In this document: one piece after another, positions 1-64,000 of the stretch
Numbering within the stretch: position 1 is the first letter of the stretch
How the letters are laid out: each line of letters opens with the position of its first letter
NCBI GenBank assembly: GCA_018267285.1
Contig: JAFDYU010000014.1
Location: forward strand, 206,258 to 270,257
DNA: 64,000 nucleotides
Source of the DNA: Bacteroidota bacterium
GTDB lineage: Bacteria > Bacteroidota > Bacteroidia > Cytophagales > Cyclobacteriaceae
Direction of reading: 5' to 3'
Translations under genes and position numbers: made by a program
Notes under the pieces: model-generated
Seen by the model: the letters and a program-made list of their open reading frames with translations, nothing else
Databases searched by the model: none
What the model was told of the DNA's origin: nothing

Positions 1-830
1 TGCACATGCTTAAAAATCTTAAGGTAGGAGTGGTCGGATGTTCAGGCACTGGAAGTCCGACTATTGAACAATTGGCAAGGCTTGGAGTAGGACATTTGGT
101 ATTAGTTGATCCCGATCACATTGAAGAAAAAAACCTTAATCGAATTTTAAACTCGAAAATGACCGATGCTTTGGCAAAGGAAAAAAAGGTTGATGTTATT
201 AAGGGGGCGATAGATAGAATGGGTTTAAAAACCAATGCTCTTTCAATTTCAAAAAACTTATATGATGACATTGATGCAATAAAAGAGATCGCCTCCTGCG
301 ATATTGTTTTTGGCTGTGTTGACAGCGTTGATGGAAGGCATCTTCTTAATTTAATAAGCTCTTTTTATCTAATTCCGTATTTTGATTTAGGTGTGAAGTT
401 ACTTTCAGATGGCCGAGGGGGCATTGATAAAATAGTTGGATCTGTGCATTACATCAAGCCAGGGGGCGGCTCGCTTATGTCAAGAGGGGTGTATTCAAGT
501 GAAGATTTACGAGCGGCAAGTATTTTTCGTGCGCAAAGGGATAATTATAATTCGTTAAAAGAATCAGGATATATAGTTGACGTAAACGTTGATAGTCCTG
601 CGGTTATCAGTATAAATATGTCTGTTTCAGCATTTGGAGTTAACGAATTTTTAGCAAGGCTTCATCCATTTCGATCAGAATTAAATAAAGAATTTGACAT
701 TACGCGATTAAGCATATCTGACGGTTATACAATGCACGAATCAGATGAAACAGTAGATCCTTTTTTTGAAAAATATGTTGGGCGAGGCGATATGAACCCA
801 TTCTTAAACTTACCTGAGTTAAAACCATGA
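1..830 (+). CDS. ThiF-family E1-like adenylyltransferase, 5' end outside the window
   Basis: This encodes an E1/ThiF/MoeB-type enzyme that would adenylate the C-terminus of a ubiquitin-like protein. Counting from the ATG at 6, the glycine-rich nucleotide loop is at residues 11-16 (GCSGTG). VDPD at 34-37 and NLNR at 43-46 supply the acidic residues and the arginine typical of the family, and VDSVDGR follows at 106-112. The frame is open to base 1, and proteins of this type paired with DUF6527 usually have an N-terminal region before the ThiF domain, so I read it as partial. It overlaps the next gene by 4 bases (ATGA), which indicates translational coupling. Cognate modifier and E2 genes are probably just beyond the left edge. 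Confidence 0.8.
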   Translation, partial: HMLKNLKVGVVGCSGTGSPTIEQLARLGVGHLVLVDPDHIEEKNLNRILNSKMTDALAKEKKVDVIKGAIDRMGLKTNALSISKNLYDDIDAIKEIASCDIVFGCVDSVDGRHLLNLISSFYLIPYFDLGVKLLSDGRGGIDKIVGSVHYIKPGGGSLMSRGVYSSEDLRAASIFRAQRDNYNSLKESGYIVDVNVDSPAVISINMSVSAFGVNEFLARLHPFRSELNKEFDITRLSISDGYTMHESDETVDPFFEKYVGRGDMNPFLNLPELKP

Positions 831-1141
831 AGTTCAATTTTTCGTTCCGTAAAAAAGAAAAAACAAATTACACACTCATTAGCATAGAGGACTTTCCTGA
901 GGCAATTGAAGGGGGGAAACTCTACTTAATAGGAAGTCAAAATAAAAAATGGCTGATCGCTATGTTATGCCCATGTGGCTGCGATGCAGTAATACAGTTA
1001 AATCTTTTGAAAGAAGCAAAACCTCAGTGGAAAACACGTATTAACAAAAAAGGACACATTACTGTACTTCCTTCAATTCGAAGGATCATTGGATGCCAGA
1101 GCCATTTTCATATTATTAAGAGCTCCGTCCAATGGCATTAA
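827..1141 (+). CDS. DUF6527-like small zinc-binding protein, partner of the ThiF protein
   Basis: A 104-residue protein with a CPCGC cluster (Cys48, Cys50, Cys52) and a second set, GCQSHF (Cys90, His93), which together look like a zinc-ribbon or treble-clef site. The stretch LPSIRRIIGCQSHF and the final VQW match my memory of the DUF6527 family, which is found next to ThiF-type E1 genes in bacterial ubiquitin-like loci. Its start codon overlaps the ThiF stop (ATGA). A role as an adaptor or E3-like factor is inference only. The gene is convergent with the next one, with a 4-base overlap at the stops. Confidence 0.7.
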   Translation: MKFNFSFRKKEKTNYTLISIEDFPEAIEGGKLYLIGSQNKKWLIAMLCPCGCDAVIQLNLLKEAKPQWKTRINKKGHITVLPSIRRIIGCQSHFHIIKSSVQWH

Positions 1142-1719
1142 TCAATCATAGATTTAAGTATGTCAATATCTGAATCACCATCAGACTTAGAGATCTGAGG
1201 GCGTACTTGGCAGATGTATTTTCGGTTGGTATTTAGATAGTTGGAGCTCTTATCCATTTTAAAAAATCTTGCTTGAATTATTCGCGAGCCGACAAGTAGT
1301 TTAACTGGAGTATTACCTGTATTTATGAGTTCAATAGACAAGCAGCCACAATACCCCGGCTGAATAACTGTTGATAGACTGAATCCTAAACGACTGAAGG
1401 AGCTACGTGTACTTAAAGCAATAAATATGTTCTTTGGAAGTTTGATGTACTCTAGCGTAGAACAGAGGACAGTTTGATGAGGATGGAACACGAAAGATTC
1501 TCCAACTAAACGTCTTGATTCATCATAAAAACTACTGATTGTGCGATCTCTGCCAGTGGCATCAATGTTCACCTCGCGCCCCAGAAATGAAAGCAAAAAG
1601 TCTGTACCCAGCCGTAAATCCAAACTCATCTCACCGAGTTGTGAATCCTCCAAAAGAGGGCGTATTACAAGCTGACCACTTTTTATGAGCTTACTTATTT
1701 CTTTTTTTGTTAGGTACAT
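1138..1719 (-). CDS. dCTP deaminase-like protein
   Basis: A 193-residue protein of the dCTP deaminase/dUTPase fold, which normally deaminates dCTP to dUTP. Early MSLDLRLGTD matches the strand-rich N-terminus. RSSFSRLGF followed by QPGYCGCLSIELINTG matches the signature region, with the conserved serine/arginine and the catalytic glutamate in IEL. Length is typical of Dcd. It is the last gene of a three-gene minus-strand run and overlaps the peptidase gene upstream by 29 bases. Its place in a mobile island beside ubiquitin-like conjugation genes suggests phage defence by nucleotide depletion rather than housekeeping pyrimidine synthesis. That role is inferred; the family call is good. Confidence 0.8.
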   Translation of the reverse strand: MYLTKKEISKLIKSGQLVIRPLLEDSQLGEMSLDLRLGTDFLLSFLGREVNIDATGRDRTISSFYDESRRLVGESFVFHPHQTVLCSTLEYIKLPKNIFIALSTRSSFSRLGFSLSTVIQPGYCGCLSIELINTGNTPVKLLVGSRIIQARFFKMDKSSNYLNTNRKYICQVRPQISKSDGDSDIDILKSMID

Positions 1720-2785
1720 TTTTCTTTTTCCATTCTTTAAGAAGAAAATAATTACTTATTGATTTTTCAATCAAGTTATTGAGGATTGTATTCAACTGAC
1801 TTGGATTACTGAACTTCTTACGCAATACGCTGTTCTTGTTTAACCAAATGCTCCATCCCTGAATGAAGAGAGAATGAAGTTCAGAATCATTTTTAATGTT
1901 CGGGGGTATTAAATTATTAAAATCTTTAAGGGGGATTTTCTTGTACCGAATTTTCAGATCTTGGTCGGTGATTATTTTTGTTGCATTCATAAGTAAATCC
2001 AGATTTTCGGATTTTTTTCCTGCAACGAAATCTTTCACAAAATTTATTCTATTCTCAGTTGATGGATGACTATCGCTGGAAGGGGCCTTGTAGGCTATAT
2101 AATTTAAATAATGATTAGCGGAAAGTCCGATGTACTGTGCAGCAAAGACATCAGCAAAATGCTCCCCTAAATACATTTCCAGTTTTTTCTTTTCAATGTC
2201 AGGTAGCCCGCTGAATTGTGGCTCGCGTTGAACAATCCTTTGGGTAATTTTATAATACTGCTTATCAATAAAGTGACCGATTTCATGATACAAGACTACA
2301 TTTCCGAGGTAATCATGAACTAAGTATTTGGGAATATTTAACTGAATAAGACTTTTGTTGAAAACGATGCCGTATCGCGCAAAGACTTGAGTAGCAAAGT
2401 AGTCGTTAATATTTTTTAGGGAAAACTGTAGGCTATACGAATCCATTTTATTGGAAAGAGATGTAACGATGCTATGATCCTCGTAGTCGCTTATCCAGTC
2501 TTTTAATACAACATTGAGGCAGTTGATAATTTCATACGGCACAAGATTAATCGTACTATTATCTAAGAACTCTACCCAATTGAATACGACTTTTAGTATA
2601 AAGCGATGAGCTTCAATGTCATCTTTAGTAAACCTTTTCTGGCTCTTGAGTTTTATTTGATCAACAAGATCGAGAATCTGATCGTGAAATTCTTTTTTTA
2701 CCTTATCTGAATATTTATTCGACCTGGTCTTCAGCAAGGCTCGTTCTAGTTGAGCAAATCTTAACTCAAAGGTCTGGAGATTCAT
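1691..2785 (-). CDS. HExxH zinc metallopeptidase-like protein of unknown family
   Basis: A 364-residue protein with HEIGH at residues 167-171 and GEHFAD ending at 212. This is the arrangement of a gluzincin-type zinc protease: two histidines, a catalytic glutamate, and a downstream glutamate near Ala-Asp. No signal peptide or clear membrane segment is visible, so it is probably cytoplasmic. The N- and C-terminal thirds are helical and I do not recognise them. It sits between a small unknown gene (8-base gap) and the dCTP-deaminase-like gene (29-base overlap), so the three are probably co-transcribed. A sensor, activator or effector protease in a defence module is plausible but not shown. Confidence 0.65.
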   Translation of the reverse strand: MNLQTFELRFAQLERALLKTRSNKYSDKVKKEFHDQILDLVDQIKLKSQKRFTKDDIEAHRFILKVVFNWVEFLDNSTINLVPYEIINCLNVVLKDWISDYEDHSIVTSLSNKMDSYSLQFSLKNINDYFATQVFARYGIVFNKSLIQLNIPKYLVHDYLGNVVLYHEIGHFIDKQYYKITQRIVQREPQFSGLPDIEKKKLEMYLGEHFADVFAAQYIGLSANHYLNYIAYKAPSSDSHPSTENRINFVKDFVAGKKSENLDLLMNATKIITDQDLKIRYKKIPLKDFNNLIPPNIKNDSELHSLFIQGWSIWLNKNSVLRKKFSNPSQLNTILNNLIEKSISNYFLLKEWKKKNVPNKKRNK

Positions 2786-2793
2786 TAAGGATT

Positions 2794-3117
2794 TTAGACT
2801 ACATGAAAAGTGCCCCGCTTAGTGATGAGTGTGGCTAAAAAATCACGAACAGTTTTGAAGACGTTGTCGCTTATGTTTTCAGGATCCACTTGATCAGCAA
2901 AATACGGTTTGTTATCCTTCGCGATTAGATACACAAGGTTATAGATGGATTGATCAATCTTGTAGAGATCGATTTCATTTTTTGCTAATTTATGAGCGGT
3001 AATGATGATGGATTCCGATATCTTTTTGTAGTCCTCTTTGCCGTATTTAAGATACTGATCCAGCATCAATGAAAACAACTCTAATTCACTATTCTCTATT
3101 GATTTCGCATTATACAT
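2794..3117 (-). CDS. Hypothetical protein, first gene of the peptidase/dCTP-deaminase run
   Basis: A 107-residue protein, almost entirely helical by composition, with charged helices and no cysteine motif. I do not recognise the family. It is the first gene of a compact minus-strand set of three (this gene, the HExxH peptidase, the Dcd-like gene), separated from the peptidase by only 8 bases. The consistent spacing supports a real gene. A regulatory or antitoxin-like role for the downstream pair is possible but unsupported. Confidence 0.6.
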   Translation of the reverse strand: MYNAKSIENSELELFSLMLDQYLKYGKEDYKKISESIIITAHKLAKNEIDLYKIDQSIYNLVYLIAKDNKPYFADQVDPENISDNVFKTVRDFLATLITKRGTFHVV

Positions 3118-3661
3118 GGAATGTATAGTTAGTTATAACAACGTTGAGAGGACTAATTAGGTGCAAATATGGTATTGAAAATACCAGGAATCAAGGATAT
3201 TTCCTATGATTATAGTATCAAATTGGTTACCGCCACTCAACAATATGTGATAGGACACCCAAAGACCCCTGCTGAATTACAGCCGCGTTTCCCATTGTGA
3301 AACGCTTCCAAGTAATATATGTGCATACGGGAAGAAACCAGGAGACTGGTGAGCCTCCTGATTTAGAGTTAAGTAAACACCCAAGCCCAGTAAGCTTGGG
3401 AGGTACTAAATAATTGACGTTATAATAGTAGCCACCGTTTTCTTATTCTCCAAATTTATCCAGGCTTGCCACACCGAAATCCCGTTAAGTGCGTCTCCTT
3501 TAAATTTTAACGATAAATAATACTACTAAGTTGACTCAAACATCCTTGTAAAGAGATTGGAAACATTCTCAAGGTGCCCTCAAGGGTAAACTGAACCTAG
3601 CGCATAGCGTTGGCCGGTGGTTACTGTCTTTTTTTTTCAACTGATTTAAAAAACAACACTA
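3118..3661. other. Gene-free stretch with three perfect hairpins (candidate structured RNA)
   Basis: No convincing ORF lies between the divergent small gene and the ubiquitin-like operon. Three perfect stems occur in 116 bases: GCGTTTC/GAAACGC (3285-3291 with 3299-3305), CAGGAG/CTCCTG (3339-3344 with 3355-3360) and CCCAAGC/GCTTGGG (3380-3386 with 3394-3400). None is followed by a T run, so they are not ordinary terminators. A T-run at about 3630-3638 precedes the operon without a good stem. The stretch should also hold both divergent promoters, but I cannot place them. Confidence 0.4.
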
Positions 3662-4141
3662 ATGAAAATCATAGTATACTTACCGAATAAGGAGATAAAG
3701 GAAATTTTTCCTAACGGTGCGATCAAAGTTGGCGAGCTTATAAAATTAGTTTCTCCACAAACGGCCAATCTTGCCGATAACTTAGAAGATCAAGAAGTCT
3801 ATTTACTTGACAAGCCAGATGAACTTTCAAAAGATTCAAAAACAGATGACCACAAGGCTTTTGTAATTCATCGATGCAAGAAGGTTCAGGTAACTGTTAT
3901 CTACTCCAATAAATCTTTCACACACGCTTATCCACCGTCAACGTTGATTAAGCACATCAGATTGGAGGCGATAAAGAAGTTTGAAATTGATGGGCCAGCC
4001 GGTGAAAATCTTGAGCTCTTTGAAAATGGCGAAAACCAGAATTCAAAAGTGAATAGAAATTATCCGATAGGATACTATTCAGACTACCCGACTTGTTCAA
4101 TCAAGTTGTACTTAGCTGATCCAAACGCTTTTGCAGGATGA
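3662..4141 (+). CDS. bilA: Ubiquitin-like modifier with two beta-grasp-like halves (BilA-like)
   Basis: A 159-residue protein in two halves. Both begin with the beta-hairpin pattern of the ubiquitin fold: residues 1-10 (MKIIVYLPNK), then 74-83 (KVQVTVIYSN) after a linker rich in Asp and Lys. The second half ends with a hydrophobic strand (SIKLYLA) and a short tail, PNAFAG, suitable for exposure and C-terminal activation. Known: in Bil (ISG15-like) anti-phage systems BilA is a double ubiquitin-like protein encoded first, followed by E2, JAMM protease and E1. Here the same order follows, with a 4-base ATGA overlap to the next gene. The identification rests mostly on that context, because ubiquitin-like sequences diverge quickly. 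Confidence 0.7.
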   Translation: MKIIVYLPNKEIKEIFPNGAIKVGELIKLVSPQTANLADNLEDQEVYLLDKPDELSKDSKTDDHKAFVIHRCKKVQVTVIYSNKSFTHAYPPSTLIKHIRLEAIKKFEIDGPAGENLELFENGENQNSKVNRNYPIGYYSDYPTCSIKLYLADPNAFAG

Positions 4142-4635
4142 AGCCTGATCAATTGCTTTTTGAAGATCATTTAAGATTACCAGAATTTACCCAAGGAGAA
4201 ATTCTTGGATACTGGGGTATAGTAAATGAAAAGGAAGAGAGGGAGGCCATTTGGCCTCTCTCTTTTTTTTGGATATCGGTTCCTCCAAGAGGGACAAAGC
4301 AAATAACAAAGTATTATCTAAGGTTAGAATTAACGAACTACAATGTGCTTGCTCCAGCCGGGTGCTTTTGGGACATTGAAAAAAATGTTCGCTTGGACAA
4401 TTCATTGTGGCCTAGGGTAACAGGTCCGTTTGCGCGGGGCTTTAGGATAGATTGGCAAAATGCGCACGAGCTATACGCACCTTGGGATAAGGGCGGTCTT
4501 CAAGCACACCCTGAGTGGGCAACGACTAGTAGCGCTGTGGCGTGGAAATCAGGGAATTCTAAAATCCACAATTATCTGGAGATCATGTACGAAATATTAA
4601 ACAGTGAAAACTATCATGGAACCAATGCAGGCTAA
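4138..4635 (+). CDS. bilB: Putative E2-like conjugating protein (BilB-like)
   Basis: A 165-residue protein in the E2 position of the operon. The centre, YYLRLELTNYNVLAPAGCFW, resembles the E2 strand followed by the proline-containing YP..PP turn. It contains a single cysteine, Cys76. A conserved-looking HELYAPWDKGG segment follows, then a C-terminal helix (HNYLEIMYEIL), as in E2 folds. If Cys76 is catalytic it sits earlier than in eukaryotic E2s, so the active site is uncertain. It overlaps the modifier gene by 4 bases and the JAMM gene by up to 32. Function is assigned mainly by operon position. Confidence 0.6.
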   Translation: MKPDQLLFEDHLRLPEFTQGEILGYWGIVNEKEEREAIWPLSFFWISVPPRGTKQITKYYLRLELTNYNVLAPAGCFWDIEKNVRLDNSLWPRVTGPFARGFRIDWQNAHELYAPWDKGGLQAHPEWATTSSAVAWKSGNSKIHNYLEIMYEILNSENYHGTNAG

Positions 4636-5092
4636 AATAATATTGAAAAAATCACTTTGGGAGGCATTATACGCTGAGCTAGGCAAAAGAGGAAAAGGCG
4701 AAACCGAAAGCGGTGCATTCTTATTGAGCGCAGAAAATTCAATGGAGATTGTTGAATTCGTATGCTATGATGATCTAGAACCTGGATGTCTCGACTCAGG
4801 AGGAATTCATTTAACAGCCAAGGGCTTTATTAAGCTCTGGGACTATTGCTTTGAGAACAAACTTGAAGTAAGAGCTGACATCCATACTCACCCGGGCAGA
4901 AGCACGAGGCAAAGTTACATTGATAAAGATAACCCGATGATAAAAATTAAAGGGCACATAGGCATTATTGTACCTCACCTTGCTTTACCACCTCAGTGCG
5001 AAATGAATGCACTTGGCATCCATGAATTTATGGGAAACGGTTTTGTTTGGAAGGAGTGGAAATTTGGTGATGGAATAATAAAAGTAATCTGA
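4616..5092 (+). CDS. bilC: JAMM/MPN-type deubiquitinase-like isopeptidase (BilC-like)
   Basis: A zinc isopeptidase expected to process the modifier's C-terminus or remove it from targets. Counting from the GTG at 4604, the JAMM signature is complete: Glu35 in ETESGAFL, His94 and His96 in DIHTHP, and Ser104/Asp107 in QSYID. In-frame starts exist at GTG 4604, ATG 4616 and ATG 4625. I chose 4616 because it shortens the overlap with the E2-like gene and uses ATG. The E1 gene follows after 3 bases. Length is that of a stand-alone JAB domain, with no extra domains. Confidence 0.85.
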   Translation: MEPMQAKIILKKSLWEALYAELGKRGKGETESGAFLLSAENSMEIVEFVCYDDLEPGCLDSGGIHLTAKGFIKLWDYCFENKLEVRADIHTHPGRSTRQSYIDKDNPMIKIKGHIGIIVPHLALPPQCEMNALGIHEFMGNGFVWKEWKFGDGIIKVI

Positions 5093-5095
5093 TCA

Positions 5096-6448
5096 ATGAG
5101 TATACTACAAAAAGAATCAATAAGTCGATTGGCTGTAGCTTTTTTAGAATTGGATCCAAGTCTTGCAGAGCTTGGAGATAAAGCCCTTGATTCCATTAAA
5201 GATCGACTTTCAAGTTACACGGTTGCTATTTTTTGTAATGAAGAGATCGAAAACTCGGCTTCGCAGCAAGCTGCACTGTTAACAGCAATTAACGTAGGTA
5301 AGCGCTGTTATAAAGGCGGAGTTTTTGTGTTTCTAAAAGAAGAAGTTAAGTGTCTTTTGAATTGGCCGATAAGAGCATCATTAAATGAAATTGCTGAAGA
5401 ACTTGGCGCGCGTGTGAATTCAGGTAACGAGAAAAACGTTTATACCGCTGAGATATTAATTGGTTCTGCAAAATTAGATAATGACAAATGGTTATTGCAG
5501 GTCAATGATTGGAATGCAGGGATAATTCCTCCAGGGATTAAACACTCAACACTAACTGGGGCTCAAGATTTTCCTCTGGGTGGTATTTTAGGCGGGGCAC
5601 TATCAATAGGTCTAACCTTCCTCAAAATTGCTGGCTTCGATCATAGCATAGGATCAGAAGCCGTGGGGCTTTCTCTGTGGCGACCTGATCTTAATTGGGA
5701 TGATCCCCAGTCTATCGGACCAAAACCGGAGAGCTTTCCTAACAAGGTATGGATTTTAGGGCTTGGTCACTTAGGTCAAGCATATACATGGGCCCTTGGA
5801 TTACTTCCTTTAAGGAATCCAAAAGATCTTTTCGTTAAAATCCAAGATGATGATCGCATTGAGGAAGGAAATTATGACTCAGGGATGTTAAGTGAAAAGA
5901 TTAATGAAGGTGAGTATAAGACTCGAGTCTGTGCAAGTTGGTTAGAATCGCGAGGAATTTTAACCGCTATTGTGGAAAGAAAATATGATGAAAAATATCA
6001 CAGACAAAACACGGATCCCGAAATATTACTTGTTGGTGTTGATAAACTTGAGGCCCGTAAGTCACTAAAAATTGAAGAGTTCAAATTGGTTTTGGATTGC
6101 GGCTTAGGTGCGGGTTTGAACTTTGACATGATTAGATTTAATATTTTCCCTAATCTTAAAACCAGCCCTAAAAAATTTTGGGAGAATGCAAAAGAAATTG
6201 AGAGTACGCCAGTGCTAAAAAATCTATCGCAAAAATTAATTGGCTGCGGTTACACAGTTGGTATAGCTTCTGCATTCACAGGATGCGTAAGTGCCTGTTT
6301 AATCATTTCAGAAATTCTTCGTTCGTATCATCAAGGAATTAAACTTGATCACCACTACATGTCGATAAGAGAGCTGTCAAGTAGCAATTTGAGTTTAATA
6401 GGTGATTATAGGACTGAAACCTTCTGTGGAAGTACTCCGATGAAGTAA
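5096..6448 (+). CDS. bilD: E1-like ubiquitin-activating enzyme (BilD-like)
   Basis: A 450-residue protein. Residues 1-205 form an unrecognised N-terminal domain. From about 217 comes a ThiF/E1 Rossmann fold with GLGHLG at 222-227, the acidic DDDRIEEGN at 251-259 and VGVDKLEAR at 313-321. Late in the domain LIGCGYTVG (Cys384) aligns by position with the catalytic cysteine and following helix of MoeB-type E1s. Where other E1s read N-x-x-R, this protein reads NYDSG at 259-263, so the usual arginine is missing. It closes the four-gene operon (3 bases after the JAMM gene). Confidence 0.75.
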   Translation: MSILQKESISRLAVAFLELDPSLAELGDKALDSIKDRLSSYTVAIFCNEEIENSASQQAALLTAINVGKRCYKGGVFVFLKEEVKCLLNWPIRASLNEIAEELGARVNSGNEKNVYTAEILIGSAKLDNDKWLLQVNDWNAGIIPPGIKHSTLTGAQDFPLGGILGGALSIGLTFLKIAGFDHSIGSEAVGLSLWRPDLNWDDPQSIGPKPESFPNKVWILGLGHLGQAYTWALGLLPLRNPKDLFVKIQDDDRIEEGNYDSGMLSEKINEGEYKTRVCASWLESRGILTAIVERKYDEKYHRQNTDPEILLVGVDKLEARKSLKIEEFKLVLDCGLGAGLNFDMIRFNIFPNLKTSPKKFWENAKEIESTPVLKNLSQKLIGCGYTVGIASAFTGCVSACLIISEILRSYHQGIKLDHHYMSIRELSSSNLSLIGDYRTETFCGSTPMK

Positions 6449-6548
6449 GGTTTAAGTACTGAATCGAATCCCTTGGAATTAGGACGTCAATTTTCTCGCA
6501 CAAAAATCTATTTGTAATCTTGCATTTGATGACTAACCAGCAGAGGGA

Positions 6549-6713
6549 CTGCGACTGAAATTCAAAATTCATGGCAATCTAAGTGATGAGGACTTGATCA
6601 AAAGATTTATTCCGACTAATCTATCTGAATCAGAATTGCAACTCATTAAAGAAAAGGCTAATACTCTCGATCAATTACTGATCTCTATTGAGCGCTACTT
6701 TAATTCAAACTGA
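6549..6713 (+). CDS. Small ORF without ATG, or a gene remnant
   Basis: An open frame of 54 codons bounded upstream by a TAA at 6534. It encodes a well-formed amphipathic sequence (HGNLSDEDLI, then SESELQLIKEKANTL) that looks like real protein. No ATG, GTG or TTG stands at its beginning, only CTG codons at 6549 and 6555. It is either a minor-start gene or the 3' remnant of a lost gene behind the E1-like gene. No family recognised. Confidence 0.3.
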   Translation: MRLKFKIHGNLSDEDLIKRFIPTNLSESELQLIKEKANTLDQLLISIERYFNSN

Positions 6714-6749
6714 TTTGGTTTGCTAAAAATTGCTTTCGAGCTTCGATGC

Positions 6750-7019
6750 ATGAAACTAGCAGAACTTGAGCAAGGAATTTACAAAGTTAAGGTCAACAAA
6801 AGCACTTCTATAATTAAGCCAAATAAGAATGCACCCAAAGCCAGCGCTCATCTATTGTTTGTGAAAGGATTTGGTGAACAAAAGACATATAGACTAGACA
6901 ATGGTATTGCTCAGCCCAAAAAGTACTTTGTTGCTGATGAACGCGAGTTTGAGGTTGTCAGAAAACTAGGTGATATCCCAGTAAACGTGCAACGAATTTA
7001 TTTAAACTTGGAAAGATGA
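6750..7019 (+). CDS. Hypothetical protein, 89 residues
   Basis: A small basic protein rich in beta-strand-type sequence (GIYKVKVNK, AHLLFVKGFG, RIYLNL) with no cysteine and no signal peptide. The frame can extend to a TTG at 6720, but ATG 6750 is the better start. It lies downstream of the Bil-like operon in the same direction and could belong to it. Its stop overlaps the ATG of a 16-codon ORF (7016-7066). I do not recognise the family. Confidence 0.45.
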   Translation: MKLAELEQGIYKVKVNKSTSIIKPNKNAPKASAHLLFVKGFGEQKTYRLDNGIAQPKKYFVADEREFEVVRKLGDIPVNVQRIYLNLER

Positions 7020-7071
7020 AGAAGGGGATGATTATTTTTTCTCGACAAGTGACGCGTGGGCTCTAAGATCA

Positions 7072-7137
7072 ATGTTTGAAGAGTTCAAGTTTCTGGCAAA
7101 TCCTTTCAACTTTAGACCGCAAAGAAAAAGAAGATGA
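7072..7137 (+). CDS. Very short ORF coupled to a short membrane ORF
   Basis: 21 codons ending in a basic tail (PQRKRR). Its stop overlaps the next ATG as ATGA, which is the only evidence for translation. It could be a coupled leader or a decayed remnant. Confidence 0.2.
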   Translation: MFEEFKFLANPFNFRPQRKRR

Positions 7138-7226
7138 CCTGGCTTGAAATCCTATTCTTTATTGTAGCATGGTTAGCAGGAATGTGGCTTTGTTCCAAAG
7201 CATATGACGTCTTGCGGGAGAAATAA
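7134..7226 (+). CDS. Short single-span membrane peptide ORF
   Basis: 30 codons encoding one hydrophobic helix (WLEILFFIVAWLAGMWL) with a charged C-terminal tail (YDVLREK). Its start overlaps the preceding 21-codon ORF by 4 bases. Short hydrophobic peptides occur in toxin and defence loci, but nothing more can be read here. Confidence 0.3.
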   Translation: MTWLEILFFIVAWLAGMWLCSKAYDVLREK

Positions 7227-7254
7227 TAACTCAAGGATACAGATGAAGTCTTGA

Positions 7255-7854
7255 CTACAATTCATTTTTCTCGCCTGACTTTATTTTCGAAATAATTCTT
7301 TCAGCTCTAGTTTCACTTGTATCGTCCCTAAGATGCTTAATGCCATGGAATCTTAATCCTTCGTAGCCCTTCATATCTTTTAGAACTGCTTCTTTCAAGG
7401 CCACGTGAGACAGAAATTCATTTAATTCTGAATCAACTAATTTTCTTCTATCCTCTTTGCTCTCGAAAACCACCATGAACCCATGTTCTTTCGGTTTCTT
7501 TTTATTATTCAATCTTCTTTGAACATCCATGAGATAAAAAAACTCGCCTTCAGAAAGCTTACACTCAATCAAAAAACATTTTCTTAGGACATCATATTTT
7601 ATCAAAAAACACCAGTCATAGGCTGGGCTATATTGTGCAAACTTGGAATATGGAAAAAATGAATAACCTTGTCCATCATTCAAATCGCAATCCTCTGTCG
7701 TTACCCCTAGTGTATTTAAATTTGCTACTACTTTATCAAAGGCTTCTTCTGTGTTCTGATCCAAGACGTGATCTACTAGTTCAGAATCTTTGCCAATAAC
7801 TCCGGAATTTTTTTTGCCTCCTTCGCCTCGTGTCCTGCGTCCCGAATCCTTCAC
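7255..7854 (-). CDS. C-terminal part of a split TnsE-like protein, nuclease-fold-like
   Basis: 199 residues from a GTG. It has an Asp80 ... Glu97-Cys98-Lys99 arrangement (YDW, 16 residues on FLIECK) reminiscent of a PD-(D/E)xK core, and a FDKVVANLN helix before it. The gene is in the same frame as the upstream 408-residue ORF, separated only by one TAA and five sense codons. The two therefore most likely formed a single protein of about 612 residues. The late AFD-helix, strand and FLIE strand recall the C-terminal domain of Tn7 TnsE as I remember it; this is a weak, memory-based similarity. It may now be inactive or expressed as a separate subunit. Confidence 0.5.
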   Translation of the reverse strand: MKDSGRRTRGEGGKKNSGVIGKDSELVDHVLDQNTEEAFDKVVANLNTLGVTTEDCDLNDGQGYSFFPYSKFAQYSPAYDWCFLIKYDVLRKCFLIECKLSEGEFFYLMDVQRRLNNKKKPKEHGFMVVFESKEDRRKLVDSELNEFLSHVALKEAVLKDMKGYEGLRFHGIKHLRDDTSETRAERIISKIKSGEKNEL

Positions 7855-7869
7855 CAGTTTGTTGATGAT

Positions 7870-9096
7870 TTATCCTGTAGTTTTTTGATCTTCTTTATCA
7901 ACTTTTGAGGCATCGAAACTTGCATTTGGAAAAGGAGGAAACTCGATTTTAATAATCTCTTTTTCATCTTCCCCGTCTGGCTCTCTTTCTCCATCCTCAC
8001 TTACAGGTGGTTTCTTTTTATCTTCTTCCTTTGGATCTTTTGGATCCTTACCGTTTTCATTGGTGTTTTTTCTTTTTTGCCTTTTAGGTTTACGCTTTTC
8101 CAATTCGTGATCAACTTTATCTGCGATACTTCGACCATCATTTATTCTAAGAAAATCCAGGTCATCAAAAGGAAAAGGATGACTGCATGAATGTATTTCA
8201 GTGACTAAAGCAATTCTGGGAGCATCCTTTAAATGGGGAAATCTCTCAAGAAATTTGGACTTCTCTTTAACAGTAATACTTTCATAGTTGACCAATAAGT
8301 TTGTTTGATCATTGAAGGGAAATCCTGATGAAGGATATATACTATATTTTTTACTCTCCAGAAGTGAATCATAAATCTTTTCAGCATTTTTAAACGCTAC
8401 ATCATCAAAGACCATTCTTCCAACAGTTTTTGCGCACTTGTCTTCGATTTTCTTGCTGAGCATTACAAACGGGACTTCTTTATCGTCTCGTTTAACAAAA
8501 GCACTATATTCAGGATAAAAAATTTCCTTTGTGCTGAGTCCACCATTGAAAAGGGCGGAAACTAAGTTTGATGTGAATCCATAATAAAATCGGATGATTT
8601 CATATGTTGGGATCACTACTAATCCAAGCTTCGACTTCTTCGACTTTTCATCAAGGTTGTCTCGATTTTTAAATTCACAAGTCACGTTGTTGAATACCCA
8701 GACCTTAGAACTCAGCTGACCTTGGAGGTTGAAATAATAAGTATCACTAATATTGATAAGGTCTGCCAAGGCACATTCTTTCCCGGACTCAATTGAGATT
8801 TCAAGGTTTACTAATTTGCCAAAGGCAACGTGTCTTTTTACTAGATCCTCACCACTGTAAATGCTCCCAACTCTTAGTGCAGCAAGCCTTCTCACATTTA
8901 TTTTAACCATCACATCTCCTCCTCCTTTAAGGAAGGGATGATTTTTGTCCTTGTTAAAATATTCCTGGTAATTAGTTACCTCTTGAAAAAAAACTTCAAG
9001 TAGTTTTTCTTTATTATTTCCTTCGACCAACTGACCAATATACTTAAGCCTATAGAACTTGTCCCGTTCTAGTGAGGTCAGTTTCAGAAGCGGCAT
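7870..9096 (-). CDS. N-terminal part of a split TnsE-like protein at the element end
   Basis: 408 residues. A middle segment (IPTYEIIRFYYGFTSNLV) resembles the P-x-x-E-x-x-R pattern I recall from the N-terminal half of Tn7 TnsE, the target-choice protein for conjugating plasmids and replicating DNA. The last ~80 residues are a charged low-complexity linker (KPKRQKRK, KDPKDPKEEDKKK) before a stop at 7870-7872. The frame continues open beyond that stop for 205 codons. Its ATG is immediately inside the repeat pair at the element end, so transposase binding there would cover its promoter. Position next to a TGT end supports a transposition-related gene; the TnsE name is tentative. Confidence 0.5.
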   Translation of the reverse strand: MPLLKLTSLERDKFYRLKYIGQLVEGNNKEKLLEVFFQEVTNYQEYFNKDKNHPFLKGGGDVMVKINVRRLAALRVGSIYSGEDLVKRHVAFGKLVNLEISIESGKECALADLINISDTYYFNLQGQLSSKVWVFNNVTCEFKNRDNLDEKSKKSKLGLVVIPTYEIIRFYYGFTSNLVSALFNGGLSTKEIFYPEYSAFVKRDDKEVPFVMLSKKIEDKCAKTVGRMVFDDVAFKNAEKIYDSLLESKKYSIYPSSGFPFNDQTNLLVNYESITVKEKSKFLERFPHLKDAPRIALVTEIHSCSHPFPFDDLDFLRINDGRSIADKVDHELEKRKPKRQKRKNTNENGKDPKDPKEEDKKKPPVSEDGEREPDGEDEKEIIKIEFPPFPNASFDASKVDKEDQKTTG

Positions 9097-9144
9097 AAAT
9101 TCGCATTAGCTTCTGGAAATTCGCGCTTTCTTCTGGAATTGACA
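9097..9144 (-). repeat. Element terminus: TGTC end plus two tandem 20-bp repeats
   Basis: On the plus strand AAATTCGCATTAGCTTCTGG (9097-9116) is followed at once by AAATTCGCGCTTTCTTCTGG (9117-9136), 16 of 20 bases identical. Then comes AATTGACA ending at 9144. Read on the minus strand the end is TGTCAATTCCAGAAG..., which has the TGTC and CAGAAG features of Tn402/Tn5053-type ends as I recall them. The five adjoining chromosomal bases, ACCGC (9145-9149), are the predicted target duplication. The partner end is not in the window. Confidence 0.65.
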
Positions 9145-10002
9145 ACCGCCCACCAAGGCAACATCGGAAATGGTATGGTGCGGAGAACGAAATGGGCGGG
9201 TGGTGATCAGCGTTCCGTCTGCGCCTACTTTGCCCGCCACCGAATGTATCTTGGTTGTTTCGAGTGCTTCGTTCAGGGTGAGCGGTGGCAAAATGGTTGG
9301 GAGCCGCTTAGCCAACATAGTTTTACCCGCACCGGGTGGACCGATTAAAATAGCGTTATGCCCTCCGGCTGCGGCAATTTCAAGTGCGCGTTTAATATTT
9401 TCCTGCCCTTGCACATCTTTAAAATCTGTTTCGTAATTATTGAGTTTGTTCTGAAAGACTTCGCGTGTATCGATTGAGAGGGGTTCAATTTTCTTTTTAC
9501 CCTCTACAAACTCAATCGCCTCGTTCAAATTATCAACGCCAATCACATCCAAGTTATTGACAATAGCTGCCTCGCGTGCATTAGATTTAGGCAAAATAAA
9601 TCCTTTGAATTGTTCCTTTCGAGCTTGAATGGCGATGGGCAGCACTCCTTTGATTGGTCTTAATTCACCATCCAGCGAAAGCTCTCCCATAATCACATAC
9701 TGCTCCAATATTTGCGTGCTGATTTGTGCCGATGCCGAAAGAATACAAAGCGCAATGGGCAAATCGTAAGCCGAGCCTTCTTTCCGGATGTCGGCCGGAG
9801 CCAGATTGACCACTACTTTATTCCGTGGCATGAAGTAATTTAAACTTTTCAATGATGACTCCACGCGATGTTCGCTTTCTTTCACGGCTGTATCGGGCAA
9901 ACCGCTCATGTGGAAATTTTTTCCTTGCGTAACATTCACCTCTACGGTAATGGTGCGGGCATCAACACCGTGCACAGCACTGCCAAAAGTTTTTGAAACC
10001 AT
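9106..10002 (-). pseudogene. comM: comM/yifB (Mg-chelatase-like AAA ATPase), truncated by the element
   Basis: The first 286 codons (10002 to 9145) are a clear ComM/YifB protein: the N-terminal ChlI domain (residues 1-165, with LPDTAVKESEHRV), then the AAA domain with GPPGAGKT at 221-228 and RPFRSPHHTISDVALVGG. Known members are about 510 residues, and ComM acts as a helicase in natural transformation. After the two glycines the frame enters the mobile element, adds 12 foreign codons and stops. Walker B, sensor and C-terminal regions are missing, so the product should be inactive. The rest of comM should lie beyond the element's other end. Confidence 0.88.
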
Positions 10003-10090
10003 TTTTTTGAATAGTAAAAAGCAAATTACTAACTATTTTGGATTCTAAGCCGATGCCTGTTTCCTGAGGAAAACTTGAGTACCTTGCGTT

Positions 10091-11215
10091 GTGAATACCT
10101 CTACTTTAGAAAAATTGCTCGAAGAAAAAAGAGAAGCCGATGCTTTTCGCCAGTTAAAAGTAGCCGACCATCTGGTTGACTTCTGCTCAAACGATTATCT
10201 TGGCCTCGCCCAATCGTACGACCTCTTTGAGATCATAAACTCGAAAGCGGAAAGGCTCAAGCCTCCTTACAATGGTGCGACAGGCTCACGCTTGCTTTCG
10301 GGCAGCAGCCTGTTGGCAGAAGAAACCGAGCATCTGCTTGCGCGCATTTTTCATGCACCTAAAACGCTTTTGTTCAATTCAGGATATACCGCTAACCTGG
10401 CCGTTCTGTCTTCCGTGCCCCAGCGTGGTGATACAATTATATACGATGAACTGGCTCATGCTTCTATTAAGGACGGAGCCCGGCTAAGTTTGGCCACACG
10501 TTACAGCTTTAAGCACAATGACCTCAATGATCTCGAATCGAAAATAAAGCGGGCGAATGGAAATATTTTTATTGCCGTAGAATCTATTTATTCTATGGAT
10601 GGCGATGAGTGCCCGCTTGAGGAGCTGACCTTGCTTGCCGAAAAATACGATGCCACTATTCTGCTCGATGAAGCACACAGCACCGGAAGCTACGGAGACA
10701 ATGGAAGCGGGTTGGCTATCCAAAAAAAATTGGAAAAAAAAATCGGAGTTCGCATTTATACGTTTGGCAAAGCAATGGGCGTCCATGGCGCTTGTGTGGC
10801 GGGTGACGAAGCGTTGATCAATTACCTCATAAATTTTGCGCGACCTTTCATCTACACAACGGCTATGGCACCTCATAGTTTAATTGCCATCGGCTGTGCG
10901 TTTGATTACTTGAAAAAAAACATTGGGTTGCAAGCTATGCTGCAAAAGAAAATAAAATTATTTCGAAGCGGGTTCGACAAAATCAATTTAACCAGTACAC
11001 CTAGCAACAGCTCCATTCAAAACATCATTATTCCGGGCAACACACAAGTAAAAGAAGTTGCTCACTTTCTTCAGCATCATAATTTCGACTGTAGGCCGAT
11101 CTTATCACCTACGATTAAAGCGGGCAGTGAGCGAATCCGGATCTGTCTCCATGCTTTTAATTCTGAAGATGAAATTCAGGAGTTGCTCGATTCGCTCGAA
11201 AATTTCGAATCGTAA
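10091..11215 (+). CDS. bioF: 8-amino-7-oxononanoate synthase (BioF)
   Basis: A PLP enzyme of the alpha-oxoamine synthase family that condenses pimeloyl-ACP/CoA with alanine in biotin synthesis. Seen: CSNDYLGLA at 32-40, GATGSRLLSG at 62-71, LLDEAHSTG at 191-199, and the PLP lysine Lys227 in TFGKAMG. 374 residues, normal for the family. It starts with GTG at 10091. bioD follows after 12 bases and bioA overlaps that, so this is the first gene of a bioF-bioD-bioA operon. No bioB or bioC is in the window. Confidence 0.93.
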   Translation: MNTSTLEKLLEEKREADAFRQLKVADHLVDFCSNDYLGLAQSYDLFEIINSKAERLKPPYNGATGSRLLSGSSLLAEETEHLLARIFHAPKTLLFNSGYTANLAVLSSVPQRGDTIIYDELAHASIKDGARLSLATRYSFKHNDLNDLESKIKRANGNIFIAVESIYSMDGDECPLEELTLLAEKYDATILLDEAHSTGSYGDNGSGLAIQKKLEKKIGVRIYTFGKAMGVHGACVAGDEALINYLINFARPFIYTTAMAPHSLIAIGCAFDYLKKNIGLQAMLQKKIKLFRSGFDKINLTSTPSNSSIQNIIIPGNTQVKEVAHFLQHHNFDCRPILSPTIKAGSERIRICLHAFNSEDEIQELLDSLENFES

Positions 11216-11227
11216 CCTTAACTAATT

Positions 11228-11836
11228 TTGAATTACTTTGTTACAGCCATCGGCACAGACAGCGGAAAAACTTTAGTATCTTCAATTTTATGTGAAGCGT
11301 TGAAGGCAGATTATTGGAAGCCCGTACAAGCCGGAACCCCGCGCGATGCCGATACCGTAAAATCTTTAATTACAAATCTCTATTCCAAGATCCATTCGGA
11401 ATCTTATTTACTGAATACCCCTGCATCGCCTCATGCTTCTGCAAAAATAGATGGAGTAGAAATTGATTTGAAAAAATTTAAAATTCCAAAAACTAAAAAT
11501 GATTTGATTATTGAAGGGGCGGGCGGTTGTTTGGTGCCACTCAATGAAACAGATTTTGTAATTGATCTTGCCAAGCAATTTAATTCGCAAATTATTTTGG
11601 TTTCCAATCTCTACCTAGGAAGCATCAACCACACATTGCTTACGGTTGATTTTTTAAAGCGAAATCAATTTACAATAAAGGGGATAATTTTTAATGGAGA
11701 GCCCAACCCCGAAAGCGAACGGATTATTTTAAAACACGCGCAGTTCAAATGCCTTCTCCGTATTGCAAAAGAAAAACAAATCACAAAAAAAACGGTAACT
11801 CAGTACAGTGAACTACTGAAAAAGAATTGGTCATGA
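11228..11836 (+). CDS. bioD: Dethiobiotin synthetase (BioD)
   Basis: An ATP-dependent carboxylase that closes the ureido ring of dethiobiotin. The N-terminus carries the P-loop GTDSGKT (residues 9-15), followed by YWKPVQAG and later IIEGAGGCLVPL, the hallmark substrate/ATP regions. 202 residues, slightly shorter than E. coli BioD. The start is TTG at 11228, since no ATG precedes the conserved NYFVTAIGTDSGKT start. The last codons overlap bioA (ATGA). Confidence 0.92.
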   Translation: MNYFVTAIGTDSGKTLVSSILCEALKADYWKPVQAGTPRDADTVKSLITNLYSKIHSESYLLNTPASPHASAKIDGVEIDLKKFKIPKTKNDLIIEGAGGCLVPLNETDFVIDLAKQFNSQIILVSNLYLGSINHTLLTVDFLKRNQFTIKGIIFNGEPNPESERIILKHAQFKCLLRIAKEKQITKKTVTQYSELLKKNWS

Positions 11837-13116
11837 ATATTGAAGCAATAGACAAAAGAAATATCTGGCATCCGTTTACACCGCTGGTTGGTGGCCTTGA
11901 GCCTCTGCTTGTTAAATCGGCACAGGGTATTTATCTGGAGTTAAAAGATGGAAGAAAAATTATTGATGCGGTGTCTTCCTGGTGGGTGAATCTTCATGGG
12001 CACTCCAACCCTGTAATTACACAAGCCATTGCCGAACAGGCAAAAAAATTGGAGCATGTAATTTTTGCGGGCTTCACGCACGAACCGGCCATTCTTCTTT
12101 CTGAAAATTTACGGAGCATTCTTCCTGAAAATCAATCGAAAATTTTCTTTTCAGATAACGGCAGCACAGCGGTGGAAGTAGCGCTGAAAATGGCCATTCA
12201 GTTTTGGCACAATCAGGAAATAAAAACAAAAACAAAAATTATTGCCTTGGAGGGTGCCTATCACGGAGACACGTTTGGTTCCATGTCGGTGGGCGAACGT
12301 GGCGCGTTCAACAACGCCTTTGCACCCTACCTCTTTGACGTTGAGTTTATTCCATTCCCCGATGGGGAAAACTCTTCAGAAGTTTTAACCCGTTTTGAAC
12401 AAATAACTTCCGGTGGAAACGCGGGCATCTTTATTTATGAACCATTGGTGCAGGGCGCGGCCGGTATGCGTATTTACTCACCGGAAATATTAGATCAGTT
12501 GATATCGATAGCAAAACAAAATCAAGTGGTTTGTATTGCGGATGAAGTCTTCACCGGTTTTGGAAGAACCGGGAAATTATTTGCAAGCGATTATCTATCG
12601 CATCAACCCGACATCGTTTGCGTATCGAAGGGTATTACGGGCGGTTTCTTGCCGTTGGGAGTAACCAGTTGTTCGGAAAAAATTATTGAAGCCTTTACAT
12701 CAGCCGAAGTATCAAAGACTTTTTATCACGGCCATTCGTACACGGCTAATCCGCTGGCATGTGCTGCAGCCAACGCAAGCTTTGAATTGTTGACGAGCAA
12801 CGAATGCCAACAAAACATTGAACGAATCAGCCGGCAACACTCGGATTTTGTTTTAAAAAATAAAAAGCATGCGGCTATTAAGAGTGTGAAAAGCCTGGGA
12901 ACGATTTTGAGCATAGAATTAAAAACACCAGGAAACTCAAGCTACTTCAGCGAGCTACGAGAGAAAATTTATCCATACTTCTTGGAACGGAATATTTTGC
13001 TTAGGCCCCTGGGTAATGTGATTTACATTTTGCCACCGTACGTAATTGGTGATACGGAGCTAACTCAAGTTTATACTGCAATCGAAGAGTTCCTGCATCA
13101 GCTTACCGAAAAATGA
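11833..13116 (+). CDS. bioA: Adenosylmethionine-8-amino-7-oxononanoate aminotransferase (BioA)
   Basis: A class III PLP transaminase making 7,8-diaminononanoate. Seen: SSWWVNLHGHSNP near the N-terminus, LEGAYHGDTFGSMSVG, ADEVFTGFGRTG, and VSKGITGGFLPLG with the PLP lysine. The ATG at 11833 overlaps the bioD stop; a TTG two codons upstream is possible but less likely. Full length. Its 3' end overlaps the convergent response-regulator gene by 19 bases. Confidence 0.93.
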   Translation: MNIEAIDKRNIWHPFTPLVGGLEPLLVKSAQGIYLELKDGRKIIDAVSSWWVNLHGHSNPVITQAIAEQAKKLEHVIFAGFTHEPAILLSENLRSILPENQSKIFFSDNGSTAVEVALKMAIQFWHNQEIKTKTKIIALEGAYHGDTFGSMSVGERGAFNNAFAPYLFDVEFIPFPDGENSSEVLTRFEQITSGGNAGIFIYEPLVQGAAGMRIYSPEILDQLISIAKQNQVVCIADEVFTGFGRTGKLFASDYLSHQPDIVCVSKGITGGFLPLGVTSCSEKIIEAFTSAEVSKTFYHGHSYTANPLACAAANASFELLTSNECQQNIERISRQHSDFVLKNKKHAAIKSVKSLGTILSIELKTPGNSSYFSELREKIYPYFLERNILLRPLGNVIYILPPYVIGDTELTQVYTAIEEFLHQLTEK

Positions 13117-13778
13117 TAGCCCACGCCTTTTAGGGTGATGATTTTGACGGACGGGTCTTCTTTTAAGTAATCGCGGAGTTTGGTAATGTACACATCGAGA
13201 TTGCGCGAATTGAAAATCGAATCATCGCCCCACACGCTCATCAGTATGTCCTTGCGGCTGATGGTTTTGTTTTTGTTTTCGATAAGTGTTTGAAGTAAAA
13301 CCGACTCGCGGTGCGACAGCTTACGAGTATTGTTATTGCCTGTCAATTCATACTTCGAATGGTCGAACTCAAATTTCCCGAAAGAAATTTTTCCTTTGTG
13401 CGAAATGCTCTTTTGGGTGAGCTTCAAAAGATTATTAATGCGCGCAATCAATTCTTCCATACTGAAGGGCTTGCGCAAGTAATCATTACCCCCCAGTTCA
13501 AAGCCTTTCAGCAAATCTTCGGTCTGATCTTTAGCCGTAACGAAAATAATAGGCACATCGTCTTTTATTTTGCGCAAAGCACCGGCAATGGAAAAACCAT
13601 CTTTGCCCGGAAGCATAACATCCAGTACAACGATATCCGGCTGCAGCTCTTCGAAAACCGTTTGAGCCAACGCTCCATCCGTTACCCAGCGCACCTCAAA
13701 ACCTCTTGTCTCCAGGCTTTCTTTTACAATGCGGCCCAGAAAAGGCTCATCTTCAACGTACAGGATTTTTATTTTCAC
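13098..13778 (-). CDS. OmpR/PhoB-family response regulator
   Basis: 226 residues with a receiver domain (EDEP at 9-12, phospho-acceptor Asp53 in VLDVMLPG, Lys in FVTAKD) and a C-terminal winged-helix DNA-binding domain (ISRKDILMSVWGDDSI, then KLRDYLKE and KGVGYHF). It is paired with the histidine kinase directly upstream (4-base gap). The target is not evident; the nearest divergent genes encode a GLPGLI protein and an outer-membrane barrel protein. Some Bacteroidota carry related kinase/regulator pairs beside such genes. Confidence 0.9.
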   Translation of the reverse strand: MKIKILYVEDEPFLGRIVKESLETRGFEVRWVTDGALAQTVFEELQPDIVVLDVMLPGKDGFSIAGALRKIKDDVPIIFVTAKDQTEDLLKGFELGGNDYLRKPFSMEELIARINNLLKLTQKSISHKGKISFGKFEFDHSKYELTGNNNTRKLSHRESVLLQTLIENKNKTISRKDILMSVWGDDSIFNSRNLDVYITKLRDYLKEDPSVKIITLKGVGYHFSVS

Positions 13779-13782
13779 AAAT

Positions 13783-15249
13783 TCAAGCAGACTTAGGTAA
13801 AGTTATAATAAACGCAGTACCTCTGCCAAGTTCACTTTCAACCTTTACTTCTCCCCGATGACGCTTCACCACACTATCGACATAACTTAAACCCAAGCCG
13901 TGACCTTTAACATTTGCCACATCGCCTGTGGGTACGCGATAAAATTTTTCGAAAATTCTCTTTTGATGTTCGGGGGCAATTCCTACCCCATGATCACGTA
14001 CCGATAAATTAATTTCCGTATCCGATGTTCTCAATTCTATTTCCACATCGGAACCAGCCGAACTGTATTTCAAAGCATTGTCGAGCAGGTTGTAAACTAC
14101 ATTGGTGAGGTGATCGGCATTACCGTTTAATTCAAAATTGTTGCCTTCGGTTTTTAACATCACTTTGCGTTGGTGTTTTTCAAAAACCAGCTTCATCGAA
14201 TCAAGCACGTTGCGTACAATTTCATCAAGTTGAATACGCTCTGTATTAAACGCCAGACCATTACTTTCGAAAACAGCGGTCTTCAATACTTTATCGGTGA
14301 GAATTGAGAGGCGGTTAAGCTCATGCCGGGCTATGTCGATATATTCTTTAGTTCGTTGTTCGTCTCCCAATGCATTAAAGTCTTTTAACGATTCAAGAGC
14401 TACACTAACCGTTGCAATGGGGGTCTTCAACTCGTGCGTCATGTTGCTGATGAAATCGTTCTTTATTTCAAGCAGCCGTTGGTTCGAAAGTATGCTTCGG
14501 TACATCAGGTAAAATGCGGTGCCGGTTAGCAGAGTAAGAAACATCGAAAACAAAAGCTGGGGCAGCAATTTTTTCAGCAGGAAAAAAGTTATTTCTGAAA
14601 AACGAGCCACGTAAAACGATCCGCGTTGAAAAAACGGGAAAGGCTCGGTTACAATGTCGGCCGTTTCTTCTTGATGCCGATTGTGATTTTTTGTTTTTTC
14701 AATTGTAAAAGGCAAATATAAAGTTGACTTGGCCAAGGTGATGCCATAATTTCTTTTTATGTCATCGGGCTTGAGCGAATCTAATGTAATTTGCATTACA
14801 TACCCCCGTTGCTTACGGCTGGTTCTGAGTTTCATCATCAGCGGCCTGAAAAATTTTCTCATCGAATCGGGCTGCACTCCACTAAAATAAATGACTTTAT
14901 CTTGTGTTGGTTTTCCAAGCTCGGCTCGATCGTGTCCATTAAACCGAATGGTGTCGCGAGCTGCTGCGATGTTTCCAAAAATTTCTGCGGTGCTGTCGCC
15001 CGGCAACGGTTTGATGTTTTTTTCAAGTACCGAGTCTTGCATGGCCATCAGCGTTGAGGTAAAAAGCATGCTCACCTCTCTGCGCAAATCGCGTTTTACA
15101 TCTTTGTAGCGCGATCGCAACCATACCACCTGAAGGCTAATCAGCAATACCAGGCTGGTGGTCATTAGAATAAGGGCAACCCAATTTCTCTTTTTCATTG
15201 ATACTTCAAAAATACTCGCTTCGGTTTTAATCTTTCCATCCTTTAACAT
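13783..15249 (-). CDS. Membrane sensor histidine kinase
   Basis: Up to 488 residues. The first ATG is at 15249, but the likely start is the ATG at 15198 (residue 18), directly before the first membrane span. An extracytoplasmic sensor region follows, then a second span near residue 230-250. The H-box is NMTHELKTP (His272), with N-box NLLDNALKYS, G1 DHGVGIAPE and G2 GHGLGLSYV, all intact. No HAMP or PAS is obvious. It forms an operon with the response regulator and is divergent from the GLPGLI gene, making that pair a candidate target. Confidence 0.9.
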   Translation of the reverse strand: MLKDGKIKTEASIFEVSMKKRNWVALILMTTSLVLLISLQVVWLRSRYKDVKRDLRREVSMLFTSTLMAMQDSVLEKNIKPLPGDSTAEIFGNIAAARDTIRFNGHDRAELGKPTQDKVIYFSGVQPDSMRKFFRPLMMKLRTSRKQRGYVMQITLDSLKPDDIKRNYGITLAKSTLYLPFTIEKTKNHNRHQEETADIVTEPFPFFQRGSFYVARFSEITFFLLKKLLPQLLFSMFLTLLTGTAFYLMYRSILSNQRLLEIKNDFISNMTHELKTPIATVSVALESLKDFNALGDEQRTKEYIDIARHELNRLSILTDKVLKTAVFESNGLAFNTERIQLDEIVRNVLDSMKLVFEKHQRKVMLKTEGNNFELNGNADHLTNVVYNLLDNALKYSSAGSDVEIELRTSDTEINLSVRDHGVGIAPEHQKRIFEKFYRVPTGDVANVKGHGLGLSYVDSVVKRHRGEVKVESELGRGTAFIITLPKSA

Positions 15250-15262
15250 TAATTAACCTTCT

Positions 15263-15298
15263 TTTGAGAATGATTAACCTAAAACCGATTTAGCTTTA
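15263..15298 (+). promoter_or_regulatory. Possible Bacteroidota-type promoter of the GLPGLI gene
   Basis: TTTG at 15263-15266 and TAGCTTTA at 15291-15298 approximate the TTTG/TAnnTTTG consensus, with a spacing slightly longer than usual (24 bases). The ATG is 15 bases further. A near-identical TTTAGCTTTAC lies just upstream of the methyltransferase gene at about 18922. Confidence 0.35.
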
Positions 15299-15313
15299 CA
15301 AAAAAATAATTTT

Positions 15314-16042
15314 ATGAAGTACGTATTATTTCTGATCGTAAGCCTTGCGCTCCTCTCGCCCGGTATCTTGTCTGCACAAAATGAGGGCGTTATTACCTAT
15401 GAAGTTACGATTGACAACCACCGTAATCTCTCGGCCGATCGGCAAGATATGAAAGCGATGATACCGCAATACCTCACCCTGAAGCAGCAACTCTTTTTTA
15501 ATACAAGTCAATCCTTGTATAAGCCGTTGATCGAAGATGAGGAGGAAGACATGCAAGGCGGTGGAGGAAGGAGGTTTATGTTTCGCAGGCGCGGAACTAC
15601 AACCTATTTCGATCAATCTACAAGTCAGTTCCTAACTGTTATGGAGTTGATGGGCAAAAAATATTTGATCTCCGATACATTGAAAATGGACCCTTGGAAA
15701 TTTGGCACCGAAATGAAAGTTATTCAAGGATACGAATGTATGCAGGCTTATTATACAACCAATGAGGAACGCCCACGCACCATCACGGCCTGGTTTACCA
15801 ACAAACTACGCCCCATGCTCGGGCCTGAAAAATACAATTCGTTGCCCGGAGCCGTTCTGGCCGTTGACATCAATAACGGTGAACAAGTGCTTGTGGCCAA
15901 AAAAATTGAACTGAGACCACTAAAGAAAAACGAAATGCAAATCCCTGACGAAGGAGAAAAGATTTCGCAGGCAGAATTTAAGAAGAAAGGTGAAGAAATG
16001 CGCCAGCGTTTCAATAATCGGGGTGGAAGATTCAGAAATTAA
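15314..16042 (+). CDS. GLPGLI family protein
   Basis: 242 residues with an N-terminal signal peptide ending near LSAQN. The family motif is seen as KYNSLPGAVLAVDINNGE. Known: GLPGLI proteins are secreted Bacteroidota proteins of unknown function that are repeatedly encoded beside outer-membrane beta-barrel/TonB-type proteins. The next gene here is exactly that, 5 bases downstream. The C-terminus is basic and Arg/Gly-rich (RFNNRGGRFRN). Periplasmic or surface location is likely. Confidence 0.85.
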   Translation: MKYVLFLIVSLALLSPGILSAQNEGVITYEVTIDNHRNLSADRQDMKAMIPQYLTLKQQLFFNTSQSLYKPLIEDEEEDMQGGGGRRFMFRRRGTTTYFDQSTSQFLTVMELMGKKYLISDTLKMDPWKFGTEMKVIQGYECMQAYYTTNEERPRTITAWFTNKLRPMLGPEKYNSLPGAVLAVDINNGEQVLVAKKIELRPLKKNEMQIPDEGEKISQAEFKKKGEEMRQRFNNRGGRFRN

Positions 16043-16047
16043 TCCTT

Positions 16048-18915
16048 ATGAAATTATCTTTTGCTTTATTTTTTATTTTGATGGTCGGTAGCGTTGCTGC
16101 TCAAAAATTTACCATCAAAGGTCAGCTTACGGATTCGGTCGGATCCTTACCTGGGGCCACGATACTGATTCTCCAACAAAAAGATTCGTCCCTTGTTCAG
16201 TTTGGAGTGAGTGATGCCAACGGACTTTTCGAAATCAAAAACATTGCACAAGGCAATTATCTTTTTAAGATTTCATTTGTTGGCTACGCCAACTTTGTTA
16301 AAAAAATTTCTCCACAGCCTCAGAACGGATTTGAAATCGACTTGGGCAAAATCCGGATGTCGCCCCAATCCAAACAACTTAATGAAGTTGTTGTGAAGGG
16401 CATGAAAGATCCGGTAACCGTGAAGCGCGATACTATTGAATTTAATGCTCCTTCGTTCAAAGTAAAACAAAACGGAACAGTCGAGGATTTGCTGAAGAAA
16501 ATTCCAAGTATAGAAGTTGATAACAGCGGAGCCATTACGGCACAAGGTGAGCAAGTGAAAAAAGTGATGGTAGATGGAAAAGAATTTTTTGGACAAGACC
16601 CAACGCTTGCCACGCGCAACTTGCCGGCCGATGCGGTGGAAAAAGTGCAAGTGTACAATAAGAAATCAGACCAAACCATTTTCACCGGCATTGATGACGG
16701 GCAATATACAAAGACCATCAACTTGGCCTTGAAAGAAGGCAAACATCACGCTTACTTTGGCAACGACATGGCCGGTGGTGGAAGGGATTTACTTCCCTCG
16801 CCTGCGGCCAACAGTGGTAGGTATCAGGCATCGGCAAGTCTTAACCGTTTTGAAAATGGCAATCAATTATCCTTTCTCGGCATGGGCAATAATGTGAACC
16901 AACAAGGGTTTTCATTTGGCGATTATGCCAATTTCTCTGGAGGAGGAGGTGGCGGAGGCGGTGGCCAGAACAACACCGGGCAGCAAAGTGGTATTGTGTC
17001 CAACTTCGCGGGCGGAGTAAATCTAAATCAAACGGTAAATAACAACAATACGAAAGTTAATGCTACGTACTTCTACAATCGGCTTGACCAAACCATGACA
17101 AGCAACACACACCGTATCAATTACCTCGATACGATGACCGCCAACGGGAACACCTACAACTTCGATCAAAGTTCATTGCAACACACCATCGTAGATAATC
17201 ACCGGGCAAACGTCAACATCGACCATAAAATAGATTCGGCCAATTCTTTGTTGTTCCGAGGTAGTGCGGTTTATACCACCAACAATCAAAACTCGAATAG
17301 TGTCGGTAAAACGTATCAAGTGGGCAGCAGTACAGAACTTCAAAACTACAACCCCATAAATACTTCTTCGTTGGGTAATAACACAGCAATTACCTCATCG
17401 TTGCTGTTACGCCATCGCTTTCCAAAAAAGGGAAGAACACTTGCCACCACATTAACTTTCAATTATACCGATAATGGTTCGCGTACTTTTTTGAATGATA
17501 CCCTTCGAACATTTCGGAATAATATTGCCAAAGACTCTTTACAGAATCAACGTACCACGCAATCAACAACAAGCCCTACCTATGGGGCATTGGTTTCGTT
17601 TACCGAACCGCTTGGCAACCGAATGTACCTTGAAGCGGACTATAATTTTACTTCCGATATCAATCGTGTTAATCAATATGCCGAGAATGCAGATACCGGA
17701 AACCCTATTCCCCAGCTCACCTCCAACTACAACAGCAATTATCTGTACAACAAGCCATCATTGAATTTCAGGATAAACCGAGAGAAGTATAATTTATCGC
17801 TTGGTATAGGCGTGCAAGAAACTTATTTGCACAGCGAGGGTACTGTAATGACCAAGGGGGTTGTGCTCGGTCGGCAATTTCAAATGGTGCAGCCCGCCCT
17901 TCACTATAACTATGACTTCAGCAATTTTAAAAGATTTCGTTTTGATTACTCCACCAGCATGTCGGAGCCGAGCGTGTCGCAATTACAGTTGGTTGTTAAC
18001 AATAGTAATCCGCTTAATTTATCAACAGGAAACCCTAATCTGAAGCCGGCTTATTCGCATCAGATCCGGAGCAACTTCACCATCTTCAATCCGAATAATT
18101 TTATGAATTTCTTTGCATTGATCAATGCAAATTACACAGCCAATGCGTTAACCAGCGCCCAAAATACAGACTCAAAAACATTGGTGAGGACCACCATACC
18201 GGTGAATGTGGCGAACTCATCCAGCATCAGTGGAAATTTTAACGTTGGCATTCCTCTGCAAAAAATTAACAGTCGTTTCAGCTTAGGGCCTAACTATTCC
18301 TTATCGAAAAATTACAACGCGCTCTCCACAGGTACATTTAATATTAATAATATTGATGCGCTTCTACAGAAAATGAGCCACAGCATGATCTTACAGCAAA
18401 CAGCGGGCGGTACAGTGCGTTACAATTTTACCTATGGCGATATCCTGATCTTTGACATGAGTGCCAATATGAGTTATCAGCAAACTACTTATAGTTTCAA
18501 CGGACAGCAAAGCAGACCTTCTCAAAACCAATATTATTTAAATAAAACTTATTCGGCCGAAGTGAACGTAAATTTTTTGAAGAACTATTCGTACAACACT
18601 GAAATGGATTATTTCATTTACAACAGTACCACCACTAATTTTCATCAGATCATTCCGCTTTGGAAAATGTCGGTATCGAGGTATTTGCTGAAAAACAAGG
18701 CCGGTGAATTGAAATTAACCGTGAACAACATCCTCAACTATGGTGTGAGCATTTCGCAAACCGCTACTTCAAATTACCTGCAACAAGTAACGAACAACAA
18801 CTTAGGTCGTTACTTTTTAGTAAGCTTTACATACGCGCTTAATAAACAACTGAACCCGATGGGCGGTATGGACAGGAGAAGAGGTGGGCCACCGAGAATG
18901 TTTATGCGTCATTAA
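16048..18915 (+). CDS. Outer-membrane beta-barrel protein, TonB-receptor-like, with carboxypeptidase-D-like N-domain
   Basis: 955 residues. A signal peptide (to about residue 18) is followed by a carboxypeptidase regulatory-like domain (to ~110) and a plug-like domain (~115-230, with TVEDLLKKIPSIEVD and VMVDGKEFFG). The rest is a large beta-barrel rich in Asn, Thr and Tyr. There is a poly-glycine tract near 300. It is co-transcribed with the GLPGLI gene. The substrate is unknown; no SusD partner is present here. The type resembles outer membrane beta-barrel family proteins rather than classical SusC. Confidence 0.85.
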   Translation: MKLSFALFFILMVGSVAAQKFTIKGQLTDSVGSLPGATILILQQKDSSLVQFGVSDANGLFEIKNIAQGNYLFKISFVGYANFVKKISPQPQNGFEIDLGKIRMSPQSKQLNEVVVKGMKDPVTVKRDTIEFNAPSFKVKQNGTVEDLLKKIPSIEVDNSGAITAQGEQVKKVMVDGKEFFGQDPTLATRNLPADAVEKVQVYNKKSDQTIFTGIDDGQYTKTINLALKEGKHHAYFGNDMAGGGRDLLPSPAANSGRYQASASLNRFENGNQLSFLGMGNNVNQQGFSFGDYANFSGGGGGGGGGQNNTGQQSGIVSNFAGGVNLNQTVNNNNTKVNATYFYNRLDQTMTSNTHRINYLDTMTANGNTYNFDQSSLQHTIVDNHRANVNIDHKIDSANSLLFRGSAVYTTNNQNSNSVGKTYQVGSSTELQNYNPINTSSLGNNTAITSSLLLRHRFPKKGRTLATTLTFNYTDNGSRTFLNDTLRTFRNNIAKDSLQNQRTTQSTTSPTYGALVSFTEPLGNRMYLEADYNFTSDINRVNQYAENADTGNPIPQLTSNYNSNYLYNKPSLNFRINREKYNLSLGIGVQETYLHSEGTVMTKGVVLGRQFQMVQPALHYNYDFSNFKRFRFDYSTSMSEPSVSQLQLVVNNSNPLNLSTGNPNLKPAYSHQIRSNFTIFNPNNFMNFFALINANYTANALTSAQNTDSKTLVRTTIPVNVANSSSISGNFNVGIPLQKINSRFSLGPNYSLSKNYNALSTGTFNINNIDALLQKMSHSMILQQTAGGTVRYNFTYGDILIFDMSANMSYQQTTYSFNGQQSRPSQNQYYLNKTYSAEVNVNFLKNYSYNTEMDYFIYNSTTTNFHQIIPLWKMSVSRYLLKNKAGELKLTVNNILNYGVSISQTATSNYLQQVTNNNLGRYFLVSFTYALNKQLNPMGGMDRRRGGPPRMFMRH

Positions 18916-18936
18916 AAAAAGTTTAGCTTTACGGGC

Positions 18937-19671
18937 ATGAGCAAGGATTTATTTTCCAATCATGCCCACCAATATGCTGCGTTTCGCCCTACGTATCCTC
19001 AAGAACTTTACGATTTTGTATTCACCCACGTAAAAAATTTCGATACAGCCTGGGATGCAGGTACCGGCAACGGTCAAGTAGCACGCGATCTTGCAAAGAA
19101 ATTTAAATGTGTTTTCGCTACCGACATTAGTGCTCAACAAATTGCAAAAGCACATCCGGCCACAAATATTTTTTACTCTATCGCGGGCGAAACAACAACC
19201 TTTGAGACAAACCATTTCAATTTGATTTGTGTAGCACAAGCACTACACTGGTTTAACCGGGAAAAATTTTATATGGAAGTAAACCGAGTTGCAAACGCCA
19301 ATGCGATCGTTGCTATTTGGGGTTATGGCCTTTTAAAGATCTCTCCGAAAATAGATTTGCTCATCGAAGATTTTTATAAAAATTTAATTGGGCCTTGGTG
19401 GGACAAAGAAAGAAGACTAATTGATGAATCCTATCAAACCATTAGCTTCCCTTTTCAGGAAATAAAATCACCTCAGTTTGCTTTTTCTTTTCATTGGACG
19501 ATAGACCAATTACAGGGTTATCTCACCACGTGGTCGGCCGTGCAAAAGTATATTGTAGATAAAAATTTTAATCCTGTTGAGGATTTGATCCAAAAGATAA
19601 AACCCTACTATCGCAGCACGATGGAAATAAGTTTTCCATTATTTATGAGGGTTGGAAAAGTAAATAACTGA
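18937..19671 (+). CDS. Class I SAM-dependent methyltransferase
   Basis: 244 residues with a typical methyltransferase-11 core: WDAGTGNGQVARDLAKKF for SAM binding, then ATDIS at the end of strand 2, and FNLICVAQALHWFNR at motif IV. The HQYAAFRPTYPQELYDFV N-terminus is usual for small-molecule methyltransferases of this type. The substrate cannot be read. The start at 18937 follows the previous gene by 21 bases. It lacks the context and motifs to be called BioC despite the nearby biotin genes. Confidence 0.8.
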   Translation: MSKDLFSNHAHQYAAFRPTYPQELYDFVFTHVKNFDTAWDAGTGNGQVARDLAKKFKCVFATDISAQQIAKAHPATNIFYSIAGETTTFETNHFNLICVAQALHWFNREKFYMEVNRVANANAIVAIWGYGLLKISPKIDLLIEDFYKNLIGPWWDKERRLIDESYQTISFPFQEIKSPQFAFSFHWTIDQLQGYLTTWSAVQKYIVDKNFNPVEDLIQKIKPYYRSTMEISFPLFMRVGKVNN

Positions 19672-19680
19672 TGTTGCCTA

Positions 19681-20076
19681 CTAAATCAGTTTGGTATCAA
19701 TAACGATCGGGCCGGTCAATATTTTGTGCACCGGGCAAGCGTTGGCAATAGCCAAAATCCGCGTGCGTTGTTCTTCGGTTAAGTTTCCGGTCAATTTAAT
19801 TTTTCGGGTGATGATCGTTTTTTTTGCCGCCTCATCGCGTTCAATTTCAACATCGGTATCCAGAGTTTGTAACTCCCATCCCTTACGGTCGGCATACATT
19901 CGTACGGTGATACTTGTGCAGGCTGCCAAGGAGGCTGCTAAAAGTTCGTTGGGCGATGGCCCTAAATTTTTTCCTCCTTTATCAATGGGTTCGTCACTTA
20001 CCACAACGTTGCCGGAAGGAGTTTTTATTTCTACTCTATAATTTTCTTTACCAATATGTGCGGATATTTTGTCCAT
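19681..20076 (-). CDS. OsmC-family thiol peroxidase-like protein
   Basis: 131 residues. It has the family's two reactive cysteines: Cys53 in LAACTS and Cys114 in NACPVHKIL, with the intervening GPSPNELLAASL. This matches the OsmC/YhfA-type fold that reduces organic hydroperoxides, or related thiol proteins. It is separated by only 3 bases from the upstream DOPA-dioxygenase-like gene, so both are probably co-expressed. No regulator is adjacent. Confidence 0.87.
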   Translation of the reverse strand: MDKISAHIGKENYRVEIKTPSGNVVVSDEPIDKGGKNLGPSPNELLAASLAACTSITVRMYADRKGWELQTLDTDVEIERDEAAKKTIITRKIKLTGNLTEEQRTRILAIANACPVHKILTGPIVIDTKLI

Positions 20077-20079
20077 CGC

Positions 20080-20907
20080 TTAGCTTATTTTAAATGATGT
20101 CATCGTGAGTGAGCCTCCAACGGGCTTATCGTTAAACAAGTTTACAACTTCATTTTCCTCTTTCAAAGCCAACGCATAGAGCATGGGTAAATAATGTTCG
20201 GGGGTAGGTATAGCCAACTCAAACGCTTTTCCCTGAGCCTGAAAATCGATGAGGAGTTGATGCGCATCATTTAAAATATATTTTTTCATCTTATCGCTGG
20301 CTTCTAATGCCCATTCATAACCATACGAGTCTTCGTTCAGCTTGTTCCAGTCTACCAAGCGAAGGTTATGCACCATATTGCCGCTGCCTATAATCAGCAC
20401 TCCTTTTTTTCTAAGCGAGGACAATTCCTGAGCAAGTTCATAATGGTATTGTGGAGCTTGATAGTAGTCTAAGCTCATCTGAATAACGGGTACATCTGCT
20501 TGTGGGTATAAATGTTTGATAACACTCCAGGCACCATGGTCGAGCCCCCATTTTTCATCAAGCCCTACGTCTGTTTTTTTTACAATATTCTTTGTTTCGT
20601 GTGCTAATTCCGGGCTTCCGGGGGCTGGATAGTGTACATCGAATAGAGCCTTGGGGAAGCCGCCAAAATCATGAATAGTTATGGGCTTCTCCATCGCTGT
20701 AACAAATGTGCCGCGCGTTTCCCAATGAGCCGACACGCAAAGTATGGCATGCGGTCTTGGTATTTCTTTAGCCATATTTCTAAAGCCCACCACAAATTCG
20801 TTTTCTTCTATTGCATTCATCGGGCTGCCATGGCCTAAGAACAACACCGGCATTGTTGGGGAGCTACTCAGTGTGTCCGATATTTTATTTAGTTCTTTTA
20901 ATTTCAT
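20080..20907 (-). CDS. ygiD: 4,5-DOPA-extradiol-dioxygenase-like protein (YgiD type)
   Basis: About 275 residues. Conserved metal-site segments are LFLGHGSPMN, VSAHWETRG, LDHGAWSVIKHLYP and GSGNMVHNLR. Known: this LigB-like family includes plant DODA and E. coli YgiD, which open catechol rings using a bound divalent metal. I chose the ATG at 20907; an ATG five codons upstream (20922) is also in frame. The physiological substrate here is unknown. It is the first gene of a pair with osmC. Confidence 0.85.
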   Translation of the reverse strand: MKLKELNKISDTLSSSPTMPVLFLGHGSPMNAIEENEFVVGFRNMAKEIPRPHAILCVSAHWETRGTFVTAMEKPITIHDFGGFPKALFDVHYPAPGSPELAHETKNIVKKTDVGLDEKWGLDHGAWSVIKHLYPQADVPVIQMSLDYYQAPQYHYELAQELSSLRKKGVLIIGSGNMVHNLRLVDWNKLNEDSYGYEWALEASDKMKKYILNDAHQLLIDFQAQGKAFELAIPTPEHYLPMLYALALKEENEVVNLFNDKPVGGSLTMTSFKIS

Positions 20908-20975
20908 ACATGGGGTCAACAAAAAAGCACCAACTAAGGTGCCTTTTTCTATTCAATAATTTTATGGAGTCTTCT

Positions 20976-22409
20976 CTAATTCCAACCACCGCCAAGTACT
21001 TGATACATTTTAACCATGGCATTCATTTGATGTTTTTTAGTTTCGATCAATTCCATCTTAGATTCAAGGGCATCTCGTTGAACCAACAATACTTCAAAGT
21101 AATCGGCACGGGCTGATTTAAAGAGGTTAATTGAAATATCAACGGAACGGGCAAGGGCTTGTACTTGCTCTTTCTTCAAATTATAGCTGTTGGCCAGATT
21201 GTTTATTTTCGCTATCTGGTTAACAATTTCGGTATAGGCATTTAAAACGGTTTTTTCATAATTGAACGCTGCCTGCACCTGCATGGCATTGGCTGAAAGA
21301 TACGTTGCTTTGATTGCGTTACGATTAACAAAGGGGGTTAACAAACCACCGGCAGCATTGTAAAACATGGACTCGGGCGAGGAGATCAGATACTTTGTAT
21401 TAAAGGCTTCAAACCCACTGCCCGCTGTAATATTGAGTACCGGATAAAAATTAAATCTCGCCACCTTTACGTCAAGTTCGGCTGCAGCCAATTGCATTTC
21501 TGCCTGTCTTACATCCGGGCGGTTTCGCAACATCTGCGAAGGTATACCGGCTTTCATCATTTCGGGAGTTAAATCCACAAACGTCCATGAGTTTCTTTCA
21601 ACATTTTTGGGGTAACGGCCTACCAAAAAATTAATTCTGTTTTGTGCCTCGATGATGCTCTGCTGAATGTAGTACTGCCGGCTTTGGTTTTTGCGCACTT
21701 CTGCCTGATACCTGCGCACAGCAAGTTCGGTTACCATCCCCGCTCTTTTTTGCAACGTCACAATCTTGAGAGCATTTTGCTGAATCTGAATATTCTGTTT
21801 TAAAATGGCGAGCTGGTTGTCGAGTGCCATCAGTTCAAAATAAGAGTAAGCTATTTCGGCAACAAGATTGGTAACCATGAAATTTTTTCCTTCAATGGTG
21901 GACAGATACCTGTAAATGGCCGATTTTCTTGCTGTGCGAAGTTGCTTCCAAATATCCACCTGCCAGGATAAGTTGGCCGATAATAAGTAGTCTGTTAAAT
22001 GTGTGGGGATTTGCGTTTGTGGGGCGATAAGCGTACTAGAATTATCATCCACAGCTCCAAACCGTGTGTGGCGTGCTGTCTTTTCAACACTGGCGCCTCC
22101 GTACACATCTATAAAAGGCAGGTAAGCACCTTTTCGCGACCTCACCTCGTTGTTGGCAATATTTATCTCCTGTAAAATAATGTTCAGTTCCTGGTTATTC
22201 ATAAGCGCTGTATCTATCAACGCTCGGAGGTTTGCATCTGTAAAAAACTCATCCCACTTAATCTTTGCGGTGTTGACGGTATCTAGTGAGCCGTTGTAGC
22301 TCGCAGGAATATTTGTATTGGCCGGTCTTTGTACGGCCAGCGGGATACAGGCCTGAACCACTATGGCTATGCAGCCTATGGCTAAAAATTTATAAACTAT
22401 TTTGTTCAT
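20976..22409 (-). CDS. Outer-membrane efflux channel, TolC/OprM (NodT) family
   Basis: 477 residues with a lipoprotein signal (VVQAC, Cys21) and two outer-membrane efflux repeats. Typical segments are MNNQELNIILQEINIANNEV, LLSANLSWQVD and SQMLRNRPDVRQAEMQLAAA, the last being the family hallmark. It completes the tripartite RND pump encoded just upstream on the same strand (38-base gap). The substrate is unknown. Confidence 0.9.
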   Translation of the reverse strand: MNKIVYKFLAIGCIAIVVQACIPLAVQRPANTNIPASYNGSLDTVNTAKIKWDEFFTDANLRALIDTALMNNQELNIILQEINIANNEVRSRKGAYLPFIDVYGGASVEKTARHTRFGAVDDNSSTLIAPQTQIPTHLTDYLLSANLSWQVDIWKQLRTARKSAIYRYLSTIEGKNFMVTNLVAEIAYSYFELMALDNQLAILKQNIQIQQNALKIVTLQKRAGMVTELAVRRYQAEVRKNQSRQYYIQQSIIEAQNRINFLVGRYPKNVERNSWTFVDLTPEMMKAGIPSQMLRNRPDVRQAEMQLAAAELDVKVARFNFYPVLNITAGSGFEAFNTKYLISSPESMFYNAAGGLLTPFVNRNAIKATYLSANAMQVQAAFNYEKTVLNAYTEIVNQIAKINNLANSYNLKKEQVQALARSVDISINLFKSARADYFEVLLVQRDALESKMELIETKKHQMNAMVKMYQVLGGGWN

Positions 22410-22447
22410 CTTAGGCTCAACTGTTTTTTTCTACACTATAAAAAAGA

Positions 22448-25400
22448 TTAGTGATGTTCATTTCCATGGTGGTTGTGTTCGGTCAGCGGGTCGTTATCTT
22501 CATCTCTGATAAGCTTGCGACCGCCAACTATGGTGCCGAAAATAAAGTACAGACCCGGCACGATAATTACCCCGAATATTGTTCCGAAAATCATACCGCC
22601 TAACGCAGAGAAACCAATGGTGTGGCTACCTACAGCACCAGGGCCGTGAGTAAACACCAATGGGATCAACCCTGCAATGAAAGCAAACGATGTCATCAAG
22701 ATCGGGCGGAAGCGAGCCTTCGCACCTTCAATAGCAGCTTGCAATACAGTTAAACCGTGCTCTTGTTTTTGAATGGCAAACTCCACAATCAATACAGCAT
22801 TTTTCCCCAACAGACCAACCAACATCACCAATCCCACCTGCGCATAAATATCGTTTGCGAGCCCGGCAAGTTTGATAAACAAGAATGACCCAAATACACC
22901 GGCAGGCAACGACAATATTACCGTAAGTGGAATGATAAAGCTCTCGTATTGCGCTGAAAGTACCAGGTACACAAACATCAATACCACAAGGAAAATATAA
23001 ATGGCTTCGTTACCTCGTCTTACCTCATCCACTTGAAGCCCCTGCCAGTTAATATCAAAACCTTTTGGTAGCGTTTTGGCGGCAACTTCTTTAATGGCTT
23101 CAATCGCCTGGCCACTGCTGTAACCGGGTGCCGGATCGCATCGGATGGAAGAGGTAGTGTACATGTTGTAACGGTTCACTTCATAAATGCCCTGTGTTTT
23201 CACCATTTTCATAAAAGATGAATAAGGCACCATTTCGCCATTATCATTTTTAAGATAAAATGTGTTCAAAATATCGGAAGGTAATCTGCGGTAAGACGGA
23301 TCTGCTTGCACAAACACTTTGGTGTAGTAACTGAATTTGATGTAACCGATGTCGTACGAGCTACCTATCAGAATTGAAAGATTATCCAGTGCTTCACCTA
23401 TCGTAACGCCTTTCTGCATAGCCATTTTATTGTCGAACACCAGTTCTTGTTGCGGATAATCGGTTCTGTAAAAAGTGAACAAGGCCATCAACTCTTTTCT
23501 CTTCTCTAATTCTTTCAAAAATTCTTCGTTCACTTTTTCTGTTCGCTTGTAGTCAACGGTGTTGTTTTTGTCCAACAGTTGAAGCGACAGACCACCTGCA
23601 GAGCCATAACCCGGTACAGCGGGTGGATTGAAAAATTCAATTTTAGCACCCGGAATATCTTTTACTTTTTCTTCCAGCTCCAAAATAGTTTGTTTGGCTG
23701 TCATATCACGTTTACTCCAAGGCTTAAGGTTGATTAAGCAAGTACCGGAGTTAGAGCCACGTCCTTGAGTTAAAATTTCAAAACCTGCCAGTGAAGAAAC
23801 AGATTCAACGGATTCTACTTCTTTAGCCGCTTTCTTTAATTGAAGACTTACATCGTACGTTCTTTCTAAGGTAGAACCGGGAGGTGTTTGCAATACGGCA
23901 TAAATCATACCTTGGTCTTCATCGGGCACAAAACCCGAAGGAACGATGCTCACGATAATCGCAATACCGCAAACGAAAATCAAAAGCAACACCCAAGTTA
24001 TATACCTGCGTGGAGCTATTACTTTCATCAGCCTAACATATTTGTCGGTTACTTTTTCGAAACCGTTGTTGAAGCCGTCTAAGAATCTGTTGAATAAATT
24101 TCTCTTTTTCGGAACCCCATGTGTATTTTTCAAAATCATGGCACACAACACGGGCGTGAGCGTAAGCGCTACAAAACCAGAAATCACAATAGCCGATGCC
24201 ATGGTGATCGAGAATTGTCTGTAGAACACACCAACCGGGCCAGACATGAACGATACGGGCACAAATACAGACACCATCAAGAGTGTGATGGCGATAACTG
24301 CGCCACTGATTTCGCCCAATACTTCTTTCACTGCTTTGAATGGCGACAAGTGTTTTTCCGCCATTTTAGCGTGCACCGCCTCTACCACCACAATGGCATC
24401 GTCAACCACAATACCAATAGCCAGCACCAACGCGAACAATGTGATGAGGTTGAGCGTAAGCCCAAACGCCTGCATCATAAAGAATGCACCGATCAACGAC
24501 ACGGGCACAGCGAGCGTAGGGATGAGCGTAGATCGCCAGTCGCCCAAGAAGATGAACACCACCAACGCCACGAGAATAAACGCATCGCGCAGCGTGTGAA
24601 CAACCTCCTCAATCGAAGCTTCCAAGAAAGTGGAAACGTCATAACTGATTTCGTATTCCATTCCTGGTGGAAAATCTTTTTCAAGATCTTTAAGCAAATC
24701 TTTTAATTTATCAATAACGACAAGGGCATTGCTGCCATACGTTTGGTTGATCATGATCGCAGCCGAGGGGTACTCATCTTTGGTGGAGTACATATCGTAA
24801 TACTCGCTCCCAAATTCCACCCGTGCAACGTCTTTCAATTTCAGCACCTCGCCCCTGGAGTTGGCACGGATAATTACATTTTCATATTCTTCAACGCTGC
24901 TGTATCGGCCCGGGTAAGTCAACACGTATTCAATGGCTTCAGACCGTTTACTGTCGGCACGCCCCAAACGGCCGGGCGATCCCCACACGCTTTGATCATC
25001 GATGGATTTCATCACTTCATCCGCGTTAACATTGTACGCACGCATGCGGTCGGGATTCAGCCATACCCGCATGGCATATTGACGACTTCCCAAGATTTTA
25101 GCATACGCCACACCATCAACCCGCTGTATTTCGCGCAACATGTTTACATACGCGTAGTTAAAGATGAACTTCATGTTCGCGTTAGCAGTGTCTTTGCTAA
25201 ACAAGTTGACGTACATGAGCATACTGGGCTGCAACGGCATCACCACAATACCTTCGAGCTGCACCAACGGTGGAAGGCGCATCTTCATTTGATTGACACG
25301 GTTTTGCACATTGGAAAGAGCCTGATTGGGATCTTGCCCCGGCTCGAAGACGATCTGTATGTTGGCCTCGCCCGAACTGGCTGCGGTTGAGAACATATAG

Positions 25401-25627
25401 CGTTTTCCGGGCACGGTGTTAAGTCCTTGTTCCAACACCGTGATAACCGCATCGGTAAGCACGGTGGAACTCGCTCCCGGATAAGAAGCGTAAACAATCA
25501 CCATGGGTGGTGCAATTTCGGGGAATTGCGAACGGGGCAAGGTGTTGATTGCAAGCAAACCCACAAAGATGATGACCAGCGACAGCACAATCGCCAACAC
25601 GGGTCGTTTTATAAATCGAGCAAACAT
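22448..25627 (-). CDS. RND efflux transporter, hydrophobe/amphiphile (AcrB) type
   Basis: 1059 residues, the family's normal length, with 12 expected membrane spans and two periplasmic loops. Seen: start MFARFIKRPVLAIVLSLVI, GIVVDDAIVVVEAVHAKMAE with the proton-relay aspartate pair in TM4, GFVPDEDQGMIYAVLQTPPG, and GLLGKNAVLIVEFA with the TM10 lysine. Drug or detergent export by proton antiport is expected. It lies between the membrane-fusion and outer-membrane genes of one operon. The C-terminus is His-rich (EHNHHGNEHH). Confidence 0.93.
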   Translation of the reverse strand: MFARFIKRPVLAIVLSLVIIFVGLLAINTLPRSQFPEIAPPMVIVYASYPGASSTVLTDAVITVLEQGLNTVPGKRYMFSTAASSGEANIQIVFEPGQDPNQALSNVQNRVNQMKMRLPPLVQLEGIVVMPLQPSMLMYVNLFSKDTANANMKFIFNYAYVNMLREIQRVDGVAYAKILGSRQYAMRVWLNPDRMRAYNVNADEVMKSIDDQSVWGSPGRLGRADSKRSEAIEYVLTYPGRYSSVEEYENVIIRANSRGEVLKLKDVARVEFGSEYYDMYSTKDEYPSAAIMINQTYGSNALVVIDKLKDLLKDLEKDFPPGMEYEISYDVSTFLEASIEEVVHTLRDAFILVALVVFIFLGDWRSTLIPTLAVPVSLIGAFFMMQAFGLTLNLITLFALVLAIGIVVDDAIVVVEAVHAKMAEKHLSPFKAVKEVLGEISGAVIAITLLMVSVFVPVSFMSGPVGVFYRQFSITMASAIVISGFVALTLTPVLCAMILKNTHGVPKKRNLFNRFLDGFNNGFEKVTDKYVRLMKVIAPRRYITWVLLLIFVCGIAIIVSIVPSGFVPDEDQGMIYAVLQTPPGSTLERTYDVSLQLKKAAKEVESVESVSSLAGFEILTQGRGSNSGTCLINLKPWSKRDMTAKQTILELEEKVKDIPGAKIEFFNPPAVPGYGSAGGLSLQLLDKNNTVDYKRTEKVNEEFLKELEKRKELMALFTFYRTDYPQQELVFDNKMAMQKGVTIGEALDNLSILIGSSYDIGYIKFSYYTKVFVQADPSYRRLPSDILNTFYLKNDNGEMVPYSSFMKMVKTQGIYEVNRYNMYTTSSIRCDPAPGYSSGQAIEAIKEVAAKTLPKGFDINWQGLQVDEVRRGNEAIYIFLVVLMFVYLVLSAQYESFIIPLTVILSLPAGVFGSFLFIKLAGLANDIYAQVGLVMLVGLLGKNAVLIVEFAIQKQEHGLTVLQAAIEGAKARFRPILMTSFAFIAGLIPLVFTHGPGAVGSHTIGFSALGGMIFGTIFGVIIVPGLYFIFGTIVGGRKLIRDEDNDPLTEHNHHGNEHH

Positions 25628-25644
25628 GTTCTGTGTTTAAATAT

Positions 25645-26724
25645 TTATTCTGCGTGCAATTTCAGGTGAGATAGTACTTCTTCGGGTTTTTCAAAACTGT
25701 ATTGTATGGTGTCGTTTTCGCTCACCAATCTCAACCCTTCTAAAAGTATTTTGTCGGTAACTTTCAATCCCGATCGGATGGCGTACAAATCGGGCAATTC
25801 GGCATCTATAACTATATGTCTTGTTTTTAGCGAGTTGTGTTCGTCCACTACATAAACATATTTTTGATCCAACACTTCAAAGGTTGCTTTTTGTGGAATA
25901 AGTAGTGCATTTCTTAAAGGCGCATCCACAATTATATTTCCGGTTTCACCGTGGCGCAGCAAGCCATTGGGGTTGATGAATGTGGCTCTAAAGGCTATGT
26001 TCCCGGTTTGGTTATTAAAATCAGCTTCAATAGTTTTTACTTCACCTATGTGGTCGTAAATTTCATGGTTGGCCATGCGCAGCTTCACTTTCATAGCCGA
26101 ATCACCCTTCAGCGATTTTTTGTAATTCAGGTATTCGGCTTCAGGTACGTTAAAGTAGACCCATAGATGACTGATGTCGGAAAGGGTGGTGAGTAAATCG
26201 CCATCATCCAAAAGGCTTCCCAACCGAACTTGAAAGCGATCCATCAGGCCGCTAAACGGAGCTCTGATTTCTGTAAAGCTCATGTGTACCCTTGCCAGCT
26301 CAAGTTCTGCTTTTGCTTTGGTTAACTTTGCTTTTACCAAAGCCAACTGAACCACCGAAATCACGTTGCTGTCGGCCAGCATTTTTGCGTTTTCGTATTC
26401 TATCTCAACGTAATTGGCCTCGGCCTTTGCTTTTTCGTATTCTGCCTTGTATTGGATAGGTAGTATCTGAAACATCAGGTGTCCCTTATTCACAAATTTA
26501 CCTTCGTCAACAAATATTTTTTCCAGGTAACCGCTTTCCAGCGCACGGAGTTCGATGTGCTGTATGGCCCGGATCTGGCATACGTATTCTCTCGTAAGAG
26601 ACGTGTCCTTCAGTATCGGGGTTGTAACTTGAAATTTTATTTGCTCTTCCTTTTCTTCCTTTTTACTGCAGCTTAGGTTACACAGTAAGGCTGCCAGACT
26701 CATAACCACAAGAATTCTTTTCAT
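25645..26724 (-). CDS. RND periplasmic adaptor (membrane fusion protein), lipoprotein
   Basis: 359 residues from the ATG at 26724, chosen because it gives a proper lipoprotein signal (MKRILVVMSLAALLCNLSC); the frame extends 21 codons further upstream. It shows the biotinyl-like half-motifs (ALESGYLEKIFVDEGKFVNKG and APFSGLMDRFQVRLGSLLDDG), a helical hairpin between them, and the beta-barrel region. First of the three pump genes; the inner-membrane transporter follows after 17 bases. Confidence 0.9.
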   Translation of the reverse strand: MKRILVVMSLAALLCNLSCSKKEEKEEQIKFQVTTPILKDTSLTREYVCQIRAIQHIELRALESGYLEKIFVDEGKFVNKGHLMFQILPIQYKAEYEKAKAEANYVEIEYENAKMLADSNVISVVQLALVKAKLTKAKAELELARVHMSFTEIRAPFSGLMDRFQVRLGSLLDDGDLLTTLSDISHLWVYFNVPEAEYLNYKKSLKGDSAMKVKLRMANHEIYDHIGEVKTIEADFNNQTGNIAFRATFINPNGLLRHGETGNIIVDAPLRNALLIPQKATFEVLDQKYVYVVDEHNSLKTRHIVIDAELPDLYAIRSGLKVTDKILLEGLRLVSENDTIQYSFEKPEEVLSHLKLHAE

Positions 26725-26855
26725 ATTAATTAAATTTTTCAAGCTTTTCTTTTTTGAGTGATTGGATGTGCCTTTCCATACGCACATACTTCTATTAAGT
26801 TTATGATTTTAGAAAAAACGAATGAGTCAAGCAAGCTAAAAGCTGCTTGTGGTTT

Positions 26856-27281
26856 CTAAATCCTAAATACCTGCAACAGGAGATGTTGCCGGCAGGATGG
26901 GAATGGGAAAAACAGCACTCCCTGAGATATTTTTTTTTCTGATGAATACAAAAAACAATCGTTCGGTTTGTACGAATAGTCATCAAAAACGAAGTTGCTT
27001 TCGAAGTGTTTTTTTTGAGACAGGAAATCTCGCTCGCTATCGTCCTCGTTTTCCTCTTTGATTTCCTTTACATCTAAAGTAAGAATTTTCTGTTGATTAT
27101 CCGATGGTGCTGTTTCGCTTATCAACAACGCCAGGTCGTTACTTTGCTTATCCTCAGCTTGAGCTTGTTGAGTTGGGGGTGGGCAATCCGAAATTGAAAA
27201 TGAATACGCGTACAGTTTAAAACCGCCCCATAAAAGAATGGTGCATACCAATAGAAAAAATCGTATTGACAGCTTCTTCAT
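26856..27281 (-). CDS. Hypothetical protein upstream of the RND operon
   Basis: 141 residues with an N-terminal hydrophobic segment (LSIRFFLLVCTILLWGGF) acting as signal peptide or anchor. An acidic middle (KEIKEENEDDSERD) follows, with scattered cysteines and a C-terminus rich in aromatic residues. I do not recognise the family. It is in the same orientation as the pump genes, 131 bases upstream, and may be a small periplasmic accessory or unrelated. Confidence 0.5.
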   Translation of the reverse strand: MKKLSIRFFLLVCTILLWGGFKLYAYSFSISDCPPPTQQAQAEDKQSNDLALLISETAPSDNQQKILTLDVKEIKEENEDDSERDFLSQKKHFESNFVFDDYSYKPNDCFLYSSEKKISQGVLFFPFPSCRQHLLLQVFRI

Positions 27282-27291
27282 TGAATGAACG

Positions 27292-27364
27292 TGATCCCGC
27301 TGGGATTCGAACCCAGGACCCTTACATTAAAAGTGTAATGCTCTACCAGCTGAGCTACGAGATC
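27292..27364 (-). tRNA. tRNA-Lys (anticodon TTT)
   Basis: The minus strand reads GATCTCGTAGCTCAGCTGG at the 5' end and ends CGGGATC plus A. The seven-pair acceptor stem has one T-G pair. The anticodon loop CTTTTAA presents TTT, and the T-arm GGTTCGAATCC is intact. 73 bases; CCA is not encoded. Confidence 0.95.
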
Positions 27365-27442
27365 AATTACAAATTGCTTATCAATCATTTCTTGCCTGAT
27401 TTAAAGGCTTTTCCGTAATTGAGCCCGCAAAGGTAGCAGGAT

Positions 27443-28165
27443 ATGAAAAATTTACAAACGTGCCTATTAAAAATAATCGTCACTATTTCTGTTCTTTTCG
27501 GTATGCCTGATAACGTAAAAAGTCAGAATAAGTTAGCGTTGGCCGACTCGCTTTTTAAGGCAAAACAGTACACGCAATCTTTAACAGCTTATCAATCGAT
27601 CTTTGACGAAGGGAAATATACCCCGGCCATGCTTTTAAAAATGGCCTACATTAGTGAGGGCCTCGACAAAATTGGCACCACACTCTATTTTCTTAAAATT
27701 TACAGTGCTCTCACCCATGACGACCAAGTCATAAAAAAGATTGAAGAGCTTGCCACGAAATACTCACTAACGGGTTACGCAAATGATTCCATCCCGGTAC
27801 AGGAATGGGTAAAACGGAGCTTGCCCCTTCTTCAAATTGTGCTATTATTAGTAATCTGTATCTCTTTTTTAATTTTGTTGATTTGGAAAAATAGACAAAA
27901 ATCGTGGGGAGTACTCGTACTGATATTAATTACGGTTTCAGGATTGATTTATTTAACCGATTTCTATTCTACTACACCTATAATCACCGCCCATCAACAT
28001 ACCTATTTAATGGATGCGCCTTCGGCTGGTGCACACGTCTCATCAATAATTAGTGAAGGGAACTTACTTCGACAGATAGGTCAAGAAGATGTATGGCTCA
28101 AAGTTCGGTGGCTTGATGGAATAGTTTATGTAAAAGAGACAGATGTGTTGAGAATTGAGCTTTAG
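27443..28165 (+). CDS. BatE-like membrane protein with TPR and SH3-like regions
   Basis: 240 residues: a signal peptide, a TPR-like helical part (LALADSLFKAKQYTQSLTAY to about residue 115), two membrane spans (about 130-150 and 158-173), and a C-terminal SH3b-like part (VWLKVRWLDGIVYVKETDV). This order matches BatE proteins of the Bacteroidota aerotolerance (Bat) loci, but no other bat gene is nearby, so the name is by architecture only. Its 3' end overlaps the convergent T9SS cargo gene by 4 bases. Confidence 0.65.
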   Translation: MKNLQTCLLKIIVTISVLFGMPDNVKSQNKLALADSLFKAKQYTQSLTAYQSIFDEGKYTPAMLLKMAYISEGLDKIGTTLYFLKIYSALTHDDQVIKKIEELATKYSLTGYANDSIPVQEWVKRSLPLLQIVLLLVICISFLILLIWKNRQKSWGVLVLILITVSGLIYLTDFYSTTPIITAHQHTYLMDAPSAGAHVSSIISEGNLLRQIGQEDVWLKVRWLDGIVYVKETDVLRIEL

Positions 28166-30483
28166 TGAATAACGGTGAGCGAACTTTTATACTGGGTCTT
28201 GGTAAAATATAAAACGTAAAAATAAACACCCGCTGTTTCATTTTGTGCGTACCACCTAAACTTACGGTCTGTACTTTCAAAAACCTGCTTGCCCCATCGA
28301 TCGTAAATTTTAACTCGCTCAAACCGATTTATGCAATTATCCAAAGGAGGCAATGGAATGCTCCGTGCCTGCCCGTTGCAATCGGGCTCCGATTCGTAGC
28401 CTTCAATGGCAAAGAAATCGTTGCAATGATCGGGGTAAGTTGTAATGACGTTGGCCGGCAAAAAGTTTTTACCTGTGCTTTCAATGTCTTTAATCCTTAG
28501 TTTAACATAGGCCGTATCGGTCTTTGGTGTTTTACAATGATTGTTTTGAACCAAAAATTTGAACGTGTACAGATTGTCGTACGTTCCATCTATAAAAATG
28601 GAACAAGTGGGATCCCACACCAACACCGATTCGACATCGTGCAGACCTGTAGCAGGCGAAAACACATAGCCCGTAGCCTCTACGTTACCTTCCACATTCA
28701 ATAATGATAAGTTTAGCGTATCAATAGCCGATGTATTAATGTCTGTGCCCGCCACATCAAAAGCGATGTGCCCTAAATTCATTTCCACCAAACTGTCGGT
28801 TAGCTCTTTGGTCTTGGTTTCATTATAGATTTTCAGTTTAGGCTCGATGTCCGGAAGGATGACCTTGAGCTGAAAAGTAGCCGTATCGAAGTGTACCAAG
28901 CGGCACACGTCATCATCGTCCACCAAAACTTTTATGGAAAAATCGGTTTGTTTTGAGAACTCATAATTTTTACAAAAGGCATCCCAATGTAGCGCTCCAT
29001 TAACCGATCCGGGCTGGGCATTGTAATTGAATGTCATCCCGGCATCTTTCAACACAAAATGATCGGGCAAAACCGAAATCACAAGGTTATCGCCATCATC
29101 GTCTTTGGCGGTTATCGGCCATGTGCCCGAACCACCCTCGTATAATTGTGCCTCTATATTTTTTTGTGGCAAAAAATAGGCGTTCGAATTGGGGGGGTAG
29201 GGCACTGTGACTGTAATTTTTAAAGTATCCGTCATGGGTAAGCTGCAAGCATCATCGGCTGCAATGATGCCAATTTGAAAAGGGCCATTGGTGAACGGGC
29301 ATTGTGGAAAGCAAATGGTAAATTCTGCAGTGCTTCCATTGGCAAGATGAGCCTTAGTAACTGTGGGGAGAACAGTGTCAATATTTTTGTTTTTAAAATT
29401 GAGCGGAACAACACGAATGGAAACATTCTCCGAATAGTTTTGAAGGGAATCTTGAGAATCGGGATCCGATACGCGCACCACAATACATCGTGTGCCATTG
29501 GAAGTGGTATCGGAAAAAATTACCGGCATGGTCTTCACATAAGTGAAACCGGTATCCGTCAATTTTTTTCCTACAATTTGTGGGGGCTGATCGGGTTGGC
29601 ATCCATTTACTACCAACATCTGAAAATCCCGTCTGGTCTCTCCTATTTTTATTCCATCACGGTATTCCTCTGCTTTTATTGCAAAAACAAAAAGACCTTC
29701 CGTGGTAGGTGTGCAGGTGAGCAATCCGTCTGTACTTATTCGTAAATCAGGCGAACCATTCATTATATTTAAAAGGCTGTATCCCGGTCTCCACGTAACC
29801 AATGGGTAGGGTGCTGGTGAGGGTTCTGGCAAAGCTGTGCCTGATTTTGTATTTAATGGAGTAGTTAATGAATATACAATAGAGTCTCCATCATCATCTA
29901 CTCCTGCAAAATTTACATAGTAAGGCCGACCGGGGCAACCATAATCGCTGAGGGGCGGGAACAAGTGGGGCGATGAGTTGACAAATGGCTCACCATTTTT
30001 TACAACAGGCGGAAACTCCATGTAAAAAGTCTGACCGGCTGTAATGGGATCTCCTATATTTGGATCTTCACTGTAAATGTTGGTTATATTATAATTGCGG
30101 CAGCATCTTTGCCAAGAAGCATAGTATCCCTCCGAATCGTTAAAAATATCGGGCGAAAGTGTAATGTTACTTGTATAAAAAAGTCTGTCCGTTTGAAGGA
30201 ACCCGCTGGAGCATGCGGGCTGTGTATATGGAACTTGCGCTCGTGTGCCTAGCGGGAGCACTAAACTGGTGATAAACACATTGTCTCTTTTTCTAAAAAA
30301 AGAAACCGTCACGGTCTGATCCAATGCTCCTGGATTTCCATGAATATCATCGAAATACAAAATCAAGTTAAACTGGTAGGTATAGCCCGAAAGGTGGATC
30401 ATCTCAAATTCACCGCCCACAATGTGCGAGGCATACAGTGGAATAGCAATGATGAGTGCAGCCGATAGAAGAGCCCTTTTCAT
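28162..30483 (-). CDS. Large secreted protein with T9SS type B C-terminal sorting domain
   Basis: 773 residues with a signal peptide (ALLSAALIIAIPLYA). A long beta-rich region with several Ig/cadherin-like repeats follows, each with a D-D-D/G-D motif (VDDDGDSIVYSL, KDDDGDNLVISV). The C-terminal domain has the gliding-type signature FERVKIYDRWGKQVFES and ends AGVYFYVLYF..., as in cargo exported by the type IX secretion system. A surface-attached or released adhesin-like protein is likely. No catalytic motif seen. Confidence 0.85.
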   Translation of the reverse strand: MKRALLSAALIIAIPLYASHIVGGEFEMIHLSGYTYQFNLILYFDDIHGNPGALDQTVTVSFFRKRDNVFITSLVLPLGTRAQVPYTQPACSSGFLQTDRLFYTSNITLSPDIFNDSEGYYASWQRCCRNYNITNIYSEDPNIGDPITAGQTFYMEFPPVVKNGEPFVNSSPHLFPPLSDYGCPGRPYYVNFAGVDDDGDSIVYSLTTPLNTKSGTALPEPSPAPYPLVTWRPGYSLLNIMNGSPDLRISTDGLLTCTPTTEGLFVFAIKAEEYRDGIKIGETRRDFQMLVVNGCQPDQPPQIVGKKLTDTGFTYVKTMPVIFSDTTSNGTRCIVVRVSDPDSQDSLQNYSENVSIRVVPLNFKNKNIDTVLPTVTKAHLANGSTAEFTICFPQCPFTNGPFQIGIIAADDACSLPMTDTLKITVTVPYPPNSNAYFLPQKNIEAQLYEGGSGTWPITAKDDDGDNLVISVLPDHFVLKDAGMTFNYNAQPGSVNGALHWDAFCKNYEFSKQTDFSIKVLVDDDDVCRLVHFDTATFQLKVILPDIEPKLKIYNETKTKELTDSLVEMNLGHIAFDVAGTDINTSAIDTLNLSLLNVEGNVEATGYVFSPATGLHDVESVLVWDPTCSIFIDGTYDNLYTFKFLVQNNHCKTPKTDTAYVKLRIKDIESTGKNFLPANVITTYPDHCNDFFAIEGYESEPDCNGQARSIPLPPLDNCINRFERVKIYDRWGKQVFESTDRKFRWYAQNETAGVYFYVLYFTKTQYKSSLTVIH

Positions 30484-30554
30484 TAGGTATCAAAAAACGA
30501 AAGATAACTATTTGGCCGATCGTGTGAAACACCCAACTTTGCGTAATTATTAAA

Positions 30555-31979
30555 ATGAAAAAAGGCGATATCATTGAAAACATGTTGATTGAAACCATGG
30601 CTGCCGAAGGCAAATGTATTGCCCGGTATAACGGCCAGGTGGTTTTTGTACAGGGCTGTGCACCCGGTGATACCGTAGATGTTGAACTGCATAAAATTAA
30701 AAGCAATTTTTTGGAAGGCCGAACCGTGCGTATAAAATCTTTATCGCCCAATCGCACCCAGCCGATCTGTTCGCATTTTGGAATATGTGGCGGCTGCTCC
30801 TGGCAACACATCAATTATCCAACCCAACTGGTTTACAAACAACAGCAAGTGGTCGACCATCTGGAACGCATCGGTGGGCTTCAATTTCCTCCAATAAAAC
30901 CTATCGTTGGGTCGGCCCAAACATTCCATTACCGCAACAAACTCGATTTCACTTTTTCTGCCAACCGCTGGCTCACCAAAGAAGAATTACTTTTGAAAAC
31001 CGATCCACACGCTTCTCCAACAAGCGAAGGCCTTGGCTACCACATTCCGCGCATGTACGATAAAGTATTTGATGTGGGCGAATGTTTTCTTCAACCCGAT
31101 CCTTCTAATGCCATCCGGTTGCTTGTGAAGGAAACCGCCATAAAAAATAACATTCCTTTTTTCGATTTACGAAAGCAAGTTGGGTTTCTGCGCACACTCA
31201 CCATCCGTACAGCTTCAACGGGCGAGGTGATGGTTATTCTGCAGGTTACTTACGATAAACCGGAATGGACAGAAAAAATTTTAACCACGCTTGCTGAAAC
31301 ATTCCCACAAATCACTTCGCTGAATTTTATCATTAACGGTAAAAAAAACGACACGTTCAGCGATTTGGAAATCCATTGTTGGAAGGGCAACCCCTACATC
31401 ACCGAAGCTATGCCCAAACCGGATGGGACAGGCGAGCTTCGGTTTCGAGTTGGTCCAAAATCATTCTACCAAACCAATTCAGCCCAGGCATTTGAGCTCT
31501 ACAAAATAGCTTTTCAATTGGCCGATCTCACCGGAAATGAGTTGGTTTACGATCTCTACACCGGCACCGGCACCATTGCCAATTTTGTGGCTGCTCTTGC
31601 TAAACAAGTGATCGGCCTGGAATATGTGGCTGATGCCGTTGAGGATGCCAAAATAAATTCATCCATAAACAATATATCGAATACCAAATTCTTTGCCGGA
31701 GACATAAAAGATTTGCTAAGCGAAAATTTTATCAATGAACACGGCAGGCCCGATGTGGTGATTGCCGATCCCCCACGGGCAGGCATGCACGAAGATGTTT
31801 GTCGTATGTTATTGAAGGTGGTACCCGAAAAAATTGTTTATGTAAGCTGCAACCCTGCCACACAAGCGCGCGATCTCAAAATACTATCTGAAAAATATTC
31901 CATTCTACAAGTTCAGCCGGTAGATATGTTTCCACACACGGTGCATGTGGAAAATGTGGTGTTGCTGGCAAAGAAGTAA
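30555..31979 (+). CDS. rlmD: 23S rRNA (uracil-5-)-methyltransferase, RlmD/RumA family
   Basis: 474 residues. A TRAM domain (residues 1-62) precedes an iron-sulfur cluster motif: Cys72, Cys78, Cys81 in ICSHFGICGGCSW, with Cys177 as probable fourth ligand. The SAM-binding core has VYDLYTGTGTIANF and ADPPRAGMHEDV. The catalytic Cys432 is in YVSCNPATQARDL, with the general-base Glu in VHVENV. Complete. It methylates C5 of specific 23S uridines; which position (RlmD or RlmC-like) cannot be told from sequence alone. Confidence 0.9.
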   Translation: MKKGDIIENMLIETMAAEGKCIARYNGQVVFVQGCAPGDTVDVELHKIKSNFLEGRTVRIKSLSPNRTQPICSHFGICGGCSWQHINYPTQLVYKQQQVVDHLERIGGLQFPPIKPIVGSAQTFHYRNKLDFTFSANRWLTKEELLLKTDPHASPTSEGLGYHIPRMYDKVFDVGECFLQPDPSNAIRLLVKETAIKNNIPFFDLRKQVGFLRTLTIRTASTGEVMVILQVTYDKPEWTEKILTTLAETFPQITSLNFIINGKKNDTFSDLEIHCWKGNPYITEAMPKPDGTGELRFRVGPKSFYQTNSAQAFELYKIAFQLADLTGNELVYDLYTGTGTIANFVAALAKQVIGLEYVADAVEDAKINSSINNISNTKFFAGDIKDLLSENFINEHGRPDVVIADPPRAGMHEDVCRMLLKVVPEKIVYVSCNPATQARDLKILSEKYSILQVQPVDMFPHTVHVENVVLLAKK

Positions 31980-32044
31980 TATTGGTAAAGTTTCAAATTC
32001 CTTTTACTTTTGCCGTCCCTCAATCAGGAAGAAGGTTTTTTATT

Positions 32045-32129
32045 GCCCAGGTGGTGAAATTGGTAGACACGCTACTTTGAGGGGGTAGTGCCGCAAGGTG
32101 TGCTGGTTCGAGTCCAGTCCTGGGCACCA
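32045..32129 (+). tRNA. tRNA-Leu (anticodon GAG)
   Basis: GCCCAGG at the 5' end pairs with CCTGGGC before A and an encoded CCA. It has a long variable arm (GTGCCGCAAGGTGTG), an anticodon loop with GAG after TT, and a T-arm GGTTCGAGTCC. 85 bases including CCA. It lies one base upstream of a second tRNA-Leu. Confidence 0.94.
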
Positions 32130-32130
32130 A

Positions 32131-32212
32131 GCCGAAGTGGTGAAATTGGTAGACACGCACGTTTCAGGGGCGTGTGGCGCAAGCTGTGCGGGTTCGAGTC
32201 CCGCCTTCGGCA
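32131..32212 (+). tRNA. tRNA-Leu (anticodon CAG)
   Basis: GCCGAAG pairs with CTTCGGC at the 3' end. It has a class II variable arm (TGTGGCGCAAGCTGTG), an anticodon loop TTCAGGG with CAG, and a standard T-arm. Unlike its neighbour the CCA end is not encoded (A then CTCC). Confidence 0.94.
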
Positions 32213-32219
32213 CTCCATT

Positions 32220-32666
32220 TTAGGCGCTCTTTTTTTTAGGGATTTTCTGAGAGAGATACTGTACCATCCGCAGATACTCCGTATGCTCGCGGTGGCCTAC
32301 ACTCAGGCTTTGCCCGTCAGCAAACAAAATTCTTAATTCTTTGTAAACCGAATTTTTGCCTGTCTTAACAATATTCTCCGTCCACTTAATGATTTGTGCT
32401 AACGGGTACTTATTAGATTTCCTCAGCACGGGGTAGTCGATCTGGATCTGATTATCACCCATCTTTAAAATCTTATACCGGATAAAAATTTTATAGAACA
32501 CGAAGAGCCCAATCGGTACAAGCACTGCCACCAACGCATAATTATACCAGGGCACCTGTGAAATTTTAAGTATAATACGCACATTCAGCACCGTCACCCA
32601 TGTGGTTATGGCAAGAAACAAAGCAAACGAAATGAGGGTGCTGGGTTGAGGCTTTGAGATAATCAA
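32220..32666 (-). CDS. Hypothetical membrane protein with PH-like cytoplasmic part
   Basis: 148 residues with two membrane spans near the N-terminus (LISFALFLAITTWVTVLNV and YALVAVLVPIGLFVFYKIF). A beta-rich soluble part follows (KILKMGDNQIQIDYPVLRKS, then ELRILFADGQSLSVG). It looks like the small bacterial PH-domain membrane proteins, but this is by shape rather than motif. It sits alone between tRNA genes. Confidence 0.6.
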   Translation of the reverse strand: MIISKPQPSTLISFALFLAITTWVTVLNVRIILKISQVPWYNYALVAVLVPIGLFVFYKIFIRYKILKMGDNQIQIDYPVLRKSNKYPLAQIIKWTENIVKTGKNSVYKELRILFADGQSLSVGHREHTEYLRMVQYLSQKIPKKKSA

Positions 32667-32686
32667 AACAAAAAATTAGCATTTAG

Positions 32687-32759
<73 letters not shown>

Positions 32760-32797
32760 AATGCTTCAAAATTAATTCAAAAAGCCTAACTTGGGGC

Positions 32798-33232
32798 ATG
32801 CTTTCAAAAAAATGCAAATATGCCATCCATGCCCTTATCTATTTGGCGGAGCGCCATCAACAAGGGCCAATACACATCAGCGAAATTGCTGAAAAAAAGC
32901 GCATTCCGAAAAAATTTCTAGAAGCGATCCTTCTGGAGCTTCGCAATGCCAAAGTGCTTCACAGCAAAAAAGGGAAGGGAGGAGGGTATTACCTTCAAAA
33001 AAAACCGGCAGAAATAAACTTAATGGAGGTTATCCGCCATATGGATGGTGCCATTGCCTTACTGCCTTGTGTTTCGTTGAATTATTACGAAAAATGCGAT
33101 GAGTGCAAAAACGAAAAAACATGCGGTATCCACGATGCCTTCGTAAAGGTACGAGATGAAACCCTTAAGATACTCAGCGGAAGCACCCTCGATAAGATCA
33201 TGAAACGCGAAAAATTGCTGGGGATAAAATAA
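32798..33232 (+). CDS. Rrf2-family transcriptional regulator
   Basis: 144 residues from the ATG at 32798; the open frame runs further upstream through the antisense of tRNA-Thr and is not coding there. A winged helix (KKCKYAIHALIYLAERHQ, then PKKFLEAILLELRNAKVL, wing GKGGGYYL) is followed by four cysteines (Cys91, 100, 103, 109), suited to an Fe-S or redox sensor as in IscR/NsrR relatives. The peroxiredoxin gene lies 74 bases downstream and is the likely target, together with its own promoter. Confidence 0.88.
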   Translation: MLSKKCKYAIHALIYLAERHQQGPIHISEIAEKKRIPKKFLEAILLELRNAKVLHSKKGKGGGYYLQKKPAEINLMEVIRHMDGAIALLPCVSLNYYEKCDECKNEKTCGIHDAFVKVRDETLKILSGSTLDKIMKREKLLGIK

Positions 33233-33245
33233 TTCCACATTAATA

Positions 33246-33276
33246 CTATGAAATCCATAGACTTTATGTAATTTTG
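33246..33276 (+). promoter_or_regulatory. Promoter with dyad operator before the peroxiredoxin gene
   Basis: CTATG-AAATC-CATAG (33246-33260) is a perfect 5-bp dyad placed just upstream of TAATTTTG (33269-33276), a perfect match to the Bacteroidota -7 element TAnnTTTG. The ATG of the peroxiredoxin gene is 30 bases further. Binding by the adjacent Rrf2 protein is inferred from position only. Confidence 0.5.
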
Positions 33277-33306
33277 CATAAAAATTACAATTAAATACTA
33301 TTTACT

Positions 33307-33942
33307 ATGGCTGTTCGATTAGGAGACCTTGCACCCGATTTTCAGGCTGAGACAACCGAAGGCAGAATAAGCTTTCACCAATGGCTTGGAGCAGGCTGGG
33401 GAGTTTTATTCTCTCACCCTGCCGATTTTACACCTGTTTGTACCACCGAGCTTGGTGCAGTTGCCAAACTGAGATCTGAGTTCGACAAACGAAACGTTAA
33501 AGTAGTTGCCTTAAGTACCGACAGCGTCACTTCGCACTCGCAGTGGATTGGCGACATTAACGAAACACAAAAAACTCAAGTCAATTTTCCCATTATTGCC
33601 GATCCTGATTTTAATGTGTCTAATTTATACGACATGATCCACCCCCAGGTAAGCGATAAATTTACAGTACGATCTGTCTTTGTAATTGGGCCGGATAAAA
33701 AAGTTAAGCTCACCATTACCTATCCTGCATCTACCGGAAGAAATTTTGACGAGATACTCCGGGTGATCGACAGCCTGCAGCTTACTGCAAAGTACAGCGT
33801 GGCTACGCCAGCCAACTGGAAGCACGGTGAAGATGTAATCATTACATCCGCTGTAAAAGATGAAGACGTTGCTACCAAGTTTCCCAAAGGGCACAATCGG
33901 ATTAAACCTTATTTAAGGACCACTCCACAACCAAACCTATAA
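33307..33942 (+). CDS. 1-Cys peroxiredoxin (Prx6 type)
   Basis: 211 residues. The peroxidatic Cys45 is in SHPADFTPVCTTEL, and there is no other cysteine in the protein, so it is a 1-Cys enzyme needing an external reductant. The length with a C-terminal extension (after YSVATPANWKHGEDV) fits the Prx6 group. It reduces hydrogen peroxide and alkyl hydroperoxides in the cytoplasm. It is downstream of a redox-type Rrf2 regulator. Confidence 0.92.
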   Translation: MAVRLGDLAPDFQAETTEGRISFHQWLGAGWGVLFSHPADFTPVCTTELGAVAKLRSEFDKRNVKVVALSTDSVTSHSQWIGDINETQKTQVNFPIIADPDFNVSNLYDMIHPQVSDKFTVRSVFVIGPDKKVKLTITYPASTGRNFDEILRVIDSLQLTAKYSVATPANWKHGEDVIITSAVKDEDVATKFPKGHNRIKPYLRTTPQPNL

Positions 33943-33988
33943 CTATTTTATTGCCAAAAGGGAAAGCCTAAAGTTTTCCCTTTTTTTA

Positions 33989-34747
33989 TTATTCAAACCA
34001 TTTTTTGAACTCCCCTGCCTTTTCTTTACTTACTATCAGGTTTTCTGTCTTCAAGTTTCTCAACTTTAATATAAGTTTTCCGGTATCGTCTGCCCGGTAG
34101 CTCTCAATAAAGGACAGGTGAACCAAATGTTGGCGGTTGATACGGTAGAATAGTTTTGGATTGATGAGCTCTTCGATTTCATCAAGCGAACGAAAGTCGG
34201 TTATGTATTTGAGTCCATCGGGCTTCATCAAAAAAATAAATTCCTCTTTTAAAAAAAGCACCGTTTCTTCGACAGGGATTAAACCAACCGATTGCCCAAT
34301 ATGAATCGTAAATCGGTCTTTGTATTTTTTAGCTTGTTGGAAGTTCGAAAATAACTCGTGCAGTTGAGTTCTGTACATTTCGTTGGCAAATTTCGATTGC
34401 AGGAAATGAAATTTTTGTAAGGCAATGCTAAGTTCACTTTTATCTATTGGTTTTAGTAAATAGTCAATGCTGTTGAGTTTAAATGCTTTGATTGCATACT
34501 CGTTGTATGCAGTGGTAAAAATGATGGGACACAGAGCTTTGCTTTCGGAAAAAATATCGAGGCTAATGCCATCGGATAATTGGATGTCTGATAATATCAA
34601 ATCCGGAGTGTTGTTAGCAAGCCAGTCTTTGGCCTCCGCTACGCTTGTAAGCGGGCCTAATAGTTCTGCGCTGGGTTCTAGTTCGCGCACAATCTTGGCA
34701 AGGCTTACGGCTACAAACTGTTCGTCTTCGATAATCAGAATTTTCAT
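33989..34747 (-). CDS. LytTR-family response regulator
   Basis: 252 residues: a receiver domain with Asp54 in LILSDIQLSDG and Lys in LLKPIDKSEL, then a LytTR DNA-binding domain (about 150-252, with LFYRINRQHLVHLSFI). It pairs with the LytS-like kinase directly upstream (2-base gap). As the last gene of a long minus-strand run with an ABC exporter, it is a good candidate regulator of that exporter. Confidence 0.9.
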   Translation of the reverse strand: MKILIIEDEQFVAVSLAKIVRELEPSAELLGPLTSVAEAKDWLANNTPDLILSDIQLSDGISLDIFSESKALCPIIFTTAYNEYAIKAFKLNSIDYLLKPIDKSELSIALQKFHFLQSKFANEMYRTQLHELFSNFQQAKKYKDRFTIHIGQSVGLIPVEETVLFLKEEFIFLMKPDGLKYITDFRSLDEIEELINPKLFYRINRQHLVHLSFIESYRADDTGKLILKLRNLKTENLIVSKEKAGEFKKWFE

Positions 34748-34749
34748 AA

Positions 34750-35775
34750 TTACAGCAACGGGAGTTTCACTTCAAAAAAATGTTCGTGGTCCGTAATCGT
34801 TACAGCTTTATCTGTTAGGAAGGAATACAACTGAACCAATTGTTTCAATCCGAGTTTTGTCGAATGATCGATTTGTTTGCGAGGCTGTTTGTTGTTTCGA
34901 ATCCGTAAAAAATCGTTTTCATCATAAATATCAATGCTCAACGGAGATCTTTCATGAACCACATTGTGCTTAACGGCATTATCGATAAGCATTTGAAGTG
35001 TCACCATTACAATTCCTTTTTCCTTTGCCGGATTTGAAACATTCAAATTAATTTTTACGGCTTCGTTAAATCTGATCTTTAAAAGAGAAACATAATGCTG
35101 AATAAACTCAAGTTCAATGCCTATCAACACAATTTCATTACCCTTGTTCTCTAACACATACCGGTAAATTTTAGAAAGATGCCTGACATAATCCGAAGCA
35201 ACGGCAGAATTTGTTTGAATTAAGCCGTCCAATGATGTGAATGCATTAAATAAAAAATGTGGGTTTACTTGATTTTTTAAATGATGGTATTGCATCATCG
35301 ATTTTTCTTTTTCTAGTTGAGCGGTTGTTACTTGTAACCGAGCTTTCTCTTCAACAGAATCTTTCCATTGTTTCGATAAATATTCATTGTAAAAATAAAA
35401 GTTCATCAAAAATATAACGACCAATATCAACACGGATAAAATGGCTAAAAATTGAGGAGTAATAAAATAAGGCTTCAAGTAGGTTGTGACCATAAAATAA
35501 AATAAGAGAAATACCGGGAGGGCAACGATTATGGCAGCTCCTTGCTGAACCAACAAACGTTTTGTGCTACCATCGGAGTAGGGCATCCGAATATCCAGAA
35601 ATGCATTGATGCGTTTAATAATTTCCCATTCCAGAAGAAAGCCCGCGATTTGCATTATCAAAAACAAGGAGTGCCACCAAACAGACCACCCCTCTATTAC
35701 CCACCAGCGAACCAAAGCCGAAATTACTGAGCCAACACAAATGATTACGTATGGAATAAATTTATTTTTCATCAC
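34750..35775 (-). CDS. LytS/YehU-like membrane histidine kinase
   Basis: 341 residues. About four membrane spans fill residues 1-140. The His-kinase motif QVNPHFLFNAFTSLDGLI follows, then a shortened ATPase domain with MLIDNAVKHN. It overlaps the upstream ABC permease gene by 4 bases and the downstream regulator by near-contact. Ligand unknown. The arrangement is typical of Bacteroidota LytTR systems that control adjacent transporters. Confidence 0.88.
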   Translation of the reverse strand: MMKNKFIPYVIICVGSVISALVRWWVIEGWSVWWHSLFLIMQIAGFLLEWEIIKRINAFLDIRMPYSDGSTKRLLVQQGAAIIVALPVFLLFYFMVTTYLKPYFITPQFLAILSVLILVVIFLMNFYFYNEYLSKQWKDSVEEKARLQVTTAQLEKEKSMMQYHHLKNQVNPHFLFNAFTSLDGLIQTNSAVASDYVRHLSKIYRYVLENKGNEIVLIGIELEFIQHYVSLLKIRFNEAVKINLNVSNPAKEKGIVMVTLQMLIDNAVKHNVVHERSPLSIDIYDENDFLRIRNNKQPRKQIDHSTKLGLKQLVQLYSFLTDKAVTITDHEHFFEVKLPLL

Positions 35776-36893
35776 ATGGTCTTACGGTAATTTAAGATAG
35801 CCCATCCCATCAACAAAACTGAAAAGCCAACAATCGCAACGAAATGATATTTAATATCGGCAAAGCTGCTACCTTTTAACACAATCATACGCATAACTTC
35901 AATAAAATAGGTTACGGGGCTCAGTTGTGAAATCGCTTTCGCCCAGGAGGGCATACTGTCGATGGGTGTAAACAACCCGCTCATCAGCATGAAAATCATA
36001 ACAAAGAAAAAAGATACAGACATGGCTTGTTGTTGGGTGTCGCAATAGGTAGAGATGAGCAACCCGAAGCCGAGGATACCAACCAAATAAACGGCCAAAA
36101 AGCCATACAACAAAAAAAGATTTCCCTGGGGTATGATTCCATACACCAAAAATGAAACAACAAACAGACCAAACGAAAAAACAAAAATGCCAAGCACCCA
36201 AAAAGGGATGAGTTTACCGAGAATAAAATGGTGCTTGCGTATAGGGGTTACATTAATTTGCTCTATCGTTCCAATTTCTTTTTCTTTTACAATGTTCAGG
36301 GCAGTCATATAACTGCCGATCATGGTTACCAGCACGGCCAAAATACCGGGCACCATAAAATAACGGAAGTTCATCATAGGATTGTACCAGTTTGAATGCA
36401 TCACTTCGATTGTTGGAGCTTCATTAAAACGCGATTGCTGTTTCCACTCCATTCGGATTTGCGAGTTAAAGTCGGCAAGTACTTGTATCAGATACGCTCC
36501 GCCTAAATTTGCCTTAGTACCATTGATGGCGTTTACTGCCAGAAAAATTTTTTCGGTATTTTCTTTTACAATGTTCCTCTCAAAATGATCTGGGATTTCT
36601 AATATCAAATCTGCTTCATCTTTTTCTATTTGATGAAACGCTACGTCATAGCCTTCGTAATAACCCGATAACTTAAAATATCCGGAGGCCATTATTTTTG
36701 AAATCAATTTTTGAGAATACGGTGACTTGTCGTGGTCTACCACGGCCAGATTGATATTTTTTACTTCGTAATTTGCAGCGAGCGGAAGTATAAGCAACTG
36801 CAAAATAGGGGCAACAAATATAAGGGGCAGCAGCGCTCTGTTGCGGAATATCTGTTTGAATTCTTTGCGAAGGAGGAAAAAAATAGTTCTCAT
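35772..36893 (-). CDS. ABC-2 type permease (YbhR/YbhS-like), second copy
   Basis: 373 residues: one N-terminal membrane span, a periplasmic domain of about 150 residues, then five C-terminal spans (first at NWYNPMMNFRYFMVPGILAVLV). The motif EKEIGTIEQINVTPIRKHHFILGK is the coupling region of drug/lipid exporters of this family. It is paired with the very similar upstream permease (4-base overlap), presumably as a heterodimer. Confidence 0.88.
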   Translation of the reverse strand: MRTIFFLLRKEFKQIFRNRALLPLIFVAPILQLLILPLAANYEVKNINLAVVDHDKSPYSQKLISKIMASGYFKLSGYYEGYDVAFHQIEKDEADLILEIPDHFERNIVKENTEKIFLAVNAINGTKANLGGAYLIQVLADFNSQIRMEWKQQSRFNEAPTIEVMHSNWYNPMMNFRYFMVPGILAVLVTMIGSYMTALNIVKEKEIGTIEQINVTPIRKHHFILGKLIPFWVLGIFVFSFGLFVVSFLVYGIIPQGNLFLLYGFLAVYLVGILGFGLLISTYCDTQQQAMSVSFFFVMIFMLMSGLFTPIDSMPSWAKAISQLSPVTYFIEVMRMIVLKGSSFADIKYHFVAIVGFSVLLMGWAILNYRKTM

Positions 36894-37996
36894 GCAAGTC
36901 TCACTTTAAATTTCTTCAAACTGAGTATTAGCAAAAGTAAAGTCATCACTAAAAGTATTAATGTCTCTTTCCAAATTGATTCTATGCCGAGCCCTTTGAT
37001 CATAATTGATTTTACAATAATGTAAAACCATTTGGCCGGCACCACATTCGAAAATATTTTCAATGGCAGGGGCATATTTTCAATGGGGAACATAAACCCG
37101 GCAAATAAAATGGTGGGCAGCAACATGCCCATCAGCGAAAGCAGCATAGCCGTTTGTTGCGAAGCTGTTGATGTTGAAATAAGTAGCCCCAACGACAATG
37201 CCGTGATAATGTAAAGCATGCTCACTGCAAAAAGTAAAACAATGCTCCCGTTAATCGGCAGACCAAGCGCATACACACTCAATACCAGAATGACAATGAG
37301 GTTTACCAGCGACAGCGCCAGATACGGAACGGCCTTTGATAAAATGACAAGAATCGGTTTGAATGGAGATACCAATAAAACTTCCATGGTGCCAAGTTCT
37401 TTTTCGCGCACTATGGAGATGGAGGTCATCATCACGCAAACCAACATAAGCACCAAGGCAATGACGCCCGGCACAAAATTCTGCGCGCTTTTCAGCTCCG
37501 GGTTATACAGCATTCTCACTTCAGGAATAATTTGCAACGGCACAGCAGCAGTACTTATTTTTTCTTTCCAATAGTTTTGAATGATCGAAGTCAAATAGTT
37601 AACAAGTGTTGTGGCTGTGTTGGGGTCTGACGCATCGGCTATAATTTGAACCCGCGCTTTGTGTAGATGATAAAGTTTATTTTCAAAATCGGATGGGAAG
37701 ATTATGGCCGACTTAATTTTGTTTTTTTTAAATGTTTCCTCGATCTCGTTTTTGTTTGTCGCGTTTATGGCAATTTCAAAATACCGACTTGCTTCAATTT
37801 CGTGTGTGATTGCCCGGGTTACATTGTCTTTCGAGTAATCTAACACGGCTATTTTAGAATTTTTTATTTCGTTTGTTAACGCAAAACCAAAAAGAACGAT
37901 TTGCACGATGGGCAAGCCAAACAACATGAGCAGCGATTTGCGATCGCGAAACACATGCATAAACTCTTTTTTAACGAATGTGATAAATTGTTTCAT
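36890..37996 (-). CDS. ABC-2 type permease (YbhR/YbhS-like), first copy
   Basis: 368 residues with the same layout as its neighbour: N-terminal span, extracytoplasmic domain, then spans from NFVPGVIALVLMLVCVMM onward, with REKELGTMEVLLVSPFKP at the coupling helix. The ATG directly follows the ATPase stop. It works with the two ATPases encoded upstream. Confidence 0.88.
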   Translation of the reverse strand: MKQFITFVKKEFMHVFRDRKSLLMLFGLPIVQIVLFGFALTNEIKNSKIAVLDYSKDNVTRAITHEIEASRYFEIAINATNKNEIEETFKKNKIKSAIIFPSDFENKLYHLHKARVQIIADASDPNTATTLVNYLTSIIQNYWKEKISTAAVPLQIIPEVRMLYNPELKSAQNFVPGVIALVLMLVCVMMTSISIVREKELGTMEVLLVSPFKPILVILSKAVPYLALSLVNLIVILVLSVYALGLPINGSIVLLFAVSMLYIITALSLGLLISTSTASQQTAMLLSLMGMLLPTILFAGFMFPIENMPLPLKIFSNVVPAKWFYIIVKSIMIKGLGIESIWKETLILLVMTLLLLILSLKKFKVRLA

Positions 37997-38740
37997 CTAA
38001 TTGTCGCTTCGTTTCGCACTGCGTGCCAGTTGATAAAAGACCTCATCCATCGAATTGGCGTTAAACTGTTTTTTCAGTCCGTCCGGTGAATCCAGCGCTT
38101 CAATCTTTCCATCTACCATTATTGAAACGCGGTTACAATATTCGGCTTCATCCATGTAATGCGTTGTAACAAAAACAGTGATGCCGTTTTCGGTTGCTTG
38201 ATAAAGCATATCCCAAAATTGTCTGCGCGTAACCGGGTCAACCCCACCGGTGGGCTCATCGAGAAAAACAACTTTCGGTTGATGAAGGATAGCGATTGAA
38301 AAAGAAAGTTTTTGTTTCCACCCCAGAGGAAGCGAGCCTACCAGTTGATCTTTTGCTTTTACCAGGCCGAGCCGCTCAATTAAATCTTTGCTTTTTTCAG
38401 CAATCTGTTTGTTCGTAAGTCCGTAGATGCCTCCAAAAAATTCAATATTTTCGGTAATGGTTAAATCTTCGTACAGTGAAAATTTTTGGCTCATGTAGCC
38501 AATATTTTTTTTTATTTCCTCGGGTTGGGTATTCACATCAAATCCTGCAACAGTGGCATGACCGGACGATGGTTTCGACAAGCCGCAGAGCATGCGCATA
38601 GCGGTTGTTTTTCCGGCACCGTTGGCACCCAGAAACCCAAAGATTTCGCCTTTGTAAACTTCAAACGTAATTTTATTGGTGGCGATGAAATCGCCAAATT
38701 GTTTGGTGAGCTGGTTTGTGGAAATAACTGTCTCTCTCAT
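37997..38740 (-). CDS. ABC transporter ATP-binding protein, second of two
   Basis: 247 residues with Walker A GANGAGKTTAMR, a signature-type region (PLGWKQKLSFSIA) in which the usual LSGG is replaced, Walker B VVFLDEPTGG and H-loop TTHYMDEA. The weak signature suggests it is the less canonical half of a heterodimeric ATPase. It begins 3 bases after the other ATPase and abuts the permease. Confidence 0.9.
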   Translation of the reverse strand: MRETVISTNQLTKQFGDFIATNKITFEVYKGEIFGFLGANGAGKTTAMRMLCGLSKPSSGHATVAGFDVNTQPEEIKKNIGYMSQKFSLYEDLTITENIEFFGGIYGLTNKQIAEKSKDLIERLGLVKAKDQLVGSLPLGWKQKLSFSIAILHQPKVVFLDEPTGGVDPVTRRQFWDMLYQATENGITVFVTTHYMDEAEYCNRVSIMVDGKIEALDSPDGLKKQFNANSMDEVFYQLARSAKRSDN

Positions 38741-38743
38741 TTG

Positions 38744-39661
38744 TTATTTGAGTAACTCAATAAAGCAATCTTCAATCGAGGCTTCAATAGGCTTCAATAC
38801 AACCTGCTCATGATTTTTATTTGTCAGGAAGTGAAGTAGTTCATCGTTGTGATTCTCTTCTTTGAAAATTAAATGCAGGTATTCTCCGAACGCATAGCAA
38901 CTGAGTGTGTTTTCGTAAGCATGTATGTCTTTCAGCAACCGATAAATTTCTGGCGATTTGATGGCGTACAACGGATGTGGAAACGAAGCAATAATTTTTT
39001 GAGGAGTGTCGATCGATAAAATAGTTCCGTGCTGAATCAGTGCAATACGGTCGCACAACGTGGCTTCGTCCATGTAGGGTGTAGAAACCAAAATTGTTAT
39101 TCCCTGTTGCTTCAACCGTTTAAGCATCTCCCAAAATTCTTTGCGCGATACCGGATCAACGCCTGTTGTGGGCTCATCCAAAAATAAAACAGCCGGCTTG
39201 TGGATGAGGGCACAGCACAAGGCCAGTTTTTGTTTCATGCCCCCAGAAAGTTTTCCTGCCCTTCTTTTTTTAAATGGCTCAATCTGAATGTAGATGTCTT
39301 TTACCAACTCATAGTTCGCTTCAAGGGTGGTACCAAAAAGTGTGGCGAAAAAATTAAGGTTCTCCTCTACCGTTAAGTCTTGATAAAGCGAAAACTTGCC
39401 GGGCATATAACCCACACAACTGCGGATCTCTCTATACTTATTTACCACATCAAAACCATTCACGGTTGCCTTTCCTCCATCGGCCAAAAGCACAGTAGTT
39501 AATATCCTGAACAAACTGGTTTTGCCGGCACCGTCTGGCCCAATCAGCCCAAACAGTTCTCCCGAATTTACTGCAAATGAAATATCTTGAAGCGCATGAG
39601 TAGTGCCTATCTCCGAAGTGTAAGTCTTTCTGATATTTTCAACCTCTACTGCGTAGTTCAT
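38744..39661 (-). CDS. ABC transporter ATP-binding protein, first of two
   Basis: 305 residues: Walker A GPDGAGKTSLFR, signature LSGGMKQKLALC, Walker B VLFLDEPTTG, and a final switch region STPYMDEA in place of the usual H-loop histidine. A C-terminal extension of about 80 residues is present. In YbhF of E. coli two such domains are fused; here they are separate genes. It starts 2 bases after the HlyD-type adaptor stop. Confidence 0.9.
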   Translation of the reverse strand: MNYAVEVENIRKTYTSEIGTTHALQDISFAVNSGELFGLIGPDGAGKTSLFRILTTVLLADGGKATVNGFDVVNKYREIRSCVGYMPGKFSLYQDLTVEENLNFFATLFGTTLEANYELVKDIYIQIEPFKKRRAGKLSGGMKQKLALCCALIHKPAVLFLDEPTTGVDPVSRKEFWEMLKRLKQQGITILVSTPYMDEATLCDRIALIQHGTILSIDTPQKIIASFPHPLYAIKSPEIYRLLKDIHAYENTLSCYAFGEYLHLIFKEENHNDELLHFLTNKNHEQVVLKPIEASIEDCFIELLK

Positions 39662-39663
39662 CT

Positions 39664-40569
39664 TTAGAATTTTACCTCACCGTACATCCCGATTTTCAAA
39701 AACCCATCGTTTTTAACTTTGATTTTTATGGCATACACCAGGTTAGCCCGTTCGTCTTGGGTCTGTATAGTCTTCGGGGTGAACTCGGCCGTAGTGCTGA
39801 TCCATTCAACTATTCCCGGGTTGGATTTCATGCCGCCTTTCCCATCGTCTGTCAAAACAGAAACAGTCTGGTTGAGCTTCACTTGTGCCAGTTGATCGTT
39901 TGTTAGATAGGCACGTAAAATAATTTCTTGCAGGTCTGCAATTTTATACAACGGTTTGCCAACAGCCACAAGTTCTTCGGGCTCCGAATATTTTGTAAGC
40001 ACAACGCCATCTACTGGGTTTACAATTTTACATTTAAACAATAGGTCGTTCAATTGTTCGATCTGTGCCTGAATCGGTTTTACCTGTGCCTCCAAACTGT
40101 TTGTAGTTGTGGTTAAATTGATTTGTGTGGATGAGATCTGCGTTTGGATAAGCTCTACTTGTGCCGTAATGTCGTCTAACTGTTTTTGGTTTGCGGCATT
40201 CGATGAAACCAGGTTTTTTAAGCGCACCTGTTCTTTTTTCGCTGTCTCCAGTTGTATTTTCAGAGGGGCTAATTGAGAATTGATGTTTGGCCTTTGAGCA
40301 AGCGTTGCTATTATTTGGGCCTGGAGTTGTTGTTTTTTAAGGCTTAACTGAGCACTGTCTATGTATCCAATTACCTGATCTTTTTTAAGCGGCACGCCTT
40401 CTGCAACAGTAAACTGTAAAAGCTTGCCGTTGGCATCGGCAGAAATAATAGTTTCAACTGCTTCAAAGGATCCGGTGGCATTGCTTTGTTTTTCTTTCGA
40501 ACACGAGACAAGCATAAATAAAACGAAAGCGATACTGATGACCAAGCTGTTCTTATTCATAGATCTCAT
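39664..40569 (-). CDS. HlyD-type membrane fusion protein (YbhG-like), lipoprotein
   Basis: 301 residues with a lipoprotein signal (LVISIAFVLFMLVSC), a biotinyl-lipoyl half (SADANGKLLQFTVAEGVPLKKD), and a long coiled-coil hairpin (about 75-175, rich in Gln and Leu). The second half-motif is VNPVDGVVLTKYSEPEELV. It links the ABC permeases to the outer-membrane channel. First ATG at 40569; MNKNSL four codons later is an alternative. Confidence 0.9.
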   Translation of the reverse strand: MRSMNKNSLVISIAFVLFMLVSCSKEKQSNATGSFEAVETIISADANGKLLQFTVAEGVPLKKDQVIGYIDSAQLSLKKQQLQAQIIATLAQRPNINSQLAPLKIQLETAKKEQVRLKNLVSSNAANQKQLDDITAQVELIQTQISSTQINLTTTTNSLEAQVKPIQAQIEQLNDLLFKCKIVNPVDGVVLTKYSEPEELVAVGKPLYKIADLQEIILRAYLTNDQLAQVKLNQTVSVLTDDGKGGMKSNPGIVEWISTTAEFTPKTIQTQDERANLVYAIKIKVKNDGFLKIGMYGEVKF

Positions 40570-40571
40570 AG

Positions 40572-41813
40572 TTAATTCCCTGATGTTGTTTTATAATTAT
40601 ATTGAGCCATGGCAAGCTGAACTTTATGCACCATGGCATTTTGTTTAGCCAAATCTTCGGCATTAACGTCTCGCAGATAATCATGACTGGTGATTACTCC
40701 TTGTTGAAGTTGATCGGCCGATGTATTTTTTACCGAAGCAAGCAGCTCAATAATTTCATTGTCCTTGCTAAGGAGTTGTTTCAGTTTCTCAATCTCCATA
40801 TTTTGCTTACTCAGCGTTTGTTTGGTGTTTAACAGAAAAGTTTCACGTTGTGTGGTCAGCATTTCTTTGTTCAGGTCAATAATTTTTCTTTCATTTTTTA
40901 ACGTATAGAAATTGTTGATTGACCAATTCAACCGCACGCCTCCAATGTAATAGCCCGTCAGGGTGCCGTTCACAATATTCAGAGGCGAGGGTTGGCCCCA
41001 TCCGCTTTGGAGGAAAAGAGAAAAACGTGGTATCGTTTTAGCATTGAGCAATTTCGATTGCTGATCGAGCACCATGGTTCGAAAGTCGTAATATTTTAGC
41101 TCCGGCCGGTTGATGCTGTCCGTCCATTCCACATCTACAGGCCACTGCAAAACAGTCTGCTCACCTAAGGGCAGGTTGATTAACAAGCTCAACATTTCTA
41201 AAAATGATTTCTTGGAAAACAATAGATCAATATCTCTTTGCTCGGCTTTAAGAAGTTCGGCCTTCATTTTATTTAAGCTGGAATTATTTTCAACGCCATT
41301 TGCAAGGGCTGCCTCCATTCTATTGATGCCGTTTCGAATATCTTTTTTGTACAATTCATTCTGTGCCGTTTGCTCGTTAAGCAAAAGAATGCCAAAATAA
41401 AGTTGGTTGATGCGCTCTTTCATTTGGTACAGCTCAACTTCAAGGTTCTGGATTTGAGAAAGTGTCTGTGCTTGTTGTACATCTTGTTGCCGCTTTGTGG
41501 TAATAAAATCGGTAAGCGGCTGATTGATCTCTCCATAAACGCGATATTGGTTTTTAGGGATTTTAGGCCCATCGGGAATGGGCAACTTAACTACTTCCGA
41601 TTGATAGCTTTCCTGTCCATTGATGGCAAGCTGCGGCCAGTTTCCTTTTGCAATGTTGCTCACGGTATAGTCATTGACTTGAGTGAGCAAATCTCGTTGG
41701 CGTGTTAAGGGGTAATTCTTTTTTGCCAGCTCGTAGCATTGTTCAAGGGTTATGGTTTGGCCTTGAACGGAGAAGCCGATACTCAAAAATAAAATCGAAA
41801 CAAGTCGTGTCAT
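40572..41813 (-). CDS. TolC-family outer-membrane channel of the ABC exporter
   Basis: 413 residues with a signal peptide ending near GFSVQGQ, and long alpha-hairpin repeats (LEQCYELAKKNYPLTRQRD and a second copy after YYDFRTMVLDQQSKLL). It is the first gene of a tightly packed run: TolC, HlyD, ATPase, ATPase, permease, permease, kinase, regulator, with gaps or overlaps of 4 bases or fewer. No repressor precedes it, so regulation is probably through the LytTR pair at the end. Confidence 0.88.
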   Translation of the reverse strand: MTRLVSILFLSIGFSVQGQTITLEQCYELAKKNYPLTRQRDLLTQVNDYTVSNIAKGNWPQLAINGQESYQSEVVKLPIPDGPKIPKNQYRVYGEINQPLTDFITTKRQQDVQQAQTLSQIQNLEVELYQMKERINQLYFGILLLNEQTAQNELYKKDIRNGINRMEAALANGVENNSSLNKMKAELLKAEQRDIDLLFSKKSFLEMLSLLINLPLGEQTVLQWPVDVEWTDSINRPELKYYDFRTMVLDQQSKLLNAKTIPRFSLFLQSGWGQPSPLNIVNGTLTGYYIGGVRLNWSINNFYTLKNERKIIDLNKEMLTTQRETFLLNTKQTLSKQNMEIEKLKQLLSKDNEIIELLASVKNTSADQLQQGVITSHDYLRDVNAEDLAKQNAMVHKVQLAMAQYNYKTTSGN

Positions 41814-42125
41814 TATTTCATGGTTTTCGAAACAACGACATAAAGAGAAAAATCTATTTCGTTACTTAAAAATAGTAGTCAACGAAACAGAAGAAATCCA
41901 CAAGGAAGCGGAAATTTGTCGGGGTGAGAGGACGATGTCTCACCCCTATTAAATCTTATTGATCAGTCTGTTACAAAAATTTCAAGAACGTGGGGCACAA
42001 ATAGGGCACATATTTTTTAAAATACTTTAGCCGTCTTTATGACTTGAATGTGCGTGACAAAGATACGAAACACTTGCCATTTCATCGAACAGTTAAGAAC
42101 AAATTCATCCAAAAAATATTGATCG
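41814..42125. other. Gene-free junction between chromosome and accessory region
   Basis: No ORF of note. It contains two GGGCACA words four bases apart (41994-42000 and 42005-42011) followed by T-rich sequence. This may be the edge of an inserted element, since gene content changes here from an ordinary exporter operon to mobile-type genes. No integrase gene or tRNA lies beside it, so an attachment site is only a possibility. Confidence 0.3.
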
Positions 42126-42326
42126 TCAGTCGTTCAGATATTTTACAACTTCCTGTTGATTTAATCCCATGAACTCACAGAACTCAGCAAGTGAAACGAG
42201 CTGGTGTTTTTGTTTACCGTGTTTTGCTTTGATCTTGTTCAGGATCTTGCGGCCGTAGCGTTCACTCTTGCCAGTGATGCGCTGAACATCCTTCACGTAA
42301 ATTACTATGCGGGTAAGTTTGACCAT
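42126..42326 (-). CDS. Small helix-turn-helix protein
   Basis: 66 residues from the ATG at 42326. YVKDVQRITGKSERYGRKIL looks like a small HTH used in accessory elements of Bacteroidota, followed by a second helical pair (LVSLAEFCEFMGLNQQEV). The frame extends 36 codons upstream, but that part looks non-coding. It is divergent from the 42519 cassette and may regulate it. Confidence 0.55.
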   Translation of the reverse strand: MVKLTRIVIYVKDVQRITGKSERYGRKILNKIKAKHGKQKHQLVSLAEFCEFMGLNQQEVVKYLND

Positions 42327-42518
42327 GCTGTATCTATACTTTACATATTGCTTCGGGTGAATGTACCACCGGAAAAAAGTAGAACAAACAGCCACATTAG
42401 TTCTGAAACGGAATCTCCTCTTTTGATGCGTCAATCATTCCATTCTCCTTTGTGCCCTGGTTGCAACAAGGCTTAACCAAGCTGTGCCAAACAGGTTGGA
42501 CAACTAATTTTTTAAACT

Positions 42519-43280
42519 ATGGCAAGACAAAAAGGTATTATCAAATTACAAGGACAGATGGGAGGCGTTTCCTTCTATAAGTCGCAGCAAGACGGGTTTC
42601 TTGCACGCGAGAAAGGAGGTGTAGATGCAGCACGCATTCAGAACGACCCGAACTTTCAGAGGACGCGCGAGAATGGCGCTGAGTTTGGGCGAGCCGGTGC
42701 AGCCGGAAAATTACTGCGCACCTCTCTGCGGGGATTACTGCTCAACATTGCGGATAGCCGAATGACAAGCAGGCTCACTGCAGAGATGGTGAAGGTTATC
42801 CAGGCGGACGCGACCAATGCTCGTGGACAGAGGAACGTGATCGATGGGGAAGCGGAGTTGCTGGAGGGGTTTGAGTTCAACGACAACGCAAAGTTCTTCA
42901 GTACATTTTTCGCTCCGTTCACCCCAACGATTGACCGTGCAACTGGAACTCTCAAGGTAGATGTGCCTGCGTACATTCCGGGAAACATGATCGGAGCACC
43001 GCAAGGTGCAACGCACTTCAAGCTGACCGCTGCGGGCGCGGAGGTGGATTTCGAAGGTGGGGTTTACGTGATGAACATGGCCTCCACTGCTGAGATCGTG
43101 CTCGGCCAGCAGAACGAGGCAGCGGTGTCGTTGAGCAATGCGGTGACCCCTGCGAGTGTGCACCCGCTGTTCATTGCCTTTGGCATTGAGTTTTTCCAGC
43201 AAGTGAATGGCGCGTTCTATCCGTTGAAGAACGGGCTCTACAATGCCTTGGCACTTGTAAAGATTGACGGAGGTGCCTGA
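42519..43280 (+). CDS. Conserved Bacteroidota protein of unknown function, first gene of a four-gene cassette
   Basis: 253 residues. The N-terminus (KGGVDAARIQNDPNFQRTRE) is one I recall from many uncharacterised Bacteroidota proteins. The C-terminal half is beta-rich with a compact domain. No signal peptide, no cysteine and no catalytic motif. The GC content is higher than in flanking genes. Its stop overlaps the next start (TGATG), and the following genes encode a DUF5675-like protein and two small membrane proteins, suggesting a phage-derived or particle-like module. Confidence 0.6.
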   Translation: MARQKGIIKLQGQMGGVSFYKSQQDGFLAREKGGVDAARIQNDPNFQRTRENGAEFGRAGAAGKLLRTSLRGLLLNIADSRMTSRLTAEMVKVIQADATNARGQRNVIDGEAELLEGFEFNDNAKFFSTFFAPFTPTIDRATGTLKVDVPAYIPGNMIGAPQGATHFKLTAAGAEVDFEGGVYVMNMASTAEIVLGQQNEAAVSLSNAVTPASVHPLFIAFGIEFFQQVNGAFYPLKNGLYNALALVKIDGGA

Positions 43281-43681
43281 TGGAGCTGGAACTGATCAGG
43301 ACCTACTACCCTGACGGGACCAATGGCGAGCTCAAAGATGGTGCGCAGCAAATCTGCTGCACCATCGAGCTGCCGTGGCTCATGAATGTGCACAACATCT
43401 CATGTATTCCGGAAGCAAAGTATGAGCTAGCGAAACGGTATCACGAGCACTACGGCTGGCATCTTCATGTGCTGAATGTTCCCGCGAGAGAATGGATACT
43501 GATCCATCCTGCCACCGATGCAGAGACTCAGCTGAAAGGATGTATCGCCCCTGTCTCCGTATTGGTTGGGCATGGAAAGGGGACAGCCACCCGGATAGCA
43601 AATGAAAAACTCCGGTCGCTCGTGTACGGTGCGATGAAGAACGAAAAAGTATTTCTAACTATTAAATCAAAAACGTTATGA
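43280..43681 (+). CDS. DUF5675-like protein
   Basis: 133 residues matching my memory of DUF5675: TIELPW near the N-terminus, then IPEAKYELAKRYHEHYGWHLHV and REWILIHPATDAETQLKGCIAP. The conserved His, Asp and Cys residues in that segment suggest an enzyme, perhaps acting on cell walls as in phage lysis modules, but no activity is established to my knowledge. Overlaps both neighbours by one to four bases. Confidence 0.7.
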   Translation: MELELIRTYYPDGTNGELKDGAQQICCTIELPWLMNVHNISCIPEAKYELAKRYHEHYGWHLHVLNVPAREWILIHPATDAETQLKGCIAPVSVLVGHGKGTATRIANEKLRSLVYGAMKNEKVFLTIKSKTL

Positions 43682-43914
43682 ACTTGATGGAACGGGCAAA
43701 ATCGCCCACACCCAAATTTTTTAGAGTGCTGAGGACCATTGGCCTGGCATTGGCCACAGCCGGTGGCGCACTAATCGCTGCACCTGTCGCGATCCCTGCA
43801 GCTGTGATAACCGTAGCAGGTTATTTGACAGTTGCAGGGAGTGTGATGACTGCGGTAAGCCAGATCACTGTCGATGGTGAGTCGGACGAAAAACAGAACA
43901 GCAATGACGGCTAA
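43678..43914 (+). CDS. Small hydrophobic membrane protein
   Basis: 78 residues with two hydrophobic segments (IGLALATAGGALIAAPVAI and AVITVAGYLTVAGSVMTAV), rich in Ala and Gly, with an acidic tail. Its ATG overlaps the DUF5675-like stop. The size and small-residue helices would suit a holin-like protein; this is inference from context. Confidence 0.6.
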   Translation: MNLMERAKSPTPKFFRVLRTIGLALATAGGALIAAPVAIPAAVITVAGYLTVAGSVMTAVSQITVDGESDEKQNSNDG

Positions 43915-44101
43915 CAATAATCACGGTGGCACCGTTGCCGGGACGGCCGGTGGCACGTTGCTTACGATCTTTGCGAACATTCATTCAGAAGACATCATAA
44001 AGACTACGTTACTCGCAGTGATTGGCGCGGTAGTCAGTTTTACGATCTCGCTCTCGCTGAAATGGATTTCGAAAAAGTTGCGAAGGACTTCAGCAAACTA
44101 A
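43904..44101 (+). CDS. Small single- or double-span membrane protein, holin-like
   Basis: 65 residues from ATG 43904, overlapping the preceding gene by 11 bases. A Gly/Thr-rich N-terminal segment (TVAGTAGGTLLTIFA) and a clear membrane helix (LLAVIGAVVSFTISLSLKWI) precede a basic C-terminus (KKLRRTSAN). The arrangement of short N-terminus, hydrophobic span and basic tail is like small phage holins. Last gene of the cassette; a strong inverted repeat follows. Confidence 0.6.
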   Translation: MTANNNHGGTVAGTAGGTLLTIFANIHSEDIIKTTLLAVIGAVVSFTISLSLKWISKKLRRTSAN

Positions 44102-44107
44102 AAACGA

Positions 44108-44226
44108 AGAGGCTGTCTCAAAAGTAAATAATTTGTCGAGTTGAGTAGTCGAGACCTTTATTTTGGGCTCAATAGTCTTCGACTAAGCTCAGACTGACAT
44201 ACGGAGATACTTTTGAGGCTGCCTCT
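44108..44226. terminator. Long inverted repeat, probable bidirectional terminator
   Basis: 44108-44126 and 44208-44226 are inverted copies (17 of 19 bases match) around an 81-base centre. T-rich sequence follows on the plus strand (CTTTTTTATTT). The centre contains CTTCGACTAAGCTCAGACTG, a word that recurs in Bacteroidota intergenic repeats. It sits between convergent genes ending at 44101 and 44230. Confidence 0.6.
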
Positions 44227-44229
44227 TTT

Positions 44230-44652
44230 TTATTTCAGCATTTTGTACATCAATGCTTTCTTTGCGTGTTTGATGAGCTGTATCTGTTTTATCAGGTTGT
44301 CTTGATGTGCAGAAAGCTTGTTCAAGATTTCGATGGAACTCATCAGTGCTTCTTTTCTGACATTGACTTTTGAGTGGACCTGATAAATGACTTCACGAAG
44401 CTCTGCTATACGCAAGAATGAAATAACCGAACCCGACAAAAACGGACGGAAGAAACCACCTACCCACAAGCCATAACAAAGCCAGTAAAAATATTCTCGC
44501 TCTTGCACATTGTTTGCAATGACGACAAAACAATTTGGGCACGGATTTTCCATCGGCTTTCCTGCATTGTTGCCTTTTGAGAGAACGAAGAAATGGTTTC
44601 TGTTTTGGTACTCTTCGCTCATGCGGTGTGTTTTGATTTTTAGTGTGTTCAT
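44230..44652 (-). CDS. DUF6943-like protein of mobile elements
   Basis: 140 residues. The centre, FYWLCYGLWVGGFFRPFLSG followed by SVISFLRIAELREVIY, matches my memory of DUF6943, a small family seen in Bacteroidota accessory elements. A PCPNCF pair may bind metal or be structural. A helical C-terminus ends in a basic run (KHAKKALMYKMLK). Function unknown. Confidence 0.55.
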   Translation of the reverse strand: MNTLKIKTHRMSEEYQNRNHFFVLSKGNNAGKPMENPCPNCFVVIANNVQEREYFYWLCYGLWVGGFFRPFLSGSVISFLRIAELREVIYQVHSKVNVRKEALMSSIEILNKLSAHQDNLIKQIQLIKHAKKALMYKMLK

Positions 44653-44995
44653 AGTTTGGCTTTAAAATTTATGCCGAACCCGAACTCACATTTCTAAAAG
44701 AAAAAAGAGAAAAAAAGAAAGCCCATCCCACAGGCTGGCTTGGAAAGGATGACAAGGTTTTTTCGAAAAAATACTACCTGACGGAAGAAGTGAGGTACGA
44801 ACGGCTGACAGAAGGTGGAGATTTTTTTGAAAACCCGCAGGGCTTGACCTTGACATGCCGAGCGCGATGGCATGTGCAAGCCAGACTATTTTTGCTTTGA
44901 TTTTTTTGTTTTGAGTCGGGCGAAGCGCACTTAAAACTTTTAGTTCCGCTGTCCGTAACTTTGGGATTATTTTTTAAAATCTAAACTTAAAATTT
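44653..44995. promoter_or_regulatory. Gene-free stretch with a possible promoter for the next gene
   Basis: No ORF. TAACTTTG at 44956-44963 fits the -7 element TAnnTTTG, 32 bases before the ATG at 44996. No clear -33 TTTG partner is seen at the usual distance. The rest is A- and G-rich without obvious repeats. Confidence 0.35.
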
Positions 44996-45730
44996 ATGAA
45001 AAGATTTAGCCCAATTCTATTCGCTTCTGCCTTGACTGCGTCACTATTTATGTCAGCATACCTGAAACTTAACAGCTACTATAGTCCATATGGGATAGAT
45101 ATAAAGCAATGGATTGAGTGGGACGAATGGATACCTCAAAATTTTGATGGATTCATAGAGCTACTTCTGAAACTATTCATAATAATATCCTTCGGCATAA
45201 TTATGCTCGAATTTGAAGATAATGCTGCTAAAACAATAGACAAGTCAAAAAAGAAACTCAAGCTTAGACTTAGAATAGCCAGCTATGTAATACTAATTCT
45301 TATCGCTGCCTTAATGGTTTACTATACTGCTTTTGTTTTAAATGAAAATATGTACTTCAAAGTTGTTGATGTAGCACTCGCAGCAGTGCCTTTAATTGTT
45401 CTTGGACTCTTTCTAACAATGAAAAATCAGCTTCAAGAAATCACAGATTTTTTCACAAACGAGAGAATAATTTTGATTATTGCAATTTCCACAATTTTAC
45501 TTCACCCTATTATTTATGCCGACAAGCAAGTGTATAAAATACAAAAAGAAAATATCATGACTTCAGTTCAACTGAAAGATGAAAAATTAGATTCGTTGAT
45601 CTATTTGGGCAGTACAAAAAATCAGTACTTTTTATATTCAAAGAAAAAATCGACCACGTACATTTTGAGAAAAGACTCTGTTGCTAAAATTTCAATGCAA
45701 CTACATTCGAGTAAATTAATCATTCGATGA
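44996..45730 (+). CDS. Hypothetical membrane protein
   Basis: 244 residues with about five hydrophobic segments (near 7-25, 55-72, 95-115, 125-142 and 160-175) and a soluble basic C-terminal tail of ~60 residues (SKKKSTTYILRKDSVAKISM). AT-rich compared with the upstream cassette. It stands alone and no family is recognised. The C-terminal part could be extracytoplasmic. Confidence 0.6.
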   Translation: MKRFSPILFASALTASLFMSAYLKLNSYYSPYGIDIKQWIEWDEWIPQNFDGFIELLLKLFIIISFGIIMLEFEDNAAKTIDKSKKKLKLRLRIASYVILILIAALMVYYTAFVLNENMYFKVVDVALAAVPLIVLGLFLTMKNQLQEITDFFTNERIILIIAISTILLHPIIYADKQVYKIQKENIMTSVQLKDEKLDSLIYLGSTKNQYFLYSKKKSTTYILRKDSVAKISMQLHSSKLIIR

Positions 45731-46477
45731 GACTTTATTAGTTTGCGAGCCACCAAGGCGAACGAAGTGGCTTCCACGGAGAGAGACCGCGAGCAGGAGG
45801 TAGGGTGTGAGCAAGGAGCGAGACCGAGGTACGAGGGAGCGCGGTGCGAGCTATGAGTGGAGTGAGGCACGAACGGAACGAACAAGGGCTGGCGTGATTT
45901 TTTGCGTAACTACTTTTCATTCGAAGACTAATAGCCAAAACGAAAATCCGAAGTCGATCTTTCAAAAGGCAAAAAGCATGACAGCCCGCAGCCCGGACGA
46001 CAGCGCGGGCGAGCACAACAAGGGCAGCCGGTGGACTGCAAGCGTGCCGACTGAAGGAGGAAGTAATGAAACGGAATGAAGTGGAATGAGCCTGCGCGAA
46101 AGAAGTGAGTGGAGTTTGTGGTTATGTGCGTTGCACGAGCGTTGATGATAACCCAAATGTAACGAACGTGTGCATGGCAGTGAATGTAACGTAATGCAGT
46201 GTAATGAATGACAACTGAAGGAGGCGGGCTTGTAGGACAAAGTAGGCTGCCGTGAGTTGGAAGCCCTGTGAAAGCAAGACCCGTGACAGGCTTAGCTACC
46301 TTAAAAAAGTTTTTATGACTAACCTTTGCAGCATAGCTGTGTGCAACACCTAAAAAATAAAAATCAACCTTGCGCACTGCTATGCTGGCCTGGCGCGGGG
46401 CTTGCTCACAGGGCTGGAACGAACACCTCTTCAGGATTTTCTTTGCACCCGTTGACTGAACATTTTTTAATTTTGTG
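45731..46477. other. 750-base gene-free region: purine-biased repeats and a large imperfect inverted repeat
   Basis: 45745-45890 is strongly G/A-biased with quasi-repeats of GAGCGA/GAACGA type. Similar biased sequence recurs to about 46230, with ACTGAAGGAGG repeated at about 46052 and 46214. 46261-46291 is inverted at 46389-46415, and 46328-46346 at 46370-46389, so about 155 bases can fold into one long hairpin with shared arms. Overlapping frames here have biased composition and no family likeness. It lies beside DnaC-like and replication-type genes. Confidence 0.45.
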
Positions 46478-47209
46478 TCAATATCTCTTGTCTGATGTAT
46501 TTTTATTGAACGCAACGAGATTAAACATTTCCCTCAAGCGGCTTCGAACGCGGTTGCCGTAAGTGCTCTCAATTTCTGTTGCCGACAAGTTGGTGGTGAT
46601 GTGGGTGATCATGTTTCGAGATACAAAAAGGTCGTAACGGCTCAAGAGCACTTCTGCCATGACGTTGCATTCGTTGCCGTAGTATTTCAGGTTTTGTTCT
46701 ACACCCAAGTCATCGAAGCAAAAAGTTTTCGGGATCATATCGCCTGATTGCTGCTGAAATGATTCGCGTGAATATTTCTGAATGACGCTGTACCCTTCCT
46801 GAATGAACTCGAATGAGACATCGCGGCAAGGCTTCATCATGTGTTGTTCCCCGGGTTTTAGAAAAGTTCGCATCAACGTCATCAGCGAAGTTTTGCCGCA
46901 GCCTACGGGGCCGGTGAGGAGTATACCTTTTCGGAAACTGATGCCGAGATTTTCCGCATGGTGCATGTCTTTGAAGAAATACACAAAGAGTTTGAAGAGG
47001 ACGGGATGGTCTTCGGTGTTGATGGTGAAGTGATCGCCAAACAATGACTTGCCGTTTTTCACGAGAAAGGAAATGCAGTCGGTGAAATTGTAGCGAGCGA
47101 TTTTAGCCTCAATTGGCCTCACCCCGTTCCCCTCTCCACTGGAGAGGGGTTTAGAGAGGCTCGCTGTAGTTTTTGTCTGTGTTTGTGTTGAGGTGTGTTC
47201 GGGGTTCAT
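46478..47209 (-). CDS. DnaC-like AAA ATPase of an accessory replicon
   Basis: 243 residues from ATG 47209; the frame extends further upstream but overlaps the preceding gene. Walker A GPVGCGKT (about 100-107) is followed by a Walker-B-type strand CFDDLG, a sensor region THITTNLS and an arginine-rich end (GNRVRSRLREMF), as in DnaC/IstB helicase-loader relatives. Residues ~17-32 (SLSKPLSSGEGNGVRP) are encoded by a dispersed hairpin repeat, so this N-terminus may be a recent addition. Confidence 0.7.
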   Translation of the reverse strand: MNPEHTSTQTQTKTTASLSKPLSSGEGNGVRPIEAKIARYNFTDCISFLVKNGKSLFGDHFTINTEDHPVLFKLFVYFFKDMHHAENLGISFRKGILLTGPVGCGKTSLMTLMRTFLKPGEQHMMKPCRDVSFEFIQEGYSVIQKYSRESFQQQSGDMIPKTFCFDDLGVEQNLKYYGNECNVMAEVLLSRYDLFVSRNMITHITTNLSATEIESTYGNRVRSRLREMFNLVAFNKNTSDKRY

Positions 47210-47792
47210 GGTTGTTGAAGTTTGAGGTGTTGAGCATCCATTTTTCGGCTGCGGCCTGCCAATCTCGCATAGGCGTGCGGCCGCCAACGCGCCAGCCGTT
47301 TGACTGGAAGTGGTGGAAAAATTTTTGAGCCTCCACTTTGCCAGATTTTTTTAAAAGAAAAAAATCAATCACTGATTCGTGCGGGGGCGGAATGTCTCTC
47401 TCTTTGTTTTCAGGCTTTGTATTGTTTACTATGTTTATAGAAGGTCTCACCGCCTGTACAGCAGCTTTATCACTACTTGTATTGTGAGCTTTATCATCAG
47501 CGTTATCGAATCTGTACAGGTGGACTTTGCTGCCGCGCTGCGGATTATATGAGGGTTCGTAGCGGATATAATTCCAGGCATGAAGGTCTTTCAGGCATTT
47601 TACATACGTGTTCACGGATCCTATTTTTGAAATGTTCATGACTTCTCCACGGCTGATCGAGAATGGGTTTCTGAAATGATTGAGGTTCCAGAACTGAAAG
47701 AGTGTGATGTAAAGGCTCACGTGGTGTGGCGTGAGCCTTTCATCGGCTGAAAGTTTGTCCATGAAGCCGAGGAAGTGTTTGATGAAATTCAT
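47151..47792 (-). CDS. Replication-associated protein of an accessory element
   Basis: 213 residues. The N-terminal 100 residues (LTPHHVSLYITLFQFWNLNH, SRGEVMNISKIGSVNTYVKC) look like the winged-helix region of replication-initiator-type proteins in Bacteroidota elements. The C-terminal third ends with HFQSNGWRVGGRTPMRDWQA, a motif often seen at the end of such proteins. It overlaps the AAA ATPase start. The last few codons fall in the dispersed hairpin repeat. Confidence 0.6.
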   Translation of the reverse strand: MNFIKHFLGFMDKLSADERLTPHHVSLYITLFQFWNLNHFRNPFSISRGEVMNISKIGSVNTYVKCLKDLHAWNYIRYEPSYNPQRGSKVHLYRFDNADDKAHNTSSDKAAVQAVRPSINIVNNTKPENKERDIPPPHESVIDFFLLKKSGKVEAQKFFHHFQSNGWRVGGRTPMRDWQAAAEKWMLNTSNFNNHEPRTHLNTNTDKNYSEPL

Positions 47793-47811
47793 CGCCCCAT
47801 CCTTTTGGCCA

Positions 47812-47853
47812 CTCCCGCAACAAGTGCGGGAGAGGCCTTCTCCAGAGGGGAAG
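47812..47853 (+). repeat. Double hairpin repeat between replication and excisionase-like genes
   Basis: CTCCCGCA/TGCGGGAG (47812-47819 with 47825-47832, perfect 8-bp stem) is followed by a second near-perfect stem (47835-47853). It belongs with the GGCC-hairpin repeats listed from 47115 to 59263. Confidence 0.55.
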
Positions 47854-47871
47854 GAAATACATAGTTATCCT

Positions 47872-48165
47872 TCATAGCGCGGAAGAGTTTCGTCTCGTTT
47901 TTGTGTTGTGTTGTTCGAGCATTTTCTGGATGTCTTCGTAATTGTAGTACATGACACCACCGATTTTGGTGAAGGGGAGCGTGCCGTTCACCCTGAGGTT
48001 TTGCAGTGTGCCGGGTGAGATGGTGAGAATCCTTCTTACTTCATGCGACTTGAGCCACTTGCGCACCGGCTGGCCGTGTTTCTCGCTCAATAATTTTTTG
48101 AAGTCATCGAGAAGGTCTTTTTTGAAAACCAGCAGGTCTTCAGTTGTTATCACATTTGCTGCCAT
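47872..48165 (-). CDS. Excisionase-like helix-turn-helix protein
   Basis: 97 residues. The C-terminal half has the MerR-type/HTH_17 pattern: KSHEVRRILTISPGTLQNLR, then GTLPFTKIGGVMYYNYEDIQ, where the strand after the HTH copies the usual ...YRxxDI end. An N-terminal helical part precedes it. Common in Bacteroidota mobile elements as a first gene before replication or mobilisation genes, which is its position here. Confidence 0.8.
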   Translation of the reverse strand: MAANVITTEDLLVFKKDLLDDFKKLLSEKHGQPVRKWLKSHEVRRILTISPGTLQNLRVNGTLPFTKIGGVMYYNYEDIQKMLEQHNTKTRRNSSAL

Positions 48166-48229
48166 AGATTTTAGTTGATTTTGTTATGGTGCAAATCAAT
48201 CGTAATGGATTTTCAGAAAACAGTGACAG

Positions 48230-48243
48230 GGGTACCAGTACCC
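48230..48243. promoter_or_regulatory. GGGTAC-CA-GTACCC palindrome in a divergent intergenic region
   Basis: A perfect 6-bp dyad with a 2-base centre, lying between the excisionase-like gene and the divergent Crp/Fnr gene. A candidate operator; the binding protein is not known. Confidence 0.3.
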
Positions 48244-48365
48244 TTGATAAGTCGTTGGCATTCAGGTAGAAAAAAATGGTTTCCCTCCACTGATGGATGG
48301 CTGGACAGGCTGACCCTCTACAAGTGGGGTGTGGAATGGGGGTGATTTTTTAGAAAGGAACATAG

Positions 48366-49013
48366 GTGTACCAAGCTGGTTTGAGAGTAAAAGAAAATGC
48401 ATGTATGCTCCATCAACTATTTGCCATGAATTTTGACCGATTGTTTCAAGTACTATCTTCCATGCACCCCATTTCAGAAAAGTTCAGAGATGCAATTCAG
48501 AAAGAACTCGTTCCTCTCTCACTCCCCAGGAATCATCTGCTGCTTGAGGCACCGAACATTTCTGAGCATGCTTATTTTATCAACTCCGGCTGTGCCATGT
48601 CATTTACCTATTCGAATGGAGAGAAGTGCATCGAAGAATTTTGGCAGGCGAGGCAGATTGTAGTTTCGGCAAAAAGTTTTTTTGAGCGGGCTCCTTCTTT
48701 GGAGTTTATTCAACTGATTGAACGAAGTGAAGTGTTTTGTATCGGTCATGCGAGCGTTATGCGGCTGCTCGATGAATTTCCGGAGGCTAATTTTATTCAG
48801 CGGGTTGTTATGAATCAGTACTACGAGTTTTCAAAACAAAAAATCAGGGACATGAATTATCTGACAGCCGAGCATCGGCATGAGAAATTCCTAAGGTCAT
48901 TTCCTGGGATAGAGCAGATCGTTTCACAAGAATATATCGCTTCGTATTTGGGGATAACGCCCCAGTCGTTGAGCCGGATAAAGAGGAAGAGAGCCTCATC
49001 TCTAACGACCTGA
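48366..49013 (+). CDS. Crp/Fnr-family transcriptional regulator
   Basis: Up to 215 residues; the ATG at 48426 (MNFDRLFQVL) is the likely true start. An N-terminal cyclic-nucleotide-binding-like beta-roll (LLEAPNISEHAYFINSGCAM) is followed by a helix and a C-terminal HTH (QEYIASYLGITPQSLSRIKR). Ligand unknown; cysteines are not arranged as in Fnr. Downstream sequence after the stop carries a remnant of the dispersed hairpin repeat. It may regulate the following secretion/redox group, but they are not coupled. Confidence 0.85.
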   Translation: MYQAGLRVKENACMLHQLFAMNFDRLFQVLSSMHPISEKFRDAIQKELVPLSLPRNHLLLEAPNISEHAYFINSGCAMSFTYSNGEKCIEEFWQARQIVVSAKSFFERAPSLEFIQLIERSEVFCIGHASVMRLLDEFPEANFIQRVVMNQYYEFSKQKIRDMNYLTAEHRHEKFLRSFPGIEQIVSQEYIASYLGITPQSLSRIKRKRASSLTT

Positions 49014-49163
49014 CCCAAGCCCGCTCCAAAGGAGAGGAGTGAGCGAGTTCTTACCATTTGGCAAGTGAAGGTCTGAACGTTCGTCTGCGATAGCATGAAC
49101 ATTTGATAATCAATTTATTTCATGGCGTCATTTACTTTCATGTTACCAATCAAAACAAAAAGT

Positions 49164-49610
49164 ATGAAGCAGAGAATAGTGGTAGAAATTATTTCATTTT
49201 TATTCATTTTACTATTTCTCTATGCGGCATTCAGCAAGCTTTTTGATTTTCGAAAATTTTCAGCGCAGATAGGTCAGTCACCATTGCTCACCGGTTTCGG
49301 CAGCACTCTACCCGCGTTCGTCATAGGCTGTGAGATTGTTGTTTCATTCATGTTTATGGTGCCGCGCCTCAGGCTCACTGCCTTCTTCCTTGCATTTTGC
49401 TTAATGGTCATGTTTACCTCGTACATCATTGCTATCCTGAATTTCAGCAACTATGTGCCTTGCTCGTGCGGAGGTGTGCTAGAAAAATTGGGATGGAGAG
49501 AACACGTGATATTTAATGCAGTATTTGTTTTGCTCAGCCTCGCGGGCATCATTTTTCAATCTAAAATACAGAAGACGGAAACAATTGCTTTTTATTCAAA
49601 AGGTTTATGA
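49164..49610 (+). CDS. MauE/DoxX-like redox-associated membrane protein
   Basis: 148 residues from ATG 49164; an ATG at 49122 is an alternative. Four membrane spans, a FSKLFDFRKF motif after the first, and a late PCSCGGVLEKLGW that matches the MauE group of thiol-linked membrane proteins. It probably passes electrons for extracytoplasmic disulfide chemistry. It overlaps the next gene by 4 bases, and a TlpA-like gene lies nearby. Confidence 0.8.
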   Translation: MKQRIVVEIISFLFILLFLYAAFSKLFDFRKFSAQIGQSPLLTGFGSTLPAFVIGCEIVVSFMFMVPRLRLTAFFLAFCLMVMFTSYIIAILNFSNYVPCSCGGVLEKLGWREHVIFNAVFVLLSLAGIIFQSKIQKTETIAFYSKGL

Positions 49611-50701
49611 AGAAAATTATTTTTTTGATCATTGCCTGTTTTGTTTTCAGTGTCGTAACCGTCATTGTACTCTTTGCTCTATCTGATCGAATGAAGGACG
49701 AGCCCAATAGTTTTCTTCGGTTGTTCCCTCCACATCCCGTGATTATGGGCGATACATTAAATCTTAAATCCCATTCCTATTATATAGCAGGAGGTACACG
49801 ACATACAGTTTACCTTGGAAATTATACTGTGCCTTTGCGTTTGTTGATTGTAAACATGAACATGAATGCGCTCGATATGCGGCACGTCCGGCTAAAAATA
49901 AATGGTGTTGGCTCTCAGAAATTTTGGTCTGCCACGGTGCAAGTTGATTCCCCTTATTACTATCTCACAGATGGGGCAGTGCCTATTATGTACAAAGGAA
50001 ATATGCAAGATTGGAAGGCCGAGAAATATTTATATGACAGCATTTATTTTCAAACCATAGCTCACATGCGAGGCGGTTCTTTTGCTGTGAAATCGCTAAG
50101 TGGAGCTACGGGGGAGAATGTGCTTGGGAAGATTACTGCATGGGCTCCTTATCAACATTTCACTGATCGCATATTGCAAAAACAGGTTGACGGGGTATTC
50201 TGCACCAACGGCATGATGTATTTTAACAAAGTACTGAACCAATTGGTCTATCTCTACTATTACCGTAACCAGTTTATGGTTATTGACACCAGCATGAACC
50301 TATTGTACCGTGGCAATACCATTGATACTACAAGCTATGTGAAAATAAAAGTGGGAACGATTGAGTCAGGCCAAACAAAAATTTTATCATCACCACCTTA
50401 TTTTGTTAATCGCTTAAGTACGACATCAGGAGATTGGTTGTTTGTAAACTCCAACCTGCTTGCCAAGAATGAATATGTAGATGCCTTTGAGACGGCAGAT
50501 GTAATTGATATGTACAATTTAAGGAACGGGAAGTATGCCTTTAGTTTTTACATTTATCACCTGCAGGGCAAAAACAAGATGAGTGAGTTCCGTGTGTTTG
50601 ATGATACGATGATGGTGCGGTGGGATAACGTGATAGGGATATACACCCTGAAACCGGAATACTTTGCCTCACCCTTACCCTCCGGAGTAGAGGGTAAATG
50701 A
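49607..50701 (+). CDS. Hypothetical membrane-anchored protein, coupled to the MauE-like gene
   Basis: 364 residues: one N-terminal membrane helix (IIFLIIACFVFSVVTVIVLF), then a beta-rich extracytoplasmic domain with many Tyr and Asn residues (YLYYYRNQFMVIDTSMNLLY). It resembles beta-propeller-like proteins found beside MauE-like and small secreted peptides in Bacteroidota, but I cannot name the family. The last residues (ASPLPSGVEGK) are encoded by a dispersed hairpin repeat, so the native C-terminus has probably been replaced. Confidence 0.6.
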   Translation: MKKIIFLIIACFVFSVVTVIVLFALSDRMKDEPNSFLRLFPPHPVIMGDTLNLKSHSYYIAGGTRHTVYLGNYTVPLRLLIVNMNMNALDMRHVRLKINGVGSQKFWSATVQVDSPYYYLTDGAVPIMYKGNMQDWKAEKYLYDSIYFQTIAHMRGGSFAVKSLSGATGENVLGKITAWAPYQHFTDRILQKQVDGVFCTNGMMYFNKVLNQLVYLYYYRNQFMVIDTSMNLLYRGNTIDTTSYVKIKVGTIESGQTKILSSPPYFVNRLSTTSGDWLFVNSNLLAKNEYVDAFETADVIDMYNLRNGKYAFSFYIYHLQGKNKMSEFRVFDDTMMVRWDNVIGIYTLKPEYFASPLPSGVEGK

Positions 50702-50822
50702 ACCGAGAGTAGATTGAACAGATCAAAATATTTTTTTGCGCATAAAAATCAGGAATGAACGTGAACCGAACACCTGTACAAAAAAGTAGGTCAAAATTAA
50801 TTTTAACATAAACCCAAGTTTT

Positions 50823-51089
50823 ATGAAAAAAGTAAGTGTTCTTTTAAGTGCAATGGCATTTGTCTTTGCTGTTGGTGGCGCTCTAGCTTCTCAGAAATTG
50901 CTGACCAACATACAGGGGTATGAGTTTATCGATCGACCTGGTACTGATGATGATGAATGTATTGCCAGAATAAATTGTGACACGGACGGTACTGTGGACT
51001 GTAAAGTGACAACTGCAAGCCCTATTCTGCACGACAGCAGCAATCCGGCTACATCTTGCGGACTTACGTTAAAAATGAAGACACCGTAA
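50823..51089 (+). CDS. DUF6520-like small secreted peptide
   Basis: 88 residues. The signal peptide (VSVLLSAMAFVFAVGGALA) is followed by a mature part with four cysteines (ECIARINC, VDCKVTT, ATSCGLT) and an acidic RPGTDDDE stretch. The pattern matches my memory of DUF6520, a short Bacteroidota family found near MauE-like and TlpA-like genes. Disulfide formation in the periplasm by those neighbours is plausible. Function unknown. Confidence 0.7.
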   Translation: MKKVSVLLSAMAFVFAVGGALASQKLLTNIQGYEFIDRPGTDDDECIARINCDTDGTVDCKVTTASPILHDSSNPATSCGLTLKMKTP

Positions 51090-51144
51090 AAGTTTGAAAT
51101 AAGGAATTGTTGCGTTAAGTCGACAATTCCTTATTCTTTCACAT

Positions 51145-52482
51145 CTATTGGGGATCGCGAATCACAATTACCTTCAATTCCTTCTCTCCACGCACTAAAT
51201 CCAAGCCTTGTTTTTGAAGATTCTTGCGAATGTCTTGAATGTCGGTCATGTCAGCTTCAAATGTAAAATCAATATTCCCTGAAACACCGGTCTCATCAAC
51301 GAATACATCGCCACGATACCTTTCCTTCAAATAGAAACTCAAGCTCCCGATCAGATATTGCCGAGGCCAGTTTACAATCTTGTAACCCGTGACATTTGTA
51401 CCGGGAGTAAAAAATTTTTTTTCCCCTTTTGTTTTGAGTTTATTGGCTGCACCGGGCTTGGCTATTAATTTCCACACGGGCATGGTTCTGGTTTCAACAG
51501 ACACAACGTACTTGAAAACTGTTTTCAGATCTCTCTGCATCAACGCCATTATCATACTCAGAGAAACTTCATCAGGAGGGATTGTAAGACTGTAGTTGTA
51601 AGTGCCTTTACCTACCTCAACATTAAAATCATATTGAAATAATGAGGTATCGCAGATTTCCAGCAGTGGTTTGGTATAGAATTTTCCATTCATTAAAGAA
51701 TCTGATGCATCCCAATCGGATTGACCTAAGTAGGCATAATTATATAACCCATATAGTGGGACCATTGACAGGTTATAACCTTCTACGAAGTATTTTTTTG
51801 GCCATTTCACCCAACTCACGACATCGATTACGCCTGGCCTTTCGCCCGACCATTTTTTGAGAACAGATCGATACAGTACATGTCCTGAAGGAACATTTGA
51901 TTTCTCTTCCAATGATGCGGACGGACCGAATGTAGGTCTATCTTTTTCTTTTGGATAGAAATTTACTTTCTTGCCCTGTAGCAAATCTTTTATTTTTTCG
52001 GGAGTCAGATCGCCCCCATTGGTGATGAAGCGAACGATCCCCTGCGGGTCAACCATCACGATATAAGGCATTGAGCCAATGTTCCACCTACTGAAGAGAG
52101 CAGAATCGTAAGCCACAGGCATTTCAAGTTTTTTTTTCTCGCAGATTTTTTCGTAGAGCTTGGGGGTATCCTTGTATTCATTGTCAAGCAAGCCTATCAT
52201 AATCCAATTCAAATCCTTCTCAAATTCCTTATGGATAGCATTGACTTTGGGAAAACTGTGAACGCAAGCAGCGCAACCCGTGAACCAAAAATCGAGGATG
52301 AGCCATTTGCCTCTGAAATCTTTGAGCGAGGCGCTTGAAGTGTTAAAGTGAGTTATGTTGTACAGTGTAAAATCCGGAAGCGGTTTGTCCACTTCAAGCC
52401 TGATCGAATCAGAACTTTTCTGAGCATGACTTATAGTTGTTGCCATTAAAAGTAAAGGCAAAAGAAAAATTCGGGGTGACAT
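51145..52482 (-). CDS. TlpA-like thioredoxin-fold protein with long C-terminal domain
   Basis: 445 residues. A signal peptide (ending near TTISHAQ) precedes a TlpA/AhpC-type domain with the CxxC FTGCAACVHSFP and DPQGIVRFITNG. A ~240-residue C-terminal extension follows that I do not recognise. A periplasmic thiol-disulfide role fits the neighbouring MauE-like and cysteine-containing peptide genes, though the gene is convergent with them and lies just downstream of susD. Confidence 0.8.
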   Translation of the reverse strand: MSPRIFLLPLLLMATTISHAQKSSDSIRLEVDKPLPDFTLYNITHFNTSSASLKDFRGKWLILDFWFTGCAACVHSFPKVNAIHKEFEKDLNWIMIGLLDNEYKDTPKLYEKICEKKKLEMPVAYDSALFSRWNIGSMPYIVMVDPQGIVRFITNGGDLTPEKIKDLLQGKKVNFYPKEKDRPTFGPSASLEEKSNVPSGHVLYRSVLKKWSGERPGVIDVVSWVKWPKKYFVEGYNLSMVPLYGLYNYAYLGQSDWDASDSLMNGKFYTKPLLEICDTSLFQYDFNVEVGKGTYNYSLTIPPDEVSLSMIMALMQRDLKTVFKYVVSVETRTMPVWKLIAKPGAANKLKTKGEKKFFTPGTNVTGYKIVNWPRQYLIGSLSFYLKERYRGDVFVDETGVSGNIDFTFEADMTDIQDIRKNLQKQGLDLVRGEKELKVIVIRDPQ

Positions 52483-52564
52483 TTGATTTTTTTTTTAAAT
52501 GAAGCAAGAAGTTTTTCAATGAGCTACTGTACCTGGCCGCACAAAGGACAGGATGACTTAGGGG

Positions 52565-53950
52565 CTAGTACCCGGGATTTTGGGCGTCCCTCAATGAGGC
52601 GTTGTTTATCATTTCCGGTTCGGGCAGTGGAAATAACACAGCTGATGAAACCCAGTTTTGTTTGACGGAGCCCAGCACAGCATCTGCCCTGTTTGTACGC
52701 TTCAAGTCAAACCAGCGGTGACCCCATTCGTTGAACAATTCAACCCTCCGTTCTTGTTCAATTGCGAGAAGAAGGGATTGCTTGTCATTTGCCGGAGTAT
52801 CGCCTAGCCCAGCCCTGTGACGGATTAGATTTATGTCTGCTTGTGAGCCTACTATGTTGGTTTGTTGAGCCCTAGCCTCTGAGCGAATGAGATATTGCTC
52901 GGATAACCTTAGAACGGTAGAGTATTGAGTGGGGGGATTATCCGTTGACGAGTTGTATTTAAGCGTGCGATAATATCCGGAGGATGTCAAGCTCGTCCAA
53001 GTTGTTTTTCGCAAGTCACCGCTTTCAAACCCATTTGCCAGAGCAGGGTTTATTGCACCGTAGGAAGGAACATCAACAAATCTAAAAGTACCACGATCAT
53101 TGGGGCGAAGATTACTCCACCATTGCAAAATGGCTTCATTGTTATTTTTAAGAAACACATCACTTAACGCAGTCTTGAGGCTGTAGAGCATTAAGTTATT
53201 TATTATGACCGTTGCCTGCGCTTCGGCATTTGTCCAATCTCCGGTAAACAAATAGACGCGGCTGAGCAATGCCGTTGCCGCCCATTTATTTGCACGAACC
53301 CTTTCGTTATTTGTGAAAGCATAATCTGCGGGCAATAAAGTTTGTGCCGCCTTCAAATCTTCAACGATCTGCTGATAAACGAGTGTTTTTGATGAGCGTG
53401 CAATCTGTGAATTGATTCTGTAGTCTGTTGTTGTAACGAGCGGAACATCTCCCCAAATATTGACCAGATAATAATGACAGAAAGCCCTAATGAATTTTGC
53501 CTCGCCCGTCAATTGATTCTTCATGCCTACAGATACACCAGAAGAAGAGTTCAGTCCTTCGATCACTGCGTTTGCATCGTAAATGCGTTTGTAAAAATCC
53601 GTCCAAAGAAACTGAACCTGAGAATTATTGGGTTTTAGCGTGTTGTCGTTGAATTGCTGGAATTCAGCAGTGGACGCAGGGGAGCTTTGATAATAATTCA
53701 CCTGTTCATCTGAAAGCAGCGAGCCCAAAAAACTGACACTGAAAAGTGTGCCGCTGGCAAATCCGGAATTTTTCAATTGATAGTATATGTTCTGCATGGC
53801 CGCATTTGCGGAGGCATCACTATCAAATACAGATGATCTGACCAGCATAGTTTGTGGCGGGTCAATTTTTACGAACTCGTCACATGATGTAACACTAATG
53901 AGAGCGAGAAGTAAGAATTGGAGTCTATTTATCTTGAAAAGTATTTTCAT
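52565..53950 (-). CDS. SusD/RagB-like outer-membrane nutrient-binding lipoprotein
   Basis: 461 residues with a lipoprotein signal (LLLALISVTSC) and SusD signatures: GEAKFIRAFCHYYLVNIWGDVPL and VLRLSEQYLIRSEARAQ, and a C-terminal HRWFDLKRT. TPR-like helices throughout. It caps the adjacent SusC-type barrel (9-base gap) for import of oligosaccharides or peptides. The substrate cannot be inferred; no glycosidase or lyase is in the window. Confidence 0.92.
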   Translation of the reverse strand: MKILFKINRLQFLLLALISVTSCDEFVKIDPPQTMLVRSSVFDSDASANAAMQNIYYQLKNSGFASGTLFSVSFLGSLLSDEQVNYYQSSPASTAEFQQFNDNTLKPNNSQVQFLWTDFYKRIYDANAVIEGLNSSSGVSVGMKNQLTGEAKFIRAFCHYYLVNIWGDVPLVTTTDYRINSQIARSSKTLVYQQIVEDLKAAQTLLPADYAFTNNERVRANKWAATALLSRVYLFTGDWTNAEAQATVIINNLMLYSLKTALSDVFLKNNNEAILQWWSNLRPNDRGTFRFVDVPSYGAINPALANGFESGDLRKTTWTSLTSSGYYRTLKYNSSTDNPPTQYSTVLRLSEQYLIRSEARAQQTNIVGSQADINLIRHRAGLGDTPANDKQSLLLAIEQERRVELFNEWGHRWFDLKRTNRADAVLGSVKQNWVSSAVLFPLPEPEMINNASLRDAQNPGY

Positions 53951-53959
53951 GGTTTATGC

Positions 53960-56900
53960 TTAAAGTGTTATATGAAATCCACCCGTAATAACCTGTAAAG
54001 GCGGTAATTGACTGCTGCCCGGTACTTCGGGGTCAAGTCCTCTGTATTTTGTGAAGGTGAGCAGGTTTTGTGCCTGAATAAATAACCTTGCATTTTCAAC
54101 ATGGATTTTCTTCATCCATGTTTGTGATACTGAGTACGAGATTGAAAGATTCTTGAGCCTCACAAAAGACGCATCACCCACCGATTGTTGACCGCTAACC
54201 AGTCTCGTGTAGGCTGTCAACGGGTCGCCCGATTGGCCGAAACGCTGCACCGAAGCCTTGTCTCCCGATTGCTTCCATCTATCCATTACCAAGGCGGGCA
54301 CATTTCCTATTAACCCCGGAGCATCAAAATTCAGGAAGTAATCATTGCCCGTTTGCCTCACAAACTGGAACTGGATGTCCACTTGAAAACCTTTGTACTG
54401 GAGGTGATTGGATAAACCGCCAAAGAAATCCTGACCGACAAATCTTACACTTTGCCTGTCTTCGAAATTGTATGTACCGTCTTTGTTAACGTCTTCAAAA
54501 GTATATGTGCCCGTAGCCGGATCGACCCCTGTATAGTGATAAAGTTTTCTAATGCCCAATGGCTGGCCAACAACATACGTGTTGGAATAGGCAGGGAATG
54601 CCGAAAGGTTTGGGAACGCAACCAATTTGTTGCGCGGAATACTTATGTTGAAAGAAGTCTTCCAAGAAAAATAAGACCTCTCGATGTTCGCTGTAGTCAA
54701 TTCAAATTCGACTCCGGAATTCTGGACTATGGCAGGGAAATTTCCCTGTATGGAACTGAACCCTGTGGTGGAAGCCAACGGATAACCCACCAGTTGATTT
54801 GAAGACCTGTTCTGATAGTAGCTTACACTGCCAGAAATTTTATTGTTGATCACACCGAACTCAAGCCCTGATTCAAATTTCTTGCTGATCTCCCATGCGA
54901 AGTTAGGGTTGTTCAGTCTGGAGGGTTGAAGGCCAATAGCACCCTGATACGAGCCGGATGAAGATGAGTACGTATCAAGATATTGGTAATCGCCCAGCTG
55001 ATCATTTCCTGTTGAGCCATAGCTTACCCTAAGTTTTCCAAAGCTCAAGAAAGGCAATGCGCTTTTGATAAAATCTTCTTCTGAAAATATCCATGCCGAG
55101 CCAGCCGCGCCAAAAAAAGCAAACTGCTTGCCGGGGCCGAAGCGTGATGATCCGTCCCTGCGGCCCGTAAAATTGAGAATGTATTTTCCTTTTAGTGAAT
55201 AGTTGACCCTTCCGAAGACAGCATGATACCTGTATTGTGCATAGTAGTTTGAGCCCAGTGTTCTGTTGGGCGCAGAAGCCAAATTTTTCATCAAGGCTTC
55301 GCTGGAGAAGCCATAACCTGTTTGTGCCAGACCTTCGGTGGTTTGATTGAGAAATGTTGTTCCGATGAGCACATCAAATTTATTTTCTTCTAAAACAGGT
55401 TTCCAATTCAGTTGAGGTTCGAGAATCCAATTTTGGAACGTGCTGTTTGAAAATGATGATGAGTTTTGTGCCCCGGGGTCGGGGAACTGAGAACTGATAG
55501 GCGAGGTAGTAACTGCCTTCATGGCAGTACTTGTATAACCTAAACTTGTTTTGAAATGGAGTTGTGGGAGTATTGCATAACTGATCGCTGCGTTGCCGAT
55601 CAGGTTATTTGTTTCTGCTACATATTGACGTTTGGTATAAGCTAATGGGTTTTCATAAGAGCTGCTCCAGTTTACCCAACTGAGGTTGCCGCTATCATCA
55701 TAAAGCTTTGGGGCAACAGGCGGAAGCAACAATGCCAGTGAGGTTAAATCTTGCTTGAGCAGATTCGTATTGCTGTTGGCATAGTTGACAGAAAAAATAG
55801 TTTTCAATTTTTGATTGGGCGATGTATTTGTGATGCTGGTATGAATGGATGCACGTTGATCTGAAAAATCCCCGGGGAATACTGTTGTCTCTTTATGATA
55901 ACCACCACCAACAGAAAACTGCGTAAGTTTCTCTCCCCCTGAAATGGAAAGCTGTGCGTCCGTGGAGTTGGCTGTTTTGCCGATCAATTCTTTTTGCCAG
56001 TTTGTATATCGGGTGGTATCCCAGAGCAAGAGGTCTCGTGCATTTGCTGTTGTTGGAGAGACCTTGTCATTGAGAAAGGCTTCCTTTCGCATTTGGAGGT
56101 ACTGGTTTGAGTTGAGCAGATCTATTTGTCTTGCAACACGTGCACCTCCGGAATAAAAATTGAAATTAACTTTTGTTTTTCCCTGGCTGCCTTTTTTTGT
56201 GGTGATTAAGATCACGCCATTTGAACCCCGCGAACCATAGATGGCTGTTGCGTCTGCATCTTTTAGAACTTCGATGCTCTCAATATCTGAAGGGTTGATA
56301 TTATTCAGCGGGCTTGTCCCCTGGCCTGCTGCCAAACTCGGGTTGCCCAAGATGCCCCCGGATGTCTCAAGAAAGGACATGGAGGTGGACGTGTAGGGGA
56401 CACCATCTATAATATAGAGCGGATCGTTGCCATTTGCGATGCTGTTGGTGCCACGAATGCGAACTTTAAATGCACCACCTGGAACACCTGTTTGTTGTGT
56501 GACTTCCAAGCCGGGAACGCGCGAGGCCAATGCCGCCAACGGGTTGGACATCGGTTGCTTCTCAATGTCTTTCGCCTCCACTTTAAAAATATTCCCGGTT
56601 TGCTCTTTGGGTTTCACATCCCAATAGCCTGCGTGAACAACGACTTCGCTCAGACTTTTCACATCCAGCTCCAATGACACATCGATTACGGTCTGGTTGT
56701 TTACCCGCACTTCCTGCGGAGCGTAACCGATGAAAGAAAACACCAGCACATCGCTCCCTTCTGCTTCCAGGCTAAAGCGGCCTTCGCCATCTGTGGTGGT
56801 TCCCGCTGTTGTTCCCTTGATGAGGATGTTAACACCGGGCATGGGCTGTTTTTGTGCGGCATCGGTAACTGTGCCTGTGATATTGATCTTTCCCGGTACG

Positions 56901-57295
56901 GGTGATTTTATTGTGGGATCCGACAAGGATTGACCCTCGGCACCGGTTTCTTTTTTGAGGGAGATGGAGAATTCTTTTTCGTGCACTTTGTACTTGACGT
57001 GCAACGGTGCCAGTAAGTTGTTGAGGACATCGCGGAGCTTTTGTTTGCTGGCTTCCAGTGTGACCGTTTCCTTGATATTCAGTTGATCCAAACTGTAAAC
57101 GAATTTCACTTTCGCCACTGCCTCGATCTCCTTTAGGGCAACATCGAACGGAACGTTTGCAAGTTTGATGGTTATTTCCTGATCGAGCAATTGTGAGCCT
57201 CCACCGAACGCATGGAAATGGTAAGAGAGAATTGCCAGCAGCAAAACCAACTTTAGCCGGGAAATATTGGGTTTTATGGTAACGCCTATTTTCAT
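53960..57295 (-). CDS. SusC/RagA-like TonB-dependent receptor with STN domain
   Basis: About 1111 residues from ATG 57295, chosen because it gives the signal peptide; the frame runs to 57340. An N-terminal STN domain (VPFDVALKEIEAVAKVKFVY) is followed by a carboxypeptidase-like domain, a plug (GTNSIANGNDPLYIIDGVP, SIEVLKDADATAIYGSRG) and the barrel. The STN domain and the adjacent FecR/sigma genes imply cell-surface signalling: ligand binding relayed by FecR releases the ECF sigma factor. Paired with SusD downstream. Confidence 0.92.
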   Translation of the reverse strand: MKIGVTIKPNISRLKLVLLLAILSYHFHAFGGGSQLLDQEITIKLANVPFDVALKEIEAVAKVKFVYSLDQLNIKETVTLEASKQKLRDVLNNLLAPLHVKYKVHEKEFSISLKKETGAEGQSLSDPTIKSPVPGKINITGTVTDAAQKQPMPGVNILIKGTTAGTTTDGEGRFSLEAEGSDVLVFSFIGYAPQEVRVNNQTVIDVSLELDVKSLSEVVVHAGYWDVKPKEQTGNIFKVEAKDIEKQPMSNPLAALASRVPGLEVTQQTGVPGGAFKVRIRGTNSIANGNDPLYIIDGVPYTSTSMSFLETSGGILGNPSLAAGQGTSPLNNINPSDIESIEVLKDADATAIYGSRGSNGVILITTKKGSQGKTKVNFNFYSGGARVARQIDLLNSNQYLQMRKEAFLNDKVSPTTANARDLLLWDTTRYTNWQKELIGKTANSTDAQLSISGGEKLTQFSVGGGYHKETTVFPGDFSDQRASIHTSITNTSPNQKLKTIFSVNYANSNTNLLKQDLTSLALLLPPVAPKLYDDSGNLSWVNWSSSYENPLAYTKRQYVAETNNLIGNAAISYAILPQLHFKTSLGYTSTAMKAVTTSPISSQFPDPGAQNSSSFSNSTFQNWILEPQLNWKPVLEENKFDVLIGTTFLNQTTEGLAQTGYGFSSEALMKNLASAPNRTLGSNYYAQYRYHAVFGRVNYSLKGKYILNFTGRRDGSSRFGPGKQFAFFGAAGSAWIFSEEDFIKSALPFLSFGKLRVSYGSTGNDQLGDYQYLDTYSSSSGSYQGAIGLQPSRLNNPNFAWEISKKFESGLEFGVINNKISGSVSYYQNRSSNQLVGYPLASTTGFSSIQGNFPAIVQNSGVEFELTTANIERSYFSWKTSFNISIPRNKLVAFPNLSAFPAYSNTYVVGQPLGIRKLYHYTGVDPATGTYTFEDVNKDGTYNFEDRQSVRFVGQDFFGGLSNHLQYKGFQVDIQFQFVRQTGNDYFLNFDAPGLIGNVPALVMDRWKQSGDKASVQRFGQSGDPLTAYTRLVSGQQSVGDASFVRLKNLSISYSVSQTWMKKIHVENARLFIQAQNLLTFTKYRGLDPEVPGSSQLPPLQVITGGFHITL

Positions 57296-57415
57296 ACTTT
57301 TAATTGTTTTGATCAAGTTTCGTGAACAGAAATAAGACAAAGCACTATCGTTCAGCCCCTGCCAGGGCTGACGGATACGGAGGGCAAGACAGGAGCGCTA
57401 ATGCTCCTGTTTTTG

Positions 57416-57454
57416 GCCTCATCCCTTACCCTTCACCCAAGGAGAAGGGAGGCA
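57416..57454 (+). repeat. GGCCTCA-hairpin repeat upstream of the SusC gene
   Basis: GGCCTCATCCC, then CCCTTC/GAAGGG (57430-57435 with 57445-57450). Two further small stems lie just before it (CAGCCC/GGGCTG around 57354-57371 and CAGGAGC/GCTCCTG around 57391-57410). All are in the 5' leader region of the minus-strand receptor gene. Confidence 0.55.
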
Positions 57455-57535
57455 ATAAGGAAAGTGTGATCCGTTAGGTTGAATCGGGGAAGAAAGATGT
57501 GTGTTTCATTTGGGTTTGGGGTTTAAGTGAGAAAA

Positions 57536-58498
57536 TTATTCGCAGCCGTTGCCGGTTATCGTAGTTTTGTTGTCGTTTTGCGTGTAGTTCACATCCAGAA
57601 CTTCGGTAATTAATTTAAGCGTGCTTTGCAGCGAGAGGTCGGTGAAGTCGGCCGTGATGCGGCACGCCCTTGCTTTTTCGTTGCTGATGTTCACTTCTAC
57701 ATTGAATTTTTTGCTGATGCGCTCTGCCACTTCGGCCAAGGAAGTGTTATCGAACTGCATGTTGTATTCTGTATTGACGGTGAGGGTTGATACTTCGGTG
57801 CGCCCGAGCTGAAGTTTTTTCACTTCGTTTTTTACAACTATTGCTTTTTCGTTTGCGCTTACTTCCACTGTTTCGCCTGAAGGGCCTGACGAAACGCTCA
57901 CCTTGCCTGTGAGCACGGCCAGTTGCAAACTATCGTTCACGGATTTAAGGCTGAAGCTGGTGCCGAGCACTCTGAGGTTTGTGTTGCCGCACGTAATAAT
58001 AAACGGGTGGGCGGCATCTTTCGCCACTTCAAACAACGCCTCGCCCTGAAAATTGGTATGGCGGGTCCCCTCTTGCTTTTTTTCGAAGTACGATAATTTA
58101 CTTCCCTGCTGTAGCCACACGATTGTACCGTCTTGGAGGATGATTTTTTCAACTCCATTTTGAGAGGAGACCTCAAGCGCATTGTTTTTCGGGTTGGTGT
58201 AATCCCATAGTATATAGGACAACGAAACGAGGATGGCCACGGCTGCTGCCATCTGCAATGCCCAGCTTGTGTTTTTGTTTACTTGTGTTGGTTTGAACGA
58301 AACCACGTCTTTGACGTTGGTGGTTGCGCTGGTGATTTTTTGGAAAAGCTTTTCTTCATCGGCTTTGCTCAGCTCAAGGTTTGTGTTGTTTTGCGTTTTC
58401 ATGACCTCGAGCCATGCCTCAATTTTGATGCGCTCCTGCTCGGAGGCTTTGCCCTCGAGGTAGCGTTGCATCAGGAGATCGAATTTTGATTTTTCCAT
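57536..58498 (-). CDS. FecR-type anti-sigma factor
   Basis: 320 residues from ATG 58498 (the frame allows four more codons). A cytoplasmic N-terminal helical part (LMQRYLEGKASEQERIKIEA) binds the sigma factor. One membrane span lies near residues 80-98 (LQMAAAVAILVSLSYILW). The periplasmic FecR domain has LQDGTIVWLQQGSKLSYF and FQGEALFEVAKDAAHPFII, and the C-terminal part resembles an STN domain (FDNTSLAEVAERISKKFNVE). It is placed between the sigma gene and the receptor gene as usual. Confidence 0.92.
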   Translation of the reverse strand: MEKSKFDLLMQRYLEGKASEQERIKIEAWLEVMKTQNNTNLELSKADEEKLFQKITSATTNVKDVVSFKPTQVNKNTSWALQMAAAVAILVSLSYILWDYTNPKNNALEVSSQNGVEKIILQDGTIVWLQQGSKLSYFEKKQEGTRHTNFQGEALFEVAKDAAHPFIITCGNTNLRVLGTSFSLKSVNDSLQLAVLTGKVSVSSGPSGETVEVSANEKAIVVKNEVKKLQLGRTEVSTLTVNTEYNMQFDNTSLAEVAERISKKFNVEVNISNEKARACRITADFTDLSLQSTLKLITEVLDVNYTQNDNKTTITGNGCE

Positions 58499-58500
58499 AG

Positions 58501-58540
58501 TTGGCCTCACACGTGCCCTCTCGAGGAGAGGGGCACGTGT
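58501..58540 (+). repeat. GGCCTCA-hairpin repeat between sigma and FecR genes
   Basis: GGCCTCA at 58503 is followed by a 14-bp stem (58509-58522 with 58526-58540, one bulged G). It is the strongest hairpin of the dispersed family and abuts the FecR start codon. Confidence 0.65.
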
Positions 58541-58637
58541 AGGAGTTAGTTAATCATCACTAATTTAACAGGAACGAATGCTTTTAGCTAAGAGTAGCGC
58601 AAAGTTAAGAAACGCAGGGAGGTGCTGGAAAATAATT

Positions 58638-58674
58638 GGCCTCATCCCTATCCTTCCCAACTGGGAAGGGGGCC
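58638..58674 (+). repeat. GGCCTCA-hairpin repeat at the 3' end of the sigma gene
   Basis: GGCCTCATCCC, then CCTTCCC/GGGAAGG (58652-58658 with 58663-58669, four-base loop), with GGCC at both ends. It lies 3 bases beyond the sigma gene's stop. Confidence 0.65.
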
Positions 58675-58676
58675 GG

Positions 58677-59231
58677 TCAATTAACGTTATAGATTTTGCT
58701 GTAGGAAGCACGGAAATGGCGGAAGGCTTGGGATATATAGACTTCCACTGCCCGCTTGGTGATGTTCATGCGTTCGGCTATTTCTCCGTTGGTGAGGTTT
58801 TCGAAAATGCGGAGCTTGATGGCCACCTGGCACCGCTCGGGCAAATCTGAAATGGTTTGGATGAGCGCCCTTTGGATGTCCTCCGGTGAGTGCTGCTGCT
58901 CCTCTGCTGTTTCGTATAAAGTTTCGAAGAATTTGTAGTGCTCTGCGTATTTTGCTTTTACCTGTTTGTGGCGGATGTACTGCACGATTTTGTAGCGCAC
59001 GGCATTGAGCAAATAGTATTTCAACGAAAGTATGTGCAGGGACTTGTGCCGTTGCCAAAGCGAAACGAACACCTCCTGGATTATTTCTTCGCAATCTTCT
59101 TTTGACGAAATGTTTTTGCGGGCAAAGCGGAACAGATCGGCCACGTGCCTTTTGTAGATGGCCTCAAAGGCGTTTGCATCTCCGTGCGAGAGGAGAGCGA
59201 GCAGTTCTTGATCTGAGAGTTCGTGGTACAT
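58677..59231 (-). CDS. ECF RNA polymerase sigma factor
   Basis: 184 residues from ATG 59231 (MYHELSDQELL). The longer frame to 59327 runs through a hairpin repeat and is unlikely to be native. Region 2 shows DLFRFARKNISSKEDCEEII and VFVSLWQRH; region 4 shows LPERCQVAIKLRIFENLTN and GEIAERMNITKRAVEVYISQ. It directs transcription of the receptor operon when released by the FecR protein. Confidence 0.92.
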   Translation of the reverse strand: MYHELSDQELLALLSHGDANAFEAIYKRHVADLFRFARKNISSKEDCEEIIQEVFVSLWQRHKSLHILSLKYYLLNAVRYKIVQYIRHKQVKAKYAEHYKFFETLYETAEEQQHSPEDIQRALIQTISDLPERCQVAIKLRIFENLTNGEIAERMNITKRAVEVYISQAFRHFRASYSKIYNVN

Positions 59232-59232
59232 G

Positions 59233-59263
59233 GCCTCACTGTGACCCTCTCCCGAGGAGAGGG
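59233..59263 (+). repeat. GGCCTCA-hairpin repeat abutting the sigma start
   Basis: GGCCTCACTGTGA, then CCCTCTCC/GGAGAGGG (59245-59252 with 59256-59263, 8-bp stem, 3-base loop). It begins within two bases of the sigma gene's start codon. Confidence 0.65.
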
Positions 59264-59332
59264 AAAAATGTTCAGTTAACAAATGGTAAGTGAGACAGGC
59301 CATAAAAAAGTATGGCGTGGAGCCCAACTTAC

Positions 59333-59442
59333 CGTTTGGAGGTACTGGTATACCTGATCACGAATAAGTGGGCCCACGCCAATGACGTGAGCCTCACACT
59401 TATTGCCTCGTGATCGTTAGAAAATTACCAGTTTTCCAAACG
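59333..59442. repeat. 110-bp nested imperfect palindrome
   Basis: Five inverted pairs are nested around one centre: CGTTTGGA/TCCAAACG (59333-59340, 59435-59442), ACTGGTA/TACCAGT (59344-59350, 59426-59432), GATCACG/CGTGATC (59356-59362, 59409-59415), ATAAGTG/CACTTAT (59364-59370, 59397-59403) and CACG/CGTG (59375-59378, 59386-59389). Bulges lie on the 3' arm, giving an asymmetric long hairpin. Confidence 0.75.
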
Positions 59443-59608
59443 AGGTTCTAAGTGCGAAAGCCTCGAATACCGATCGAGAGATTCGCAAATGTATTCTTTT
59501 ACAAAAGCAATTTTCGCTTTTGACTATGAAACAAATATACAAATCTATCATCACACCTAATTATGATTAGGTAAAAAATTACAAAGATTGAGCGTGATTT
59601 CATCCTGA

Positions 59609-59980
59609 ATGGCAGGGAAATCTCAAGTTGTAGAAATCACAATATCTCAACTCGATTGGTACGTGATCAATCAAGTGAAAAAGTTGCGAAGGAAGAAAGG
59701 GCTCTCTCAAAGTGATCTTTCGGTAGAAATGGGTTTTTCCGAAAAACTTATAGGTAGCGTTGAAAACCCAACACTCAACGCAAGATTTAATATCAGACAT
59801 CTTAACCTTTTAGCAAAAGCACTCGACTGCACTTTGTGGGATTTAATTCCAGAAAAACCATTTGACAATGACCTCGTAAAAATCAAGATTAAGAAATCAG
59901 CAAGGATAACAAAAGCAGGTTCCACAAGCAGCAAAACCGAATTTGAGATATTGGAGGTTAAACCTTTGAAAAACCGATGA
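59609..59980 (+). CDS. XRE-family helix-turn-helix protein
   Basis: 123 residues. An HTH_3 domain at about 18-72 (INQVKKLRRKKGLSQSDLSV, then NIRHLNLLAKALDCTLWDL) is followed by a basic tail of ~45 residues. A DNA-binding regulator of an accessory region; a second, shorter XRE gene follows 20 bases later. Confidence 0.8.
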   Translation: MAGKSQVVEITISQLDWYVINQVKKLRRKKGLSQSDLSVEMGFSEKLIGSVENPTLNARFNIRHLNLLAKALDCTLWDLIPEKPFDNDLVKIKIKKSARITKAGSTSSKTEFEILEVKPLKNR

Positions 59981-60000
59981 AAATTTTTTGAAGAGAGATA

Positions 60001-60237
60001 TTGGTAGCCATAGTGAAACCACGAGACCAGAAAAGGCTTCAAAAATTTAGAGAAAATTTAGTCCAATTAAGAAAACAGAAAGGGGTAAGTCAACGAGGTC
60101 TTTCCTATCAATGTGTCACAAGTCACGCTAAAATAAGTCGACTCGAAACCGATGAAGATTCCAATCTAAATTTAACCACCCTCTTTGAGCTTGCCAAGGG
60201 CTTTGGGAGTACACCCGAAGGAGCTGATCGATTATGA
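60001..60237 (+). CDS. Short XRE-family helix-turn-helix protein
   Basis: 78 residues from a TTG (a GTG four codons in is an alternative). HTH signature: LQKFRENLVQLRKQKGVSQR, then KISRLETDEDSNLNLTTLFELA. Typical of small regulators or antitoxins. It is in the same orientation as its XRE neighbour and lies upstream of the AbiE-type pair, which it could control. Confidence 0.7.
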   Translation: MVAIVKPRDQKRLQKFRENLVQLRKQKGVSQRGLSYQCVTSHAKISRLETDEDSNLNLTTLFELAKGFGSTPEGADRL

Positions 60238-60346
60238 CATTGGATTTTGGAAGAAGCGGTGGTTTTTCGAAAGCGATTTCCTGATTGGTTCATCATTAAA
60301 CTGTAAGTGACCGGAATTTTGTACCTTTATATTCTGTTTAGTGAAT

Positions 60347-60664
60347 ATGGCTCTGTATTTAACATCCAATGGCACCGCACCCCGTTTATCGGGTTCTGCT
60401 TTCTGGGATATTGACCTCAGCAAGCTGGACTTTGAGCGTTATTCGGATTTCACGATCACACGTGTTTTTGAACGAGGTACAGCCCAAGACATTCACGAGA
60501 TATTAGATTATTACGGAAAGCCTCGCGCTACCGATACGCTTAAGCGAGCCGCTTCTTTATCCCCCCGCGCTATTGCCTTAGGCCGGAAAATATTAGGCAT
60601 TTCTCCCGACCAATTAGCATGCTCAAAATACACACCACGAGCGATGAGCTACTCCATGTATTGA
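60347..60664 (+). CDS. AbiEi-partner/antitoxin-like protein (DUF6922 type)
   Basis: 105 residues from ATG 60347 (GTG at 60341 is possible). LSGSAFWDIDLSKLDFERYSD then VFERGTAQDIHEILDYYGKP matches my memory of the small Bacteroidota proteins encoded before AbiEii toxins. It overlaps the toxin gene by 46 bases. Expected role: transcriptional repressor and antitoxin of a type IV system. Confidence 0.7.
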   Translation: MALYLTSNGTAPRLSGSAFWDIDLSKLDFERYSDFTITRVFERGTAQDIHEILDYYGKPRATDTLKRAASLSPRAIALGRKILGISPDQLACSKYTPRAMSYSMY

Positions 60665-61284
60665 GGACACTGATGGGAATGCCTTCGTTGGCAAACTTTA
60701 GGCTTGTTGGTGGAACTGCTCTTAGCCTTTTGCAAGGCCACCGAAAATCAGAAGACATTGACCTCTTTACACATCAACCTTATGGCAGTGTTGATTTTGA
60801 AAAGATAGAAGCTGAAATAGCTGCGCTTTTTCCTTATGCACGTAATGACGATCGATTCCCTGAACTACAGCTCCCAAAAAACGATTATGGTCTTCACCTT
60901 CATGTGGGAGATACGGAAGAATCATCGATTAAGACTGACATTCTCAACTGGACTGAAGCCTTTTTGGATGAGGCCATGGAGATGGAGGGAATCCGCCTCG
61001 CCACGTTTGAAGAAATAGCGCTCATGAAACTGGATACCATCTCAAGAGGTGGCCGAAAGAAAGATTTCTGGGATTTGTCAGAAATCATAGAACACAAAAG
61101 TTTGAATTCGCTGCTTGAGTTGTACCCGAAAAAGTATCCGTACTATAGCCTGCAAGATGTTAAGAGTGGCTTGACAAATTTTGAGGTTGCAGAAAAGATG
61201 CCCGACCCAATTTGCTTAAAAGGAAAGTACTGGGAATTGATCAAAGAAGAAATAACAAATACTGTCAAAGCATTGCGAGTATAG
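60619..61284 (+). CDS. AbiEii/AbiGii-type nucleotidyltransferase toxin
   Basis: 221 residues. The nucleotidyltransferase motif LVGGTALSLLQGHRKSEDID has Asp46 and Asp48 as metal ligands; a later ATFEEIALMKLDTISRGGRKKDFWD is typical for the family. Known: AbiEii toxins are NTP-dependent nucleotidyltransferases that stop growth on phage infection; family members have been shown to act on tRNA or phage targets. Overlapped by the antitoxin-like gene. Confidence 0.85.
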   Translation: MLKIHTTSDELLHVLRTLMGMPSLANFRLVGGTALSLLQGHRKSEDIDLFTHQPYGSVDFEKIEAEIAALFPYARNDDRFPELQLPKNDYGLHLHVGDTEESSIKTDILNWTEAFLDEAMEMEGIRLATFEEIALMKLDTISRGGRKKDFWDLSEIIEHKSLNSLLELYPKKYPYYSLQDVKSGLTNFEVAEKMPDPICLKGKYWELIKEEITNTVKALRV

Positions 61285-61533
61285 ATAAGTCAAAATCGTG
61301 ACGGTTGATAACCTAGAGCTGGTTCTGAAAATAGAACTGATTACAGTTGCTGCTTGAAAGTATTGAATCTGAATTACCCCATAGAATGGAAACGACCGTA
61401 TAGCAGACATCTGTAAAAAAAGAAAATCCCCCACAGTCCTTGACCGCAGAGGATGATCTTGTCTATAGTTGGCTTTAATCGCAACAAAAGTACGGAATAT
61501 GGGTTAAAAACAACCATCTTTTGTGCCTGAACT

Positions 61534-62807
61534 TTGAAATCTGAACTTGTGAAGAACCGGAACGCCTACCACACCGCACTTAAATGCCTCGCTCGTGAGA
61601 ACCTCCTTACAAAGGGTGTATGCGGCTTGATTCCACGCTCCAACATCTGGCGTTGGAAGCATGAACCATCAGACAAATACAAAACCTTTGATCTCAATTT
61701 AAGGGGAACTCAGGATTACGAACTGATCCGTTCCTTCGTTCAAAACAAAAATGCAAAACAGATATTCGCTGCCTATGTCAGACTAAGTAAATTCTTTGTT
61801 GACCTCGTTCACAGTGTTCCAAAGTTTCATAAACATGTCAATAAAAAGAAACTTCAAGTTGTCAGGATAATCGAACGAGTCAAGGATTCATTAGGCCTGA
61901 AAAATGTTCTGCGTGTCTTCAATATTTCCGTACCCACCTTTCGCCAATGGAAACTCGATACCGTTACGCCCTGTTTCGAATCCATCGTGAACCGGTGCAA
62001 CCGAATTTACCCAACACAACTTTCAAAATCTGAGGTAAAGACGATGAAAGAAAAACTAACGGATCCCCTCCATCAATATTGGCCTATCTCTTCCATCGCT
62101 TTCCATTCTTTGAGAAATGGCTCACTGCCTTTAAGCCTAAACACATGGTACAAGTATGCCAACCGGATGGGGGTGAACCGGCCAAAGCCAGCCGACCGGA
62201 GGAAGAAATTTTTAACGGGCATCCTAGCGAATCGCCCTAACCGGATTTGGCATGCCGACATCACCCGTTTTGTTACGCTGGATAATGTGATCCATTACAT
62301 CTATCTGGTAGTTGATAATTTTCGAGGAAAATACTTTCGTGGCGCGTTGCCAACAAAGTCAGTGCTTTGATAAGAAGGGAAACCATCGATGAAGCTACGA
62401 GGCATTTGGAAAATCTGGACGAACACATTTTGCTTCTCACCGATGGTGGCCCTGAAAATTCGCTGAAAGAGTATTTGGAAACCCTTGGTGTGAAAGTTAC
62501 TCACCAAAAAGCGATGATCGATGTGCAATGTTCAAACACGTTGATCGAAGCCCACAATAAGGTGATCAAGTACAACTACCTGTACAGAAAGTCCATTAAC
62601 GATGGCTTTCAACTTATCCGAGAGCTCGACTTTTGTTGCAACAATTTCAATGGACGGCCTCATATTTCGCTTAACGGGTTGACTCCTGACGAAAGCTATG
62701 CAAACGTGAAGCTCGATGATGAACGGCTAAGAAAACTGAAAAAGGAAGCGGGCATCAAAAGAAAGCAGGATAACCTCAAAAACAGGTGCGGGGTGTGTGC
62801 CACATGA
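61534..62807 (+). pseudogene. DDE (rve-type) transposase, frameshifted
   Basis: Two frames make one transposase. 61534-62370 has an N-terminal HTH region (QVVRIIERVKDSLGLKNVLR) and the first catalytic Asp in WHADITRF. A frame beginning upstream of 62367 has the second Asp in LLTDGGPEN and the Glu in IEAHNKVIKYN. The shift is -1 at about 62355: reading ACA then AAA GTC AGT GCT TTG joins PTK to VSALIRRET smoothly. Because the break is inside the catalytic core and lacks a poly-A slippery site, I read it as mutation, not programmed shifting. IS ends are not found. Confidence 0.75.
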
Positions 62808-62966
62808 ACCAGAAGATTAGAAACCCTACCTCTAAAAGATAGTCAGGCCACTTTAAAATCGCTGAACAATTCTTAATTTCGTTGCGTGTTCCAACATTGA
62901 AACACTGATTTGTAAAAAAGTCGTGGGAGTGCCACGCCAAAACAATTCTCAACATCAATGACAAAT

Positions 62967-62996
62967 AAAAAAGCCCCGATCTCTCGGGGCTTTTTT
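62967..62996. terminator. Intrinsic terminator, bidirectional
   Basis: GCCCCGA/TCGGGGC (62973-62979 with 62984-62990, four-base loop), preceded by six A and followed by six T. It serves the gene ending at 63018 on the minus strand and can stop transcription from the transposase side. Confidence 0.9.
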
Positions 62997-63017
62997 ATGA
63001 CGCTTTGGAAAGCATTT

Positions 63018-63410
63018 TTAAGGGTGCGATTTAACGTATACATCCAAAAACCGGATGATCAATAAGTAACCGATGAGTACACTTAAAAATATTCCAGCTC
63101 CAAAAAATCTGTGAGATAATTTAATGGGACTGTTGATATCCAATGTTTCTTTAAAGTTTTTCCTGTCTTCGAAGAACTTAGAGTTCAAAAGAAAACTTCC
63201 AATTGTGATCACGCCTATGGCAACAGCTAAGAAGGGTTTCTTTGAAAGTTCTCGATTCAAGAAAACCATCGCTAAGAAATAAATACTAGTAGCTATGGCA
63301 CAGTCTACCAATGAAATTAAAACCACGGCTGCATTCTTCTGGCCGTACATTGATTTCTTCGGCACCATTGCATACAAGCAAAAAAATACAAACTGATAAA
63401 TTCTTCTCAT
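63018..63410 (-). CDS. Small four-span membrane protein, possible immunity protein
   Basis: 130 residues with about four membrane helices (IYQFVFFCLYAMV, VVLISLVDCAIATSIYFLAM, FLAVAIGVITIGSFLL and IFLSVLIGYLLIIRFLDV). No family recognised. It starts 8 bases after the end of the large C-terminal toxin-like gene on the same strand, the usual place of an immunity protein. That role is inferred from position only. Confidence 0.6.
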   Translation of the reverse strand: MRRIYQFVFFCLYAMVPKKSMYGQKNAAVVLISLVDCAIATSIYFLAMVFLNRELSKKPFLAVAIGVITIGSFLLNSKFFEDRKNFKETLDINSPIKLSHRFFGAGIFLSVLIGYLLIIRFLDVYVKSHP

Positions 63411-63418
63411 ATCAATCT

Positions 63419-64000
63419 TTAATTTCCATTATCTCTCCATATCGTGTAGAGTCCATACCCGACACCCACGGTTATAACAACTGCCACTCCAACTGGATTG
63501 GCCACCAATAATCCTGCGACAAACGTGCTTGCACCTACACCGAAGTCCATATAATCGTTAACAGTTAATTGTTGGTTGGGGTCAGCTACCTTGCTACCAA
63601 ACTGGTAAGCAGTGAACGCAAAACCAGCAGCACCTAAGACCTTGCCTGTAACAGCCATCCCTTTAATTGACGATTTTGTTACTGTGCTGAGCAATTGCCT
63701 GAAATCGCTCTTAACGGGTGTAAAACCCGCACCTATAACGTTTAGGGCAAGCCCTACTCCATTGTAAGGAAATTTGCTTTGATTGCTTGAAATATCTGGG
63801 CTGCTCAAAAACTGAGGCTCGTCACTATTCGGTTGAGCAAGTTGCTGCAACGATCTAAAGGTTAGATAAGCATCTGCCGCCTGTTGCAGAAAACTCCCTC
63901 TTTGGTATGAGCTGTTGCTGTTTTCACCCTCCTCCAGCAGCAGAACCCCTTTCGCTGATACCAATTCGCCACCGCTACCATCCATTGTGCGGAGTGATCT
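63419..64000 (-). CDS. C-terminus of a probable RHS/polymorphic-toxin protein, cut by the right edge
   Basis: The frame is open through base 64000, and the ATG at 63985 is preceded by sense codons, so this is the 3' part of a larger gene. The visible ~190 residues begin with a variable segment (YLTFRSLQQLAQPNSDEPQF). They end with a glycine-rich, membrane-active-looking tail (FGVGASTFVAGLLVANPVG and VAVVITVGVGYGLYTIW). A type VI- or T9SS-exported toxin domain is plausible. Confidence 0.5.
   Translation of the reverse strand, partial: RSLRTMDGSGGELVSAKGVLLLEEGENSNSSYQRGSFLQQAADAYLTFRSLQQLAQPNSDEPQFLSSPDISSNQSKFPYNGVGLALNVIGAGFTPVKSDFRQLLSTVTKSSIKGMAVTGKVLGAAGFAFTAYQFGSKVADPNQQLTVNDYMDFGVGASTFVAGLLVANPVGVAVVITVGVGYGLYTIWRDNGN

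Follow-up and report, generated by a model that had tools for sequence, protein, structure and literature searches.

A Bil operon on a Bacteroidota Tn7-like transposon encodes a BilB with tryptophan at the position of the conserved cysteine

The bacterial Bil system follows the layout of ISG15 tagging, and its criteria include phage tail fibre tagging and defence. The window analysed here, a stretch of 64,000 nucleotides from a Bacteroidota bacterium, contains a Bil operon in which the conserved cysteine of the E2-like protein BilB (motif LYxP-C-DR, read in 73 of 90 BilB) is replaced by a tryptophan, Trp116. We infer that the operon represents a distinct variety of Bil, in which an aromatic-site, Cys-less BilB would act as a non-catalytic, tail-binding pseudo-E2 and BilA would be passed on from the E1, and we assign this reading a probability of about 45%. 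The role of the operon is likely anti-phage defence, by analogy with the Bil systems studied.

An ORF check of the window placed bilA, bilB, bilC and bilD on the plus strand in the Bil gene order. The genes and the two key codons are as follows.

3662..4141, plus strand: bilA, a 159-aa modifier with two ubiquitin-like halves, ending ...NAFAG (PADLOC 2.6e-19; tandem ubiquitin profile match)
4138..4635, plus strand: bilB, a 165-aa E2-like protein (DUF7665) with Trp116 at the conserved Cys position and Cys76 as its sole Cys (PADLOC 1.8e-38; Pfam PF24702 1.2e-26)
4483..4485, plus strand: TGG codon of BilB Trp116, which replaces the conserved cysteine (alignments)
4604..5092, plus strand: bilC, a JAMM/JAB protease that retains every metal and catalytic residue; it starts at GTG, with an alternative ATG at 4616 (PADLOC 3.9e-49)
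5096..6448, plus strand: bilD, a 450-aa E1-like protein with the adenylation motif GLGHLGQAY and an invariant Cys384 (PADLOC 7.4e-106)
6245..6247, plus strand: TGC codon of BilD Cys384, the sole invariant Cys of BilD and presumed thioester cysteine (82/82; 14/14 W/F/Y/A-type and 73/73 Cys-type, named after the residue at the BilB site)

The initial annotation had reported these four frames with their overlaps and gap, and all were present: bilA and bilB overlap by 4 bases, bilB and bilC by 32 bases with the GTG start at 4604 or by 20 with the in-frame ATG at 4616, and bilC and bilD are separated by 3 bases. It had also named the modifier-E2-JAMM-E1 order Bil, and the profile check supported this name, with all four genes matching the PADLOC Bil models (PDLC03844-03847). 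Chance is excluded by these four matches and by an identical gene order in the five relatives compared first. Moreover, the four frames are still open at saturated synonymous divergence between the window and Dawidia soli L015.

The suggestion of two fused ubiquitin-like halves in the modifier was confirmed by a 60-member BilA profile, both halves of which matched di-ubiquitin chains in the PDB (for example 3u30, with E 3.5e-8). The JAMM residues annotated in BilC (Glu35, His94, His96, Ser104 and Asp107) were likewise present, and the same in 81/81 aligned BilC. Cys384 of BilD was found in 87/87 loci, and this invariance points to it as the presumed thioester cysteine. The description of the locus as a complete ubiquitin conjugation operon stood for the four Bil genes and the intact JAMM site, but not for BilB, which lacks the family's usual cysteine.

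The residues occupying this BilB site were then compared over 90 loci, the BilB relatives sampled being the best 80 of 151. Cys was present in 73, Trp in 7, Tyr in 4 and Phe in 2, with Ala, Ile, Leu and Ser in one each. Aromatic residues (Trp, Phe or Tyr) were found in 13/90 loci from four phyla, the window included, and the site was non-Cys in 15 of 76 clusters formed at 90% identity. The BilB of Dawidia soli L015, 55% identical to that of the window, also has Trp at the site, which shows that Trp116 is not a sequencing error. In two of the aromatic-type loci, L033 and L046, no Cys at all was present across the whole stop-to-stop BilB frame. Around the site, Tyr113, Trp127 and Trp136 were kept in 14/14 loci of the W/F/Y/A type, His124 in 13/14 and Asp117 in 12/14, the exceptions for the last being L097 and L098 (Gln or Asn). 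Because these neighbouring residues are mostly kept, together with BilD Cys384 and the JAMM site, the change does not resemble decay. Similar swaps occur in relatives of several phyla, which suggests a variant that works differently. The conserved cysteine is taken here as the E2 thioester cysteine; without it, the site cannot support the usual thioester relay from E1 to E2.

The tail of BilA also differed between the two types. A C-terminal Gly was present in 78/78 aligned BilA, and in the window Phe157 (codon 4130-4132) sits two residues before the terminal Gly159. At this Gly-2 position, Val or Ile was found in 71/72 Cys-type loci and in 0/13 aromatic-type loci, all 13 of which had Phe, Tyr, Pro or Thr. 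The link is not strict, because in L102 Phe occupies Gly-2 although BilB is of the Cys type, and with no more than 2-3 independent phylogenetic pairs it is beyond statistical testing. In BilD, residue 334 was Glu in 69/73 Cys-type loci versus Asp in 14/14 W/F/Y/A-type loci, the window included (Asp334); the group-specific BilD residues were chosen after a scan of all columns.

The BilD tree rejected one common origin for the aromatic type (AU p 0.0025), and holding the 14 W/F/Y/A types together in the BilD tree with plasmid loci gave p 0.01. The BilB (p 0.76) and BilC (p 0.55) trees did not reject a single origin, and the held-together tree was slightly likelier in both; long branches were flagged in this analysis. 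An ImmA/IrrE peptidase upstream of bilA was considered as a feature special to the aromatic type and rejected, since it was found in 8/8 scored W/F/Y/A-type loci and in 52/58 Cys-type loci, with a model that we built from eight aromatic-type seed loci; the 8 scored loci include six of these seeds. A UvrD-like example of ~1,140 aa reached Pfam M78 with an E of 2.3e-4, just under its cut-off. In the window, this usual upstream neighbour was not recognised in the two ORFs tested.

In the proposed mechanism, BilD would adenylate BilA, whose last residue is already Gly, and then load it onto Cys384. BilB would no longer form a thioester with the tag; instead, the old BilB active site with its aromatic residue would hold the altered BilA tail, the target or both. 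The E1~BilA thioester would be discharged directly onto the target, and BilC would trim or remove BilA. The Bil literature consulted reports no direct transfer from the E1. More tentatively, the same may hold for a Bil variety distributed among Bacteroidota, Actinomycetota, Chloroflexota and Pseudomonadota, tagging without an E2 thioester: an aromatic residue would stand in for the E2 cysteine, BilB would clamp tail and target, transfer would proceed from the E1, and the BilA tail, the E1 and BilB would have changed together.

The principal rival, that no covalent conjugation occurs and BilB binds BilA, activated or not, as a non-covalent partner or signal, seems unlikely. It would account for a relay cysteine lost from a retained scaffold and for the altered BilA tails, and the second operon of the same transposon (see below) resembles a type whose E2-like protein is called inactive in PMC1779556. 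However, none of the loci read has lost BilD Cys384 or the BilC JAMM site, and this retention is difficult to account for in a system that never makes a thioester or isopeptide bond.

The window BilB retains Cys76, and BilD Cys71 is commoner in W/F/Y/A-type loci (8/14, window included) than in Cys-type loci (6/73), so another thiol may matter. BilB could then still be a catalytic E2, through Cys76 in the window and through a different side chain in other loci, or a BilD thiol such as Cys71 could take over; PMC1779556 describes prokaryotic E2-like families whose active-site residues have shifted. Cys76 is shared with L015, L081 and L082. Nevertheless, L033 and L046 have no BilB Cys to use, L091, L065 and L088 have theirs at other positions, and an alignment scan found no BilB column with Cys in at least half of the W/F/Y/A-type loci. 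The Cys76 column is also Cys in 14 Cys-type loci, mostly Bacteroidota, and therefore does not indicate compensation, and BilD Cys71 is missing from 6/14 W/F/Y/A-type loci. We consider this explanation decidedly unlikely.

The E2 nature of BilB follows its published naming. Searches of BilB against the PDB with a single sequence, a 6-member profile and a 61-member profile gave nothing useful, and hhalign of BilB to six Prok-E2_B domains found no match, whether or not one UQ_con domain was included. Pfam analysis of 61 BilB members assigned DUF7665 to 61/61; the next family, CUB_A2MG, touched 11 with a best E of 0.001. As none of these sequence comparisons tied BilB to E2s, its assignment as an E2 depends on naming and landmark residues. 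By our reading, the stretch after the cysteine (W-x-P, a helix-like segment, LLNSxDY) resembles the C...W-S-P, helix and LLxDP of E2s such as 2f4z.

The conserved cysteine might accordingly not be the thioester site, and its absence would then be catalytically meaningless. The comparisons above gave no residue-level match of BilB to a known E2, and a second BilB column, at window position 65, is Cys in 49/73 Cys-type versus 2/14 W/F/Y/A-type loci. Against this, the replaced cysteine is the most conserved Cys of BilB (73/90) and is followed by the E2-like stretch, and we regard the possibility as improbable.

The annotated placement of the operon in a transposon was also correct. The element is Tn7-like and inserted in yifB/comM, with TGT...ACA ends, a 5-bp duplication and repeats at both ends.

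1..9144, no strand: portion of the Tn7-like transposon in the window; the whole element is contig 198344-215401 (17,058 bp) and starts 7.9 kb before the window (TnsA/TnsB/TnsC/TniQ upstream; ends, duplication)
1..830, plus strand: 3' portion of a gene encoding a JAB-ThiF fusion, which belongs to a second ubiquitin-like operon; the full gene (462 aa) begins before the window (PF00899 2.4e-25, PF14464 1.1e-6)
827..1141, plus strand: DUF6527 protein of the second operon (PF20137 1.1e-17)
9097..9138, minus strand: two 22-bp TnsB-site-like repeats at the right end, with a similar one at the left end (search pattern written from these same ends)
9145..9149, no strand: ACCGC, the target-site duplication, whose second copy is at contig 198339-198343 (yifB reads through in one frame once the element is removed)

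The Multi_ubiq (PF14452) and Prok-E2_E (PF14462) genes of the second operon lie upstream of the window, and Multi_ubiq, Prok-E2_E, JAB-ThiF and DUF6527 together make it Bub-like by gene set. Bub and Bil as a common pair was rejected: queries with E2_E, JAB-ThiF and DUF6527 found none of these genes near the other Bil loci sampled, in flanks of differing length.

This second operon, with its Prok-E2_E gene ~4 kb off, is the candidate source if the system is an ordinary Bil one whose Cys-containing E2 is supplied from elsewhere in the cell. The one Cys of that Prok-E2_E protein (GYNC) is by eye unmatched there in the other four family members read, no second-operon gene was found near the other Bil loci sampled, and, among the families searched, neither a second PF24702 gene nor any PF14461 or PF00179 protein was found elsewhere in the genome, making such supply very improbable. 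Finally, a decaying, non-functional operon, conceivable because a conserved residue has been lost by one base change from a Cys codon, deserves hardly any weight given the same residue class in 13 loci from four phyla, the four open frames of the window and its other retained key residues.

The recurrence of a variety in which the E2 cysteine is dropped but the E1 cysteine and the deconjugating enzyme stay raises the question of whether the E2 step is needed in a ubiquitin-like relay. Natural pairs of the two BilB types, Cys and aromatic, in which each BilB comes with a BilA tail of its own, suit tests of step bypass and of what an E2 scaffold does beyond catalysis. Caution is needed in annotation, as profile models match aromatic-type genes as ordinary Bil genes.

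Compared with Bil (BilABCD), the window shares the four gene families, their order, the two-domain BilA, the JAMM site and the E1 cysteine. It differs in BilB, where the cysteine expected to be catalytic is absent, in the BilA tail (AFAG, whereas Cys-type tails are mostly xVxG or xIxG) and in BilD (Asp334, mostly Glu in Cys-type loci). Direct transfer from the E1 would be common to the window system and to Urm1/SAMP-type modifiers, which are known for E2-independent tagging of this kind; however, Urm1/SAMP systems are not known to have a BilB-like partner, and their E1s are different. The solved BilABCD (PDB 8tyx/8tyy, DUB(BilC) E33A) has the same named parts and nearly no sequence similarity: the window BilC was a weak match (E 0.32), and BilA, BilB and BilD were unmatched in the PDB up to E 1. 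A review (PMC11354881) attributes a CEHH motif to the E2 of a BilABCD system, and we infer that this is the system of 8tyx/8tyy. The operons with a Cys-less E2-like protein described by Iyer et al. 2006 (PMC1779556; row 6e by our reading), or Bub-like operons, have an E2-like protein without the catalytic Cys alongside an E1 and a JAB protein, and an operon resembling them sits in the same transposon as the window Bil operon. They belong to the separate families Prok-E2_E and Multi_ubiq, whereas the window Bil operon has DUF7665 and BilA.

The BilB protein of the window carries a tryptophan (Trp116; codon TGG, 4483-4485) in place of the cysteine of the LYxP-C-DR motif, the presumed E2 thioester site. 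The genome is 3.33 Mb in size and 97.7% complete, and the window forms the final 64 kb of a 270-kb contig. The operon comprises four genes, listed with their PADLOC matches:

3662..4141, plus strand, bilA (BilA, 2.6e-19)
4138..4635, plus strand, bilB (BilB, 1.8e-38)
4604..5092, plus strand, bilC (BilC, 3.9e-49)
5096..6448, plus strand, bilD (BilD, 7.4e-106)

These reading frames, with overlaps of 4 and 32 bases and a 3-base gap, agree with the initial annotation. The two ubiquitin-like halves it proposed for the modifier were recovered with a BilA profile of 60 members, which matched di-ubiquitin chains across both halves (3u30, 3.5e-8), and the JAMM residues it had named (Glu35, His94, His96, Ser104, and Asp107) are all present in the window BilC and identical in 81/81 aligned BilC. 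The sole Pfam family for BilB was DUF7665.

Relatives were collected through BilD. At the phylum level 2 of 395 genomes had it, and at the family level 5 of 295, both counts including the window's genome. Genome contigs supplied 80 loci (the best 80 of 151), viral contigs one, and plasmids 12 hand-chosen loci from searches each yielding 35 plasmid records, while phage records gave no match. One plasmid locus showed the E1 gene alone:

L099 3495-4784, BilD-like E1 gene, Burkholderia cepacia plasmid

BilA, BilB, and BilC were not recognised anywhere else in this stretch of 8.2 kb, where part of an IS66 transposase is also present. With 5 duplicates and 4 loci lacking a detectable BilB left out, the final set held 90 BilB including that of the window. 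The motif residue was Cys in 73, Trp in 7, Tyr in 4, Phe in 2, and Ala, Ile, Leu, or Ser in one each; these counts are not frequencies, the sets having been ranked by likeness or chosen by hand. Clustering at 90% identity left 15 of 76 clusters non-Cys. Later searches added four Bacteroidota BilB, those of L121, L122, L124, and L125; all have Cys, and near-copies of earlier loci may be among them. The nearest relative, Dawidia soli, has Trp at the same site (BilB identity 55%), and the BilB of loci L033 and L046 contain no cysteine anywhere. The Ser of L063 may be a chance variant, because both other members of its cluster have Cys. We found no report of a Cys-less BilB in literature searches only partly aimed at it, so earlier notice is possible.

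BilB has been named an E2 in published work. Conservation, this naming, and a parallel of landmarks with E2 letters suggest that its cysteine is the counterpart of the E2 cysteine; sequence comparison of BilB with known E2s found no link. One account that names BilB as an E2 is PMC11354881.

Residues elsewhere in the operon vary with this site. The Gly-2 residue of the BilA tail, two positions ahead of its terminal Gly, was Val (46), Ile (25), or Phe (1) in Cys-type loci, one further locus having no readable BilA, vs. Phe (6), Pro (4), Thr (2), or Tyr (1) in aromatic-type loci (Trp, Phe, or Tyr in BilB). Pro is found in the one locus of the Ala type, while loci with Ile, Leu, or Ser in BilB retain Val or Ile; the only exception to the pattern is Cupriavidus L102, with a Cys-type BilB and Phe in the tail. 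Moreover, BilD position 334, just ahead of a Gly-rich stretch and picked out by a scan over all BilD columns, was Glu in 69/73 Cys-type and Asp in 14/14 W/F/Y/A-type loci. BilD Cys71 was also commoner in the latter (8/14 vs. 6/73). This linkage appears as a clear pattern, short of phylogenetic proof because independent pairs number only two or three. In the BilD tree, no fewer than three changes, two of them imposed by branches with good support, are needed to account for the W/F/Y/A types, which form five pure groups. A single W/F/Y/A clade was rejected by this tree (p 0.01; aromatic alone without plasmid loci, 0.0025) but not by the BilB or BilC trees, so these types may have arisen once or several times.

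The Cys-less type does not look like decay, since most site neighbours and BilD Cys384 are kept and the window and Dawidia frames stay open despite saturated synonymous change. Tyr113, Trp127, and Trp136 are present in 14/14 W/F/Y/A-type BilB, His124 in 13/14, and Asp117 in 12/14; all five occur in 73/73 Cys-type BilB. Cys384 is invariant in 82/82 aligned BilD and in 14/14 W/F/Y/A-type and 73/73 Cys-type loci. The window and Dawidia proteins are 55-66% identical. Both types also contain fusions, such as BilC-BilD in Dawidia soli (L015 9521-11422), and three Bacteroidota loci (L048, L062, and L092) have a BilA-BilB fusion. In addition, our own model detected an ImmA/IrrE-type peptidase upstream of bilA, at a distance of up to 3.5 kb, in 52/58 Cys-type and 8/8 scored W/F/Y/A-type loci (L015-L096); in many loci it is part of a ~1,140-aa UvrD-helicase-like protein.

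To judge from the E1 cysteine and the JAMM site, the Cys-less type would still make both a thioester and an isopeptide bond, and the cysteine-free BilB of L033 and L046 argue against an E2 thioester at least there. On these grounds we favour, at slightly under even odds (roughly 0.45), a reading in which BilD Cys384 would be charged with BilA and BilA passed directly from E1~BilA, with BilB acting as a non-catalytic clamp. Homology, residue states, and conservation are its observed parts. No E2 acting in trans was found among the families searched in the window's genome, which has one BilB-family gene, no match to PF14461 or PF00179, and a single match to PF14462, the Prok-E2_E protein of the second ubiquitin-like operon. 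The operon would serve defence; tail-fibre tagging by Bil is described in one source (PMC12948488).

The transposon in which the initial annotation placed the operon proved to be a Tn7-like element, with genes for TnsA, TnsB, a TniB/TnsC ATPase, and TniQ upstream of the window:

contig 198344-215401, Tn7-like element of 17,058 bp (right end at window 9144), with TGT...ACA ends and duplication
window 1138-3117, minus strand, dCTP deaminase overlapping a putative 364-aa HExxH peptidase, with a 107-aa protein, all lying between the two ubiquitin-like operons
window 7255-9096, minus strand, a 199-aa and a 408-aa ORF at the right end
L003 (a stretch of the window's contig, including DNA upstream of the window) 16767-17456, sigma-70-region-2 protein adjoining the second operon
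window 1-1141 and L003 17578-19687, second operon (Multi_ubiq, Prok-E2_E, JAB-ThiF, DUF6527)

The target-site duplication is 5 bp (ACCGC), and the yifB frame runs unbroken through the empty site. With a search pattern derived from these same ends, a 22-bp repeat was found once at the left end and twice at the right end. Tn7-like insertion in comM/yifB with such a duplication is recorded in other bacteria. Further cargo includes a CoiA-like protein, the sigma-70-region-2 protein, and the dCTP deaminase. The 364-aa peptidase has the motif without a family match, and window 1138-3117 could be a further defence or control unit. The 199- and 408-aa ORFs had no match in Pfam, NCBIfam, or PADLOC; a target-choice gene may lie there.

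Searches with E2_E, JAB-ThiF, and DUF6527 found no genes of the second operon near the other Bil loci examined. The sigma-70-region-2 protein adjoining this operon may control it. Its Prok-E2_E protein has a single Cys, unmatched in four other family members read by eye. According to one source (PMC13373217), protection against phage has yet to be demonstrated for Bub operons, and CapH and CapP, CapW, or CapK and CapS can adjoin such operons. An operon similar to the second one appears in Iyer et al., 2006 (PMC1779556), by our own reading as row 6e; there, an E2-like domain without the cysteine was called likely inactive, and a protein with a C-x3-C signature lies beside it.
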